A stretch of 34,160 nt of DNA from Candidatus Vogelbacteria bacterium (GTDB lineage Bacteria; Patescibacteriota; Minisyncoccia; Phycocordibacterales; UBA12445): NCBI GenBank assembly GCA_016215345.1, contig JACRKD010000026.1, positions 1 to 34,160 on the forward strand. The letters are read 5' to 3'. Positions 1 to 34,160 of this stretch are shown here, in pieces. Under the pieces are notes generated by a model. The model did no database searches. It was not told where the DNA came from and saw only the letters and a program-made list of their open reading frames with translations. The translations under genes and the position numbers were made by a program. Numbering within the stretch: the first letter of the stretch is position 1; each line of letters starts with the position of its first letter.

Positions 1-132
1 CAACTCACGCACATCTTTTCTTGTTTCGTGGCATTCATCAGGCTCGAGTTCGAACGGCTCAAAACTGGCGTAAGTTGGTATGAACAGAAAGCGCAATGGG
101 TACGGCTGGGGATAAATCAAGCTTTTGCGTAG
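1..132 (+). pseudogene. C-terminal fragment of a putative DDE transposase
   Basis: The first frame is open from the window edge to a TAG at 130-132 and reads as a C-terminal tail with the pattern FVAFIRLEFERLKTGVSWYE. This resembles the last helix region of IS4/IS701-like DDE transposases, where a conserved 'R-L-K-x-x-x-x-W-Y' segment is common. The 5' part lies outside the window, so it cannot be told whether the gene is intact upstream. The same frame stays open after the TAG for another 79 codons, which either means a premature stop or two unrelated remnants. The family call rests on recalled motif resemblance only. Confidence 0.4.
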
Positions 133-372
133 GTACTACTGGAGAAAAAATATAAACTGAAACCATCGGAACACGATAGTGCGGATAATTCTTTTTGGCA
201 ATTTACCGAAAATTTAAATGTTTTGATTGAAAATAGTAATGGTTGGAACGAAATAATGGGCGACAAGAGAAGTTTTCCATATGATGAGTGTCAGGGTCAA
301 TATAATAAAATGAAAAAAATTTGGGATAAGAATCAGAATCTGGGTGCTCTCATCGAAAAGACCCTTAAATAA
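133..372 (+). pseudogene. ORF remnant without a clear start, unknown protein
   Basis: This open stretch continues the frame of the preceding transposase fragment and ends at TAA 370-372. It encodes about 79 residues rich in Lys, Asn and Glu, ending in KKIWDKNQNLGALIEKTLK. The only in-frame ATGs are internal (258, 316), and no ribosome binding site precedes them. Its length and composition look protein-like, so it is probably the 3' end of a gene broken by mobile elements. I do not recognise the family. It ends 7 nt before the left palindrome of the RAYT-1 element, so it marks the flank into which that element landed. Confidence 0.3.
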
Positions 373-378
373 CATATT

Positions 379-395
379 CGGAGATCCGATCTCCG
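379..395. repeat. REP-like palindrome, left end of RAYT-1
   Basis: CGGAGATC-C-GATCTCCG: two perfect 8-bp arms around a single C. The identical 17-mer occurs again at 591-607 (inside the transposase ORF) and at 1117-1133 (after it); a 21-nt core around it is the same in all three copies. RAYT transposases (Y1, HUH family) recognise such hairpins in single-stranded DNA, so this copy is the likely left boundary of the element. Confidence 0.85.
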
Positions 396-410
396 GAAAA
401 TAAGTATATT

Positions 411-420
411 GTGCTATACT
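411..420 (+). promoter_or_regulatory. extended -10 promoter of RAYT-1
   Basis: GTGCTATACT carries an extended -10 (TGn-TATACT, -10 at 415-420). Only 6 nt separate it from the ATG at 427, so the transcript should be leaderless or nearly so. RAYT-2 has almost the same string, GTGCTATAGT, at 6885-6894, again 6 nt before its ATG. The promoter therefore seems to travel with the element. Confidence 0.6.
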
Positions 421-426
421 CATCGG

Positions 427-1104
427 ATGGCAAGACCAGAATTTATAGATGGCGGTATTTATCATATTTATAATCGCGGTACTGATAAGAGAGATATCTT
501 TCTAGATGATCAGGATTATTTTCGTTTTATACATTATTTGTATGCATGTAACGATGTTGAACCGCTAGAAAAAATAGAGAATCTAATAATCGGAGATCCG
601 ATCTCCGGAATTAGGGGTCGGGAGAGGCTTGTTAGCATTTTTTGTTATGCGCTGCTGCCGAATCACTTTCATTTGCTCATCCAACAGAGGAAAGAAGGTG
701 GCGTTAGTAAGTTTATGCAGAAATTATCTATTGGGTATACGATGTATTTCAATGTTAGAAATGAACGAACCGGGGTTCTTTTTCAGGGAAAATTTAAGAG
801 TAAGTTTGTAGACGACGAAAAATATCTAGAAACACTTGTAAATTATATCCATCTTAATCCGTTGGATATTTTTCAAAAGAAATGGAAAGAAAATGGAGTG
901 AAAGATTACGCCTCCGCTAAAAACTTTTTGGAAGAGTATCGGTGGTCTAGTTACCTAGATTATATAGGCAAAAAGAACCTTCCTTCATTATTAGATTTTG
1001 TAGCTATCAAAGAGAATCTGGGGGATACCATTGAACACAAAGATACTCTGAATCATTTACTTAAGGATTATGGCGACGGTATCGCCGGCTTACTTTTAGA
1101 CTAA
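427..1104 (+). CDS. REP-associated tyrosine transposase (RAYT-1, Y1/HUH family)
   Basis: A 225-aa protein of the TnpA-REP (Y1_Tnp) family. It begins with the family signature GGIYHIYNRGTDKR (residues 9-22). The HUH motif is His80-Phe-His82 in PNHFHLL, and the catalytic tyrosine is probably Tyr104 or Tyr107 in the SIGYTMYFN segment, followed by GVLFQGKFKSK and the YIHLNP motif near residue 140. Such enzymes nick and join single-stranded DNA at REP hairpins. The ATG at 427 is preferred over 409 because it gives the usual N-terminus and sits 6 nt behind a -10 box. No SD is present. Residues 55-62 (IGDPISGI) are encoded by an exact internal copy of the flanking palindrome. The 3' end overlaps the convergent glycosyltransferase by 9 nt. 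Confidence 0.92.
   Translation: MARPEFIDGGIYHIYNRGTDKRDIFLDDQDYFRFIHYLYACNDVEPLEKIENLIIGDPISGIRGRERLVSIFCYALLPNHFHLLIQQRKEGGVSKFMQKLSIGYTMYFNVRNERTGVLFQGKFKSKFVDDEKYLETLVNYIHLNPLDIFQKKWKENGVKDYASAKNFLEEYRWSSYLDYIGKKNLPSLLDFVAIKENLGDTIEHKDTLNHLLKDYGDGIAGLLLD
591..607. repeat. internal copy of the RAYT-1 palindrome inside its own ORF
   Basis: An exact copy of the 17-mer at both element ends, read in frame as residues Gly56-Gly61 of the transposase, about 20 residues before the HUH motif. RAYT-2 carries its own palindrome at the equivalent protein position (7083-7105). Confidence 0.9.
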
Positions 1105-2304
1105 CCCCTTATTTATCGGAGATCCGATCTCCGGAAAATAAGGTCTGATTGTTTCTCCATAAAGTTTTTCGGTTTTTTCGGTCATCTCATCAGTTGAGAA
1201 CTTTTGTTTGACAACTTTTTCTAGGTTTTTACCTAGGGTTTTTCCGAGCTCTGGATTATCTAGAAGCTTTTTAAGGGCGCCTTTGATGGCGTCGGAATCT
1301 TTTGGTGGAACGAGTATTCCGGAAACGCCATCCTCTATAATTTCTGGGATTCCGCCGACATTTGTTGCGATGACAGGAAGCCTTGCGAGACCCGCCTCGA
1401 GTATTGAATAGGGAAGGCCCTCCTTAACTGATGAAAGCATGAAGATATCGAAGATTCCGATATACGAAGCGGCGTTGTCCTTAAAGCCAAGAAGCTTAAC
1501 TTTGTCCTCAATCCCTTCTTCTTTAATTTGTTTTTCAAGGCTTGTTCTTTCTTCTCCTTCGCCGATCACGCTAAACATTATATTTCTATCTTTTATTTTA
1601 GATATTGCGTCTATCGCGTAGGTAAGTCCTTTGTTTTTTGTTAGTTCAGAAATGGTTCCGATTTGTATCGGTATTCCCTCTGGCCTTTCCCCAACTTTTA
1701 TAAGGCCCTTTTTTTCTTGGGCGGAAATCCCGATGTAAATTAATTCGAGTTTGTTTTTAATGAATGGCCAATTGGTAACTAGGGAAAGATCTTTTTGGTT
1801 TATGCATATGGTCCTGTGTGAAAATATTACTGTCAGCCAGCTTAGGAAGGAGATTATTTTTTTTGCGATCCATGGGCGGTTTTCGTTAAATGGCCAGCCG
1901 TGCACGGTGAAGATTATTATAGGGTTTCGGATTGAGCGTTTAGGATTTAGTAAAGAATAGACGCGACCGGCGAGCGAGCCAGTTCCTCCTATCTTGGAAC
2001 TGTTCAGATGTATTATATCCGGCTCCTCCTCCCTATACAGTTTTATCAAATCAAAAACCCCCCTCGGCTCGTCGAGAAGATGTATATCTCTTGACAGTGA
2101 TGATATCATGACGCTTCTAATTCCTGCCTCATTGAGTCTTTTCTCTAACGCACCGGCCTCCGCGCCTCTTTCTCCTGTTCCGCCAAAAGCTACTACCACC
2201 TCATGGTCTTTATTCATATGGGCGGCGAGCTCGTAGACGTATTTTTGTGCCCCTCCCCAATTAGACTTGGTTATTACATAAAGGATTTTGATTCTTTTTA
2301 TCAT
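1096..2304 (-). CDS. GT4-family glycosyltransferase with a RAYT-derived C-terminus
   Basis: A 402-aa GT-B fold enzyme. The N-terminal domain starts KRIKILYVITKSNWGGAQKYV, typical of GT4 acceptor-binding domains. The donor-binding domain contains the E-x7-E signature in EGLPYSILEAGLARLPVIA, followed by TNVGGIPEIIEDG and the nucleotide-sugar loop GILVPPKD. It probably transfers a sugar from a nucleotide donor to a lipid-linked or surface glycan at the inner face of the membrane, in line with the neighbouring polyprenyl-phosphate sugar transferase. A minus-strand TATAAT (2309-2314) ends only 4 nt before the ATG, suggesting leaderless transcription. The last residues (about YFPEIGSPINKGLV) are encoded by the RAYT-1 right palindrome, and the stop lies antisense to the RAYT ORF, so the native C-terminus has been replaced. 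Confidence 0.88.
   Translation of the reverse strand: MIKRIKILYVITKSNWGGAQKYVYELAAHMNKDHEVVVAFGGTGERGAEAGALEKRLNEAGIRSVMISSLSRDIHLLDEPRGVFDLIKLYREEEPDIIHLNSSKIGGTGSLAGRVYSLLNPKRSIRNPIIIFTVHGWPFNENRPWIAKKIISFLSWLTVIFSHRTICINQKDLSLVTNWPFIKNKLELIYIGISAQEKKGLIKVGERPEGIPIQIGTISELTKNKGLTYAIDAISKIKDRNIMFSVIGEGEERTSLEKQIKEEGIEDKVKLLGFKDNAASYIGIFDIFMLSSVKEGLPYSILEAGLARLPVIATNVGGIPEIIEDGVSGILVPPKDSDAIKGALKKLLDNPELGKTLGKNLEKVVKQKFSTDEMTEKTEKLYGETIRPYFPEIGSPINKGLV
1117..1133. repeat. REP-like palindrome, right end of RAYT-1
   Basis: Identical to the copies at 379-395 and 591-607. On the minus strand it encodes residues EIGSP of the glycosyltransferase C-terminus, so the mobile-element boundary lies inside a host gene. 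Confidence 0.85.
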
Positions 2305-2364
2305 ATCAATTATATTACCACACGCCCTTTATTATAGTTACATTTTGTTGTACCATATTAAGCC

Positions 2365-3705
2365 ATGATTATAGGGCGAAAAAAAGAACGGGTTTTGCTA
2401 ATAGCCGGCGATATCTTGAGTTTTGTTGTCGCAATTTGGCTGACGCTCTTTTTCCGCTACGGGTATGGTCTTGATACCAAACTGTTTCTTGATCATATAC
2501 TTGCCTTCACCCCCGGGATAGTTCTCTGGCTGGGATTTTTTTTCATATATAATCTCTACGGCAGACCGACGGTTGTATTCAGACGCAAGGTTGGTTCGAC
2601 GATTATTAACGCTCAAATTGTAAACGGCATTTTAGCTGTTATTATTTTTTATTTCGTACCTTATTTTGGATTAACTCCCAAAACCAACCTTTTTATATAT
2701 TTTATTTTTTCTACCGCGCTTATTATTTTTTGGCGTCTTTATCTCGCATCCGTTATTTATACGCGTAGTCCGGAACCGCTGCTTTTGATTGGTGAAAGTT
2801 CCGAGGCGGACTCTATTGCCGATGAGCTGACGGGCAGTAGCTATCACGGCTATAGGCTTTTACGGCGGCCCGGCAGTCTCGGCCGTGATGATTTATTAAA
2901 CTTGGTCAGGGGGGAACACATTCAAATAATCATGATTCATTTCCGCCATAGCAATGAGAAGAATTTGGTTGCCTCGCTTGGGGTCGCTAATTATCTCAAG
3001 CTCCGCTTTTTGGATGTCGACTCATTTTTTGAGGAACTTTTTGATCGGGTGCCACTTTCTAGGGTGAATGATTTGTGGTTTATTGAAAATATTATCGGAG
3101 AGAATTCACGCGGATACGATTTTTTGAAGAGGGTTATGGATATTATTTTATCGGCGATTGTTGGGACTATAACTCTCCCGCTTTATCCTTTTGCGGCTCT
3201 GGCCATTTGGCTGGAAGATCGCGGGCCGATTTTTATAAAACAAGAGAGAGTTGGGCAGTATGGTAGAACTTTCCCGATTTATAAATTTAGGACAATGACT
3301 GGCAATGATAGGGGTGGAGCGGTTCTGAAGAGTAAGTTGGGTGTTACCAGGGTGGGCGAGTTTTTGCGTAAAACCCGCGTAGACGAATTGCCGCAGTTAT
3401 GGAGTGTTATCCTTGGGTCGCTGTCGCTTGTGGGGCCGAGGCCAGAACTTCCGGTGCTTGTGTCGAAATATGAGTCCCAAATTCCTTTTTACAATGTCAG
3501 ACATTTTATTAAACCTGGGCTTTCCGGCTGGGCACAGTTCTACCAAATATCAGCGTCCACAGATCCTCACCATGGTACCGAAGTGGAGGCGACTCGTGAA
3601 AAACTTTCTTACGATCTATTTTATTTGAAACATCGTTCGTTTTGGTTGGACATAAAGATTGCCTTCAGAACCTTGCAGATTATTCTGTCTTGTGTCGGTG
3701 TATAG
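2365..3705 (+). CDS. polyprenyl-phosphate sugar-1-phosphate transferase (WbaP/CpsE-like)
   Basis: A 446-aa membrane protein. The N-terminal half has four to five hydrophobic segments (residues about 10-28, 44-66, 80-100, 108-128), then a soluble CoA-binding-like Rossmann region (LLLIGESSEADSIADEL). The C-terminal third is a bacterial sugar transferase domain (PF02397): a re-entrant helix after FLKRVMDIILSA, then GPIFIKQERVGQYGRTFPIY, KFRTM, the TRVGEFLRKTRVDELPQLW block, SLVGPRPELP and KPGLSGWAQ. The family loads the first sugar-1-phosphate onto undecaprenyl phosphate to start glycan assembly. It lies divergently from the GT4 gene and upstream of an epimerase gene, so a surface polysaccharide role fits. 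The start has no SD. The sugar specificity cannot be read from the sequence. Confidence 0.9.
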   Translation: MIIGRKKERVLLIAGDILSFVVAIWLTLFFRYGYGLDTKLFLDHILAFTPGIVLWLGFFFIYNLYGRPTVVFRRKVGSTIINAQIVNGILAVIIFYFVPYFGLTPKTNLFIYFIFSTALIIFWRLYLASVIYTRSPEPLLLIGESSEADSIADELTGSSYHGYRLLRRPGSLGRDDLLNLVRGEHIQIIMIHFRHSNEKNLVASLGVANYLKLRFLDVDSFFEELFDRVPLSRVNDLWFIENIIGENSRGYDFLKRVMDIILSAIVGTITLPLYPFAALAIWLEDRGPIFIKQERVGQYGRTFPIYKFRTMTGNDRGGAVLKSKLGVTRVGEFLRKTRVDELPQLWSVILGSLSLVGPRPELPVLVSKYESQIPFYNVRHFIKPGLSGWAQFYQISASTDPHHGTEVEATREKLSYDLFYLKHRSFWLDIKIAFRTLQIILSCVGV

Positions 3706-3712
3706 GCTAGTC

Positions 3713-3732
3713 CCTGCCTGCTGGCACGCAGG
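3713..3732. repeat. short imperfect palindrome of the CCTGCCTG family
   Basis: CCTGCCTGCTGGCACGCAGG forms 9-bp arms with one mismatch around TG. A related 20-mer with 15 matching positions lies at 21442-21461. It sits between the sugar transferase stop and the next start codon. It could be a REP of another RAYT family or a hairpin in the transcript. Confidence 0.45.
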
Positions 3733-3744
3733 TAATGGGAAAGT

Positions 3745-4812
3745 ATGAGTATAGATGTTATGAATTCTTCTCCAAGAGTAATAATGATCACTGGCGCCGC
3801 TGGATACGTGGGGGCTATGCTCTGTGATCAGTTTTCTAAAAGTCCGGACTTAGTGAGCATCGTGGCAGTTGATAAGAGGTCTATGCCAGAAATTCTTAAG
3901 AATAATAAAAAAATTATTTGGTTGACAGCGAATCTACACCAAAACATTTGGAAAATACCGGCGCTTATAAATAAACCGGAAGTTATTATCCACTGCGCTT
4001 GGCAGGATGGGGAGCTTTATGGGCAGGAGGATTTACAGAGGCAGTTAAATATAAAAAGCACAAAAAACTTAATGGAGTTTGCCCTTACAAGTCCGTTTGT
4101 AAAGAAGATAGTCTTTTTCAGTTCAGCCAACTGTTACGGTGCTATGCCCGAGAATGATTCGGGAAAGTATTTTAATGAGAATGATTCTTTGCATGAGAGT
4201 GAATATTTATATGGCAGAGAAAAGATAGAGGCTGAAGCCATTGTGGAAGATCTGTATGAGGCCTCTGATAAAAGCAAGGGCGTGTATGTGTTGCGGTCGG
4301 CTTATATTATTGGACCAAGAAGACACCATGTGGCAGGGAAGAAAGATTTGGTGGGCATGTTAATTAACATTTTTCCGGTTGTCCCGAATACTTCTCTTCA
4401 TTTCTCACTGCAGTGTGTGCATGAAGATGATCTTATTGATCTCGTTGGGATAATTACTTTCACTGTGGTCGCTCCGCCCAATAGTTTCCATGTTTTTAAT
4501 ATTTCCGCTCCGGGATTAATTTACTGTAAGGACGTGGCGGAAACGTTTAACAAGAGCATAACATCTCTCCCGCCGATACTGGTTCGCGCGATTTGTTTTA
4601 TTTTGTGGACTTTTTCAAGCGGTAAAATCCAAACACCGTTCGGCTTTTGGCGATATCTTTGTTTCCCTGTTCTTGTGGACAGTAGTAAGATGGCCAGTCA
4701 ATATGATTTCGATTATGTTTATACAGCCAGACAGGCGCTCGATGGTAAGGTCGGTCGTTATGCAAGTTGCGACAAAGATGATAGTCTTAACGTCGGGGTT
4801 CAAAAACAATGA
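3745..4812 (+). CDS. NAD-dependent epimerase/dehydratase (extended SDR)
   Basis: A 355-aa short-chain dehydrogenase/reductase of the extended type. It has the NAD-binding glycine motif GAAGYVG near residues 17-23 after a beta strand (VIMITG), a FFSSANCYG segment that supplies the catalytic Ser, and the Tyr156-x3-Lys160 pair in YGREK. The later part resembles nucleotide-sugar epimerases and dehydratases, with AYIIGPRRH as substrate-binding region. The substrate cannot be specified; its place behind the sugar transferase suggests nucleotide-sugar modification for surface glycans. It overlaps glyA by 4 nt (ATGA), so the two are translationally coupled even though they serve different pathways. 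Confidence 0.8.
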   Translation: MSIDVMNSSPRVIMITGAAGYVGAMLCDQFSKSPDLVSIVAVDKRSMPEILKNNKKIIWLTANLHQNIWKIPALINKPEVIIHCAWQDGELYGQEDLQRQLNIKSTKNLMEFALTSPFVKKIVFFSSANCYGAMPENDSGKYFNENDSLHESEYLYGREKIEAEAIVEDLYEASDKSKGVYVLRSAYIIGPRRHHVAGKKDLVGMLINIFPVVPNTSLHFSLQCVHEDDLIDLVGIITFTVVAPPNSFHVFNISAPGLIYCKDVAETFNKSITSLPPILVRAICFILWTFSSGKIQTPFGFWRYLCFPVLVDSSKMASQYDFDYVYTARQALDGKVGRYASCDKDDSLNVGVQKQ

Positions 4813-6005
4813 AGGACAGGCAAATAGAAAAATTAATAAAAAAAGAAAAAGAACACAGTAAGAACGTTATAAATCTTATTGCGTCAGAAAATTATGTATC
4901 TTCGGATGTTTTAACTGCGCTTGGGTCTATTCTGACAAATAAGTATGCCGAAGGATATCCCGGCGCTAGATATTACGGTGGGAATGTAATTATTGATGAA
5001 ATTGAGAATTTGTGTAAAAAGCGAGCATTGGAAGTTTTTGGTTTGAGCAGGGATAAATGGGCGGTTAATGTTCAGCCTCTTTCTGGATCACCGGCGAATG
5101 TGGCTGTTTATCTCGCATTAGTTCCGATTGGTAGCCCATCGACCGGACTCGAGGTAGGGAAAATTATGGGGATGACCCTTGCGCATGGTGGGCACCTGAC
5201 TCACGGACATAAGGTCTCGATCACGGGGAAATTTTGGCGACAGATTCCATATGGGGTTTCTAAAGAAACTGAAACGCTAGATTTCAATGAGCTCGGAGAA
5301 ATCGCAAAGAAAGAAAAGCCGAATATTATCGTCGCCGGCTTCACCGCTTATCCAAGGTTGATAGACTTTAAAAAATTCAGGGAGCTGGCAGATTCTGTTG
5401 GAGCGTATTTGATGGTAGATATGTCTCACTTTGCGGGGCTTGTTGCCGGAGGGGTTTACCCATCGCCCTTCGAGTATGCTGATATTGTTACCACTACGAC
5501 GCATAAAACATTACGAGGGCCCAGATCGGCTATGATTTTTTCTAAAATTGACGGGCGCCTTCTTCCGGCCAAAATCGATAAGGCGGTTTTCCCGGGGATT
5601 CAAGGCGGCCCCCATATAAATCAGATTGCTGCCGTCGCGGTCGCCCTGAAGGAAGTCTCGAAGAGTGACTTTAAAAGGTATGCAAAGCAGATTGTAAAAA
5701 ATGCGAATATTCTTGCAATGGAGCTGGCTCGTCTTGGTTGGCGTATAATTTCTGGCGGGACAGATACCCACCTTATCCTCGTTGATACATGGAATGGTGG
5801 CGTGGGGATTGGTGGAAAAGAGGCGAGTGAGAAGCTGGAGAAGGCGGGAATCATTGTGAACAAAAATACAATACCGTTCGACACGAGAACGCCAGTTGAT
5901 CCTTCGGGAATAAGAATAGGAACTGCTGGAGAAACAACGAGGAGAAAGAAGGAAAAGGATATGATTAAGATTGCTCATAAAATAGATTTTGTTTTGCGAA
6001 CATAA
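4809..6005 (+). CDS. glyA: serine hydroxymethyltransferase
   Basis: A 398-aa PLP enzyme that converts serine and tetrahydrofolate to glycine and 5,10-methylene-THF. Family landmarks are all visible: NLIASENYVS near the N-terminus, TNKYAEGYPGARYYGG, VNVQPLSGSPANVAVY, LAHGGHLTHGH, the DMSHFAGLVAGG block and the PLP lysine (about Lys233) in TTTTHKTLRGPR. FPGIQGGPH and a C-terminal RIGTAGETTR follow. The length is slightly below the roughly 415 aa common in bacteria. The start ATG overlaps the previous gene's stop as ATGA. It is followed directly by folD, giving a compact C1 module that makes methylene-THF and interconverts it to formyl-THF. Confidence 0.96.
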   Translation: MKDRQIEKLIKKEKEHSKNVINLIASENYVSSDVLTALGSILTNKYAEGYPGARYYGGNVIIDEIENLCKKRALEVFGLSRDKWAVNVQPLSGSPANVAVYLALVPIGSPSTGLEVGKIMGMTLAHGGHLTHGHKVSITGKFWRQIPYGVSKETETLDFNELGEIAKKEKPNIIVAGFTAYPRLIDFKKFRELADSVGAYLMVDMSHFAGLVAGGVYPSPFEYADIVTTTTHKTLRGPRSAMIFSKIDGRLLPAKIDKAVFPGIQGGPHINQIAAVAVALKEVSKSDFKRYAKQIVKNANILAMELARLGWRIISGGTDTHLILVDTWNGGVGIGGKEASEKLEKAGIIVNKNTIPFDTRTPVDPSGIRIGTAGETTRRKKEKDMIKIAHKIDFVLRT

Positions 6006-6009
6006 AATA

Positions 6010-6876
6010 ATGATTATTGATGGAAAGAAAATCAGTGCCGAAATAAAAGAAGAGTTAAAAAAGCAGGTAGCTTTATCAGGGGAAAAAATATCTCTCGGGG
6101 TTATTTGGGTTGGGGATTATCCTATTTCCGGAAGATATGTTCGGATGAAAAAGAAGTTTGGCGAGGAGGCGGGAATAGAAGTGAACATTTATAAGTTGCC
6201 TCTAACTATTTCGACGGATGATTTTATAAAAAAAACTCGAGAAATTTCGGAGAAAGAATCCGGGATCATAATTCAACTTCCTCTTCCAGAAAAGGTAGAT
6301 TATAAATTAGTTTTGTCGAACATCCCGGAAGGAAAAGATGTTGATCTTTTGTCGGAACAAGCCTATTTGGAATTTGAAAAAGGTGTCTCTAAAATTTTAC
6401 CTCCAGTCGTTGGCGCGATAAAGGAGATTTTGGAAAGGTCTGGCGTAACAGAGGATAAAATTTCTGGGCTCGACGTTGTTTGCGTCGGCAGAGGGAAGCT
6501 CGTTGGAAAACCAGCAGCTTCTTGGTTTAAGAACCTAGGCGCGAATGTTATTCTTCTGGGGCGGGACACAGAGGATATCGGAGAATTTACAAAAACGGCC
6601 GACATAATAATCTCTGGCGCAGGCGTTCCTGGAATTATAAAACCCTATATGTTTCCAGAAAAATCTGAAACAAAATCAGGCTTGACTACTACTGGCCAGA
6701 GCGGAGTTATTTTGATAGACGCGTCTACCTCGGATGTCGGCGGAAAGTTAATAGGAGACGCCGATCCAGCTTGCGCGGAAAAATGTTCGGTTTTTTCACC
6801 CGTCCCCGGCGGTGTCGGGCCGATAACCGTAGCCATGCTCTTTAAGAATTTGGTAACACTTCAACTTGGAAACTAA
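6010..6876 (+). CDS. folD: bifunctional methylene-THF dehydrogenase / methenyl-THF cyclohydrolase
   Basis: A 288-aa FolD. Visible motifs are the catalytic Tyr-x3-Lys in SGRYVRMKKKFGEEAGI, the folate-site QLPLP segment, KDVDLL (usually KDVDGF), the dinucleotide motif VVCVGRGKLVGKPAASW, GAGVPGIIKP and VPGGVGPITVAMLFKN. The ATG at 6010 starts MIIDGKKISAEI, the usual N-terminus, and avoids a 17-nt overlap with glyA that an upstream ATG at 5989 would give. The last residues LQLGN and the stop TAA (6874-6876) lie inside the left palindrome of RAYT-2. A diverged copy of the folD 3' end persists beyond the RAYT at 7601-7684, so the C-terminus has been rebuilt around the insertion. Confidence 0.94.
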   Translation: MIIDGKKISAEIKEELKKQVALSGEKISLGVIWVGDYPISGRYVRMKKKFGEEAGIEVNIYKLPLTISTDDFIKKTREISEKESGIIIQLPLPEKVDYKLVLSNIPEGKDVDLLSEQAYLEFEKGVSKILPPVVGAIKEILERSGVTEDKISGLDVVCVGRGKLVGKPAASWFKNLGANVILLGRDTEDIGEFTKTADIIISGAGVPGIIKPYMFPEKSETKSGLTTTGQSGVILIDASTSDVGGKLIGDADPACAEKCSVFSPVPGGVGPITVAMLFKNLVTLQLGN

Positions 6877-6886
6877 GTTCCCAAGT
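6864..6886. repeat. RAYT-2 left palindrome, contains the folD stop codon
   Basis: ACTTGGAAAC-TAA-GTTCCCAAGT: 10-bp arms with one mismatch around TAA, which is the folD stop codon. The perfect version of this 23-mer lies at the right end (7570-7592). Confidence 0.85.
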
Positions 6887-6894
6887 GCTATAGT
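6885..6894 (+). promoter_or_regulatory. extended -10 promoter of RAYT-2
   Basis: GTGCTATAGT (TGn-TATAGT; -10 at 6889-6894) begins at the edge of the palindrome and ends 6 nt before the ATG at 6901. The arrangement matches RAYT-1 closely (411-420) and again implies a leaderless mRNA. Confidence 0.55.
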
Positions 6895-6900
6895 TTCTGG

Positions 6901-7563
6901 ATGAGGAATTTTTCTTTTGAAGAAGGGGGGTATTATCATGTTTATAATAGAGGTGTTGATAAACGTCAGATCGTTATGGATGATTACGATAGTGGGCGTT
7001 TCGTGCAGGGACTCACGGAGTTTAACGTTGTCGAGCCGATTGGAAGTATTTATGAAAATTCATTTAAAAAGACTCAGGATCAACTTAGGTACTTAGTTCC
7101 CAAGTCTGGTGGGCTTGTGAATATAATTTGTTATTGTTTAAATCCCAATCATTTTCATTTACTACTTCAGCCGATTTCTGAGAGGGGAATAGAAAAATTT
7201 ATGCATAAATTGGGATTGGGATACACAAACTATTTTAATAAAAAGCATAAGAGATCCGGGGCGTTGTTTCAGGGGACTTTTAAGGCAAAACATGTTTTTA
7301 CAGATGGCTATATTCAACACTTAAGCGCTTATATAAATTTAAACAATCTGGTTCATAAAATAGAGGGGGAGCCATCAAAATTAGTTCGCTCAAGCTGGGA
7401 AGAGTACGCAGAAGATAAAAAGTCGATTTGTCGTAAGGATATAATCTTAGATCAATTTGGCGATGCACGAGAATACAAAACATATTGTACTGACGTTTTG
7501 CCTATGTTAATAGAGAATAAAAGTTTAGCAAAGGAACTTCGGGAGTTGGGTTTTGAAGAATAA
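6901..7563 (+). CDS. REP-associated tyrosine transposase (RAYT-2)
   Basis: A 220-aa paralogue of RAYT-1. It has GGYYHVYNRGVDKR at residues 9-22, the HUH motif His84-Phe-His86 in PNHFHLLLQ, then GLGYTNYFNKKHKRSGALFQGTFKAKH and a YINLNN segment. The catalytic Tyr is probably in GYTNYFN. Residues about 62-69 (LRYLVPKS) are encoded by a diverged but full-length copy of the element's own 23-nt palindrome, 16-22 residues before the HUH motif, as in RAYT-1. The ATG follows a -10 box by 6 nt and there is no SD. The gene sits between two copies of the palindrome and two copies of the folD 3' end. RAYT-1 and RAYT-2 share the family blocks but differ strongly in palindrome sequence, so they are separate lineages with separate targets. 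Confidence 0.92.
   Translation: MRNFSFEEGGYYHVYNRGVDKRQIVMDDYDSGRFVQGLTEFNVVEPIGSIYENSFKKTQDQLRYLVPKSGGLVNIICYCLNPNHFHLLLQPISERGIEKFMHKLGLGYTNYFNKKHKRSGALFQGTFKAKHVFTDGYIQHLSAYINLNNLVHKIEGEPSKLVRSSWEEYAEDKKSICRKDIILDQFGDAREYKTYCTDVLPMLIENKSLAKELRELGFEE
7083..7105. repeat. internal copy of the RAYT-2 palindrome inside its own ORF
   Basis: ACTTAGGTAC-TTA-GTTCCCAAGT differs from the perfect right-end palindrome (7570-7592) at 3 of 23 positions; the right arm is identical. It is read in frame as part of the transposase just before the HUH motif. Confidence 0.8.
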
Positions 7564-7569
7564 GTTATT

Positions 7570-7592
7570 ACTTGGGAACTAAGTTCCCAAGT
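7570..7592. repeat. RAYT-2 right palindrome
   Basis: ACTTGGGAAC-TAA-GTTCCCAAGT, perfect 10-bp arms around TAA, 6 nt after the RAYT-2 stop codon. It marks the right end of the element. Confidence 0.88.
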
Positions 7593-7600
7593 AAGGGTGG

Positions 7601-7684
7601 CCGTTTTTATTTTCTGCTGGTGCTGGCTCGATAACCGTAGCCATGCTCTTTAAGAACCTTGTCAGGGTTACTGAACGTACGTAG
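7601..7684 (+). pseudogene. displaced, diverged folD 3' end
   Basis: The frame reads FLFSAGAGSITVAMLFKN followed by LVRVTERT and TAG. Positions 7629-7656 are identical over 28 nt to 6821-6848 in folD; beyond that the two diverge, partly at synonymous sites (AAT-TTG-GTA versus AAC-CTT-GTC, both Asn-Leu-Val). It has no start and cannot be expressed as a protein by itself. It is best explained as the old folD tail cut off by the RAYT-2 insertion, with a new tail supplied upstream. Confidence 0.75.
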
Positions 7685-7701
7685 AATCCGGGACGTAAAA
7701 T

Positions 7702-7739
7702 TTGACGCTAGAAAGTAGTTATGCTATGCTACTTTCTAG
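7702..7739 (+). promoter_or_regulatory. sigma70 promoter with a palindromic operator across the -10
   Basis: TTGACG (7702-7707), 17-nt spacer, TATGCT (7725-7730). A perfect inverted repeat, CTAGAAAGTAG (7708-7718) and CTACTTTCTAG (7729-7739), fills the spacer and covers the -10. That geometry is typical of an operator. The downstream gene encodes a DNA-binding-like protein, so autoregulation is plausible. Confidence 0.7.
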
Positions 7740-7795
7740 GCTGGACACCACAAATACAACACGTTTTGGTTCAAACCTTAAGGAGGTTTGGAGGT

Positions 7796-8314
7796 ATGGG
7801 AAAAATGGTGGAAGATAGGAAGAAGCACACAGATTATGCACGTAGGTGGAGAAGAGAACATCCGGAGGCTGTAAGAGCAATTCAGGACAGGTACGCAGAA
7901 AAACACCCAGAATGCCACCGACAAAGTACCCGTAAATGGAAGAAGGATCATCCGGACTATTTTAGGGCGGAGAGCGCCATAAGGGTCAAAGAAAGGTACT
8001 ATGGCGAGGGTGCCAAGTTTAATCGCAATGACCGTGAGCCGTGGACGAAAGAGGATTTGGATTTCATTTGCGATTCAGAACTTTCTGATGTTGAGCAGGC
8101 AAAGATACTTGGCAGGACCATCCACGCGATCCAGACCAAAAGGACCCTGGAGCGTAGTCGGCGGGCCGGTATCATTCCAAATAAGTCGGCTGCTCATCGG
8201 AAGGGAATGGATTCTGCCCGTGCACCCAAGGAAGGATCGGTTAAGTCAGAAAGGATAGTTACCACTGTCGTCAGCTTTTCGGCCGATCCGTCTCCTCCAT
8301 ATGAAGGATCCTAA
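7796..8314 (+). CDS. putative DNA-binding protein with a Myb/SANT-like HTH
   Basis: A 172-aa basic protein. The ATG at 7796 follows an AAGGAGG site (7780s) at good spacing. Residues 1-60 contain three related repeats of the pattern W-R-R-E-H-P-E / A-E-K-H-P-E / W-K-K-D-H-P-D, each about 14-16 residues. Residues about 78-115 (EPWTKEDLDFICDSELSDVEQAKILGRT split over a Trp-rich helix and HTH turn) look like a Myb/SANT or phage-type HTH domain. The Ser/Pro-rich tail is probably disordered. I do not recognise a named family; HNH-associated and phage regulators share this look. It has its own promoter-operator and terminator, so it is a monocistronic accessory gene. Function is inferred as DNA binding only. 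Confidence 0.65.
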   Translation: MGKMVEDRKKHTDYARRWRREHPEAVRAIQDRYAEKHPECHRQSTRKWKKDHPDYFRAESAIRVKERYYGEGAKFNRNDREPWTKEDLDFICDSELSDVEQAKILGRTIHAIQTKRTLERSRRAGIIPNKSAAHRKGMDSARAPKEGSVKSERIVTTVVSFSADPSPPYEGS

Positions 8315-8337
8315 TCTATTATTGGTTTGAACATTTC

Positions 8338-8370
8338 CCGCCGTCCCACATCGGGCGGCTTTTCTTTTTG
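8338..8370 (+). terminator. rho-independent terminator
   Basis: CCGCC and GGCGG (8338-8342, 8354-8358) enclose a short loop and are followed by a T-rich run (TTTTCTTTTT). It closes the HTH gene. Confidence 0.65.
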
Positions 8371-8397
8371 AATTTGTTCTTTTTGTTTTTTCGCATG

Positions 8398-8421
8398 ACA
8401 CTCATATTAAAATATGAGTGT
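8398..8421. repeat. perfect 11-bp inverted repeat, possible operator
   Basis: ACACTCATATT-AA-AATATGAGTGT: perfect 11-bp arms with a 2-nt centre, in the gap between the HTH gene's terminator and the deaminase fusion gene. It has no T-run, so a terminator is unlikely. It could be an operator for the downstream gene or a mobile-element hairpin. Confidence 0.6.
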
Positions 8422-8565
8422 TGCAATTGATTGTCGAACTCGGGTACATAAGTTTGACAGCAAGATTATAGATGGTAGCCTTTGCTTGGGATTGTCTTCT
8501 ACAATAGCTCGTTGAGATAGAAAATTCTGCCTTATGAGATCTACGCTAGGCAAAGGAGGACCTCC

Positions 8566-9381
8566 ATGTTTTCTATTGCCCAAGGCCTCTTGTCGTTTCC
8601 AGTGAGTTGCGGAAATCTTAGGGATATGTCGGATACACGGCTTGTTGCAATGTTTAGCATTGCCACCGATGCGAGACTTAAGGCCCAAGCCCCATACTCT
8701 AACTTTTTGGTCGGTGCCGCGGTTGAAAGCCATGCTGGTGGCATATACAGAGGATGCAATGTCGAGCGTTGTTCACATACACAAAGCACTCATGCTGAAC
8801 AAAATGCTATCGATACTATGATAACGAACGAGGGTAGCGTGGCAATAAAAAGGCTTGTTTTGGTTGGCGCTCCGTTGGGTATTAAGGTGCCGATTGAGAA
8901 CCATGATTCCGTTCATCATCCGGCAGTTTTGTGCCCTTGCAATCATCAATTAGTTTGGCCATGCGGTCACTGCCGACAGATCATTTGGGAAAACTGTTTC
9001 GGCGATAGTGACTTTGAACTAGAATTTTCTAACTTTATCGAGGGCTGTAACGACGTGATTTCCTTCTCGAAGAATTTTCAAAATAAAGAAGCTAGTGCCC
9101 TAAGGATCGAGTATAAAAACTCTGAAGGTTTTATCGCCAATTACTATCCAGTTTTCTTCGTTAAGAAGGATGATAAGACAGTATATATAGTTGAGACAAA
9201 AGGGAGAGAGGAAGAAGATGACAAACTAAAATTCGAACGATTAAGGCTGTGGTGTGAAGATGTGAATAACAGACAGAATAGGATCGCTTACAAGGCGTTG
9301 TATATAAAACAAGAGGAGTGGGATAAGTATAAGCCTAAAAATTTCGATGAGGCCGTAAAATTATTTGAAAAACAATACTAA
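8566..9381 (+). CDS. cytidine deaminase fused to a type III restriction nuclease-like C-terminal domain
   Basis: A 271-aa two-part protein. Residues about 25-145 are a cytidine deaminase: APYSNFLVGAAV, GCNVE, the zinc motif His76-Ala-Glu78 and Pro132-Cys133-x-x-Cys136. From about residue 147 (SDFELEFSNFIEG...VISFSKNF) the sequence matches the C-terminal part of type III restriction Res subunits, ending with VYIVETKGREEEDDKLKFER and WCEDVN. In that family a YYPDF motif and ETKG form the PD-(D/E)xK site; here the first acidic residue is Val196 (YYPVF), so nuclease activity is doubtful. The start at 8566 is chosen for the SD (AAAGGAGG) just upstream. The SD lies in GGAGG-A-CCTCC, which can fold on itself. 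No methyltransferase gene is nearby. Confidence 0.8.
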   Translation: MFSIAQGLLSFPVSCGNLRDMSDTRLVAMFSIATDARLKAQAPYSNFLVGAAVESHAGGIYRGCNVERCSHTQSTHAEQNAIDTMITNEGSVAIKRLVLVGAPLGIKVPIENHDSVHHPAVLCPCNHQLVWPCGHCRQIIWENCFGDSDFELEFSNFIEGCNDVISFSKNFQNKEASALRIEYKNSEGFIANYYPVFFVKKDDKTVYIVETKGREEEDDKLKFERLRLWCEDVNNRQNRIAYKALYIKQEEWDKYKPKNFDEAVKLFEKQY

Positions 9382-9430
9382 AAAAAGATTTTTTTAACAC
9401 TATTTAAAAACAAATGAATAAATTGAAAAT

Positions 9431-9479
9431 ATCTGTTGAGGATTTTAAAAAGTTTAAAATCCCTTAGTTATCAACAGAT
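9431..9479. repeat. nested double hairpin in a gene-free stretch
   Basis: An outer pair ATCTGTTGA / TCAACAGAT (9431-9439, 9471-9479) encloses an inner pair GGATTTTAAA / TTTAAAATCC (9440-9449, 9453-9462) with loop AAG. Both stems are perfect. It lies 66 nt before the next gene, and could be a structured leader, a protein-binding site or a mobile-element end. Confidence 0.55.
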
Positions 9480-9544
9480 TAAATCTTGCTTGATTTTCCC
9501 TGTTCCGTTACAATACTTGCGTATTATAAATCAGCTTATTTTTT

Positions 9545-10051
9545 ATGAAAAAAGAATATAAACAAGGAGTGGCTCCAGTTGTTGTCGTCGTCGGTGTTCT
9601 GATTGTGCTAGCCGTGCTCTATTTTTTATTTCCGAAAAATAATACCAGTACCACCGGCGGGCCAGTTTTGTATAAAGATGTTTCCACCTCTCCGGATTCT
9701 CTATTGGGTGTCTGGGAATTAAGGGCGGCACAGTTGTACGATACAGACAAGAAACAATGGATTAACTTTGATATTAAAGAGAGGGGTCTGTCATTGGTTT
9801 CACACCGTAGATTTGCAAAAGACGGTGGGTACTGTGAGGGGTCAGTTGTGTCCGGTAAATTTGTTTGTGACGATAGCGGTAGCGATACCTACAAGGTTAT
9901 CGGTGATAAAATAAATATTTCACAGTATGAGGGGTTTATTGAGACGAAGTGGGGGATACAAAACGGCAATCTTGAACTTGATTTGGGGGTCAAGGGCCAA
10001 GATGGCGTTGTTCGCCCGTGGACCAGGGTTACTATGTTTAAGCTCCAATAG
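9545..10051 (+). CDS. membrane-anchored protein of unknown function
   Basis: A 168-aa protein with one N-terminal membrane helix (residues about 8-29, GVAPVVVVVGVLIVLAVLYF) and an extracytoplasmic domain. The domain begins LLGVWELRAAQLYDT and has several beta-strand-like segments (SLVSHRRFAKDG, INISQYEGFIETKWG, LELDLGV), reminiscent of lipocalin-like or other small beta-barrel domains. Two Cys (in GYCEGS and FVCDD) could form a disulfide outside the cell. The N-terminus MKKEYKQG resembles that of type IV pilin-like anchors but has no clear prepilin cleavage site. No SD is present. Family not recognised. Confidence 0.6.
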   Translation: MKKEYKQGVAPVVVVVGVLIVLAVLYFLFPKNNTSTTGGPVLYKDVSTSPDSLLGVWELRAAQLYDTDKKQWINFDIKERGLSLVSHRRFAKDGGYCEGSVVSGKFVCDDSGSDTYKVIGDKINISQYEGFIETKWGIQNGNLELDLGVKGQDGVVRPWTRVTMFKLQ

Positions 10052-10060
10052 GACCTCCGA

Positions 10061-10192
10061 TTATTCCGCCTCTGCTTTTTTCTCTTCAGTCTTAATCCCC
10101 GGGACTTCTTTGTATAAATCTGCTGGTACAAGTGTCTTTTTTTGTTCCTTGGCGTCGAAGAGAGTAATTACGAAGTCGTAGCTTTTACCACG
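10061..10192 (-). pseudogene. C-terminal coding fragment, unknown gene
   Basis: On the minus strand a frame with no start codon reads GKSYDFVITLFDAKEQKKTL, then VPADLYKEVPGIKTEE and a Lys/Ala/Glu tail to TAA. The composition is protein-like and ends in a charged tail as many small bacterial proteins do. A stop lies immediately upstream in frame. It looks like the 3' remnant of a deleted gene, convergent with the gene before it. Family not recognised. Confidence 0.35.
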
Positions 10193-10230
10193 TTATAGCT
10201 ATTAAACGAAAGGAGGGGTTGATTTTGGCC

Positions 10231-10254
10231 ACGCCTAGGAAGGCGGGTTTTTTT
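10231..10254 (+). terminator. rho-independent terminator behind an orphan SD
   Basis: CGCCT-AGGA-AGGCG followed by seven T. Just upstream (10209-10216) is a perfect AAAGGAGG with no supported ORF behind it (a TTG at 10219 is too close). This looks like the regulatory shell of a lost SD-led accessory gene. Confidence 0.5.
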
Positions 10255-10331
10255 AATTTACATTTCTTTAAAACTGGAGTATGTTTTTTATGGAGATTGG
10301 TACGTTTAACCAAGACTAAGGAGCGTGAAGA

Positions 10332-10388
10332 ATGGAGGGGAAAATTGTCATCGGAGTTACCGGTTCCCTCCGGGGGAGTTTTTTGTAA
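10332..10388 (+). pseudogene. truncated P-loop kinase start, CoaE-like
   Basis: An AAGGAG (10317-10322) precedes ATG 10332 by 9 nt. The 18-codon ORF reads MEGKIVIGVTGSLRGSFL. The segment KIVIGVTGSL is the typical beginning of dephospho-CoA kinase (CoaE) and related P-loop kinases, where G-S-G-K-S/T should follow; here the frame runs into the terminator hairpin at 10366-10384 and stops. It is probably a 5' remnant left by deletion. The match is short, so the family call is tentative. Confidence 0.35.
10366..10384 (+). terminator. short GC hairpin with T-run
   Basis: CTCC-GGG-GGAG followed by six T, overlapping the end of the CoaE-like fragment. Confidence 0.45.
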
Positions 10389-10421
10389 TATCGGTAATAA
10401 ATAATACCGGTTTTGTCTAGA

Positions 10422-10449
10422 TTGTCTTTTTATTTTATAGGACTATAAT
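10422..10449 (+). promoter_or_regulatory. promoter of secDF
   Basis: TTGTCT (10422-10427), 16-nt spacer, TATAAT (10444-10449). The ATG of secD is 8 nt behind the -10 box, so the mRNA would be leaderless or have a leader of only one or two nt. Confidence 0.65.
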
Positions 10450-10457
10450 TATTTTCA

Positions 10458-11858
10458 ATGTTTAGAAATAGAGTTTTGGCTATCATGTTTATACTTTTGG
10501 GGGTGCTTCTCGGCGCTTTTGTTTATTATTCAGAGGTCTCCGGTGCCGACAAAGATTCTTTCTGGTATGGATGGGCATTTAAATTGGGGCTTGATCTTAA
10601 GGGTGGGACTTACTTGGTATACAAGGCCGATATTTCTAAACTGACTCCGGGAACGGTTGCCGATTCTATGTCGTCCTTGCGCGAAGTTATCGAAAGGAGG
10701 GTTAATCTCTTTGGTGTCTCCGAGCCACTTGTCCAAAATGAACAGGGAAGTATTATCTCCGGCTCTAAAGAACAAAGGCTGGTGGTGGAGCTTCCGGGGG
10801 TTGCCGATGTGTCTCAAGCTGTGGCGATGATCGGCGCCACCCCAGTTCTTGAATTTAAGACTGAAAGACCGGAAGCTGAAAGCAAACCGATTCTTGATGC
10901 GCAAAAAAAATATAGAGACGCAGTTGATAAAAAACTTCCGGTTCCTGCCGATATAGACCCGAAACTTTTGTTGGAAGATCCATACTATGTTTCTACTGAT
11001 TTGACGGGGAGATATCTAGAGAAAGCTTCCATAGATTTTAATTCCGGCTCTATTTCCCCGGCCGTTTCTCTGCAGTTTACTGATGAGGGAGGAAAGATCT
11101 TTGCTGATTTGACTAAGGCCAACATAAGTAAAACCATTGGAGTTTATCTTGATGGCGCGCCAATTACCACTCCGGTTGTAAGAGAGGAGATTCTTTCCGG
11201 CAAGGCCCAAATTACTGGCAATTTTACACCCGACGAAGCCAAGACTCTGGTTGGTAGATTAAATGCTGGAGCTTTGCCTGTCCCAATTGAACTTATCTCC
11301 ACTCAAAATGTTGGAGCTACTTTGGGTCAAGAGGCGCTCGGCCAGAACATTCGGGCGGGTATTATAGGCTTTCTTATGATTGCCGTATTCTTGATTGTTT
11401 GGTATCGACTGCCGGGACTTCTGGCTACGGTCTCTCTTTCTATTTATGTTGTTTTAATGCTTGCGCTTTTCAAGCTTATCGGAGTAACTCTCACTGCCGC
11501 AGGCATTGCCGGATTTATTCTGACTATCGGTATGGCGGTTGATGCCAATATTTTGATTTTTGAAAGAATCAAAGAGGAACTTTCGGTGGGAAGGAATTTG
11601 GAGGATGCTATTAGGGAAGGTTTCTGGAGGGCGTGGGAGTCAATCAGGGATAGTAATCTTTCCACGATTATTACCGCTGTAATCTTATTTTGGTTTGGTA
11701 CCAGTCTCATCAGGGGGTTCGCCCTAACCTTGGCTATCGGAGTGGCCGCTTCAATGTTTACAGCTATAACTGTTACTAGGACGATTTTAAATTCTTTCGG
11801 ACTCAAGGGGACTGGTCCTGTCCTGAAGTTTCTATTTGGTCATGGTCTAAAACTTTAA
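10458..11858 (+). CDS. secD: protein translocase subunit SecD
   Basis: A 466-aa RND-type membrane protein that, with SecF, uses the proton gradient to help pull exported proteins through SecYEG. An N-terminal helix (residues about 5-25) is followed by the D1 motif GLDLKGGTYLVY, a periplasmic P1 region with VVELPGVADVSQAVAMIGA, and the C-terminal six-helix domain from about residue 290 (GQNIRAGIIGF, LTAAGIAGFILTIGMAVDANILIFERIKEEL). The latter contains the conserved D4 signature. It is shorter than E. coli SecD (615 aa), mainly in P1, which is common outside Proteobacteria. There is no SD and the promoter lies directly upstream. secF follows after 3 nt. Confidence 0.95.
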   Translation: MFRNRVLAIMFILLGVLLGAFVYYSEVSGADKDSFWYGWAFKLGLDLKGGTYLVYKADISKLTPGTVADSMSSLREVIERRVNLFGVSEPLVQNEQGSIISGSKEQRLVVELPGVADVSQAVAMIGATPVLEFKTERPEAESKPILDAQKKYRDAVDKKLPVPADIDPKLLLEDPYYVSTDLTGRYLEKASIDFNSGSISPAVSLQFTDEGGKIFADLTKANISKTIGVYLDGAPITTPVVREEILSGKAQITGNFTPDEAKTLVGRLNAGALPVPIELISTQNVGATLGQEALGQNIRAGIIGFLMIAVFLIVWYRLPGLLATVSLSIYVVLMLALFKLIGVTLTAAGIAGFILTIGMAVDANILIFERIKEELSVGRNLEDAIREGFWRAWESIRDSNLSTIITAVILFWFGTSLIRGFALTLAIGVAASMFTAITVTRTILNSFGLKGTGPVLKFLFGHGLKL

Positions 11859-11861
11859 ATT

Positions 11862-12746
11862 ATGTTTGTCGCAAAGCACAGCAAAATATTCGTAGGCATT
11901 CTGGTTGTTCTGGTTATTGTCTCCTTAATTTCCATCTGGAGATATGGGCTAAACCTCGGTATGGACTTTACCGGCGGTTCCCGTCTTGAAGTAGATTATC
12001 CCGGTGGTCTTCCGGACATAGTGAAAGTAAGAAACGCCGTTGATGCGCTTAACCTCAATGCGACCGTCCAGCCGATAGGCGCGACAGGTCTTATGGTTAA
12101 GGCGCGAGACTTGAAAGAGTCCGATAGGATTGCATTAATTAACGCTCTTGCGATAGATGGAATTAAGGTTATTGATAAGCAGTTTACTTCTGTCGGTCCG
12201 ACTATTGGGAAGGAGTTAAGGATGAAATCAATTTATTCTATAATCTTGGTTCTTCTTGCCATTACTCTGTTTATCGCCTTTGCTTTTAGGCAGGTTTCTG
12301 GAGTTGTTAAGTCTTGGGAGTATGGTCTCGTAACAATAATAACTTTGGCTCATGATGTTGTCATTCCGCTTGGAATTTTCGCCTATCTCGGTTCAGCCTA
12401 TGGCGTTGAGATTGATTCACTTTTCGTAACAGCCCTTCTTACGATTTTAGGATTCTCTGTTCACGACACGATTGTTGTCTTCGATAGAATTAGAGAGAAT
12501 ATCAAACTCAAGAAATCTAGAGACTTTGTCGAGGTGGTCGGCATGAGTCTTTACCAAACAGTTTCCAGATCCATAAACACATCTCTCGCGGTGGTTCTAA
12601 CTCTTCTTGCTCTTTTATATCTCGGCAGTGAATCCGTTAAGTATTTTTCTTTAGCTTTAATAATAGGTATCATCGCCGGAACCTACTCTTCCGTTCTTCT
12701 CGCAAGTCCACTTCTGGTTGTTATTCAGAGTTGGAAAAAGAGATAA
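11862..12746 (+). CDS. secF: protein translocase subunit SecF
   Basis: A 294-aa partner of SecD. It shows the N-terminal helix, GMDFTGGSRLEV, a short periplasmic region, and five further helices with IDSLFVTALLTILGFSVHDTIVVFDRIREN and SINTSLAVVLTLLALL. The start follows the secD stop by only 3 nt with no SD (AAATT before ATG), so it is probably translated by re-initiation after secD. A small palindrome, TAACAC-G-GTGTTA, overlaps its stop codon. Confidence 0.95.
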   Translation: MFVAKHSKIFVGILVVLVIVSLISIWRYGLNLGMDFTGGSRLEVDYPGGLPDIVKVRNAVDALNLNATVQPIGATGLMVKARDLKESDRIALINALAIDGIKVIDKQFTSVGPTIGKELRMKSIYSIILVLLAITLFIAFAFRQVSGVVKSWEYGLVTIITLAHDVVIPLGIFAYLGSAYGVEIDSLFVTALLTILGFSVHDTIVVFDRIRENIKLKKSRDFVEVVGMSLYQTVSRSINTSLAVVLTLLALLYLGSESVKYFSLALIIGIIAGTYSSVLLASPLLVVIQSWKKR

Positions 12747-12796
12747 CACGGTGTTAGTATTGGGTAAACAGTTCTTTGATTAACGGGAGGTGACGG

Positions 12797-13417
12797 GTGA
12801 AGAGTTTCAATCTTCTAGTTTTGCCCCTTATCTTTTCTTTTTGCCCGATTATTTCATGGGCGGAAATTTCTTTTGATTGGCAGGATGCCGGATCAATTTC
12901 CGTTGCGAGCCGGAAAGAAGTTGAGTCGCGTTTTTTGTCGGTTGCCTCTCTGTATCTTACCGATAAGTATGCGAATCTCGGAACCTACGACTTTGTCGGT
13001 TCACCAGAGAAGTTCGTGGTCAAGGTTATTGGCGGCTATGAGAGGGAGAGTGGCTCCAAAGCAGAATATTTTCCCGGCGTAAATGGCGGAACTCTTTTTG
13101 CCGATCCATCTTTTTTCTTCAATTTGAATGTCTTTCAGGTTGGTGCCATGCACGAACTTTGTCACGCCTATGATTATATTATGACAGATAAAATGCGTAA
13201 GGACCTACGGTATTTCTTGAAAGTTCGCAGGGTTACTGGCGGTAAGTTTTCAAACTCTATAGGTTGGTATCGGCAGTATCTGCTAAAAAATGAAGGCCGC
13301 GCCTTCGAAAGGGAAGCGATGTATCTCGACGAGATAAGAAACGGATTTTCGGTCAATGATTATTCTTCAGCCATGAGGCGTATTATCGTGGGAAAGAAAG
13401 CGCATAGCATGCGTTAG
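12797..13417 (+). CDS. putative secreted zinc metallopeptidase (HExxH)
   Basis: A 206-aa protein starting at GTG 12797, chosen because GGGAGG lies just upstream. Residues 1-22 (MKSFNLLVLPLIFSFCPIIS, then WAE) form a signal peptide with a likely cut near Ala22. His119-Glu120-Leu-Cys-His123 is an HExxH zinc motif, and ENEGRAFEREA-type residues (Glu166 or Glu171) downstream could give the third ligand, as in gluzincins. The spacing of about 43-48 residues is long for classic families, so the fold is uncertain. It would act outside the membrane. The next gene also has a signal peptide and starts 10 nt later, so the two form an operon. It follows secDF but has its own SD-type initiation. I do not recognise the family. 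Confidence 0.6.
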   Translation: MKSFNLLVLPLIFSFCPIISWAEISFDWQDAGSISVASRKEVESRFLSVASLYLTDKYANLGTYDFVGSPEKFVVKVIGGYERESGSKAEYFPGVNGGTLFADPSFFFNLNVFQVGAMHELCHAYDYIMTDKMRKDLRYFLKVRRVTGGKFSNSIGWYRQYLLKNEGRAFEREAMYLDEIRNGFSVNDYSSAMRRIIVGKKAHSMR

Positions 13418-13427
13418 GAGGCGCGAG

Positions 13428-13871
13428 ATGAAAACGAAGATCCTGTTCTCCCTGGCAGTCATATTTCTAAACCTTGATCTTTCTTTGGTCTATGGCCATG
13501 GTCGATACAGTGGTAGCAGATACACTGATATTCCGAATCGTACTGGTGCGCCTTGCATCCAGGAACGGACTTGGAGGCCATATATTCATGTGCCTTATGT
13601 CGTCTATTATTTTCCACAGACAAGGATTCCGGTGGACATTATTACAGCGGAGGGGACTAAGATTCGGGATGGATGGAGTACAAGAGTTACATTTTATATG
13701 GGCCGATACAGCAATGGCGATACATGGTGCCAGGTCGGGGTGACTCCGGCCAGATTTCAGATCGAGACTGACGCCATAAAATGGGTTGAGGAGAGTTTCG
13801 GTCTCTCGGTCGGATCTCTCCGCCAGATTGAGCGCAGATCTGCCGGCCCACCGTGGTTTGTTTCGAACTAG
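13428..13871 (+). CDS. small exported protein, unknown
   Basis: A 147-aa protein with an AGGAGG site before its ATG and a signal peptide (MKTKILFSLAVIFLNLDLSL, likely cut after YGH or VYG). The mature part is rich in Tyr, Arg and aromatic residues, has two Cys (PCIQE and TWCQV) that may form a disulfide, and has beta-type patterns such as YIHVPYVVYYFP and STRVTFYMGRYS. It is cotranscribed with the HExxH protein and the pair ends in a strong terminator. A partner or substrate of the peptidase is possible but not shown. No family recognised. Confidence 0.6.
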   Translation: MKTKILFSLAVIFLNLDLSLVYGHGRYSGSRYTDIPNRTGAPCIQERTWRPYIHVPYVVYYFPQTRIPVDIITAEGTKIRDGWSTRVTFYMGRYSNGDTWCQVGVTPARFQIETDAIKWVEESFGLSVGSLRQIERRSAGPPWFVSN

Positions 13872-13878
13872 CCGCTTT

Positions 13879-13901
13879 CCGCCAGTCTGTGGCGGTTTTT
13901 T
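13879..13901 (+). terminator. rho-independent terminator
   Basis: CCGCCA-GTCTG-TGGCGG followed by six T: a perfect 6-bp stem. It ends the exported-protein operon. Confidence 0.85.
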
Positions 13902-13923
13902 AATTTGGTGGCGGTATGATAAT

Positions 13924-14343
13924 ATGGATTTAATAGTTTATAGATCTATGAGTACTGAACGTAAGGAAGAGTTTGGGGGCATGAAGGTTGAAAAAGAGAC
14001 CGGTGTTGCCGCCGACTATATTAACGCTTGGATGATGACGCTCTATCTTGTTCGAGAGATAGAAAAAGCTTCCGATGAAACTGAAAGGGCAGATGCCTTG
14101 GATTTGGCCTTCGTCTCTTTGAAGCCGGTGGAGCGATATAGGGATTATTATGAGAAAAGAGACTATTCCAACAAAGGTGTGGTTTTGAATGGAAGTGATG
14201 TTGCCAAAATCGAGGCCATTGATAAGTTGGTTGATGAGTTTAACTCTGCGATTCCTGAGATAAGGTCGACAAGAAATTACGCTCGTCTTAAGGACTTTGC
14301 TACAAGAATAAATCTACTAGTTAGGGGCACCAAGGACTTTTAG
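13924..14343 (+). CDS. small helical cytoplasmic protein, unknown
   Basis: A 139-aa protein with no signal peptide or membrane helix. It is acidic-basic mixed and predicted mostly helical (VEKETGVAADYINAWMMTLY, REIEKASDETERADALDLAF, KIEAIDKLVDEFNSAI). The ATG at 13924 lies right behind TATGATAAT (13915-13923) with no SD, so initiation would be leaderless; the spacing is tight and an internal ATG at 13948 (MSTERKEE) is an alternative. It ends one nucleotide before the -35 box of the 16S promoter. Family not recognised. Confidence 0.5.
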   Translation: MDLIVYRSMSTERKEEFGGMKVEKETGVAADYINAWMMTLYLVREIEKASDETERADALDLAFVSLKPVERYRDYYEKRDYSNKGVVLNGSDVAKIEAIDKLVDEFNSAIPEIRSTRNYARLKDFATRINLLVRGTKDF

Positions 14344-14371
14344 TTGACATTAGTTATGCGATGGCTATAAT
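14344..14371 (+). promoter_or_regulatory. 16S rRNA promoter
   Basis: Consensus TTGACA (14344-14349), 16-nt spacer, consensus TATAAT (14366-14371), about 245 nt before the mature 16S start. It is the strongest promoter in the window. Confidence 0.85.
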
Positions 14372-14617
14372 GTTAAAACCCCTTAAATAGGGGCTAAGAG
14401 TTCTTTGAAAATTAAGGTTATTGTTAAGTTAAGTAAGTTTGTGCAAATTAAGTAAAGTTATTATTCTTTCTTTTGTTCCGCCTTACCCGCCGAAGTTCCA
14501 TGGGAGCGGAGGAGGGTTAGATTTTGCTCCTCATATTGAGAGTAAAATCAGGGCTACTAAAATTAATTGTCTAAAAGACAATCCGCCGAAGAGGTGGAGA
14601 TAAGTTAGTTCAAATTC
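14372..14617 (+). other. 16S rRNA leader
   Basis: This non-coding stretch holds a TTCTTTGAAAATTAAG block (from about 14401) that resembles the boxA-type antitermination/processing element found in rRNA leaders, then the 5' arm of the 23-bp processing stem (14460-14482). A GAGGAGGGTTAGATTTTGCTCCTC hairpin-like segment, split around a short loop near 14508-14530, follows, and TTGTCTAAAAGACAA forms another small hairpin near 14567-14581. No protein gene is visible. Confidence 0.55.
14460..14482 (+). repeat. 5' arm of the 16S processing stem
   Basis: This 23-nt arm is perfectly complementary to 17128-17150. Together they form a long double-stranded stem that loops out the whole 16S precursor, the usual RNase III substrate. 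Confidence 0.9.
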
Positions 14618-14929
14618 TTTTATTAGAGTTTGATCCTAGCTCAGGATGAACGCTGGCGACGTGGATAAGGCATGCAAGTCAAGGGGCTCGCAAGAGCACC
14701 GGCAGACGAGGTAGTAATACGTAGGTACGCACCCCAGAGTCTGGTATAGCTCGTCGAAAGACGGGGTAATCCCAGATGGTTCCGCCGATAAGGCGGATAA
14801 AGGAGCAATTCGCTCTGGGAGCGGCCTGCGGGGTATCAGCTAGTTGGTAAGGTAAAAGCTTACCAAGGCTATGACGCCTAGGGGAGGTGAGAGCCTGACC
14901 CCCACCGATGGTACTGAGACACGGACCAT

Positions 14930-14960
<31 letters not shown>

Positions 14961-15515
14961 CCGCAATGGGCGAAAGCCTGACGGAGCGACGTCGCGTGAT
15001 TGATGAAGTCCCTCTGGGACGTAAAGATCTTTTATAGGGGAGAACGTGGCATTTATGCCACACGATAGTACCTTATGAATAAGGGGTTGCTAAACTCGTG
15101 CCAGCAGCAGCGGTAATACGAGTGCCCCGAGCGTTATCCGGATTTATTGGGCGTAAAGGGTGTGTAGGTGGTTTTGTTAGTCTTTCGTTAAAGCTCTCGG
15201 CTTAACCGGGAAAGTGCGAAAGAAACGGCAAGACTAGAGGGCGCAAGAGGCTTATGGAACTCATGGTGTAGGGGTGAAATCCGTTAATATCATGGGGAAC
15301 ACCGAAGGCGAAGGCAGTAAGCTGGTGCGTTTCTGACACTGAAACACGAAAGCGTGGGTAGCGAATGGGATTAGATACCCCAGTAGTCCACGCCCTAAAC
15401 GATGTTCTCTAGTTTTTCGGAGTATCGACCCTCTGAGAGACAAAGCTAACGCATTAAGAGAACCGCCTGGGTAGTACGGCCGCAAGGCTGAAACTCAAAG
15501 GAATAGACGGGGACT

Positions 15516-15550
<35 letters not shown>

Positions 15551-16059
15551 GCAACCGAGGAACCTCACCAGGGTTTGAAATGCTGTCAAAAATTTCGTGA
15601 AAGCGAAATGTGTTCACAAGACGGTCAGCACAGGTACTGCATGGCCCTCGTCAGTTCGTGGCGTAAGCTGTTCCCTTAAGTGGGGTAACGAACGCAACCC
15701 TCGTCGTGTGTTATATGTGTCACACGAGACTGCCACGTTTATCGTGGAGGAAGCGAGGATGACGCCAAGTCAGCATGACCCTTTGATATCTTGGGCTACA
15801 CGCATCATACAATGGCTGGTACAACGAGTTGCAACACCGAAAGATGAAGCTAACCTCAATAAAGCCAGCCCCAGTTCGGATAGAGGTCTGCAACCCGACC
15901 TCTTGAAGCCGGAATCGCTAGTAATCGCAGGTCAGACATACTGCGGTGAATACGTTCTCAAGTCTTGTACTCACTGCCCGTCAAGTCAGGGGAGCTGGTA
16001 GTACCTGAAGTCCCATTTCGGTGGGGTCAAGGTAAGATCGGTGACAAGGATTAAGTCGT

Positions 16060-16855
16060 CGCGGCATACTGCCGTTGTTGCGACCTTGAAGGAGTAATCC
16101 TTCTCGACGAAAATTGGCTATTTGCTGGAATCCCTGCGTATCTCACGCTACTCGTTTAATGATATACTTCATGCGATGAGTGATAATGTGTTGAGTGAAG
16201 CAGAAAATCAGCAGGGAAGGCTCGTAGAAACACGGGAACCCTCAGAGACTACACGCCAATCTCCGCTAAAAGCTAAGATGACAAGGAATGAAATCCTTGC
16301 CTATTTACAAGGTGCGATGCATGATGCATCCCTTAATAAGGGGACGCGAATACGTTTTACCCAAAAGAATCGTGGCTGGTTGGTAATTCTTCAAGAATTA
16401 CTTGCTAAAATTGGTTCAAAATCTTGGATATACCAAGAGGGTAAACAAAGAAATGTATATGCTCTTGAAACAGTAACTAAGGAATTAAGTTTTACATTTC
16501 AAGCTTCGAATATAAGGGGTTCAAAATGCATGAAAGCTTATATTCGAGGATTCTTCGATGCAGAGGGAGGGATTCCGCATACACGTGACAGATTCTATAT
16601 CCAGTTGGTTCAAAAGAACTGGAAGAAGGTAGAAGAATTGAAGCGAATGTTGGAACATCTTGGTATCGGAAGTGGTAAAATTCATAATCCTAGTAAGAAG
16701 ATTGATCCAAATTATTGGAGACTATTTATTGCATCTGCAGATCATAAAAAGTTTGCAACTGAAATAAATTCGCTTCATCCAGTAAAACGGAAAATCTTCA
16801 AAGAGCGGATGATGATATAGTCCATGCCTTATGGCGACATAAGGGTAAAAACATG
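16060..16855 (+). mobile_element. group I self-splicing intron in 16S rRNA (after position 1498)
   Basis: A 796-nt intron. The 5' splice site is set by P1: exon GTCGT (ending T16059) pairs with internal guide GCGAC (16080-16084), placing the required U-G wobble at the cut. Core elements are a Q-like AATCAGCAGG (about 16207), the R element CAGAGACTACACG (from about 16244) and the S element GATATAGTCC (16814-16823); GACTA and TAGTC form P7. P9 is CCTTAT-GGCGAC-ATAAGG (from about 16826), and the terminal G is G16855. The HEG lies between R and S, that is in the P8 region. Introns and LAGLIDADG ORFs in 16S genes are known for CPR bacteria. Confidence 0.9.
16278..16820 (+). CDS. LAGLIDADG homing endonuclease inside the 16S intron
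   Basis: A 180-aa protein with two LAGLIDADG helices: a degenerate first one, ILAYLQGAMHDAS, near residues 5-17, and a clear second one, YIRGFFDAEGGI, near residue 91. Spacing and length fit a single-chain, two-motif enzyme, which cuts an intron-less 16S allele and so drives intron copying. The frame is open further upstream to 16122, but that part is the catalytic core (Q and R elements), so the ATG at 16278, just after P7, is preferred. The stop TAG is part of the S element. No SD is visible. The Asp/Glu residues expected at the motif ends are present in helix 2 (DAEG) and partly in helix 1 (HDAS). Some such proteins also act as maturases. Confidence 0.88.
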   Translation: MTRNEILAYLQGAMHDASLNKGTRIRFTQKNRGWLVILQELLAKIGSKSWIYQEGKQRNVYALETVTKELSFTFQASNIRGSKCMKAYIRGFFDAEGGIPHTRDRFYIQLVQKNWKKVEELKRMLEHLGIGSGKIHNPSKKIDPNYWRLFIASADHKKFATEINSLHPVKRKIFKERMMI

Positions 16856-16899
16856 AACAAGGCACGGGTAGCGGAAGCTGCTCGTGGATTATTTTAAAG

Positions 16900-17127
16900 T
16901 ACAAAACTAAGTCGAAAGATTTAGTAAAGAAGGTTGATAGTCAGCCCTAGGCTGATTGGACCATGGTTCTAAGTGTCTTAAAAGAACTGCTTCCTCAAGA
17001 AGCTTCGACCGCTTTGGCGGAAGATAAATTGAGACTAACCTTAATTTTCTAGTGGCTTAGGCTCGCCATTTCTCGGTGATCTACTAGCGGACTGTGTTCG
17101 CCGTAGCTCGTCGTTTCGGCGAGCGTA
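16900..17127 (+). other. 16S 3' trailer, no gene
   Basis: This part of the precursor lies between the mature 3' end and the 3' arm of the processing stem. It contains small hairpins such as CAGCCC-TAG-GCTG (about 16942) and AGCTTCGACC-type pairing near 17000. It holds no CCTCC sequence that could act as a displaced anti-SD and no convincing ORF. Confidence 0.5.
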
Positions 17128-17150
17128 GGCGGAACAAAAGAAAGAATAAT
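17128..17150 (+). repeat. 3' arm of the 16S processing stem
   Basis: Exact reverse complement of 14460-14482 over all 23 nt. It encloses leader, exons, intron and trailer, and so independently marks the extent of the rRNA precursor. Confidence 0.9.
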
Positions 17151-17156
17151 ATAAAC

Positions 17157-17188
17157 AAAAAGTCGGCTTGAAATAAAGTCGACTTTTT
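17157..17188 (+). terminator. 16S unit terminator
   Basis: AAAAAGTCG and CGACTTTTT form a perfect 9-bp stem ending in T-run. It follows the processing stem by 6 nt, so the 16S gene appears to be its own transcription unit. Confidence 0.8.
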
Positions 17189-17245
17189 GTTATTGTGGTG
17201 TTTACGAAATATGCCCTCCTTTGCATAAAGCTACTGAAGGGCGAT

Positions 17246-17318
17246 GCGCGCGTAGCTCAGTTGGTAGAGCAAACGACTGATACTCGTTAGGTCCCTAGTT
17301 CGAATCTAGGCGCGCGCA
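17246..17318 (+). tRNA. tRNA-Ile(GAT)
   Basis: A 73-nt cloverleaf: acceptor GCGCGCG/CGCGCGC, D-arm GCTC-AGTTGGTA-GAGC, anticodon arm AACGA-CTGATAC-TCGTT, variable AGGTC, T-arm CCTAG-TTCGAAT-CTAGG, discriminator A. Loop positions 34-36 read GAT, which decodes AUC/AUU isoleucine. The CCA end is not encoded. It lies behind the 16S terminator, where many bacteria have tRNA-Ile in the 16S-23S spacer, but no 23S follows. Confidence 0.95.
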
Positions 17319-17320
17319 CA

Positions 17321-17425
17321 AAGTATGAATTTTCAAAATATGTCTATGAGAAGATTGTTGTGAATGGTGATGGTCGGCTACAGATCTCAAAGTTGACACC
17401 GGGTTATATGTACCGTAAACTTTAG
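17321..17425 (+). pseudogene. short coding-like fragment behind the tRNA, unknown
   Basis: From 2 nt after the tRNA, one frame reads KYEFSKYVYEKIVVNGDGRL, then QISKLTPGYMYRKL and TAG. It has no start codon at its beginning; an internal GTG (VNGDGRLQ) lacks a convincing SD. The pattern is protein-like and looks like a C-terminal remnant. Its position against a tRNA 3' end could reflect an old integration or deletion. Very short, so uncertain. Confidence 0.25.
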
Positions 17426-17523
17426 AGTGGTTGTTTGGCCTTTGTCAGTCTGAAGTTCTTTATTTACCCCCCAGCATTTTGCTTGGGTTGCCACCGCATC
17501 CTGTGGGGCAAGGAGGTTTGGGT

Positions 17524-18432
17524 ATGCGTAATCTTTTGGCGCTCACTTTCGTTATCGTTTTTTCTGCTCTTTTGATCGGGTTCAATCAGGACGATAAGAA
17601 AGTTGGCAGTGAGGCTACGAAGGTTCACGTCTTTGCCGTTGAGGACATTGATCACTCCAGTCTTAACAACAAGGGTGATGACGAAAAAGGTGGCGAATCG
17701 GTCAATAATTTCCGTAATTTGGTAAATGCGGATCCATTTCCGGCTGTTGAATCCGGTCCAATGATCGTCCGCTGGTCGGACCTGGTCTCCGGGGAATCCG
17801 GAGGGGTCAGGTGTGAGAACATGAAAGAGGCGTGGGACCGGATGCACATTCTGGCCAGCTGGAATCTCAATGACGCGCGCCAGCCATATTCCATTTGGGT
17901 GGAGAAAGCAAAGACGAACCTTCGGTCGCGGCATTGCGGTATCGATTCTTCAGTCTCCGACAGTCGACAGACTAGAGGGGTGGAGCGCGACTTGCTGTTG
18001 AGAAATCTTTATTCTCACATTCATCGCGTTTATGATGTTGGTAGGCAGGCTGTATTTTTGGCGAACTACAGTGACGTCTCGAATGAAGAGGACAGCCGAA
18101 TCATTGAACTTGATCAAGGGATCTCAACTCTAGACGAAGAGCGCAGAGTGCTCTTGAGGCTTCTTCACGCGGAGTTCGCGGGCTTCAATGAGCGCTATGA
18201 CATGGCTATTCATAGCACCATTGTGCCCGCATGGAAACACCTCGCCATGAATGTTGCCGGTCTTGCAAGGGCCATGGCGTGGCGCGGTTACCTTGACGAT
18301 AGTATGATCTCGGACTTTTCCACCGCGGAAACGGATGCCGAACTTACGATCGCCATCCTGTCGGTCGGCGATGAGCTGATGGAATTCGAGAGAGCAAACG
18401 TCGATTCCTCGCCCAGAACTTGGCACTGGTAG
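17524..18432 (+). CDS. exported protein of unknown function
   Basis: A 302-aa protein. The ATG at 17524 is chosen because AAGGAGG lies just upstream and it gives an N-terminal membrane/signal segment MRNLLALTFVIVFSALLIGF. A low-complexity acidic linker follows (residues about 22-60). The rest is helical and charged, with a His/Trp-bearing stretch MHILASWNLNDARQPYSIW and heptad-like helices (ERDLLLRNLYSHIHRVYD, LDEERRVLLRLLHAEF, SVGDELMEFERAN). Cys residues are RCENM and HCGID. It is monocistronic with its own SD and terminator, and has somewhat higher G+C than the murDC gene beside it. No family recognised. Confidence 0.6.
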   Translation: MRNLLALTFVIVFSALLIGFNQDDKKVGSEATKVHVFAVEDIDHSSLNNKGDDEKGGESVNNFRNLVNADPFPAVESGPMIVRWSDLVSGESGGVRCENMKEAWDRMHILASWNLNDARQPYSIWVEKAKTNLRSRHCGIDSSVSDSRQTRGVERDLLLRNLYSHIHRVYDVGRQAVFLANYSDVSNEEDSRIIELDQGISTLDEERRVLLRLLHAEFAGFNERYDMAIHSTIVPAWKHLAMNVAGLARAMAWRGYLDDSMISDFSTAETDAELTIAILSVGDELMEFERANVDSSPRTWHW

Positions 18433-18483
18433 TCGTAAGAGTCCTGTATTCTGACATCATCCCCCGATTAAATTCTGGGACTT

Positions 18484-18506
18484 GCCTGCCGTTCGGTGGG
18501 CTTTTT
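18484..18506 (+). terminator. rho-independent terminator
   Basis: GCCTGCC-GTTC-GGTGGGC, with two G-U pairs, followed by five T. It closes the exported-protein gene. Confidence 0.7.
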
Positions 18507-18616
18507 CATTTTCCTAATGTCTTACTATAATCCACGGTCGTGGGAGATAGTAAGACGTTCGCTGTTTTTGTCATGTATGTTATGGCTGGTGATTGTGGTC
18601 TATAATATCTGTATAT

Positions 18617-21313
18617 ATGGACGACAGTTTCTTGGGTAAAAGGTTTACCATTATGGGTATGGACGGGGGCGGACGCGGATTGAAAGATGCGCGCTTTTTG
18701 CTTCTACACGGCGTAGAGGTTATAGGGACGGACTTGAGGAAGGCTGAAGAGTTTCCGGAGGCGGTCGCGCTTGCAAAACAGCATAAAAATCTCCGCTTGG
18801 TCTTTGGGGAACATAGACTTACTGATTTTCAGAATAGAGATTTTATAATTCGCGCGGCGAAAACTCCCATTGATTCACCATATCTCGCAGAAGCTAGAAA
18901 AAATAATATTCCCGTTGTCTCTGATGAGACTTTGTTTTTGACGTATGCGCCGCAAGTTTTAACGGTAGGCGTTACCGGTACGCGAGGGAAGACCACCGTT
19001 ACATACATGATTCATGAAATATTGAAAATTGCTTCTGGCACACAGGTCGGTACTGTGTGTCGTGTGTATTTGGGTGGGAACGTGCAAGATACTGCCATGT
19101 TGCCGTTGTTGGATAAAATTAAAGATGGTGACTATCTTGTTATGGAACTAGACTCTTGGAAACTTCAGAGTTTTGCCGAGAATAAAATAAGTCCGAATAT
19201 TGCAGTTTTTACAACTTTCTATCGAGATCACATGGATTATTATAATGGAGATATGGATAGATACTGGCTAGATAAGTCTGCTATTTTTGTGAATCAGAAA
19301 AAGGGAGACAGGTTAATCGTAAGTTCACAAGTAAAAAACTATCGAAGCCCATGCCTCATCGGCAGACAGGCGATTTCAACGGTCTCTCCCATGGTAGTCG
19401 GCACAGAGTATTTGCCAATAGATTGGAAATTAAAAATTTTGGGTGACCATAATCGTCTCAATGCGGGGCTCGCTCTCGCCATGGCGCGCTCGCTCGATAT
19501 ACCGGACGAGATAAGTAGAAAAGCCCTTGAAAGTTTTAATGGAGTTCCGGGTCGTCTTGAGTATCTGGGTGAGAAAAATGGAGTGAAATATTTTAACGAT
19601 ACGGCCTCGACTTCTCCGGAGGGCACTATCGCCGGCCTTAATGCCTTGAAAGACTATAGAGGTAAGATAATATTGATTGGTGGCGGTTCTGATAAGGGTT
19701 TTGAGTATGGAAAGTATGCGGACGAAGTCAAACAATATGTAAGGTCACTCATTTTATTTAGAGGTTCTGCTTCAGACAAAATATTAAAGATATTGGGAGA
19801 TGATGGGGTTGTTGTTGATAAGAATATTGGTAGTATGTCTGAGGCCTTTAGCTTGGCCCAATCCGTCGCAGGGTCAGGCGACGTAATTCTTCTTTCTCCC
19901 GGCGCTGCCTCTTTCGGAATCTTTAAGAATGAATACGATCGAGGGGCACAGTTTAATAGAAGGTTGAACCTTCTAGGGCATCAGACAGCAAGAAAAATTT
20001 ATTTCGTTGGTATCGGCGGAATTGGGATTTCGGCGATTGCCAGAATGATGTTGCTAGACGGAAAAACGGTTTCCGGAACGGATGCCAGCGAATCTCCGGT
20101 TACCGAGGAACTTGCTAAACTTGGAGCGAAAATAAATATTGAACATAGAGCCGGGAACATAACCGAGGACATTAATCTTGTCGTTTATTCTATCGCCGTA
20201 ACGCCCTCTAATCCGGAGCTTGTTCGCGCGCGCGAGCTTGGCCTTCTCGTTATGAGTTATCCGGAAATTCTCGCCGAAGTTACGAAGAACTATTTTACAG
20301 TTGCGGTTTCCGGGACACACGGAAAAACGACGACAACGGCTATGATTGCGAAAATTCTCATCGATGCCGGTCTCGACCCTACCGTTATTGTCGGCAGTTT
20401 GCTCCATGAACGTAACCCTTCGATGGGTTCGACGAGCTCACCACAAGCTCCTTCAGGGAGAGGCACTAACTTTATCGCCGGAAAGGGGAAGATTTTAGTT
20501 CTTGAGGCGGATGAATATAGAAGAACATTTATGAAGATAACGCCTCGTCTTGTCGTTATAACAAACATAGATGTTGACCATCTCGATTATTATAAAGATC
20601 TCGATGATATTAAATCTGTCTTCCGTAGTTTCGCTTTGAAGCTTGGGTCGGAAGATCATTTGGTTTGTGATATTGGCCAGAAGAATCTTTTTGATGTTTA
20701 TGGGGGGCTAGATTGCAAGGTTTTGAATTATGGGGAGATATGTCGGCCGGATTTAATTGTTCCGGGTGAGCATAATAGAGATAACGCTCGCGCCGCGATC
20801 GCCACAGCCATCGCGCTCGGCGTCAGTGAAGACAATGCTCGGAAAAGTTTGGAGACTTTTTCGGGAACCTGGCGGAGACTTGAGAAGAAGGGGTCGCTTG
20901 TATCGGGTGTGATTATATATGACGACTACGCGCATAACCCGGGCAAGATTAAGGCAGCTATAGCCGGTCTTCGGGAACTTTATCCGGATAAAAAGATAAC
21001 AGTTGTATTTATGCCGCATCTTTTCAGTCGTACAAAAATCTTACTTCATGAACTTGCCGAAAGTTTATCTGGCGCGGATCGAGTATATGTTACAGATATT
21101 TATGCTGCGCGAGAGCTTTCCGATCCAACTATTCACGCGAGAGATTTGGTGGACGCGATAAATGTTAAACAAGGGCTAGGTGAGTATCTGGGGGATTTGA
21201 ACGATTTTGCAGAAAAGATTAAGACGCGTTTGTCAGGTGAAGATGTTCTTGTAACCATGGGGGCGGGGGATATATATAAACTGGGAGAGAAAATTCTAAA
21301 ATTTGACTTGTAG
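18617..21313 (+). CDS. MurD-MurC fusion: two peptidoglycan precursor ligases in one chain
   Basis: An 898-aa protein. Residues 1 to about 455 are a MurD-like ligase (D-Glu addition to UDP-MurNAc-Ala): P-loop GTRGKTTVTY near residue 121, LELDSWKLQ-type segment, TFYRDHMDYY, and the C-terminal NDTASTSPEGT...GGSDKGFEY block. Residues about 461-898 are MurC (L-Ala addition to UDP-MurNAc): N-terminal YFVGIGGIGISAIARMM, P-loop GTHGKTTTT near 565, EADEYRRTF, NIDVDHLDYY and DDYAHNPGKIKAAI. The two catalyse consecutive steps in reverse order of the fusion. The start at 18617 lies 10 nt behind TATAAT (18601-18606), with no SD. A palindromic insertion encodes a Ser/Pro-rich loop in the MurC half (about 20415-20458). 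Confidence 0.92.
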   Translation: MDDSFLGKRFTIMGMDGGGRGLKDARFLLLHGVEVIGTDLRKAEEFPEAVALAKQHKNLRLVFGEHRLTDFQNRDFIIRAAKTPIDSPYLAEARKNNIPVVSDETLFLTYAPQVLTVGVTGTRGKTTVTYMIHEILKIASGTQVGTVCRVYLGGNVQDTAMLPLLDKIKDGDYLVMELDSWKLQSFAENKISPNIAVFTTFYRDHMDYYNGDMDRYWLDKSAIFVNQKKGDRLIVSSQVKNYRSPCLIGRQAISTVSPMVVGTEYLPIDWKLKILGDHNRLNAGLALAMARSLDIPDEISRKALESFNGVPGRLEYLGEKNGVKYFNDTASTSPEGTIAGLNALKDYRGKIILIGGGSDKGFEYGKYADEVKQYVRSLILFRGSASDKILKILGDDGVVVDKNIGSMSEAFSLAQSVAGSGDVILLSPGAASFGIFKNEYDRGAQFNRRLNLLGHQTARKIYFVGIGGIGISAIARMMLLDGKTVSGTDASESPVTEELAKLGAKINIEHRAGNITEDINLVVYSIAVTPSNPELVRARELGLLVMSYPEILAEVTKNYFTVAVSGTHGKTTTTAMIAKILIDAGLDPTVIVGSLLHERNPSMGSTSSPQAPSGRGTNFIAGKGKILVLEADEYRRTFMKITPRLVVITNIDVDHLDYYKDLDDIKSVFRSFALKLGSEDHLVCDIGQKNLFDVYGGLDCKVLNYGEICRPDLIVPGEHNRDNARAAIATAIALGVSEDNARKSLETFSGTWRRLEKKGSLVSGVIIYDDYAHNPGKIKAAIAGLRELYPDKKITVVFMPHLFSRTKILLHELAESLSGADRVYVTDIYAARELSDPTIHARDLVDAINVKQGLGEYLGDLNDFAEKIKTRLSGEDVLVTMGAGDIYKLGEKILKFDL
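20415..20458. repeat. in-frame palindromic insertion within murDC
   Basis: The stretch begins CCCTTCGATGGGTTCGACGA and contains GAGCT-CACCACA-AGCTC and a closing TTCAGGG. It resembles the widespread genomic repeat families built on 'CTTCGAC..GAGCTC..AGCTCC..AGGG'. It encodes MGSTSSPQAPSG, a loop that ordinary MurC does not have at this place, between VGSLL and NFIAGKGK. The frame is kept. Confidence 0.55.
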
Positions 21314-21346
21314 ATTCCACTGTGCTAGAGCATAGAAGGTAGATCC

Positions 21347-21375
21347 CGCCTTTTCGGCGGGTCGCCGAAAAGGCG
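21347..21375. repeat. perfect 13-bp hairpin after murDC
   Basis: CGCCTTTTCGGCG-GGT-CGCCGAAAAGGCG. It is followed by ACTTTGAATTG, without a long T-run. It may end murDC transcription or be the structured leader of the next gene. Confidence 0.7.
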
Positions 21376-21441
21376 ACTTTGAATTGTTGGGTTATTTTTG
21401 ATATGAACCTGTCTAAGGCAGGAATGGTCGCCTACGCGTAA

Positions 21442-21461
21442 CCTGCCTGACGGTATGCAGG
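21442..21461. repeat. second copy of the CCTGCCTG palindrome family
   Basis: CCTGCCTGACGGTATGCAGG, related to the copy at 3713-3732 (15 of 20 positions). It lies in the leader of the coiled-coil membrane protein gene, 24 nt before its start. Confidence 0.4.
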
Positions 21462-21485
21462 GGCTATGGCGACCGAAGGAGGATC

Positions 21486-22373
21486 ATGTCTCGTAGACTT
21501 CCGTCCCAGTTTGAGTTGGCCAAGCAGTCCATGAGAGAGCTCGGTCTCTCTCGGTCAAATGCGTTGCTTTATGTTGCGCGACATAACGAGAAGCGTCTGC
21601 GGATCGCGTGGCTGGTATCCATTGGTTTTCTTTGCCTCGGGATCCTTTTGCTTTTGACCCGCGTGTTTATCCTGGCCTACATTCCCGGCGCGAAGATTGA
21701 TCTGGATACCCTTATGTGGGTCGAGTTTTTTGCTCTATCCGGCAAGGTTTACGTTAGCCAGTTTCTCCCTTTCATGGTCGGGAATTGGGCGTGGGCGTAT
21801 GTCCAGTGGCGCAGGAGGTACAACGAATTTGTCGCGCAGTATAGCGACGTCCTCGAGTACAAGAATCGATTGCTTGAGATTGAAAGTCACGATGTCGCGG
21901 AAGCGTTCGGCGCCAAGTTTGGAGAGCTTGAAGAACTGAAACACGAACTTTTCCAAACTCTCTCCGCCGACGCTGATGCCCTATTGGCTCTCGAAGGCAT
22001 ATCTTCTCCGCTAGCCTGTGACAAGACGCTAATGGAGGAACTTCGTAGGAAAGTGAATACTGAGAGCGCGCGACTTGCGCGCCTTGAAGATAATCATAGC
22101 AATCTCCTTGTCGCATTGTCGGAGAGCATGAAGTTGATTGAGGGCAGGCGTCTTTCGATTCGAAGTCAGATCCGCCTGCGTGAGAATGAGCGGGCGAAGC
22201 GCCTGCGCGAGGTCGCGGATAAGGCTGAAAGAGTGTCGGTAGTGACCCTGGCCGAGGAACGGTTCATCCAACCGCTAAACCCTCTGCCTGTTGTTTCCGT
22301 CCCGTCCGAAGAAGTTCGTCGAGCCGAAGAGCTTTGCGAAAGCATGAAGACTGATTTCCCCGTAGTGGCCTAA
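21486..22373 (+). CDS. two-helix membrane protein with a coiled-coil domain, unknown
   Basis: A 295-aa protein starting behind GAAGGAGG. Residues about 38-60 (RIAWLVSIGFLCLGILLLLTRV) and about 75-102 (VEFFALSGKVYVSQFLPFMVG...) form two membrane segments. From about 110 to 250 the chain is a long charged helix region with heptads (LEYKNRLLEIESHDV, FGELEELKHELFQTL, RKVNTESARLARLEDNHSNLL, IRLRENERAKRLREVADKAERV), so a cytoplasmic coiled coil is expected. The Pro-rich tail is probably flexible. It stands alone with a strong SD and a likely terminator. No family recognised; a scaffold role is only a guess. Confidence 0.6.
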   Translation: MSRRLPSQFELAKQSMRELGLSRSNALLYVARHNEKRLRIAWLVSIGFLCLGILLLLTRVFILAYIPGAKIDLDTLMWVEFFALSGKVYVSQFLPFMVGNWAWAYVQWRRRYNEFVAQYSDVLEYKNRLLEIESHDVAEAFGAKFGELEELKHELFQTLSADADALLALEGISSPLACDKTLMEELRRKVNTESARLARLEDNHSNLLVALSESMKLIEGRRLSIRSQIRLRENERAKRLREVADKAERVSVVTLAEERFIQPLNPLPVVSVPSEEVRRAEELCESMKTDFPVVA

Positions 22374-22406
22374 CGGCCGGAGCGCTCCGCTAATCCCCGG
22401 GCTTTT
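22374..22406 (+). terminator. probable terminator
   Basis: CGGAGCGCTCCG is self-complementary, then CCCCGGGC and five T follow. The exact stem is unclear, but the position and the GGGCTTTTTC ending match the other terminators of the SD-led genes. Confidence 0.5.
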
Positions 22407-22496
22407 TCATTTATTGCTGGCTTCATACATTCATTTGTATTTTGTTACGTCTTATCTTACAATGGTGGCAATCATTAGAATTTAATATAAAAAATT

Positions 22497-22727
22497 ATGA
22501 ATATCGAAAAAAGGCCGCTTCTTAATAAAATGGTAGATAAAAAAGAAAGAGAAAGTGCTGAAAACGCCAAGGTTGATAAAGCTCGAGAAAAATTAGGCAT
22601 GAAGAGTCGCGCTGAACTTGCGGCTGAAGCAAGAGCCAAAACGAGCGAAAGGTCTCTCGCTTCGGAAAAGAAATTAGCCGACAGGATGGAGGCTATAAAA
22701 AAATTGGGGGACGAACTCTCGGCTTAA
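22497..22727 (+). CDS. small charged helical protein, unknown
   Basis: A 76-aa, Lys/Glu/Ala-rich protein (NKMVDKKERESAENAKVDKA, MKSRAELAAEARAKT, EKKLADRMEAIKKLGDEL) expected to be almost fully helical. It has no SD (TATAAAAAATT before ATG) and lies 7 nt before rsmI, so both are probably in one operon. Conserved small helical proteins of this kind occur in CPR genomes, but I recognise no function. The coding call rests on composition, operon position and clean frame. Confidence 0.55.
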   Translation: MNIEKRPLLNKMVDKKERESAENAKVDKAREKLGMKSRAELAAEARAKTSERSLASEKKLADRMEAIKKLGDELSA

Positions 22728-22734
22728 GATATTA

Positions 22735-23418
22735 ATGTCAAATCTATACATAGTCGCTACGCCAATCGGCAATTTGGAAGATATAACCTTTCGCGCGATT
22801 GAGACTCTCAAGTCGGCGGATATTATCCTCTGCGAGGACACGCGAGTAACAAAGAAGTTGCTCGACCGTTACTCCATCGTTAAGCCGACGATTTCTTATC
22901 ACTCACAAAGTAAACTAAAAAAAATAGATGAGATAATCGAACTTTTGCGAGAAGGAAAAAATCTAGCGCTTGTTTCTGATGCAGGCACCCCGGCCATTTC
23001 TGACCCCGGGAGTTTCCTTGTTTCTAGAGTAAGACGAGAGCTCTTCGATTCTGTGAGAATAATACCGATACCTGGGCCGTCAGCGGTTGTATCGGCGCTT
23101 TCCGCGAGCGGTTTCCCGGCGTCAGATTTTCTTTTTCTCGGGTTTCTCCCGCACAAGAAGGGGAGACAGGCTCTTTTTGAAGAGATAAAGAACAGCAAAA
23201 GGACTGTTGTTTTTTACGAATCCCCGCATCGTTTTCTTAAATCTCTTGAATCCCTAGGTTCTGTCCTTGAGTCCAAGAGGCTCATTGCTATCGGCAGAGA
23301 GTTGACGAAAATTTATGAAGAGACAAGAGTCGGAACGACCGAAGAACTTTTAAGTTTTTACAGTAGTAATCCTGATAAGGTAAGAGGCGAGTTCGTTGTA
23401 ATTGTTCGTGCGCTATAG
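22735..23418 (+). CDS. rsmI: 16S rRNA (cytidine1402-2'-O)-methyltransferase
   Basis: A 227-aa SAM-dependent enzyme that methylates C1402 in the ribosomal decoding centre, helix 44. The N-terminus NLYIVATPIGNLEDITFRAI is diagnostic, followed by ILCEDTRVTKKLL, LVSDAGTPAISDPG (SAM-binding loop), IPIPGPSAVVSALSASGF, FLGFLPHKKGRQ, VFYESPHRFLKSL and IGRELTKIYEE. It is shorter than E. coli RsmI (286 aa), lacking the C-terminal extension, as in many small genomes. The target base lies in the same rRNA domain as the intron insertion site found here. No SD. Confidence 0.95.
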   Translation: MSNLYIVATPIGNLEDITFRAIETLKSADIILCEDTRVTKKLLDRYSIVKPTISYHSQSKLKKIDEIIELLREGKNLALVSDAGTPAISDPGSFLVSRVRRELFDSVRIIPIPGPSAVVSALSASGFPASDFLFLGFLPHKKGRQALFEEIKNSKRTVVFYESPHRFLKSLESLGSVLESKRLIAIGRELTKIYEETRVGTTEELLSFYSSNPDKVRGEFVVIVRAL

Positions 23419-23440
23419 TTTGTCATGATAGTATGGCTAT

Positions 23441-24649
23441 ATGAACGGCATGAAGCGTGATTTTACTTCGGTGGCAGAAGAAAAGAATAAAAAAATATTT
23501 CCGAGTTTTTTCTTACTGTTTTTATCTGTTATTCTTACTGTTTTGATTTTTAACTATGAGAATATCTCTAGTTTTGCCAATCAAGCGGCCGTGGGTTACG
23601 TTACACCGTTCGAGACGATTATCGTTAACGTGGACGCGGCTAAGCCGATGCATATTAAAACACCTGAGTCAGTTAAGGCAATATATATGTCGAGCTGGGT
23701 AGCCGGTTCGCCGGTCTATAGAAAAAGGTTGGTCGACATGATCGAGAGCACGGAACTGAATTCTGTTGTTATCGATGTTAAGGATTCAACCGGGAAGATT
23801 GCTTTTGAGATGGAAGATCCGTTGGTGAAAAGTATTGGCGCTTTTGAAAATCGCATGCCCGATGCCAGGAGTTTCATAAAGAGTTTGCATGAGAAGAATA
23901 TTTATGTGATTGCGCGAATCGCGGTATTTCAAGACCCTCATGTAACTAAGGTTCAGCCGGAGTGGGCGGTTAGGACGAAAAAAACTGGAGCTATCTGGAA
24001 AGACCGAAATGGTTTATCGTGGGCGAATATGGCTTCGAGAGAGTTTTGGGATTATATAGTTGCCATTGCTCGTGAGTCTTATAAGGCCGGTTTCGATGAG
24101 CTGAATTTCGATTATGTGAGGTTCCCGTCAGACGGCAACATGATAGACATAGCGTATCCTGGTTTCGACGAGGGGATGGTAACGAAGGCCGAACAACTGC
24201 GCCGTTTCTTTGAATATCTTTCGGAGAACCTAAGGTTAACTAAGGCGCCACTCTCGGTTGATTTATTTGGTATGACAACGACTAATACCGACGATTTAAA
24301 TATCGGTCAGGTTCTTGAGAACGCGCTTCCGTATTTCGATTACGTTGCCCCCATGGTTTATCCATCTCATTACCCGCCAACTTTCAATGGATGGAAAAAG
24401 CTGGCTACTGTGCCTTATGAATTAATAAAGTTTGTCATGGAGGAGGGGGTTAAGAGAACTATCGCCGCGAGTTTCTCACCAAACAAACTTCGCCCCTGGC
24501 TCCAAGACTTCGATCTCGGCGCTATCTATACTGCGCCTATGGTTAGGGATCAGATCCAGGCCACTTACGATGTCGGCCTAAATTCATGGATGCTTTGGGA
24601 CGCTGGGAACAAATATACGCTGTCTGTCCTGGAGCCGGAAGTTAAATAA
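23441..24649 (+). CDS. DUF4015-type putative glycoside hydrolase, membrane anchored
   Basis: A 402-aa protein. Residues about 20-40 (FPSFFLLFLSVILTVLIFNY) form an N-terminal signal anchor. The outer domain matches the PF13200 (putative glycosyl hydrolase) family: VKAIYMSSWVAGSP, LNSVVIDVKDSTGKIAFE, IYVIARIAVFQDPH, WKDRNGLSWANMASREFWDYI, GFDELNFDYVRFPSDG, LSVDLFGMTT and FDYVAPMVYPSHYPP. It is a TIM-barrel fold and probably acts on a cell-wall or surface glycan. The ATG at 23441 has no SD. Its stop codon lies inside the left arm of an inverted-repeat element (24648-24729). Confidence 0.85.
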   Translation: MNGMKRDFTSVAEEKNKKIFPSFFLLFLSVILTVLIFNYENISSFANQAAVGYVTPFETIIVNVDAAKPMHIKTPESVKAIYMSSWVAGSPVYRKRLVDMIESTELNSVVIDVKDSTGKIAFEMEDPLVKSIGAFENRMPDARSFIKSLHEKNIYVIARIAVFQDPHVTKVQPEWAVRTKKTGAIWKDRNGLSWANMASREFWDYIVAIARESYKAGFDELNFDYVRFPSDGNMIDIAYPGFDEGMVTKAEQLRRFFEYLSENLRLTKAPLSVDLFGMTTTNTDDLNIGQVLENALPYFDYVAPMVYPSHYPPTFNGWKKLATVPYELIKFVMEEGVKRTIAASFSPNKLRPWLQDFDLGAIYTAPMVRDQIQATYDVGLNSWMLWDAGNKYTLSVLEPEVK

Positions 24650-24729
24650 GAAACTAAGTTAATTATATGCTAAAAAGTCCATATTTTGCATCATATATTT
24701 CGTATACCAGAGCATTAACTTAGTTTCTT
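24648..24729. repeat. 82-bp inverted-repeat element, copy A
   Basis: 16-bp perfect arms, AAGAAACTAAGTTAAT (24648-24663) and ATTAACTTAGTTTCTT (24714-24729), around a 50-nt core. A second element with the same arms and an unrelated 49-nt core lies at 25711-25789. The two enclose a two-gene cassette. It resembles a MITE or REPIN. Confidence 0.85.
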
Positions 24730-24742
24730 TTTTGCATTACCC

Positions 24743-24770
24743 TTGACTTTTTCTGTTATTGTGCTAGACT
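24743..24770 (+). promoter_or_regulatory. sigma70 promoter of the cassette
   Basis: TTGACT (24743-24748), 16-nt spacer, TAGACT (24765-24770), 13 nt inside the left inverted-repeat element and about 50 nt before the first cassette SD. Confidence 0.6.
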
Positions 24771-24827
24771 CGAAAGAGTTTCTGGCTATCCGCCTAGATA
24801 GAACGCACATCGAAAGGAGAATAGGAT

Positions 24828-25043
24828 ATGATGCCCAAGTACGCAACGCACTGCCAGATTGCCGGGTGTGGCAAGGAGATCGAGGTCACGAAGGAGGAAT
24901 TCGAGTCTCATCGGGGCTTCCTCGGCGACTGCCCTCAGTGGCCCGTAAACGACGGCTTCACCGGCAACGATCGCGAGTCCGTCCTAGAGTTCGCCAGCGG
25001 TCACGACTTCGATGGGAACCCGATCGACGCAACCCCGAGGTAG
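24828..25043 (+). CDS. small Cys-containing protein, unknown
   Basis: A 71-aa protein behind AAAGGAG. It has Cys at CQIAGC (spacing four) and CPQW, plus His in KYATHCQ and ESHRGF, so a small zinc-binding fold (C2H2-like) is possible. The acidic tail ends DGNPIDATPR. G+C and codon use are clearly higher than in flanking genes (GAC, GTC, CGC, TTC frequent). It is the first gene of a two-gene cassette between two inverted-repeat elements. No family recognised. A second ATG one codon later is equally possible. Confidence 0.55.
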   Translation: MMPKYATHCQIAGCGKEIEVTKEEFESHRGFLGDCPQWPVNDGFTGNDRESVLEFASGHDFDGNPIDATPR

Positions 25044-25115
25044 TCATTCAACAGAAACAGAACCGGTAACCAATATGTCATCGTGATGATGGCGAGCTGA
25101 AGGAGGAGCGGACAC

Positions 25116-25601
25116 ATGCTTCGAGTGAATTGGTGGCTTGGTGGGTTCGTTGGGTTTCTCATTTTCTCTGCTACGGTTCTCGGTCTTTCGTTCGTGGCCC
25201 TAGCGGTTAACCCGCCTTTCGAGCCATCACTTCGGGTTCAGATTGCGGAGGCGCGCGCAGTGGCCAAGCTCGGCCACCAGACCTCCCTCAACCGTGAGGT
25301 GGCAAAGAAACTCGAGTATGGAGACATCGTGAAGTTCGCCGGTGAACTCTACATCGTTAGGCACAAGGATCAGTACCACGTCGAACTTGGATCGCACGCG
25401 AGTTTCAGGCTGAAGTTCGTGACGCTGAGCCTGGAAGCGGCTGTGCAATTTACTCCGGACAAGTTCCAGATGGTCTGGAAATGTGGAACTCCGGAGTGGC
25501 AGGAGGTGGCCAACAAAATGGTTCTCGGTGAGATGTGGCTGGGCGTAGTAGAAGTAGAGTCTGCACTGACCTCAACCTCACCGGCCGTGTCGCTACGATA
25601 A
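25116..25601 (+). CDS. single-pass membrane protein, unknown
   Basis: A 161-aa protein behind GAAGGAGGAG. Residues about 7-31 (WLGGFVGFLIFSATVLGLSF...) are a membrane helix or signal anchor. The rest has a short beta-type segment YGDIVKFAGELYIVRHKDQY followed by HVELGSHASFRLKFVTLSL, like a small SH3-type or OB-type barrel. The tail is Ser/Thr-rich. Codon use is GC-rich like the preceding gene, and both end at a shared terminator. No family recognised. Confidence 0.55.
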   Translation: MLRVNWWLGGFVGFLIFSATVLGLSFVALAVNPPFEPSLRVQIAEARAVAKLGHQTSLNREVAKKLEYGDIVKFAGELYIVRHKDQYHVELGSHASFRLKFVTLSLEAAVQFTPDKFQMVWKCGTPEWQEVANKMVLGEMWLGVVEVESALTSTSPAVSLR

Positions 25602-25626
25602 CCCCATATCCAAATCCCTTAAAGGG

Positions 25627-25661
25627 TGCCTGGAGTCGAAAGACCCCGGGCTTTTTCTTTT
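25627..25661 (+). terminator. rho-independent terminator of the cassette
   Basis: GCCTGGAGTC-GAAA-GACCCCGGGC, a 10-bp stem with one mismatch and a GAAA loop, followed by TTTTTCTTTT. Confidence 0.85.
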
Positions 25662-25710
25662 GTTTAAAATGTCCGAGGTCTCGCCTTGGATATTTGCATT
25701 GTGGGAGTTT

Positions 25711-25789
25711 AGAAACTAAGTTAATGCATTGGTACAAAAGATATCTATGGCTAAGAGAGATTTACCACCACATAATTAACTTAGTTTCT
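25711..25789. repeat. 79-bp inverted-repeat element, copy B
   Basis: 15-bp arms, AGAAACTAAGTTAAT (25711-25725) and ATTAACTTAGTTTCT (25775-25789), identical to those of copy A, around an unrelated 49-nt core. The spacing of arms is almost the same as in copy A. Confidence 0.85.
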
Positions 25790-25820
25790 TTTGTGCCTGG
25801 CGTCATTTCTTACTACGGGA

Positions 25821-25826
25821 TATAAT
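25821..25826 (+). promoter_or_regulatory. -10 box of the TraD-like gene
   Basis: TATAAT, 10 nt before the ATG at 25837, giving a leader of about 3-4 nt. No SD. Confidence 0.55.
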
Positions 25827-25836
25827 TAAAGACAGT

Positions 25837-27789
25837 ATGTCGGAGTTTCCCAACAAGGATGTTACATATTTTGCCGAAGCTGATTTCCGCAATAAGGGGG
25901 TTAGATTTGGCATAAAATCTCTCGATAGGACGAGGCATTTTTATGTTATTGGGAAGACCGGCTTCGGAAAGTCCACCCTTCTTGAGAATATGACGATTCA
26001 GGATATTGATAATAATAATGGTGTCGGCTATATGGATCCACACGGAAAATCGGCTGAACTCTTCCTTGATTACATTCCGAAAGAAAGGATAAAAGATGTC
26101 ATTTATTTCGCGCCCCATGACATGGAATACCCCTTTGCCTTTAACGTCATGGAGGACGTGGGGAAAGACCAAAGACACCTCGTGGCGAATGGACTTATGG
26201 CGGCCTTCAAGAAGATCTGGCCGGATGTTTGGTCGGCTCGTATGGAATATATCTCCACTAATATTATTCTGGCGCTTTTGGAATATCCGGATTCGACCAT
26301 GCTTGGAGTAAACCGAATGCTTTCAGATAAGGCGTACAGAAATAAAGTTGTCGCGTATATTACAGATCCTTCCGTTAAATCCTTTTGGGTCGATGAATAT
26401 GCGAAATACGGCGAGAAGCTGATGGCCGAGGCTTCCGCTTCGATCCAAAATAAATTTGGGCAGTTTATTTCCAACCCGCTCATTAGAAATATTCTTGGGC
26501 AACCTAAGTCCACCTTTAATCTGCGTGACGTGATGGACGGCAAAAAGATTCTTATTATGAATCTCTCAAAGGGGCAGATGGGAGAGATTAACGCGAACCT
26601 CATAGGAGGTATGCTTATTACAAAAATATATCTTGCCGCCATGTCTCGCGCTGGTGATAGCGCCGAAGCCCAGGATAAACTCCCGCCATTTTATTTCTTT
26701 GTAGACGAGTTTCAGTCTTTCGTTAACGAATCGTTTAAGGATATTTTGTCGGAAGCTAGAAAATATAAATTGGCATTAACAATCGCGCACCAATATATTG
26801 AGCAAGTCCCTGAGGAGGTGAGGAACGCGGTCTTTGGAAACGTTGGAACGCTGGTTACTTTTAGGGTTGGTCCGCTCGATGCCGAAATGTTTGAAAAAGT
26901 TTTTACCCCGAAGTTTCTAGCGGCCGATCTTGTGAATCTTGGTTTCGCCCAGATATATTTAACTCTCATGATAGACGGCGTAGGCTCTCAACCGTTCTCT
27001 GCCAAGACTATGGGGCCCATTAAAAAGCCCGATGTATCTTACAGACAAGAAGTGATAGATCACTCGAGAAAAACTTACGCGAAGCCTCGCGCAGAGGTTG
27101 AGGCTGACATCGCCAAGTGGTACGCTTCTGGGACGGAAGATGTTCCTGCCGCTCTCGCCAAATTTGTCCCTCTGGGCCGGAGTGACAACCAGTCCGCTAA
27201 GCCTGCCTTTTCTCAAGACAAGAGGCCGACGTCCTCATCGTCGATAGGAGGAGTTCGACCCATCCCCCCGCCAATCCCGAGACCCCTTATGTCAAGACCG
27301 CCAGCCCCCACCCTTAACTCGACGAGAGGAGGCCCACCATCTTCACCTAGGGCGGGTGGTTTTCCCGCTAGATCCGGTTCACCCTCACTTGGAGGTCGAA
27401 CCTCCAACGGGAGGTTCGACCTCCAAGTACCAGTGGCACCAAAGATGTCTCTTTCAGAGTTACAGGGGAATAAGCCAATACAGCCAGTAGAAAAGTTCAC
27501 AGGCAGGAATGTCCCGGATCTCAAGAAAGCCATAGAAGAGGCTATGAGAAATAACAAGCCTAGCCAAGTAGCGCACGGGGTGAGCCTATCGAACCAGCCA
27601 AAAGTTGAGGCTAAAATAGGCGAGGCGATGCGGGCCAAGGCACCTGAGTCGATGGAGTCAGCCACGCAAATTTCATCTGTGGCCAAGGAGGAAAATAAGC
27701 CTATCGACTTCGCGGAAGCCAAGTCGGTTAAAGAGGTTCCGGAAGAGGTTTTAAGAAAGATTTTGGGGTCAGATGATATTGGCAAATAA
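25837..27789 (+). CDS. TraD/VirD4-like DNA-translocating ATPase (type IV secretion family)
   Basis: A 650-aa P-loop ATPase. Walker A is GKTGFGKST (residues 39-47), followed by GVGYMDPHGKSAELFL and the Walker B FYFFVDEF near residue 290; LALTIAHQYIEQVPEEVRNAVFGNVGTLVTFRV is typical of TraD/TraG C-terminal (TraM recognition) domains and HerA-like pumps. No N-terminal membrane helices are present, so it would be a soluble hexameric motor. From about residue 445 the chain is Pro/Ser/Arg-rich and disordered, and a perfect 19-bp palindrome is inserted in frame there (27387-27428). No other T4SS gene is in the window, so the role could be DNA uptake, pilus-linked or conjugal transfer. Start leaderless behind TATAAT. 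Confidence 0.85.
   Translation: MSEFPNKDVTYFAEADFRNKGVRFGIKSLDRTRHFYVIGKTGFGKSTLLENMTIQDIDNNNGVGYMDPHGKSAELFLDYIPKERIKDVIYFAPHDMEYPFAFNVMEDVGKDQRHLVANGLMAAFKKIWPDVWSARMEYISTNIILALLEYPDSTMLGVNRMLSDKAYRNKVVAYITDPSVKSFWVDEYAKYGEKLMAEASASIQNKFGQFISNPLIRNILGQPKSTFNLRDVMDGKKILIMNLSKGQMGEINANLIGGMLITKIYLAAMSRAGDSAEAQDKLPPFYFFVDEFQSFVNESFKDILSEARKYKLALTIAHQYIEQVPEEVRNAVFGNVGTLVTFRVGPLDAEMFEKVFTPKFLAADLVNLGFAQIYLTLMIDGVGSQPFSAKTMGPIKKPDVSYRQEVIDHSRKTYAKPRAEVEADIAKWYASGTEDVPAALAKFVPLGRSDNQSAKPAFSQDKRPTSSSSIGGVRPIPPPIPRPLMSRPPAPTLNSTRGGPPSSPRAGGFPARSGSPSLGGRTSNGRFDLQVPVAPKMSLSELQGNKPIQPVEKFTGRNVPDLKKAIEEAMRNNKPSQVAHGVSLSNQPKVEAKIGEAMRAKAPESMESATQISSVAKEENKPIDFAEAKSVKEVPEEVLRKILGSDDIGK
27387..27428. repeat. 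perfect 19-bp palindrome inside the ATPase gene
   Basis: ACTTGGAGGTCGAACCTCC (27387-27405), spacer AACG, then GGAGGTTCGACCTCCAAGT (27410-27428). It is read in frame as about SLGGRTSNGRFDLQV within the disordered linker. The size and form match RAYT/REP hairpins, but no RAYT with this palindrome is in the window. Confidence 0.88.
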
Positions 27790-27801
27790 TGCAGTTGGGA
27801 C

Positions 27802-27897
27802 ATGCGAATTAAAAAAGCGACTAGAAAGACGAGGACTTTGATAACCGGTGGCGCGGGGTTGCGCTCAACGATAAAGTATTTTAAGTCTGTGGTTTAG
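27802..27897 (+). pseudogene. short ORF with a Rossmann-like start, probable remnant
   Basis: A 31-codon ORF reads MRIKKATRKTRTLITGGAGL and ends VV-TAG, 4 nt before the next gene. RTLITGGAG is the usual beginning of NAD-binding SDR sugar epimerases, which continue F-I-G-S-H; here the frame is lost right after GGAG. It may be the 5' stub of a deleted nucleotide-sugar gene. No SD. A chance ORF cannot be excluded. Confidence 0.3.
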
Positions 27898-27901
27898 CAG
27901 T

Positions 27902-28990
27902 ATGTCAAAAAAGATTTTAATTTTTTCTTATGCTTATTTTCCTCTCGTGGGAGGGGCGGAGGTCGCGATAAAGGAGCTGACAGACCGATTGATTGGTTTT
28001 GAATTCGATATGATCACTTACAACATTTTTGGCAAAGAAAAAGATTTTGAAAAAATCGGCAACGTTAATGTTTATAGGCTTACCCTGCCAACAAAATTTC
28101 TTTTTCCCGTGTTCTCTTTTTTGAAGGCGATTCGATTAAATAAAGGTAGGAAGTATGATGCTATGTGGTCTATGATGGTAAATGCGGGCTTTGCTCCACT
28201 TTTTTTAAAGTATATATTTTCCAACATCAAGTTTATTTTGACCCTACAGGAAGGTGATCCGATTCCACAGGTTAAAAAAAGAGTGTGGTTTGTTTACCCG
28301 TTTTTCAGAATGATTTTTAGAAAGGCTGATTATGTCACCGCTATCTCCAATTATCTGGCGGATTTTGCAAAAGATATGGGCACTCGCGATGTGGATGTTA
28401 TACCTAATGGGGTTGACTTGGAAAAATGGAGGATAAAGACGCGGTTCAGGAGTCAGGGTAGTTTCCTTTTGATTACGACCGGTAGGCTTGTTGCCAAAAA
28501 TGCTGTTGATGATGTTATCCGAGCGCTTGAATTTTTGCCCAAGAGTGTCTCACTGCGATCAGTTGGTGGGGGGGCAGACGAGGACAGTCTTAGGTCTTTG
28601 GCAAAATCACTTGGTCTCCAAAAAAGAGTTAAATTTCTGCCACTTGTCAATCACGACGCATTGGTTAGACTGTTTGAAGACGCGGATGCTTTCATTAGGC
28701 CATCTTTGTCTGAAGGATTGGGTAACTCTTTTCTGGAGGCAATGGCGGTTGGCTTACCTATAATCGGGACAAAGGTCGGAGGTATTCCCGATTTTCTTGA
28801 AGATGGCCAGACTGGATTGTTTTGCAGAGTTCGCGCCCCGGAAGACATAGCGGAGAAAGTTAAAAGGTTGATGGATGACCAATCGCTATACGCGCGTTTA
28901 TCGCAGAACGGCCTCGCCCTTATAGGGAGTCGATATGACTGGAGGAATATCGCCGGCGATTTTGAGCGTAAAATATTATCGAAAATATAA
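27902..28990 (+). CDS. GT4-family glycosyltransferase
   Basis: A 362-aa GT-B enzyme. The N-terminus KKILIFSYAYFPLVGGAEVAIKEL is typical of GT4, with a glycine-rich acceptor loop. Donor-domain marks are DVIPNGVDLEKW, TTGRLVAKNAVDDVI, RPSLSEGLGNSFLEAMAVGLPIIG (E-x7-E) and TKVGGIPDFLEDGQTGL. It is the first of three GT4 genes that follow each other with 10 nt or an overlap, so they likely build one surface glycan or glycolipid. No SD. Donor and acceptor sugars are unknown. Confidence 0.9.
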   Translation: MSKKILIFSYAYFPLVGGAEVAIKELTDRLIGFEFDMITYNIFGKEKDFEKIGNVNVYRLTLPTKFLFPVFSFLKAIRLNKGRKYDAMWSMMVNAGFAPLFLKYIFSNIKFILTLQEGDPIPQVKKRVWFVYPFFRMIFRKADYVTAISNYLADFAKDMGTRDVDVIPNGVDLEKWRIKTRFRSQGSFLLITTGRLVAKNAVDDVIRALEFLPKSVSLRSVGGGADEDSLRSLAKSLGLQKRVKFLPLVNHDALVRLFEDADAFIRPSLSEGLGNSFLEAMAVGLPIIGTKVGGIPDFLEDGQTGLFCRVRAPEDIAEKVKRLMDDQSLYARLSQNGLALIGSRYDWRNIAGDFERKILSKI

Positions 28991-29000
28991 ATTTTAATAC

Positions 29001-30569
29001 ATGACAGACGACCTATTGGAACAACTATCGAGACATAAAATAGTTTTAAAATACATAGCGATAGGTATTTTGTCTTCGTTTATCGACGTCTCGGTTCTCT
29101 TCGTTTTAAAAACTTATTTTAATATTTGGTATCTTTTAGCCGCGGCTATCGCCTTCGGTTGTTCATTTGCCATTGGTTTTGTTTTCCAAAAATACTGGAC
29201 ATTTAGGGATGTTTCAGTCAAGAAATTGTCGGGGCAGGTTATAAACTACCTTTTCACTGTACTTATCAGCTTCTCTGTAAACATGGGGGTTATCTACATC
29301 TTGGTTGAAACTTTTAATCCCTTTGAGCTCTGGTACGTAGTGGCTCAAATTATCGCCGTAACCATTGCGGGAATTGTAGGGTTTATTTTGAACGTTAGAA
29401 GCGTTTTCCATGACGCGCCGGATAACTCTGGAGTGGTTATCGCCACAGGAATTTTCCCTCCGGATATTGGTGGCCCAGCCACCTTCGTGCATAATCTTGG
29501 TGAGCGGTTGATAGAAAAAAGTGTTAAGGTTACCATTGTTACATATTCGGATGTGGCGAAGGATGCTCTGGACGATCTGGCTTACCAGGTCATCAGGATT
29601 TCGAGGGCGCTTCCTTTTGGATTACGCCATTTTGAGTATCTCGTTTGGTTGTTTCTTGCCACTGTTAACCATGGTTTAATTTACGCGCAGGATATAACCG
29701 CCGCCGGAGTGCCGGCCCTTTTGGTAAAAAAAATACTTAGAAAGAGGATGATTATGAGAATTGGGGGGGATCTTTTGTGGGAACGCTCCGCTGAATCAGG
29801 GAGGACGGAACTTTCCATGAACGATTTTTACAAGTCAGGACTTCATAGAAACAAACTGATTTTTATGGTAGGCAAGAAGATTCTGGCTAATTGCGAGAAA
29901 ATTTTTGTTACAGCGGATAACTTAAGGAGAATTTATATTAAATACTATGATGTTTTTCCAGATAAAATTGAGGTTCTTCATAATCCATTGCCAAGCCTTA
30001 AGGACTTCCCGGTTTTCATGGCAAACGATAAAGCAGAGCATCCGGAAAAAATTATTCTTTTTGCTGGTCGTTTTGTGAAGTATAAAAATATCCACAAACT
30101 CATTGATGCCTTCCTTAACATATATGACGATATAAAACCCGCCAGACTTGTTCTTATCGGGGATGGACCGGAGGTTAAAAAATTAAGAGTTAAAATTAGA
30201 AATGAAGCCGGTAGTCGTGTAGAAATTATAAATAAACTGCCGCACAAAGAACTTTTCGCTCATGTTGGCAACGCCAGTCTTTGTGTTTCTGCCGCGACGA
30301 CGGAATATAATCCCAACTTCATATTGGAATGTTTGTCTCTCGGTAAAAAAGTTCTTCTTAAAGAAGACAATGGGTTAACGGTTAACTTGCCCTCGCACTT
30401 TTTGTTTAAGGATGGAAAAGAGCTTGAGGTTAAAATGAAAAATCTGTTGCTCAACGACGTAGATACCAATTTGGAGCGAGGTGAGGTCTTGAAATCTAGA
30501 GAAGTTAACTCTTGGGAGTCTATTACCTTGCGGCACATGGATCTTCTTAAATCCTTTGGGTTGCTATGA
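29001..30569 (+). CDS. GtrA-like membrane domain fused to a GT4 glycosyltransferase
   Basis: A 522-aa fusion. Residues 1 to about 138 are a GtrA-like domain with four membrane helices (IAIGILSSFIDVSVLFVL, LLAAAIAFGCSFAIGFVF followed by QKYWTF, YLFTVLISFSVNMGVIYIL, VVAQIIAVTIAGIVGFILN-VRSVF). From about 147 a GT4 enzyme starts (VVIATGIFPPDIGGPATFVHNL), with MRIGGDLLWERS, LFAGRFVKYKNIHKLI and a modified E-x7-E region TTEYNPNFILECLSLGKKVL. GtrA proteins are thought to flip or assist polyprenyl-linked sugars, so a fused flippase-transferase is suggested. It stops with TGA overlapping the next ATG (ATGA). No SD. Confidence 0.88.
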   Translation: MTDDLLEQLSRHKIVLKYIAIGILSSFIDVSVLFVLKTYFNIWYLLAAAIAFGCSFAIGFVFQKYWTFRDVSVKKLSGQVINYLFTVLISFSVNMGVIYILVETFNPFELWYVVAQIIAVTIAGIVGFILNVRSVFHDAPDNSGVVIATGIFPPDIGGPATFVHNLGERLIEKSVKVTIVTYSDVAKDALDDLAYQVIRISRALPFGLRHFEYLVWLFLATVNHGLIYAQDITAAGVPALLVKKILRKRMIMRIGGDLLWERSAESGRTELSMNDFYKSGLHRNKLIFMVGKKILANCEKIFVTADNLRRIYIKYYDVFPDKIEVLHNPLPSLKDFPVFMANDKAEHPEKIILFAGRFVKYKNIHKLIDAFLNIYDDIKPARLVLIGDGPEVKKLRVKIRNEAGSRVEIINKLPHKELFAHVGNASLCVSAATTEYNPNFILECLSLGKKVLLKEDNGLTVNLPSHFLFKDGKELEVKMKNLLLNDVDTNLERGEVLKSREVNSWESITLRHMDLLKSFGLL

Positions 30570-31681
30570 GAATTTTAAGTATAAGTAGTGATGCGAAATT
30601 ATTTGAGGATGGAAGCCCGGTGGTTCTTCGTCAGATTAAATATGGTGAACTCGCTAGCAGGTTGGACATTGTGAATTTATCGCTTAAGTCCGGGTCGGTT
30701 ATGATTAAAAATCTTTCAGATAAAGTTACCGTTTATCATACCGGCTCTTCCCTCAAATTTTTTTATTTTTGGGATGCTTATCAAATTGCCAAAAAACTGA
30801 ACAAGCCAGATCTGGTTACAGTACAAGACCCATTTGAGACCGGCTTGACGGCTCTCCTTGTCGCTCGATATTTTAAGTGTCCTCTACAAGTTCAGATTCA
30901 TACTGATTTTTTGAGTCCATACTATTTCAGAGAATCGCTAAAAAATAGAATTAGGGTTTGGATATCCTGTCTTGTGTTGCCCAGGTCCCAATGTATCAGA
31001 GTTGTTTCGCAAAGGATAAAAAAGTCTATACGAGAAAGATTGCCATCGGTTGTGGCGCCAATCGATGTTCTCCCGGTTTTTGTCGTTGGAGAGAAGTTTA
31101 AGGCTGAAGCCACGGGGGCCAGTCTTCGAGAGAAGTATCCCCAGTTTAGGTTTATTTTGCTTATGGCCTCTCGATTGACCAAAGAGAAAAATATGGGTTT
31201 GGCGGTTGAGGCCATGAAGAGGGTGGTCGAAAGGCATCCGGACGCCGGGTTGGTTATTGTTGGCAGTGGCCCGATGAGGAGAGATCTATCGTCTAGCATT
31301 GAGCGGTTGGGGTTAAATAACAACGTTGTCGTAGAAGATTGGAATAATGATTTAATTTCTTATTACAAAACAGCTGATGTTTTTTTAAACACCTCCAATT
31401 ATGAAGGGTATGGAATGGCACCGGTTGAAGCTATCCTATCCGGCCTTCCCGTTATCATGACTGATGTTGGTGTCGCGGGAGACGTCATTAAAGACGGGGT
31501 GAACGGTTTGGTTGTTCCAGTTAATGACGTGGTTGCCCTGGGAAATGCTATTTGTGAGTTTATAGAAAACGAGGAAGAGAGGCGCAAATTGATTCTTGGT
31601 GCCAAGGAAACGAAAATAGAAGATAATGAGGCTTCCCACCCTTCCAGATATAAACAATGTTGGGAAAAATGTGTGTTATAA
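30566..31681 (+). CDS. GT4-family glycosyltransferase
   Basis: A 371-aa GT-B enzyme coupled to the preceding gene by an ATGA overlap. Visible are the N-terminal RILSISSDAKLFEDGSPVVL, QIHTDFLSPYY, the donor domain with LMASRLTKEKNMGLAVEAM, GLVIVGSGPMRRDL, TSNYEGYGMAPVEAILSGLPVI (E-x7-E) and TDVGVAGDVIKDGVNGLVVP. It is the last of the three GT4 genes. Start and stop are clean, and there is no SD, as expected for translational coupling. Confidence 0.9.
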   Translation: MRILSISSDAKLFEDGSPVVLRQIKYGELASRLDIVNLSLKSGSVMIKNLSDKVTVYHTGSSLKFFYFWDAYQIAKKLNKPDLVTVQDPFETGLTALLVARYFKCPLQVQIHTDFLSPYYFRESLKNRIRVWISCLVLPRSQCIRVVSQRIKKSIRERLPSVVAPIDVLPVFVVGEKFKAEATGASLREKYPQFRFILLMASRLTKEKNMGLAVEAMKRVVERHPDAGLVIVGSGPMRRDLSSSIERLGLNNNVVVEDWNNDLISYYKTADVFLNTSNYEGYGMAPVEAILSGLPVIMTDVGVAGDVIKDGVNGLVVPVNDVVALGNAICEFIENEEERRKLILGAKETKIEDNEASHPSRYKQCWEKCVL

Positions 31682-31717
31682 TATACATACATAGTCTTTA
31701 ATCGTAATTTATTTTTT

Positions 31718-32731
31718 ATGAAAGAGAATATCGCAGTAAGTTTTTTAAAGAAGAATAAGACGGTAATTACTAATACGTTCGCCGCGATTGGTGTTGGCGG
31801 AATCGTGCTTCTGGTAGCCTCTTATTTATTTGGGGTTGTTAAGACAAATAATACCCTAAATTATGGTATGGGATTTGGCGGCGGTGCGGTGCCCACGATG
31901 GTTGGCGCTCCTTCCTATAGGGCTTCAGCGGTGCAAGATGAATCCTTTAGCGCTCGTTCCACAACCCCAAATGTTTCGGACAGGAAGATCATAAAAAATG
32001 GTTCACTTTCACTTTTGGTGGAAAGTGCCGAGGACGCGGCTAAGAGTATAACTAAAATTGCCGAAAGCGCTGGGGGGTTCGTGGAGAATGCGACTCTATC
32101 TGATTCGAATGATTGTGTCTGGGGGCGATATTCGGAGTCGTGCGTCCCAGAGGCCGTTAAGTCAGGCAATATAACAATTAGGGTCCCGGCCAATACATTT
32201 GAGAGTTCATTTGATTCAATAAAAAAGCTGGCCATTAAGATTAATTCTGAAAATAATAATTCCAGAGATGTTAGCGCGGAGTTTGTTGACCAACAGGCCA
32301 AGCTTAAAAATTTAAAGGCGGAAGAGGCGCAGTACCAAGATATCATGAAGCGTGCTGTTAAGGTTGAAGATGTATTGAATGTTGCGAGACAGTTGTCGGA
32401 TGTAAGGGGAAGAATCGATGTTCTCCAGGGTCAGATTAATTATCTTTCTCGCCAGGTTGGTATGTCTACAATTTCCGTAGATTTAAGGTCGGAAGCTTCT
32501 GTCGCGTCTGTCGGCAATGAATGGCGTCCGGTTTCTATAGCGAAACAGGCTCTTCAGGATATGCTTACTTCTCTTACAAAATATGTTGACGCAACGATTA
32601 TCTTTATAATAAATATTCCGGTTCTAATTCTGCAGATTCTCGCTTGGGTAATCTACTTTATTGCTTGGCTCCTTGGGTTTTATCTTGTCTGGCGAGTTCT
32701 TAAATATCTAAAGGGTAGATTCGTCGATTAA
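31718..32731 (+). CDS. DUF4349 membrane protein
   Basis: A 337-aa protein. An N-terminal helix (residues about 16-38, TVITNTFAAIGVGGIVLLVA) is followed by the DUF4349 core: RKIIKNGSLSLLVESAEDAA, GGFVENATLS, GNITIRVPANTFESSFDSI, SRDVSAEFVDQQAKLKNLKA (with coiled-coil), VLNVARQLSDVRGRIDVLQG and GMSTISVDL. C-terminal helices lie at about 285-325 (ATIIFIINIPVLILQILAWV). The function of DUF4349 is not known; it is a membrane-tethered outer domain common in CPR. A TATAAT (31677-31682, with TG before it) lies 35 nt upstream. No SD. Confidence 0.88.
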   Translation: MKENIAVSFLKKNKTVITNTFAAIGVGGIVLLVASYLFGVVKTNNTLNYGMGFGGGAVPTMVGAPSYRASAVQDESFSARSTTPNVSDRKIIKNGSLSLLVESAEDAAKSITKIAESAGGFVENATLSDSNDCVWGRYSESCVPEAVKSGNITIRVPANTFESSFDSIKKLAIKINSENNNSRDVSAEFVDQQAKLKNLKAEEAQYQDIMKRAVKVEDVLNVARQLSDVRGRIDVLQGQINYLSRQVGMSTISVDLRSEASVASVGNEWRPVSIAKQALQDMLTSLTKYVDATIIFIINIPVLILQILAWVIYFIAWLLGFYLVWRVLKYLKGRFVD

Positions 32732-32844
32732 AGTTATCCCCACTTATTCCACTGTAGCTTCTTAGATACACAGTGGTATGGCGTATAATTGCAGATGGGT
32801 GTCTGTTCCTTTTATCGCGAAATCCAAAAAAGGAGGTGATACAC

Positions 32845-33072
32845 ATGGATGCGCTCAATCAGCTCACCGGAGCTCTGGGAAGCCTTTCGGGTCTGGCTCG
32901 TGGCGCGGCTCAAGCCGCTGCCGCTTTGGCCCTGATCGGTCTCCTCTGGGACCCCGCGCTCGGCGTTGCCAGGTCGCTCGTCGCCGCCGGTTCGGCTGTT
33001 ACAGCTGGGCCTGCCGGCATGGGCCTTCTGGTCTGCCTCGGCGTTCTCTGGCTTTGCGACAGGAAGGCCTGA
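32845..33072 (+). CDS. tiny Ala/Gly-rich two-helix membrane peptide
   Basis: A 75-aa peptide behind a textbook AAAGGAGGTGAT site. It starts MDALNQLTGALGSLSGLARG and contains two hydrophobic stretches (AAQAAAALALIGLLW, and AGMGLLVCLGVLWLC) joined by a Gly/Ala-rich turn. The shape is that of small pilin-like (VirB2), holin-like or bacteriocin-like peptides, but no family is recognised. A strong terminator follows 20 nt after the stop. G+C is far above the neighbours. Expression is probably high. Confidence 0.6.
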   Translation: MDALNQLTGALGSLSGLARGAAQAAAALALIGLLWDPALGVARSLVAAGSAVTAGPAGMGLLVCLGVLWLCDRKA

Positions 33073-33092
33073 TCGCGCTCGATGAACCCGGT

Positions 33093-33118
33093 GGCCGCTC
33101 TTCTAGGGCGGCCTTTTT
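33093..33118 (+). terminator. rho-independent terminator
   Basis: GGCCGC-TCTTCTAGG-GCGGCC followed by five T. Confidence 0.85.
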
Positions 33119-33205
33119 CTTTTATGTGGTTTCTCTATCTAGCTAGGGTGTTAAATACTATTTCTTGATTTAGTTTTCGTGGTTGGTATTATATTAATCA
33201 TCTAC

Positions 33206-33246
33206 AATGTCAGACTTTATGTAACGGCCGTGGATAAAATGTTGAC
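33206..33246 (+). repeat. 41-bp direct repeat, copy 1 (promoter region of the Cas2-like regulator)
   Basis: Identical at 40 of 41 positions to 33895-33935. It contains the 8-bp palindrome ACGGCCGT and ends in TTGAC, a -35-like box 25 nt before the ATG at 33271. Confidence 0.85.
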
Positions 33247-33270
33247 TTTTTAAAAGCCCTAAATCTTACA

Positions 33271-33867
33271 ATGAAAATTAATGAAAATAAAAAAACTATA
33301 TCGCAGCTTTTGTTAGCCATACTTAAATATGGTGTTGCTACGACCATAGATATCACATGGGCCATGTCTGCATCGAAGTCGGCTTCACGTATGAGGTGGG
33401 CACATCTTCGCGGTAATCCAGATAGTTCCATCGGCAAACGATTTGTTGCTGACCTTGAGTACAACCGTGAAGAATATAAAAGATATCACGCCTTACTTAG
33501 TAGGCTTAAAGAACAAGGATTGGTTGAAACTAATATTATTGGGTCAGATAGAGTCTGGTCAATAACAAAGTCTGGCTTGTCTTTTATGCGGCCCAAGGAA
33601 AACAAGATTAATAACGCTGGGGCGTTATCTGTTACAGGCAACCCGACGATTATAAGTTATGATATTCCCGAAAGAATGCGACGCGAAAGGGATAGAATTC
33701 GTGAAACTCTTAAGCTCATGGGGTTTGAGCAAGTCCACCAGAGTGTTTGGTTCGGCAATCGGAAAGTAACTAAACAGTTTTTAGCGCTACTTCGTGCCCG
33801 GCAGATTTTTGGCTACATACATATTTTTGAAATTAATAAGACGGGGACACTGAAGCGGCTCGACTAA
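33271..33867 (+). CDS. PaaX/Cas2-like wHTH regulator
   Basis: A 198-aa protein. Residues 1-115 include winged-helix-like parts (TISQLLLAILKYGVATTIDI, YHALLSRLKEQGLVETNI, VWSITKSGLSFMRP). From about 128 comes a Cas2-like ferredoxin fold: PTIISYDIPERMRRERDRIR, ETLKLMGFEQVHQSVWFGNR, ending GYIHIFEINKTG. That combination is the PaaX-type layout, a transcription factor family whose C-domain is homologous to Cas2. No CRISPR array or other cas gene is nearby. The 41-bp repeats on both sides of the gene are likely operator sites. No SD. Confidence 0.75.
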   Translation: MKINENKKTISQLLLAILKYGVATTIDITWAMSASKSASRMRWAHLRGNPDSSIGKRFVADLEYNREEYKRYHALLSRLKEQGLVETNIIGSDRVWSITKSGLSFMRPKENKINNAGALSVTGNPTIISYDIPERMRRERDRIRETLKLMGFEQVHQSVWFGNRKVTKQFLALLRARQIFGYIHIFEINKTGTLKRLD

Positions 33868-33894
33868 TTTTTTTGTATGTAACTTAAAATTATA

Positions 33895-33935
33895 AATGTC
33901 AGACTTTATTTAACGGCCGTGGATAAAATGTTGAC
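33895..33935 (+). repeat. 41-bp direct repeat, copy 2 (upstream of the IS200-like element)
   Basis: Second copy of the 33206-33246 repeat with one substitution. The TTGAC at its end continues into TTGACA (33931-33936), followed 16 nt later by TATCTA (33953-33958), a possible promoter. Confidence 0.85.
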
Positions 33936-33988
33936 ACACAGATTGATAAGTCTATCTAAATAGGTATAATACCCACAGGGTATTTCCT

Positions 33989-34002
33989 CGCGGCTTGCCG
34001 CG
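33989..34002. repeat. hairpin at the left end of an IS200/IS605-like element
   Basis: CGCGGC-TT-GCCGCG, a perfect 6-bp stem about 54 nt before the transposase start. This is the usual subterminal hairpin recognised by TnpA. Confidence 0.65.
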
Positions 34003-34055
34003 GTGACCGCTAAGTAAGTTTTGTAAACCGTTGGTTTCCAAGTTAAGCTAGAGGC

Positions 34056-34160
34056 GTGACCCTTAAAAGAACATATCACAACGCATATGATACACACTAC
34101 CACCTCGTCTTTCCCGTTAAATATCGCAAGGCTCTGCTTAGAGCCGAACTCCCGCTCGCA
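34056..34160 (+). CDS. tnpA: IS200/IS605-family transposase TnpA, 5' part
   Basis: The frame from GTG 34056 reads TLKRTYHNAYDTHYHLVFPV and KYRKALL..., the characteristic N-terminus of Y1 transposases of IS200/IS605 (YHLVFPVKYRK). It is cut by the window end after 35 codons, so the HUH motif is out of view. The start could also be elsewhere since no SD is visible. A left-end hairpin lies upstream. Confidence 0.8.
   Translation, partial: MTLKRTYHNAYDTHYHLVFPVKYRKALLRAELPLA

Follow-up and report, generated by a model that had tools for sequence, protein, structure and literature searches.

Tetrameric-type cytidine deaminases (Cdd; PF00383 and NF004064/TIGR01354, here from a Patescibacteria subgroup) and the BPTD_3080 restriction endonuclease, a type III-like Res protein (NF046055), are the systems to which the gene reported here was compared. 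PMC9897663 describes cytidine deaminase as a five-strand core with conserved Pro123 and Phe126, and its active centre as assembled from three subunits, with the conserved Phe126 contributed by another subunit. According to the same paper, replacement of the conserved C-terminal Phe alone increased KM only about twofold. A PF01555 methyltransferase (Mod) gene preceded Res in the two Res loci that were examined, directly in L139 and with one small ORF between them in L046. Enzymes of the PD-(D/E)xK type are expected to lose cleavage when the catalytic Asp is lost. We found no literature on a fusion of deaminase and restriction enzyme in phage defence, nor on BPTD_3080.

The window, which is the whole stretch of 34,160 nucleotides that was analysed, contains one ORF that joins a part of each protein (Table 1). 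Like the deaminases, this ORF has the HAE and PCxxC motifs, but its deaminase part ends after the zinc-cysteine helix and is missing the final two strands of the core as well as the conserved C-terminal Pro/Phe. Its tail retains the ETKG and WCEDVN motifs of the restriction endonuclease, with identity of up to 80%, but it lacks the helicase part, has Val in place of the Asp of YYPDF and has no Mod partner that we could find in the genome. With a probability of about 0.8, we consider it a one-off in-frame chimaera of a truncated salvage Cdd head and a Res C-terminal nuclease tail, made by deletion and now an enzymatically inactive relic.

Table 1. Positions of the chimaeric ORF, its parts and nearby features in the window
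Feature	Position	Strand	Evidence
Y1 / REP-associated tyrosine transposase, in the folD-secD slot	6901..7563	+	Pfam, NCBIfam
Shine-Dalgarno GGAGG, within the near-palindrome GGAGGACCTCC (8555-8565)	8555..8559	+	
Chimaeric ORF, cdd' joined to 'res; 271 aa + stop	8566..9381	+	ORF call, Pfam, NCBIfam
Cytidine deaminase part; homologue of the 194-aa Cdd of relative G001	8602..9003	+	Sequence comparison
Seam codons GGC GAT (Gly146-Asp147)	9001..9006	+	Codon comparison with both parent families
BPTD_3080-type Res C-terminal nuclease domain, last ~124 of ~900 residues	9007..9378	+	NCBIfam, alignments
Codon GTT (V196) replacing the catalytic Asp	9151..9153	+	Alignment with relatives

PF00383 covers residues 29-142 of the fusion (E 1.7e-11), with the zinc motifs at 76-78 (HAE) and 132-136 (PCGHC). 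NF046055 covers residues 144-238 (E 3.4e-10), which correspond to positions 856-947 of the 970 in the profile, and the score is 38.5 bits against a whole-protein cut-off of 800. Since the match is confined to the end of the profile, only the C-terminal end of Res is present. The tail motifs are located at 193-197 (YYPVF), 210-213 (ETKG) and 229-234 (WCEDVN). The fusion ORF was thus confirmed to be real and chimaeric. A preliminary description of this DNA had proposed a deaminase fused to a Res tail, with the seam near residue 147, and our data agree on both points, as the junction was found at residues 146-147.

Residues 13-146 of the fusion are 64% identical to the Cdd of G001, and about 45 C-terminal residues of that protein are missing. 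Conservation was scored in an alignment of 16 Cdd rows, from which L136, L137 and L076 (duplicates) and L110 (distant) were omitted. H76, E78, C133 and C136 are conserved in all 16 rows and are all present in the fusion. Of the columns, 26 are conserved in 15 or all 16 of these rows: 21 of the 22 before the seam are retained exactly, with T74S as the sole exception, and the four past the seam (I, P, F, P) are absent. The fusion scored 70.1 against the equivalog cut-off of 74 for NF004064 and 69.3 against that of 113.65 for TIGR01354.

AlphaFold models were compared next to these alignments. The intact Cdd L075 has strands at 146-150 and 156-160 that are missing from the deaminase half of the fusion. 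The L075 model matched mouse Cdd (2fr5_A) over the whole fold (Z 16.5, 131 residues, rmsd 4.0), while the fusion model matched it with Z 8.6 over 78 residues (rmsd 1.9), in a model range of 22-111 that leaves the second zinc motif outside. The fusion model, for which the folding alignment was built from trimmed fragments, has low confidence at the zinc-cysteine helix (112-146). The VIA structure listings used here re-examine Foldseek matches, and further families may be absent from the list. From these models, the deaminase half is predicted to be unable to complete the five-stranded core and to misfold. The argument for loss of activity rests on the missing strands and not on the C-terminal Phe, because replacing Phe alone only about doubled KM in PMC9897663.

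The tail is 80% identical to the Res of L046, its nearest full-length relative, and about 770 N-terminal Res residues, including the SF2 helicase domain, are missing from the fusion. The preliminary description had also claimed that the first catalytic Asp is lost, and this was substantiated: residue 196 is Val in the fusion and Asp in 70/70 distinct Res tails covering the site (7 of the 77 distinct tail segments do not reach residue 196 and were omitted). The change from YYPDF to YYPVF needs a single base, GTT in the fusion compared to GAT or GAC in relatives. Inspection of the sequence found no acidic residue within five positions of V196. Most of the tail is well predicted, with blocks of pLDDT about 79-92 between residues 181 and 270. 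Its structural matches, all with Z below 8, were TnsA (Z 6.7, 95 residues, rmsd 3.5), VRR_NUC (6.3), Bax1 (6.1) and RecU (6.0), which is suggestive of a PD-(D/E)xK-like fold and consistent with the sequence homology. When the tail alone was searched by sequence against solved structures, all matches were weak and to unrelated proteins (best E 0.039), and a PHROGs search with the fusion gave one weak match (E 0.0039).

The full fusion query was matched by 21 of 297 genomes of the same order. Apart from the window, some of these matches were Res C-termini, which lay mostly in ORFs of about 900 aa and aligned from about query residue 137, and the others were Cdd-like ORFs; the highest identities for the tail were 72-80%. 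A scan of contig collections gave 38 loci and a viral scan gave one, and all 39 were Res or stand-alone Cdd ORFs, some of them broken or ended by contig edges. The nearest named loci of the contig scan belong to the Patescibacteria group, Kaiserbacteria and Yonathbacteria, which, with the small size of the genome, suggests a patescibacterial origin of the window. The stand-alone Cdd ORFs that match the head are mostly 177-233 aa from stop to stop. In G001 (L136:4617-6781), cdd overlaps a PF01048 phosphorylase-superfamily gene, which is followed by a PF02578 Cu-oxidase_4 (laccase-domain) gene. This compact set looks like a putative nucleoside-salvage cassette. The G001 phosphorylase had no match in the fusion's own genome, in a search that had no positive control.

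The preliminary description had suggested a search for the same domain pair in other genomes, and none was found. Among 157 fetched loci (170 less 13 from the own genome), the head was present in 26, the tail in 105 and both in 0. No second genome spanned both domains in overlapping draws from the order (297 genomes), the class (383) and the phylum (379), and no plasmid or phage record covered 80% of the fusion query. The collection scans may omit entries from the same genome as the window or from very close genomes. Among everything searched, the fusion was therefore limited to the present assembly. Several tblastn rows seemed to cover the head as well as the tail: L054 and L060 (query 19-267 or 19-269), L015/L035 (21-268), and L056-L058 and others (from 110). 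A recurrent domain pair was nevertheless rejected: the rows from the contig scan are Res ORFs aligned beyond their end, and neither PCxxC nor HAE occurred in the 160 residues upstream of the tail in any of 101 tail-bearing ORF stretches, some of which are the same gene fetched twice.

The genome that carries the fusion has 704,745 bases in 44 contigs and is 95% complete. At this completeness, no other cdd was found in it, and a model search found no other NF046055 match, hence the rest of Res is absent. PF01555 had 0 matches genome-wide, as the preliminary description's lack of a methyltransferase would have it, while 11 of 14 control genomes were positive; with 95% completeness, a missed gene is possible. 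The fusion is located in a variable slot between folD and secD (6877-10457, ~3.6 kb in the window). This interval is about 0.17 kb in G004, 1.5 kb in G002 and 4.1 kb in G001, and the contents differ from those of the window in both relatives whose interval was read. In the window, the slot contains the Y1 transposase, an ORF without a Pfam match above the cut-off, the chimaera and another ORF without a Pfam match. The ORF beside the transposase (7721-8314, 197 aa) has PHROGs matches that are all weak, among them phrog_11013 of unknown function (E 1.1e-4). The flanks are syntenic with G001 and G002, with SHMT and folD on one side and secD and secF on the other. A DNA comparison found no flank shared with the Res loci downstream of the Res stop.

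Codons 145-148 at the seam are TTC GGC GAT AGT in the window, TTT GGC GAC CAC in Cdd L075 and GTC GGC GAT AGT in Res L046. Since both parent families can carry Gly-Asp (GGC-GAY) at this point, the halves were probably joined at a microhomology of 5-6 nt, a length guessed from relatives of the parents. The tail would derive from the type III-like Res subunit of a Mod-Res operon that was otherwise lost. Deletion or illegitimate recombination may have joined the halves at the short common sequence (GGCGA, Gly-Asp) inside the mobile folD-secD slot, and D196V may have arisen after the nuclease had lost its function. The gene arrangement before the deletion can only be inferred because cdd adjoined Res in 0 of the fetched loci. 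As the deaminase core would be incomplete and the nuclease unable to cleave, the product would have no enzymatic role and would be a relic.

Another possible explanation is an assembly error, in which a collapse or mis-join made cdd and res fragments contiguous. Such an error would fit the lack of a second fusion in any of the searches and the division of the genome into 44 contigs. However, the bases shared at the seam number only about 5-6, which is far short of usual assembly k-mers, and the syntenic flanks on both sides make a mis-join of unrelated contigs unlikely. The join is also in frame, and the private D196V suits a remnant. We therefore regard an assembly error as unlikely.

The head has a GC content of 0.475 and the tail one of 0.355, and the neighbouring genes span a similar range. 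Tail divergence was calculated with 15 of 50 distinct tails, chosen for the QNKEA motif. The pN of the fusion tail against these 15 closest Res was 0.09-0.18, compared to 0.04-0.18 for Res-Res pairs. At 66 invariant Res columns, the fusion has two private changes (D196V and R265K) and single relatives have 0-2. As this amount of change falls inside or close to the spread among Res pairs, the fusion is either young or under continuing constraint. Synonymous differences between the tail and Res are saturated and, thus, selection after the fusion could not be measured. The reading frame is fully open, and no decay is visible beyond the truncation and D196V. Since neither half is otherwise decayed, the relic is probably young.

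The open frame and normal amount of amino-acid change could also be expected of a functional chimaera, in which a nuclease fold made non-cutting by D196V provides a DNA-binding or oligomerising C-terminus for a zinc-binding deaminase head. The head keeps its zinc motif and all but one of its 22 conserved columns, and a nuclease-like fold is confidently predicted for a large part of the tail (pLDDT about 79-92; TnsA Z 6.7). Against this, the head has lost two core strands along with the conserved C-terminal Pro/Phe, no recurrence of the fusion was seen, and the fusion may simply be too young for decay. A functional product therefore seems improbable, somewhat more so than an assembly error. The narrower version, a newborn chimaera whose disarmed nuclease domain is retained for DNA binding or oligomerisation next to a deaminase remnant that binds zinc, is very unlikely. 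A defence effector coupling base modification or nucleotide depletion to DNA cleavage is highly unlikely, as domain labels alone speak for it while no PADLOC family matched up to E 5, no defence genes were identified among the neighbours (folD, the Y1 transposase and secD/secF), the nuclease has lost its Asp and the deaminase its core, and the pair does not recur.

The interpretation in the preliminary description therefore stands in part. Its option of a deletion-made fusion is supported, since each half is a piece of a different gene, no second such fusion was found, the junction lies at common Gly-Asp codons and the genome has no PF01555 match; a dead nuclease remnant and the lack of a methyltransferase are supported likewise. 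Its defence option is left without support, given the absence of a PADLOC match, the non-recurrent domain pair and two enzymes without parts needed for activity. As a relic, the gene is of little importance: of a restriction subunit and a salvage gene, a small genome has retained no more than remnants, both in one slot. Annotation by domains and the mining of genomes for defence systems could, nevertheless, be misled by an open ORF that looks like a plausible fusion. A functional gene would be a natural case of reuse of a restriction-enzyme fragment, with the nuclease domain disarmed by one substitution.

The near-palindrome around the Shine-Dalgarno site, GGAGGACCTCC, matches exactly in place and, with a single mismatch, on the minus strand there as well. 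At a tolerance of at most one mismatch, it had 2 matches against 0.27 expected, and at least 2 were reached in 3 of 100 shuffles. The self-complementary site had been taken as a hint of tight control, which was not borne out: the predicted fold of the surrounding RNA is not better than that of shuffled sequences (z -1.06), and no Rfam family reached its gathering threshold within 8200-9700. Control through a sequestered ribosome site was rejected on these two results.

Two further ORFs in the window are of note. A LAGLIDADG_3 ORF (16122-16820) lies between the 16S rRNA (14618-16104), which it directly follows, and tRNA-Ile (17246-17319), and its place in the rRNA spacer is unusual; 23S rRNA was not found in the window. 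In a 906-aa ORF (18593-21313), the middle and C-terminal domains of Mur ligases each occur twice, along with MurD-like N and Mur_ligase domains, and the ORF is apparently two Mur ligases fused.

Follow-up and report, generated by a model that had tools for sequence, protein, structure and literature searches.

The window, i.e. the whole stretch of 34,160 nucleotides analysed here, corresponds to contig C19 of genome G000 (704,745 bp in 44 contigs, 95% complete, 43.3% GC). The small genome, its gene content and the similar genome sizes of its relatives point to a Patescibacteria/CPR bacterium. A gene coding for a DUF4015 putative glycosyl hydrolase (23441–24649, plus strand; Pfam PF13200, E 1.6e-96) and a gene coding for a TraG/VirD4-like ATPase (25837–27789, plus strand; Pfam T4SS-DNA_transf, E 1.6e-6) are the left and right neighbours of a two-gene mini-operon, which is bracketed by two short inverted-repeat elements, termed E1 and E2. 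E1 (24649–24728, plus strand, 80 nt) is a perfect inverted repeat with the arms AGAAACTAAGTTAAT / ATTAACTTAGTTTCT; its first base is also the final one of the DUF4015 stop codon, and inclusion of a 16th, outer A-T pair extends it to 82 nt (24648–24729). E2 (25711–25789, 79 nt) carries the arms of E1 and is assigned to the minus strand, inverted with respect to E1, on the basis of core alignment and model score. Paired elements of 82 and 79 bp with identical arms, the left one beginning at the stop codon of the preceding gene, had been described in the initial annotation and are recovered here.

Gene 1 (24828–25043, plus strand) codes for a cysteine-containing small protein of 71 aa, and gene 2 (25116–25601, plus strand) for a protein of 161 aa with an N-terminal hydrophobic segment; as proposed, both are SD-led, with AAAGGAG at 24813–24819 and AAGGAGG at 25100–25106, respectively. 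The postulated promoter can be placed at 24743–24770 on the plus strand (TTGACT-16-TAGACT with an extended -10, 9/12), but the finding of one such site compares with 1.4 expected in shuffles and hence is no excess over chance. A hairpin with a T run, resembling the claimed intrinsic terminator, is located 3′ of gene 2 (25628–25660, plus strand; RNA fold -19.2 kcal/mol), but is not listed by the consensus terminator scan. The inter-element DNA is indeed GC-rich (53.6% vs 43.3% for the genome). Foreign codon use, which had been ascribed to both genes, was measured for gene 2 only; this gene is a GC3/codon-usage outlier, with about 1% of long ORFs showing higher GC3, but GC-rich orphan genes of this type are common in G000 and in the order. 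Neither gene matched a curated family. Gene 1 lacks matches in Pfam, NCBIfam and PADLOC, showing similarity to phrog_9706 only (E 0.003), and no homologues were found in plasmids or viral contigs; for gene 2, none were found in phages, viral contigs or the PDB. A distant homologue of gene 2 (33%, E 1.9e-10) is present in G002, a genome of a sister genus in the same family, at another locus near tRNA-Gly, where a promoter-like site, an SD and a terminator-like hairpin of its own accompany it; a model search of this locus detected no element. Among 49 GC-rich clusters of G000, the E1/E2 region alone has a repeat of at least 13 nt common to both flanks. Another GC-rich orphan gene in the style of genes 1 and 2, coding for 75 aa and having both a strong SD and a hairpin resembling a terminator, is located at 32847–33072 of the window.

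The DUF4015/TraG-like junction was compared among the 19 relatives whose fetched locus reaches both neighbour genes; the comparison genomes belong to genera other than that of G000, and the closest ones are incomplete. The gap between the two genes measures 4–83 nt in nine of these relatives and 157–1221 nt in ten. At least five of the ten long-gap relatives (L126, L141, L145, L147 and L149, and likely L148) carry unrelated small GC-rich operon-like genes, which have their own signals (SD and terminator). The empty sites to be sought in relatives are thus present, the inter-element region being missing from the junction in about half of those examined. The short gaps in nine relatives, together with the unrelated mini-operons in others, identify the DUF4015/TraG-like junction as a hot spot for mini-operon additions across the order, and the two-gene region of G000 as an insertion at this junction. 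Arm pairs were not found around the junction mini-operons of the relatives. Since these mini-operons are unbracketed, and since no element accompanies the gene 2 homologue of G002, the bracket is not the usual arrival route.

The 15-nt arms are identical in E1 and E2. A search of the 704,745-bp genome for the exact 15-nt arm yielded four occurrences, all within E1 and E2, so that the sequence is neither frequent nor unpaired. As the genome contains more than 30 inverted repeats of at least 15 bp with 20–120-nt spacing, the mere presence of an inverted repeat of 15 bp is unremarkable; the arm identity between E1 and E2 is the outstanding, non-chance part of the observation. Both elements passed the suggested folding test: as single-stranded DNA, all four strands gave fold z values of -4.5 to -6.1, and 0/200 shuffles folded as well. 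The cores had been regarded as unrelated. However, the core of E1 and the inverted core of E2 show 61% identity (z 4.1, P 0.0003), whereas their alignment in the forward direction is no better than chance (P 0.10), indicating that a single element is present twice, in opposite orientations, as E1 and E2. Likewise, the covariance-model score of E2 was 97 bits for the minus strand vs 49 bits for the plus strand. Rfam searches of the region at gathering and permissive thresholds gave no credible match, and an exact-arm scan of viral contigs gave scattered single matches, which were taken as chance.

A third clear copy of the element, with the arms AGAAACCGGGTTAAT, is located at C5:3973–4053 between the convergent genes recR and rplU (gene names read from translations); it is absent from the relatives read at that locus. 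A covariance model (R1) built from E1, E2 and the C5 copy matched C3:25057–25136 in G002 (AGAGACCGGGTTAATTATGAAGTAAT...ATTAACCCGGTCTCT) with 46 bits (E 1e-6 per genome). A weak match at C24:4663–4737 of G000 (23 bits, E 0.14) is supported as a copy by alignment of its core with those of E1, E2 and C5 (z 4.0–5.0). G000 thus contains four copies, and G002 contains one plus a half site. The C5, C24 and G002 copies stand alone, without a cassette, which together with the unbracketed mini-operons of relatives and the unbracketed gene 2 homologue speaks against the elements being cassette borders as such. The G002 copy overlaps the start of a prepilin gene; at the corresponding site, G000 carries another hairpin, with arms of 25 bp, and G003 and G004 carry none. 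The exact pattern was found in G000 only. A pattern scan of public genomes gave one real match, JAUSIP010000015.1, which is the G002 sequence (L232); in the remaining matches the arms are not complementary. A rebuilt model applied to a 397-genome sample of the order revealed no convincing copy beyond G000 and G002. Weak model matches in other families of the order were rejected, namely those in G197 (a hairpin adjoining 16S rRNA-like sequence, read by eye) and in G301, G206, G329 and G089 (lacking the core or the pairing), and single arms at G002:C12:17875 and G003:C7:112860 turned out on reading not to be transposon ends. G000 contains no unpaired full arm; the closest genomes, as mentioned, are incomplete.

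Members of the family end in 15-bp inverted repeats (AGAAACnnnGTTAAT), between which lies a core of nearly constant length (about 45–52 nt) and drifting sequence. Changes in the arms keep the pairing (TAA/TTA vs CGG/CCG; A-T vs G-C at position 4): 98.6% of 73 cells are standard pairs, and five pairs are changed on both sides. The covariation score was reached by 0/500 shuffles, and slid partners fall to 27–57% paired. With n = 5 sequences, the covariation evidence is thin, and it could in part reflect palindrome correction by template switching. RNAalifold suggests an inner helix at columns 21–24/59–62, which is not kept in every copy. The repeat is a rare hairpin family of about 80 bp, previously undescribed in the open-access literature; its copies so far occur in two genera of one family and are intergenic, mostly directly after stop codons.

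REPINs consist of 16-nt inverted ends and a length-conserved spacer and show compensatory changes (PMC3116915). E is built in the same way, being an intergenic inverted doublet of about 80–90 bp whose ends (about 16 nt) are conserved and whose spacer is conserved in length, with a hairpin fold and compensatory changes. It differs from REPINs in occurring in a handful of copies (four in 704,745 bp) rather than many, in having arms which are barely self-palindromic (AAC nnn GTT), and in that these arms correspond to the REP of neither RAYT found in the window; the REPs of RAYT-2 are ACTTGGGAACTAAGTTCCCAAGT, the repeats of the RAYT-1 region are TCGGAGATCCGATCTCCGGA, and neither matches. With MITEs, E shares terminal inverted repeats, a short, non-coding sequence within 50–500 bp, the lack of a transposase gene and hence a non-autonomous character, and presence or absence between relatives. 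However, target-site duplications were not found around E1, E2, C5, C24 or the whole 1141-bp unit (flanks GTTAAATA / TTTGTGCC), nor is there a consistent repeat at any copy; no parent transposon with E ends was found, and core divergence by far exceeds that of ordinary MITE families. Tn3-type ends are of the GGGG type; the ends of E (AGAAAC...) are unlike these inverted repeats. TIME-COMPs and the integron mobilization unit (IMU) are defined by passenger genes between two inverted miniature elements (PMC13367494), and E1 and E2 enclose genes in this manner, likewise without a transposase; the differences are the absence of 5-bp direct repeats and the divergence of the E1 and E2 cores by about 40%. 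Given the lack of RAYT-linked ends, many copies, target duplications and Tn3-type ends, E is described as built like a REPIN or MITE, not as being one. The initial annotation had suggested structural recognition as in MITEs or REPINs; the repeated hairpin family, the compensatory arm changes and the near-constant core length are in line with this suggestion, but RAYT-linked ends and target-site duplications are not part of the picture.

We favor, with a probability of about 0.6, the interpretation that a non-coding REPIN/MITE-like repeat, which forms hairpins and is present in few copies, is represented by E1 and E2 in opposite orientations, and that the mini-operon is one of the many of this lineage, added at a hot spot. 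The mini-operon was added at the DUF4015/TraG-like junction, and insertions of E at or with the mini-operon would have given the bracket, which presumably is not a general route of mini-operon arrival. The elements themselves are probably mobile; a mobility enzyme supplied in trans would most likely act on the hairpin in its folded form or on its pair of inverted ends. Compensatory changes keep the terminal inverted repeats paired while the core drifts. The very low copy number, the missing target-site duplications and the failure to find a parent transposon count against such a REPIN/MITE-like mobile reading, and the location of four of the five copies 0–8 nt after stop codons could mean a 3′-end RNA function instead.

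Alternatively, E1, the genes and E2 (24649–25789) might have moved as one piece after the manner of TIME-COMPs and the integron mobilization unit, a transposase working in trans on the outermost ends of the inverted pair of miniature elements. The arms of E1 and E2 are identical, unlike those of the other copies, and the two elements are in inverted orientation; the outer ends coincide with the ancestral junction, E1 beginning at the stop codon and the stretch of 47 nt to the right of E2 matching the 40-nt intergenic length and the TATAATT box of G002; and the chance of two of four randomly placed copies lying this close is roughly estimated as 2–6%. Movement of two-MITE composites which lack flanking repeats has a precedent in the IMU (PMC13367494). 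On the other hand, the E1 and E2 cores differ at about 40% of positions, which indicates that they are not a recent duplicate pair, the unit lacks a duplication of target DNA, brackets are found neither at the unrelated junction mini-operons nor at the G002 homologue of gene 2, and G000 contains no second bracketed unit. A composite mobile unit is a less probable reading, which the data do not need. Still more doubtful is its extended form, in which a composite without a transposase, served in trans, would use two hairpin ends, recognised by structure and drifting in sequence, to bring orphan mini-operons to intergenic junctions in very small genomes. The gain of many small GC-rich orphan genes in bacteria with reduced genomes is poorly understood, and if brackets of the E1/E2 type did move genes, they would represent a concrete route of gene gain. 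At present, the region is above all an example of a junction which varies and gains unrelated mini-operons across an order, and of hairpin repeats which pair despite sequence change.

That the elements are not mobile DNA, but 3′-terminal RNA structures (hairpins serving termination, processing or stability), is suggested by their location. Four of the five copies begin 0–8 nt after a stop codon (E1 at the stop, the C5, C24 and G002 copies 5–8 nt behind it), and of all intergenic positions, about 7% are as close as this to a stop (8 nt or less), as estimated from approximate gene calls with a simple ORF filter. The RNA folds are stable, an inner helix is also suggested, and T runs follow E1 and E2 on the plus strand and the C24 copy on the minus strand. 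The exception in location is E2, which lies 110 nt after gene 2 and 50 nt after an existing terminator-like hairpin. Moreover, the T run is missing at the C5 and G002 copies, a loop of about 50 nt does not suit an intrinsic terminator, orthologous sites in relatives lack the element, and Rfam gave no match. An AT-rich 15-bp stem with such a loop differs from the short-loop, GC-rich stem plus T run of intrinsic terminators. We consider a function confined to RNA unlikely.

The arms of E1 and E2 have the 9-mer AACTAAGTT in common with the REP around RAYT-2 (6901–7563), from which a possible link to this transposase had been derived, and the REPIN layout would fit service by this RAYT. However, the 9-mer occurs 20 times in the genome, the other E copies carry AACCGGGTT, in which its centre is replaced, or no such motif, and the REPs of RAYT-2 itself differ from the E arms, making this link very improbable. 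The R″ and R′ boxes of attC sites read RYYYAAC and GTTRRRY, respectively; the ends of E do not match them. An integron cassette likewise is a small gene unit bounded by hairpin-forming sites, and attC sites are hairpins of 57–142 nt with conserved ends and a variable apex (PMC2727003), a layout which E resembles, including a possible internal loop and inner helix, but the outer stem of E is fully paired, E1 and E2 are inverted where attC sites are direct, and the enclosed genes are served by a promoter-like site and a terminator of their own, so that bounding of a gene cassette by integron-like sites is hardly credible.

Several other repeats were observed in the genome. In the window, a LAGLIDADG-type gene (16122–16820) is located directly 3′ of the 16S rRNA gene (14618–16104), and a perfect 25-bp inverted repeat encloses both (14459–17151), resembling an rRNA processing stem. 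A PaaX/Cas2-like gene at 33271–33867 (Pfam PaaX_M, E 2.4e-13; region 33206–33935), and a second one, similar by eye and with a broken frame, at C15 (L168) 14678–15055 on the minus strand (region 14416–15113), are both flanked by a palindrome family, AATGTCnnACT..ACGnCCGTGG..AGTnnGACATT, which also occurs alone at C36:27194, C36:36357, C40:4715 and C44:165; the layout resembles a RAYT-REP arrangement with a different protein. A hairpin family of exactly 107 nt (C35:5203–5309, C22:6133–6239, C10:4707–4813), found in G000 only among 247 genomes of the order, has arms of 19 bp (ACCCAGCmCCAGTTTTACT), in which a change is compensated, and 69-nt cores which are alike only when oriented (C22 inverted vs C10, z 7.8). 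A more usual MITE is represented by a repeat of 66–87 bp whose arms measure 12 bp (AAATACAAGGTT) and whose core is well conserved; it is present in five copies (C33:17968, C28:1043, C17:21057, C15:6513 and C12:6890).
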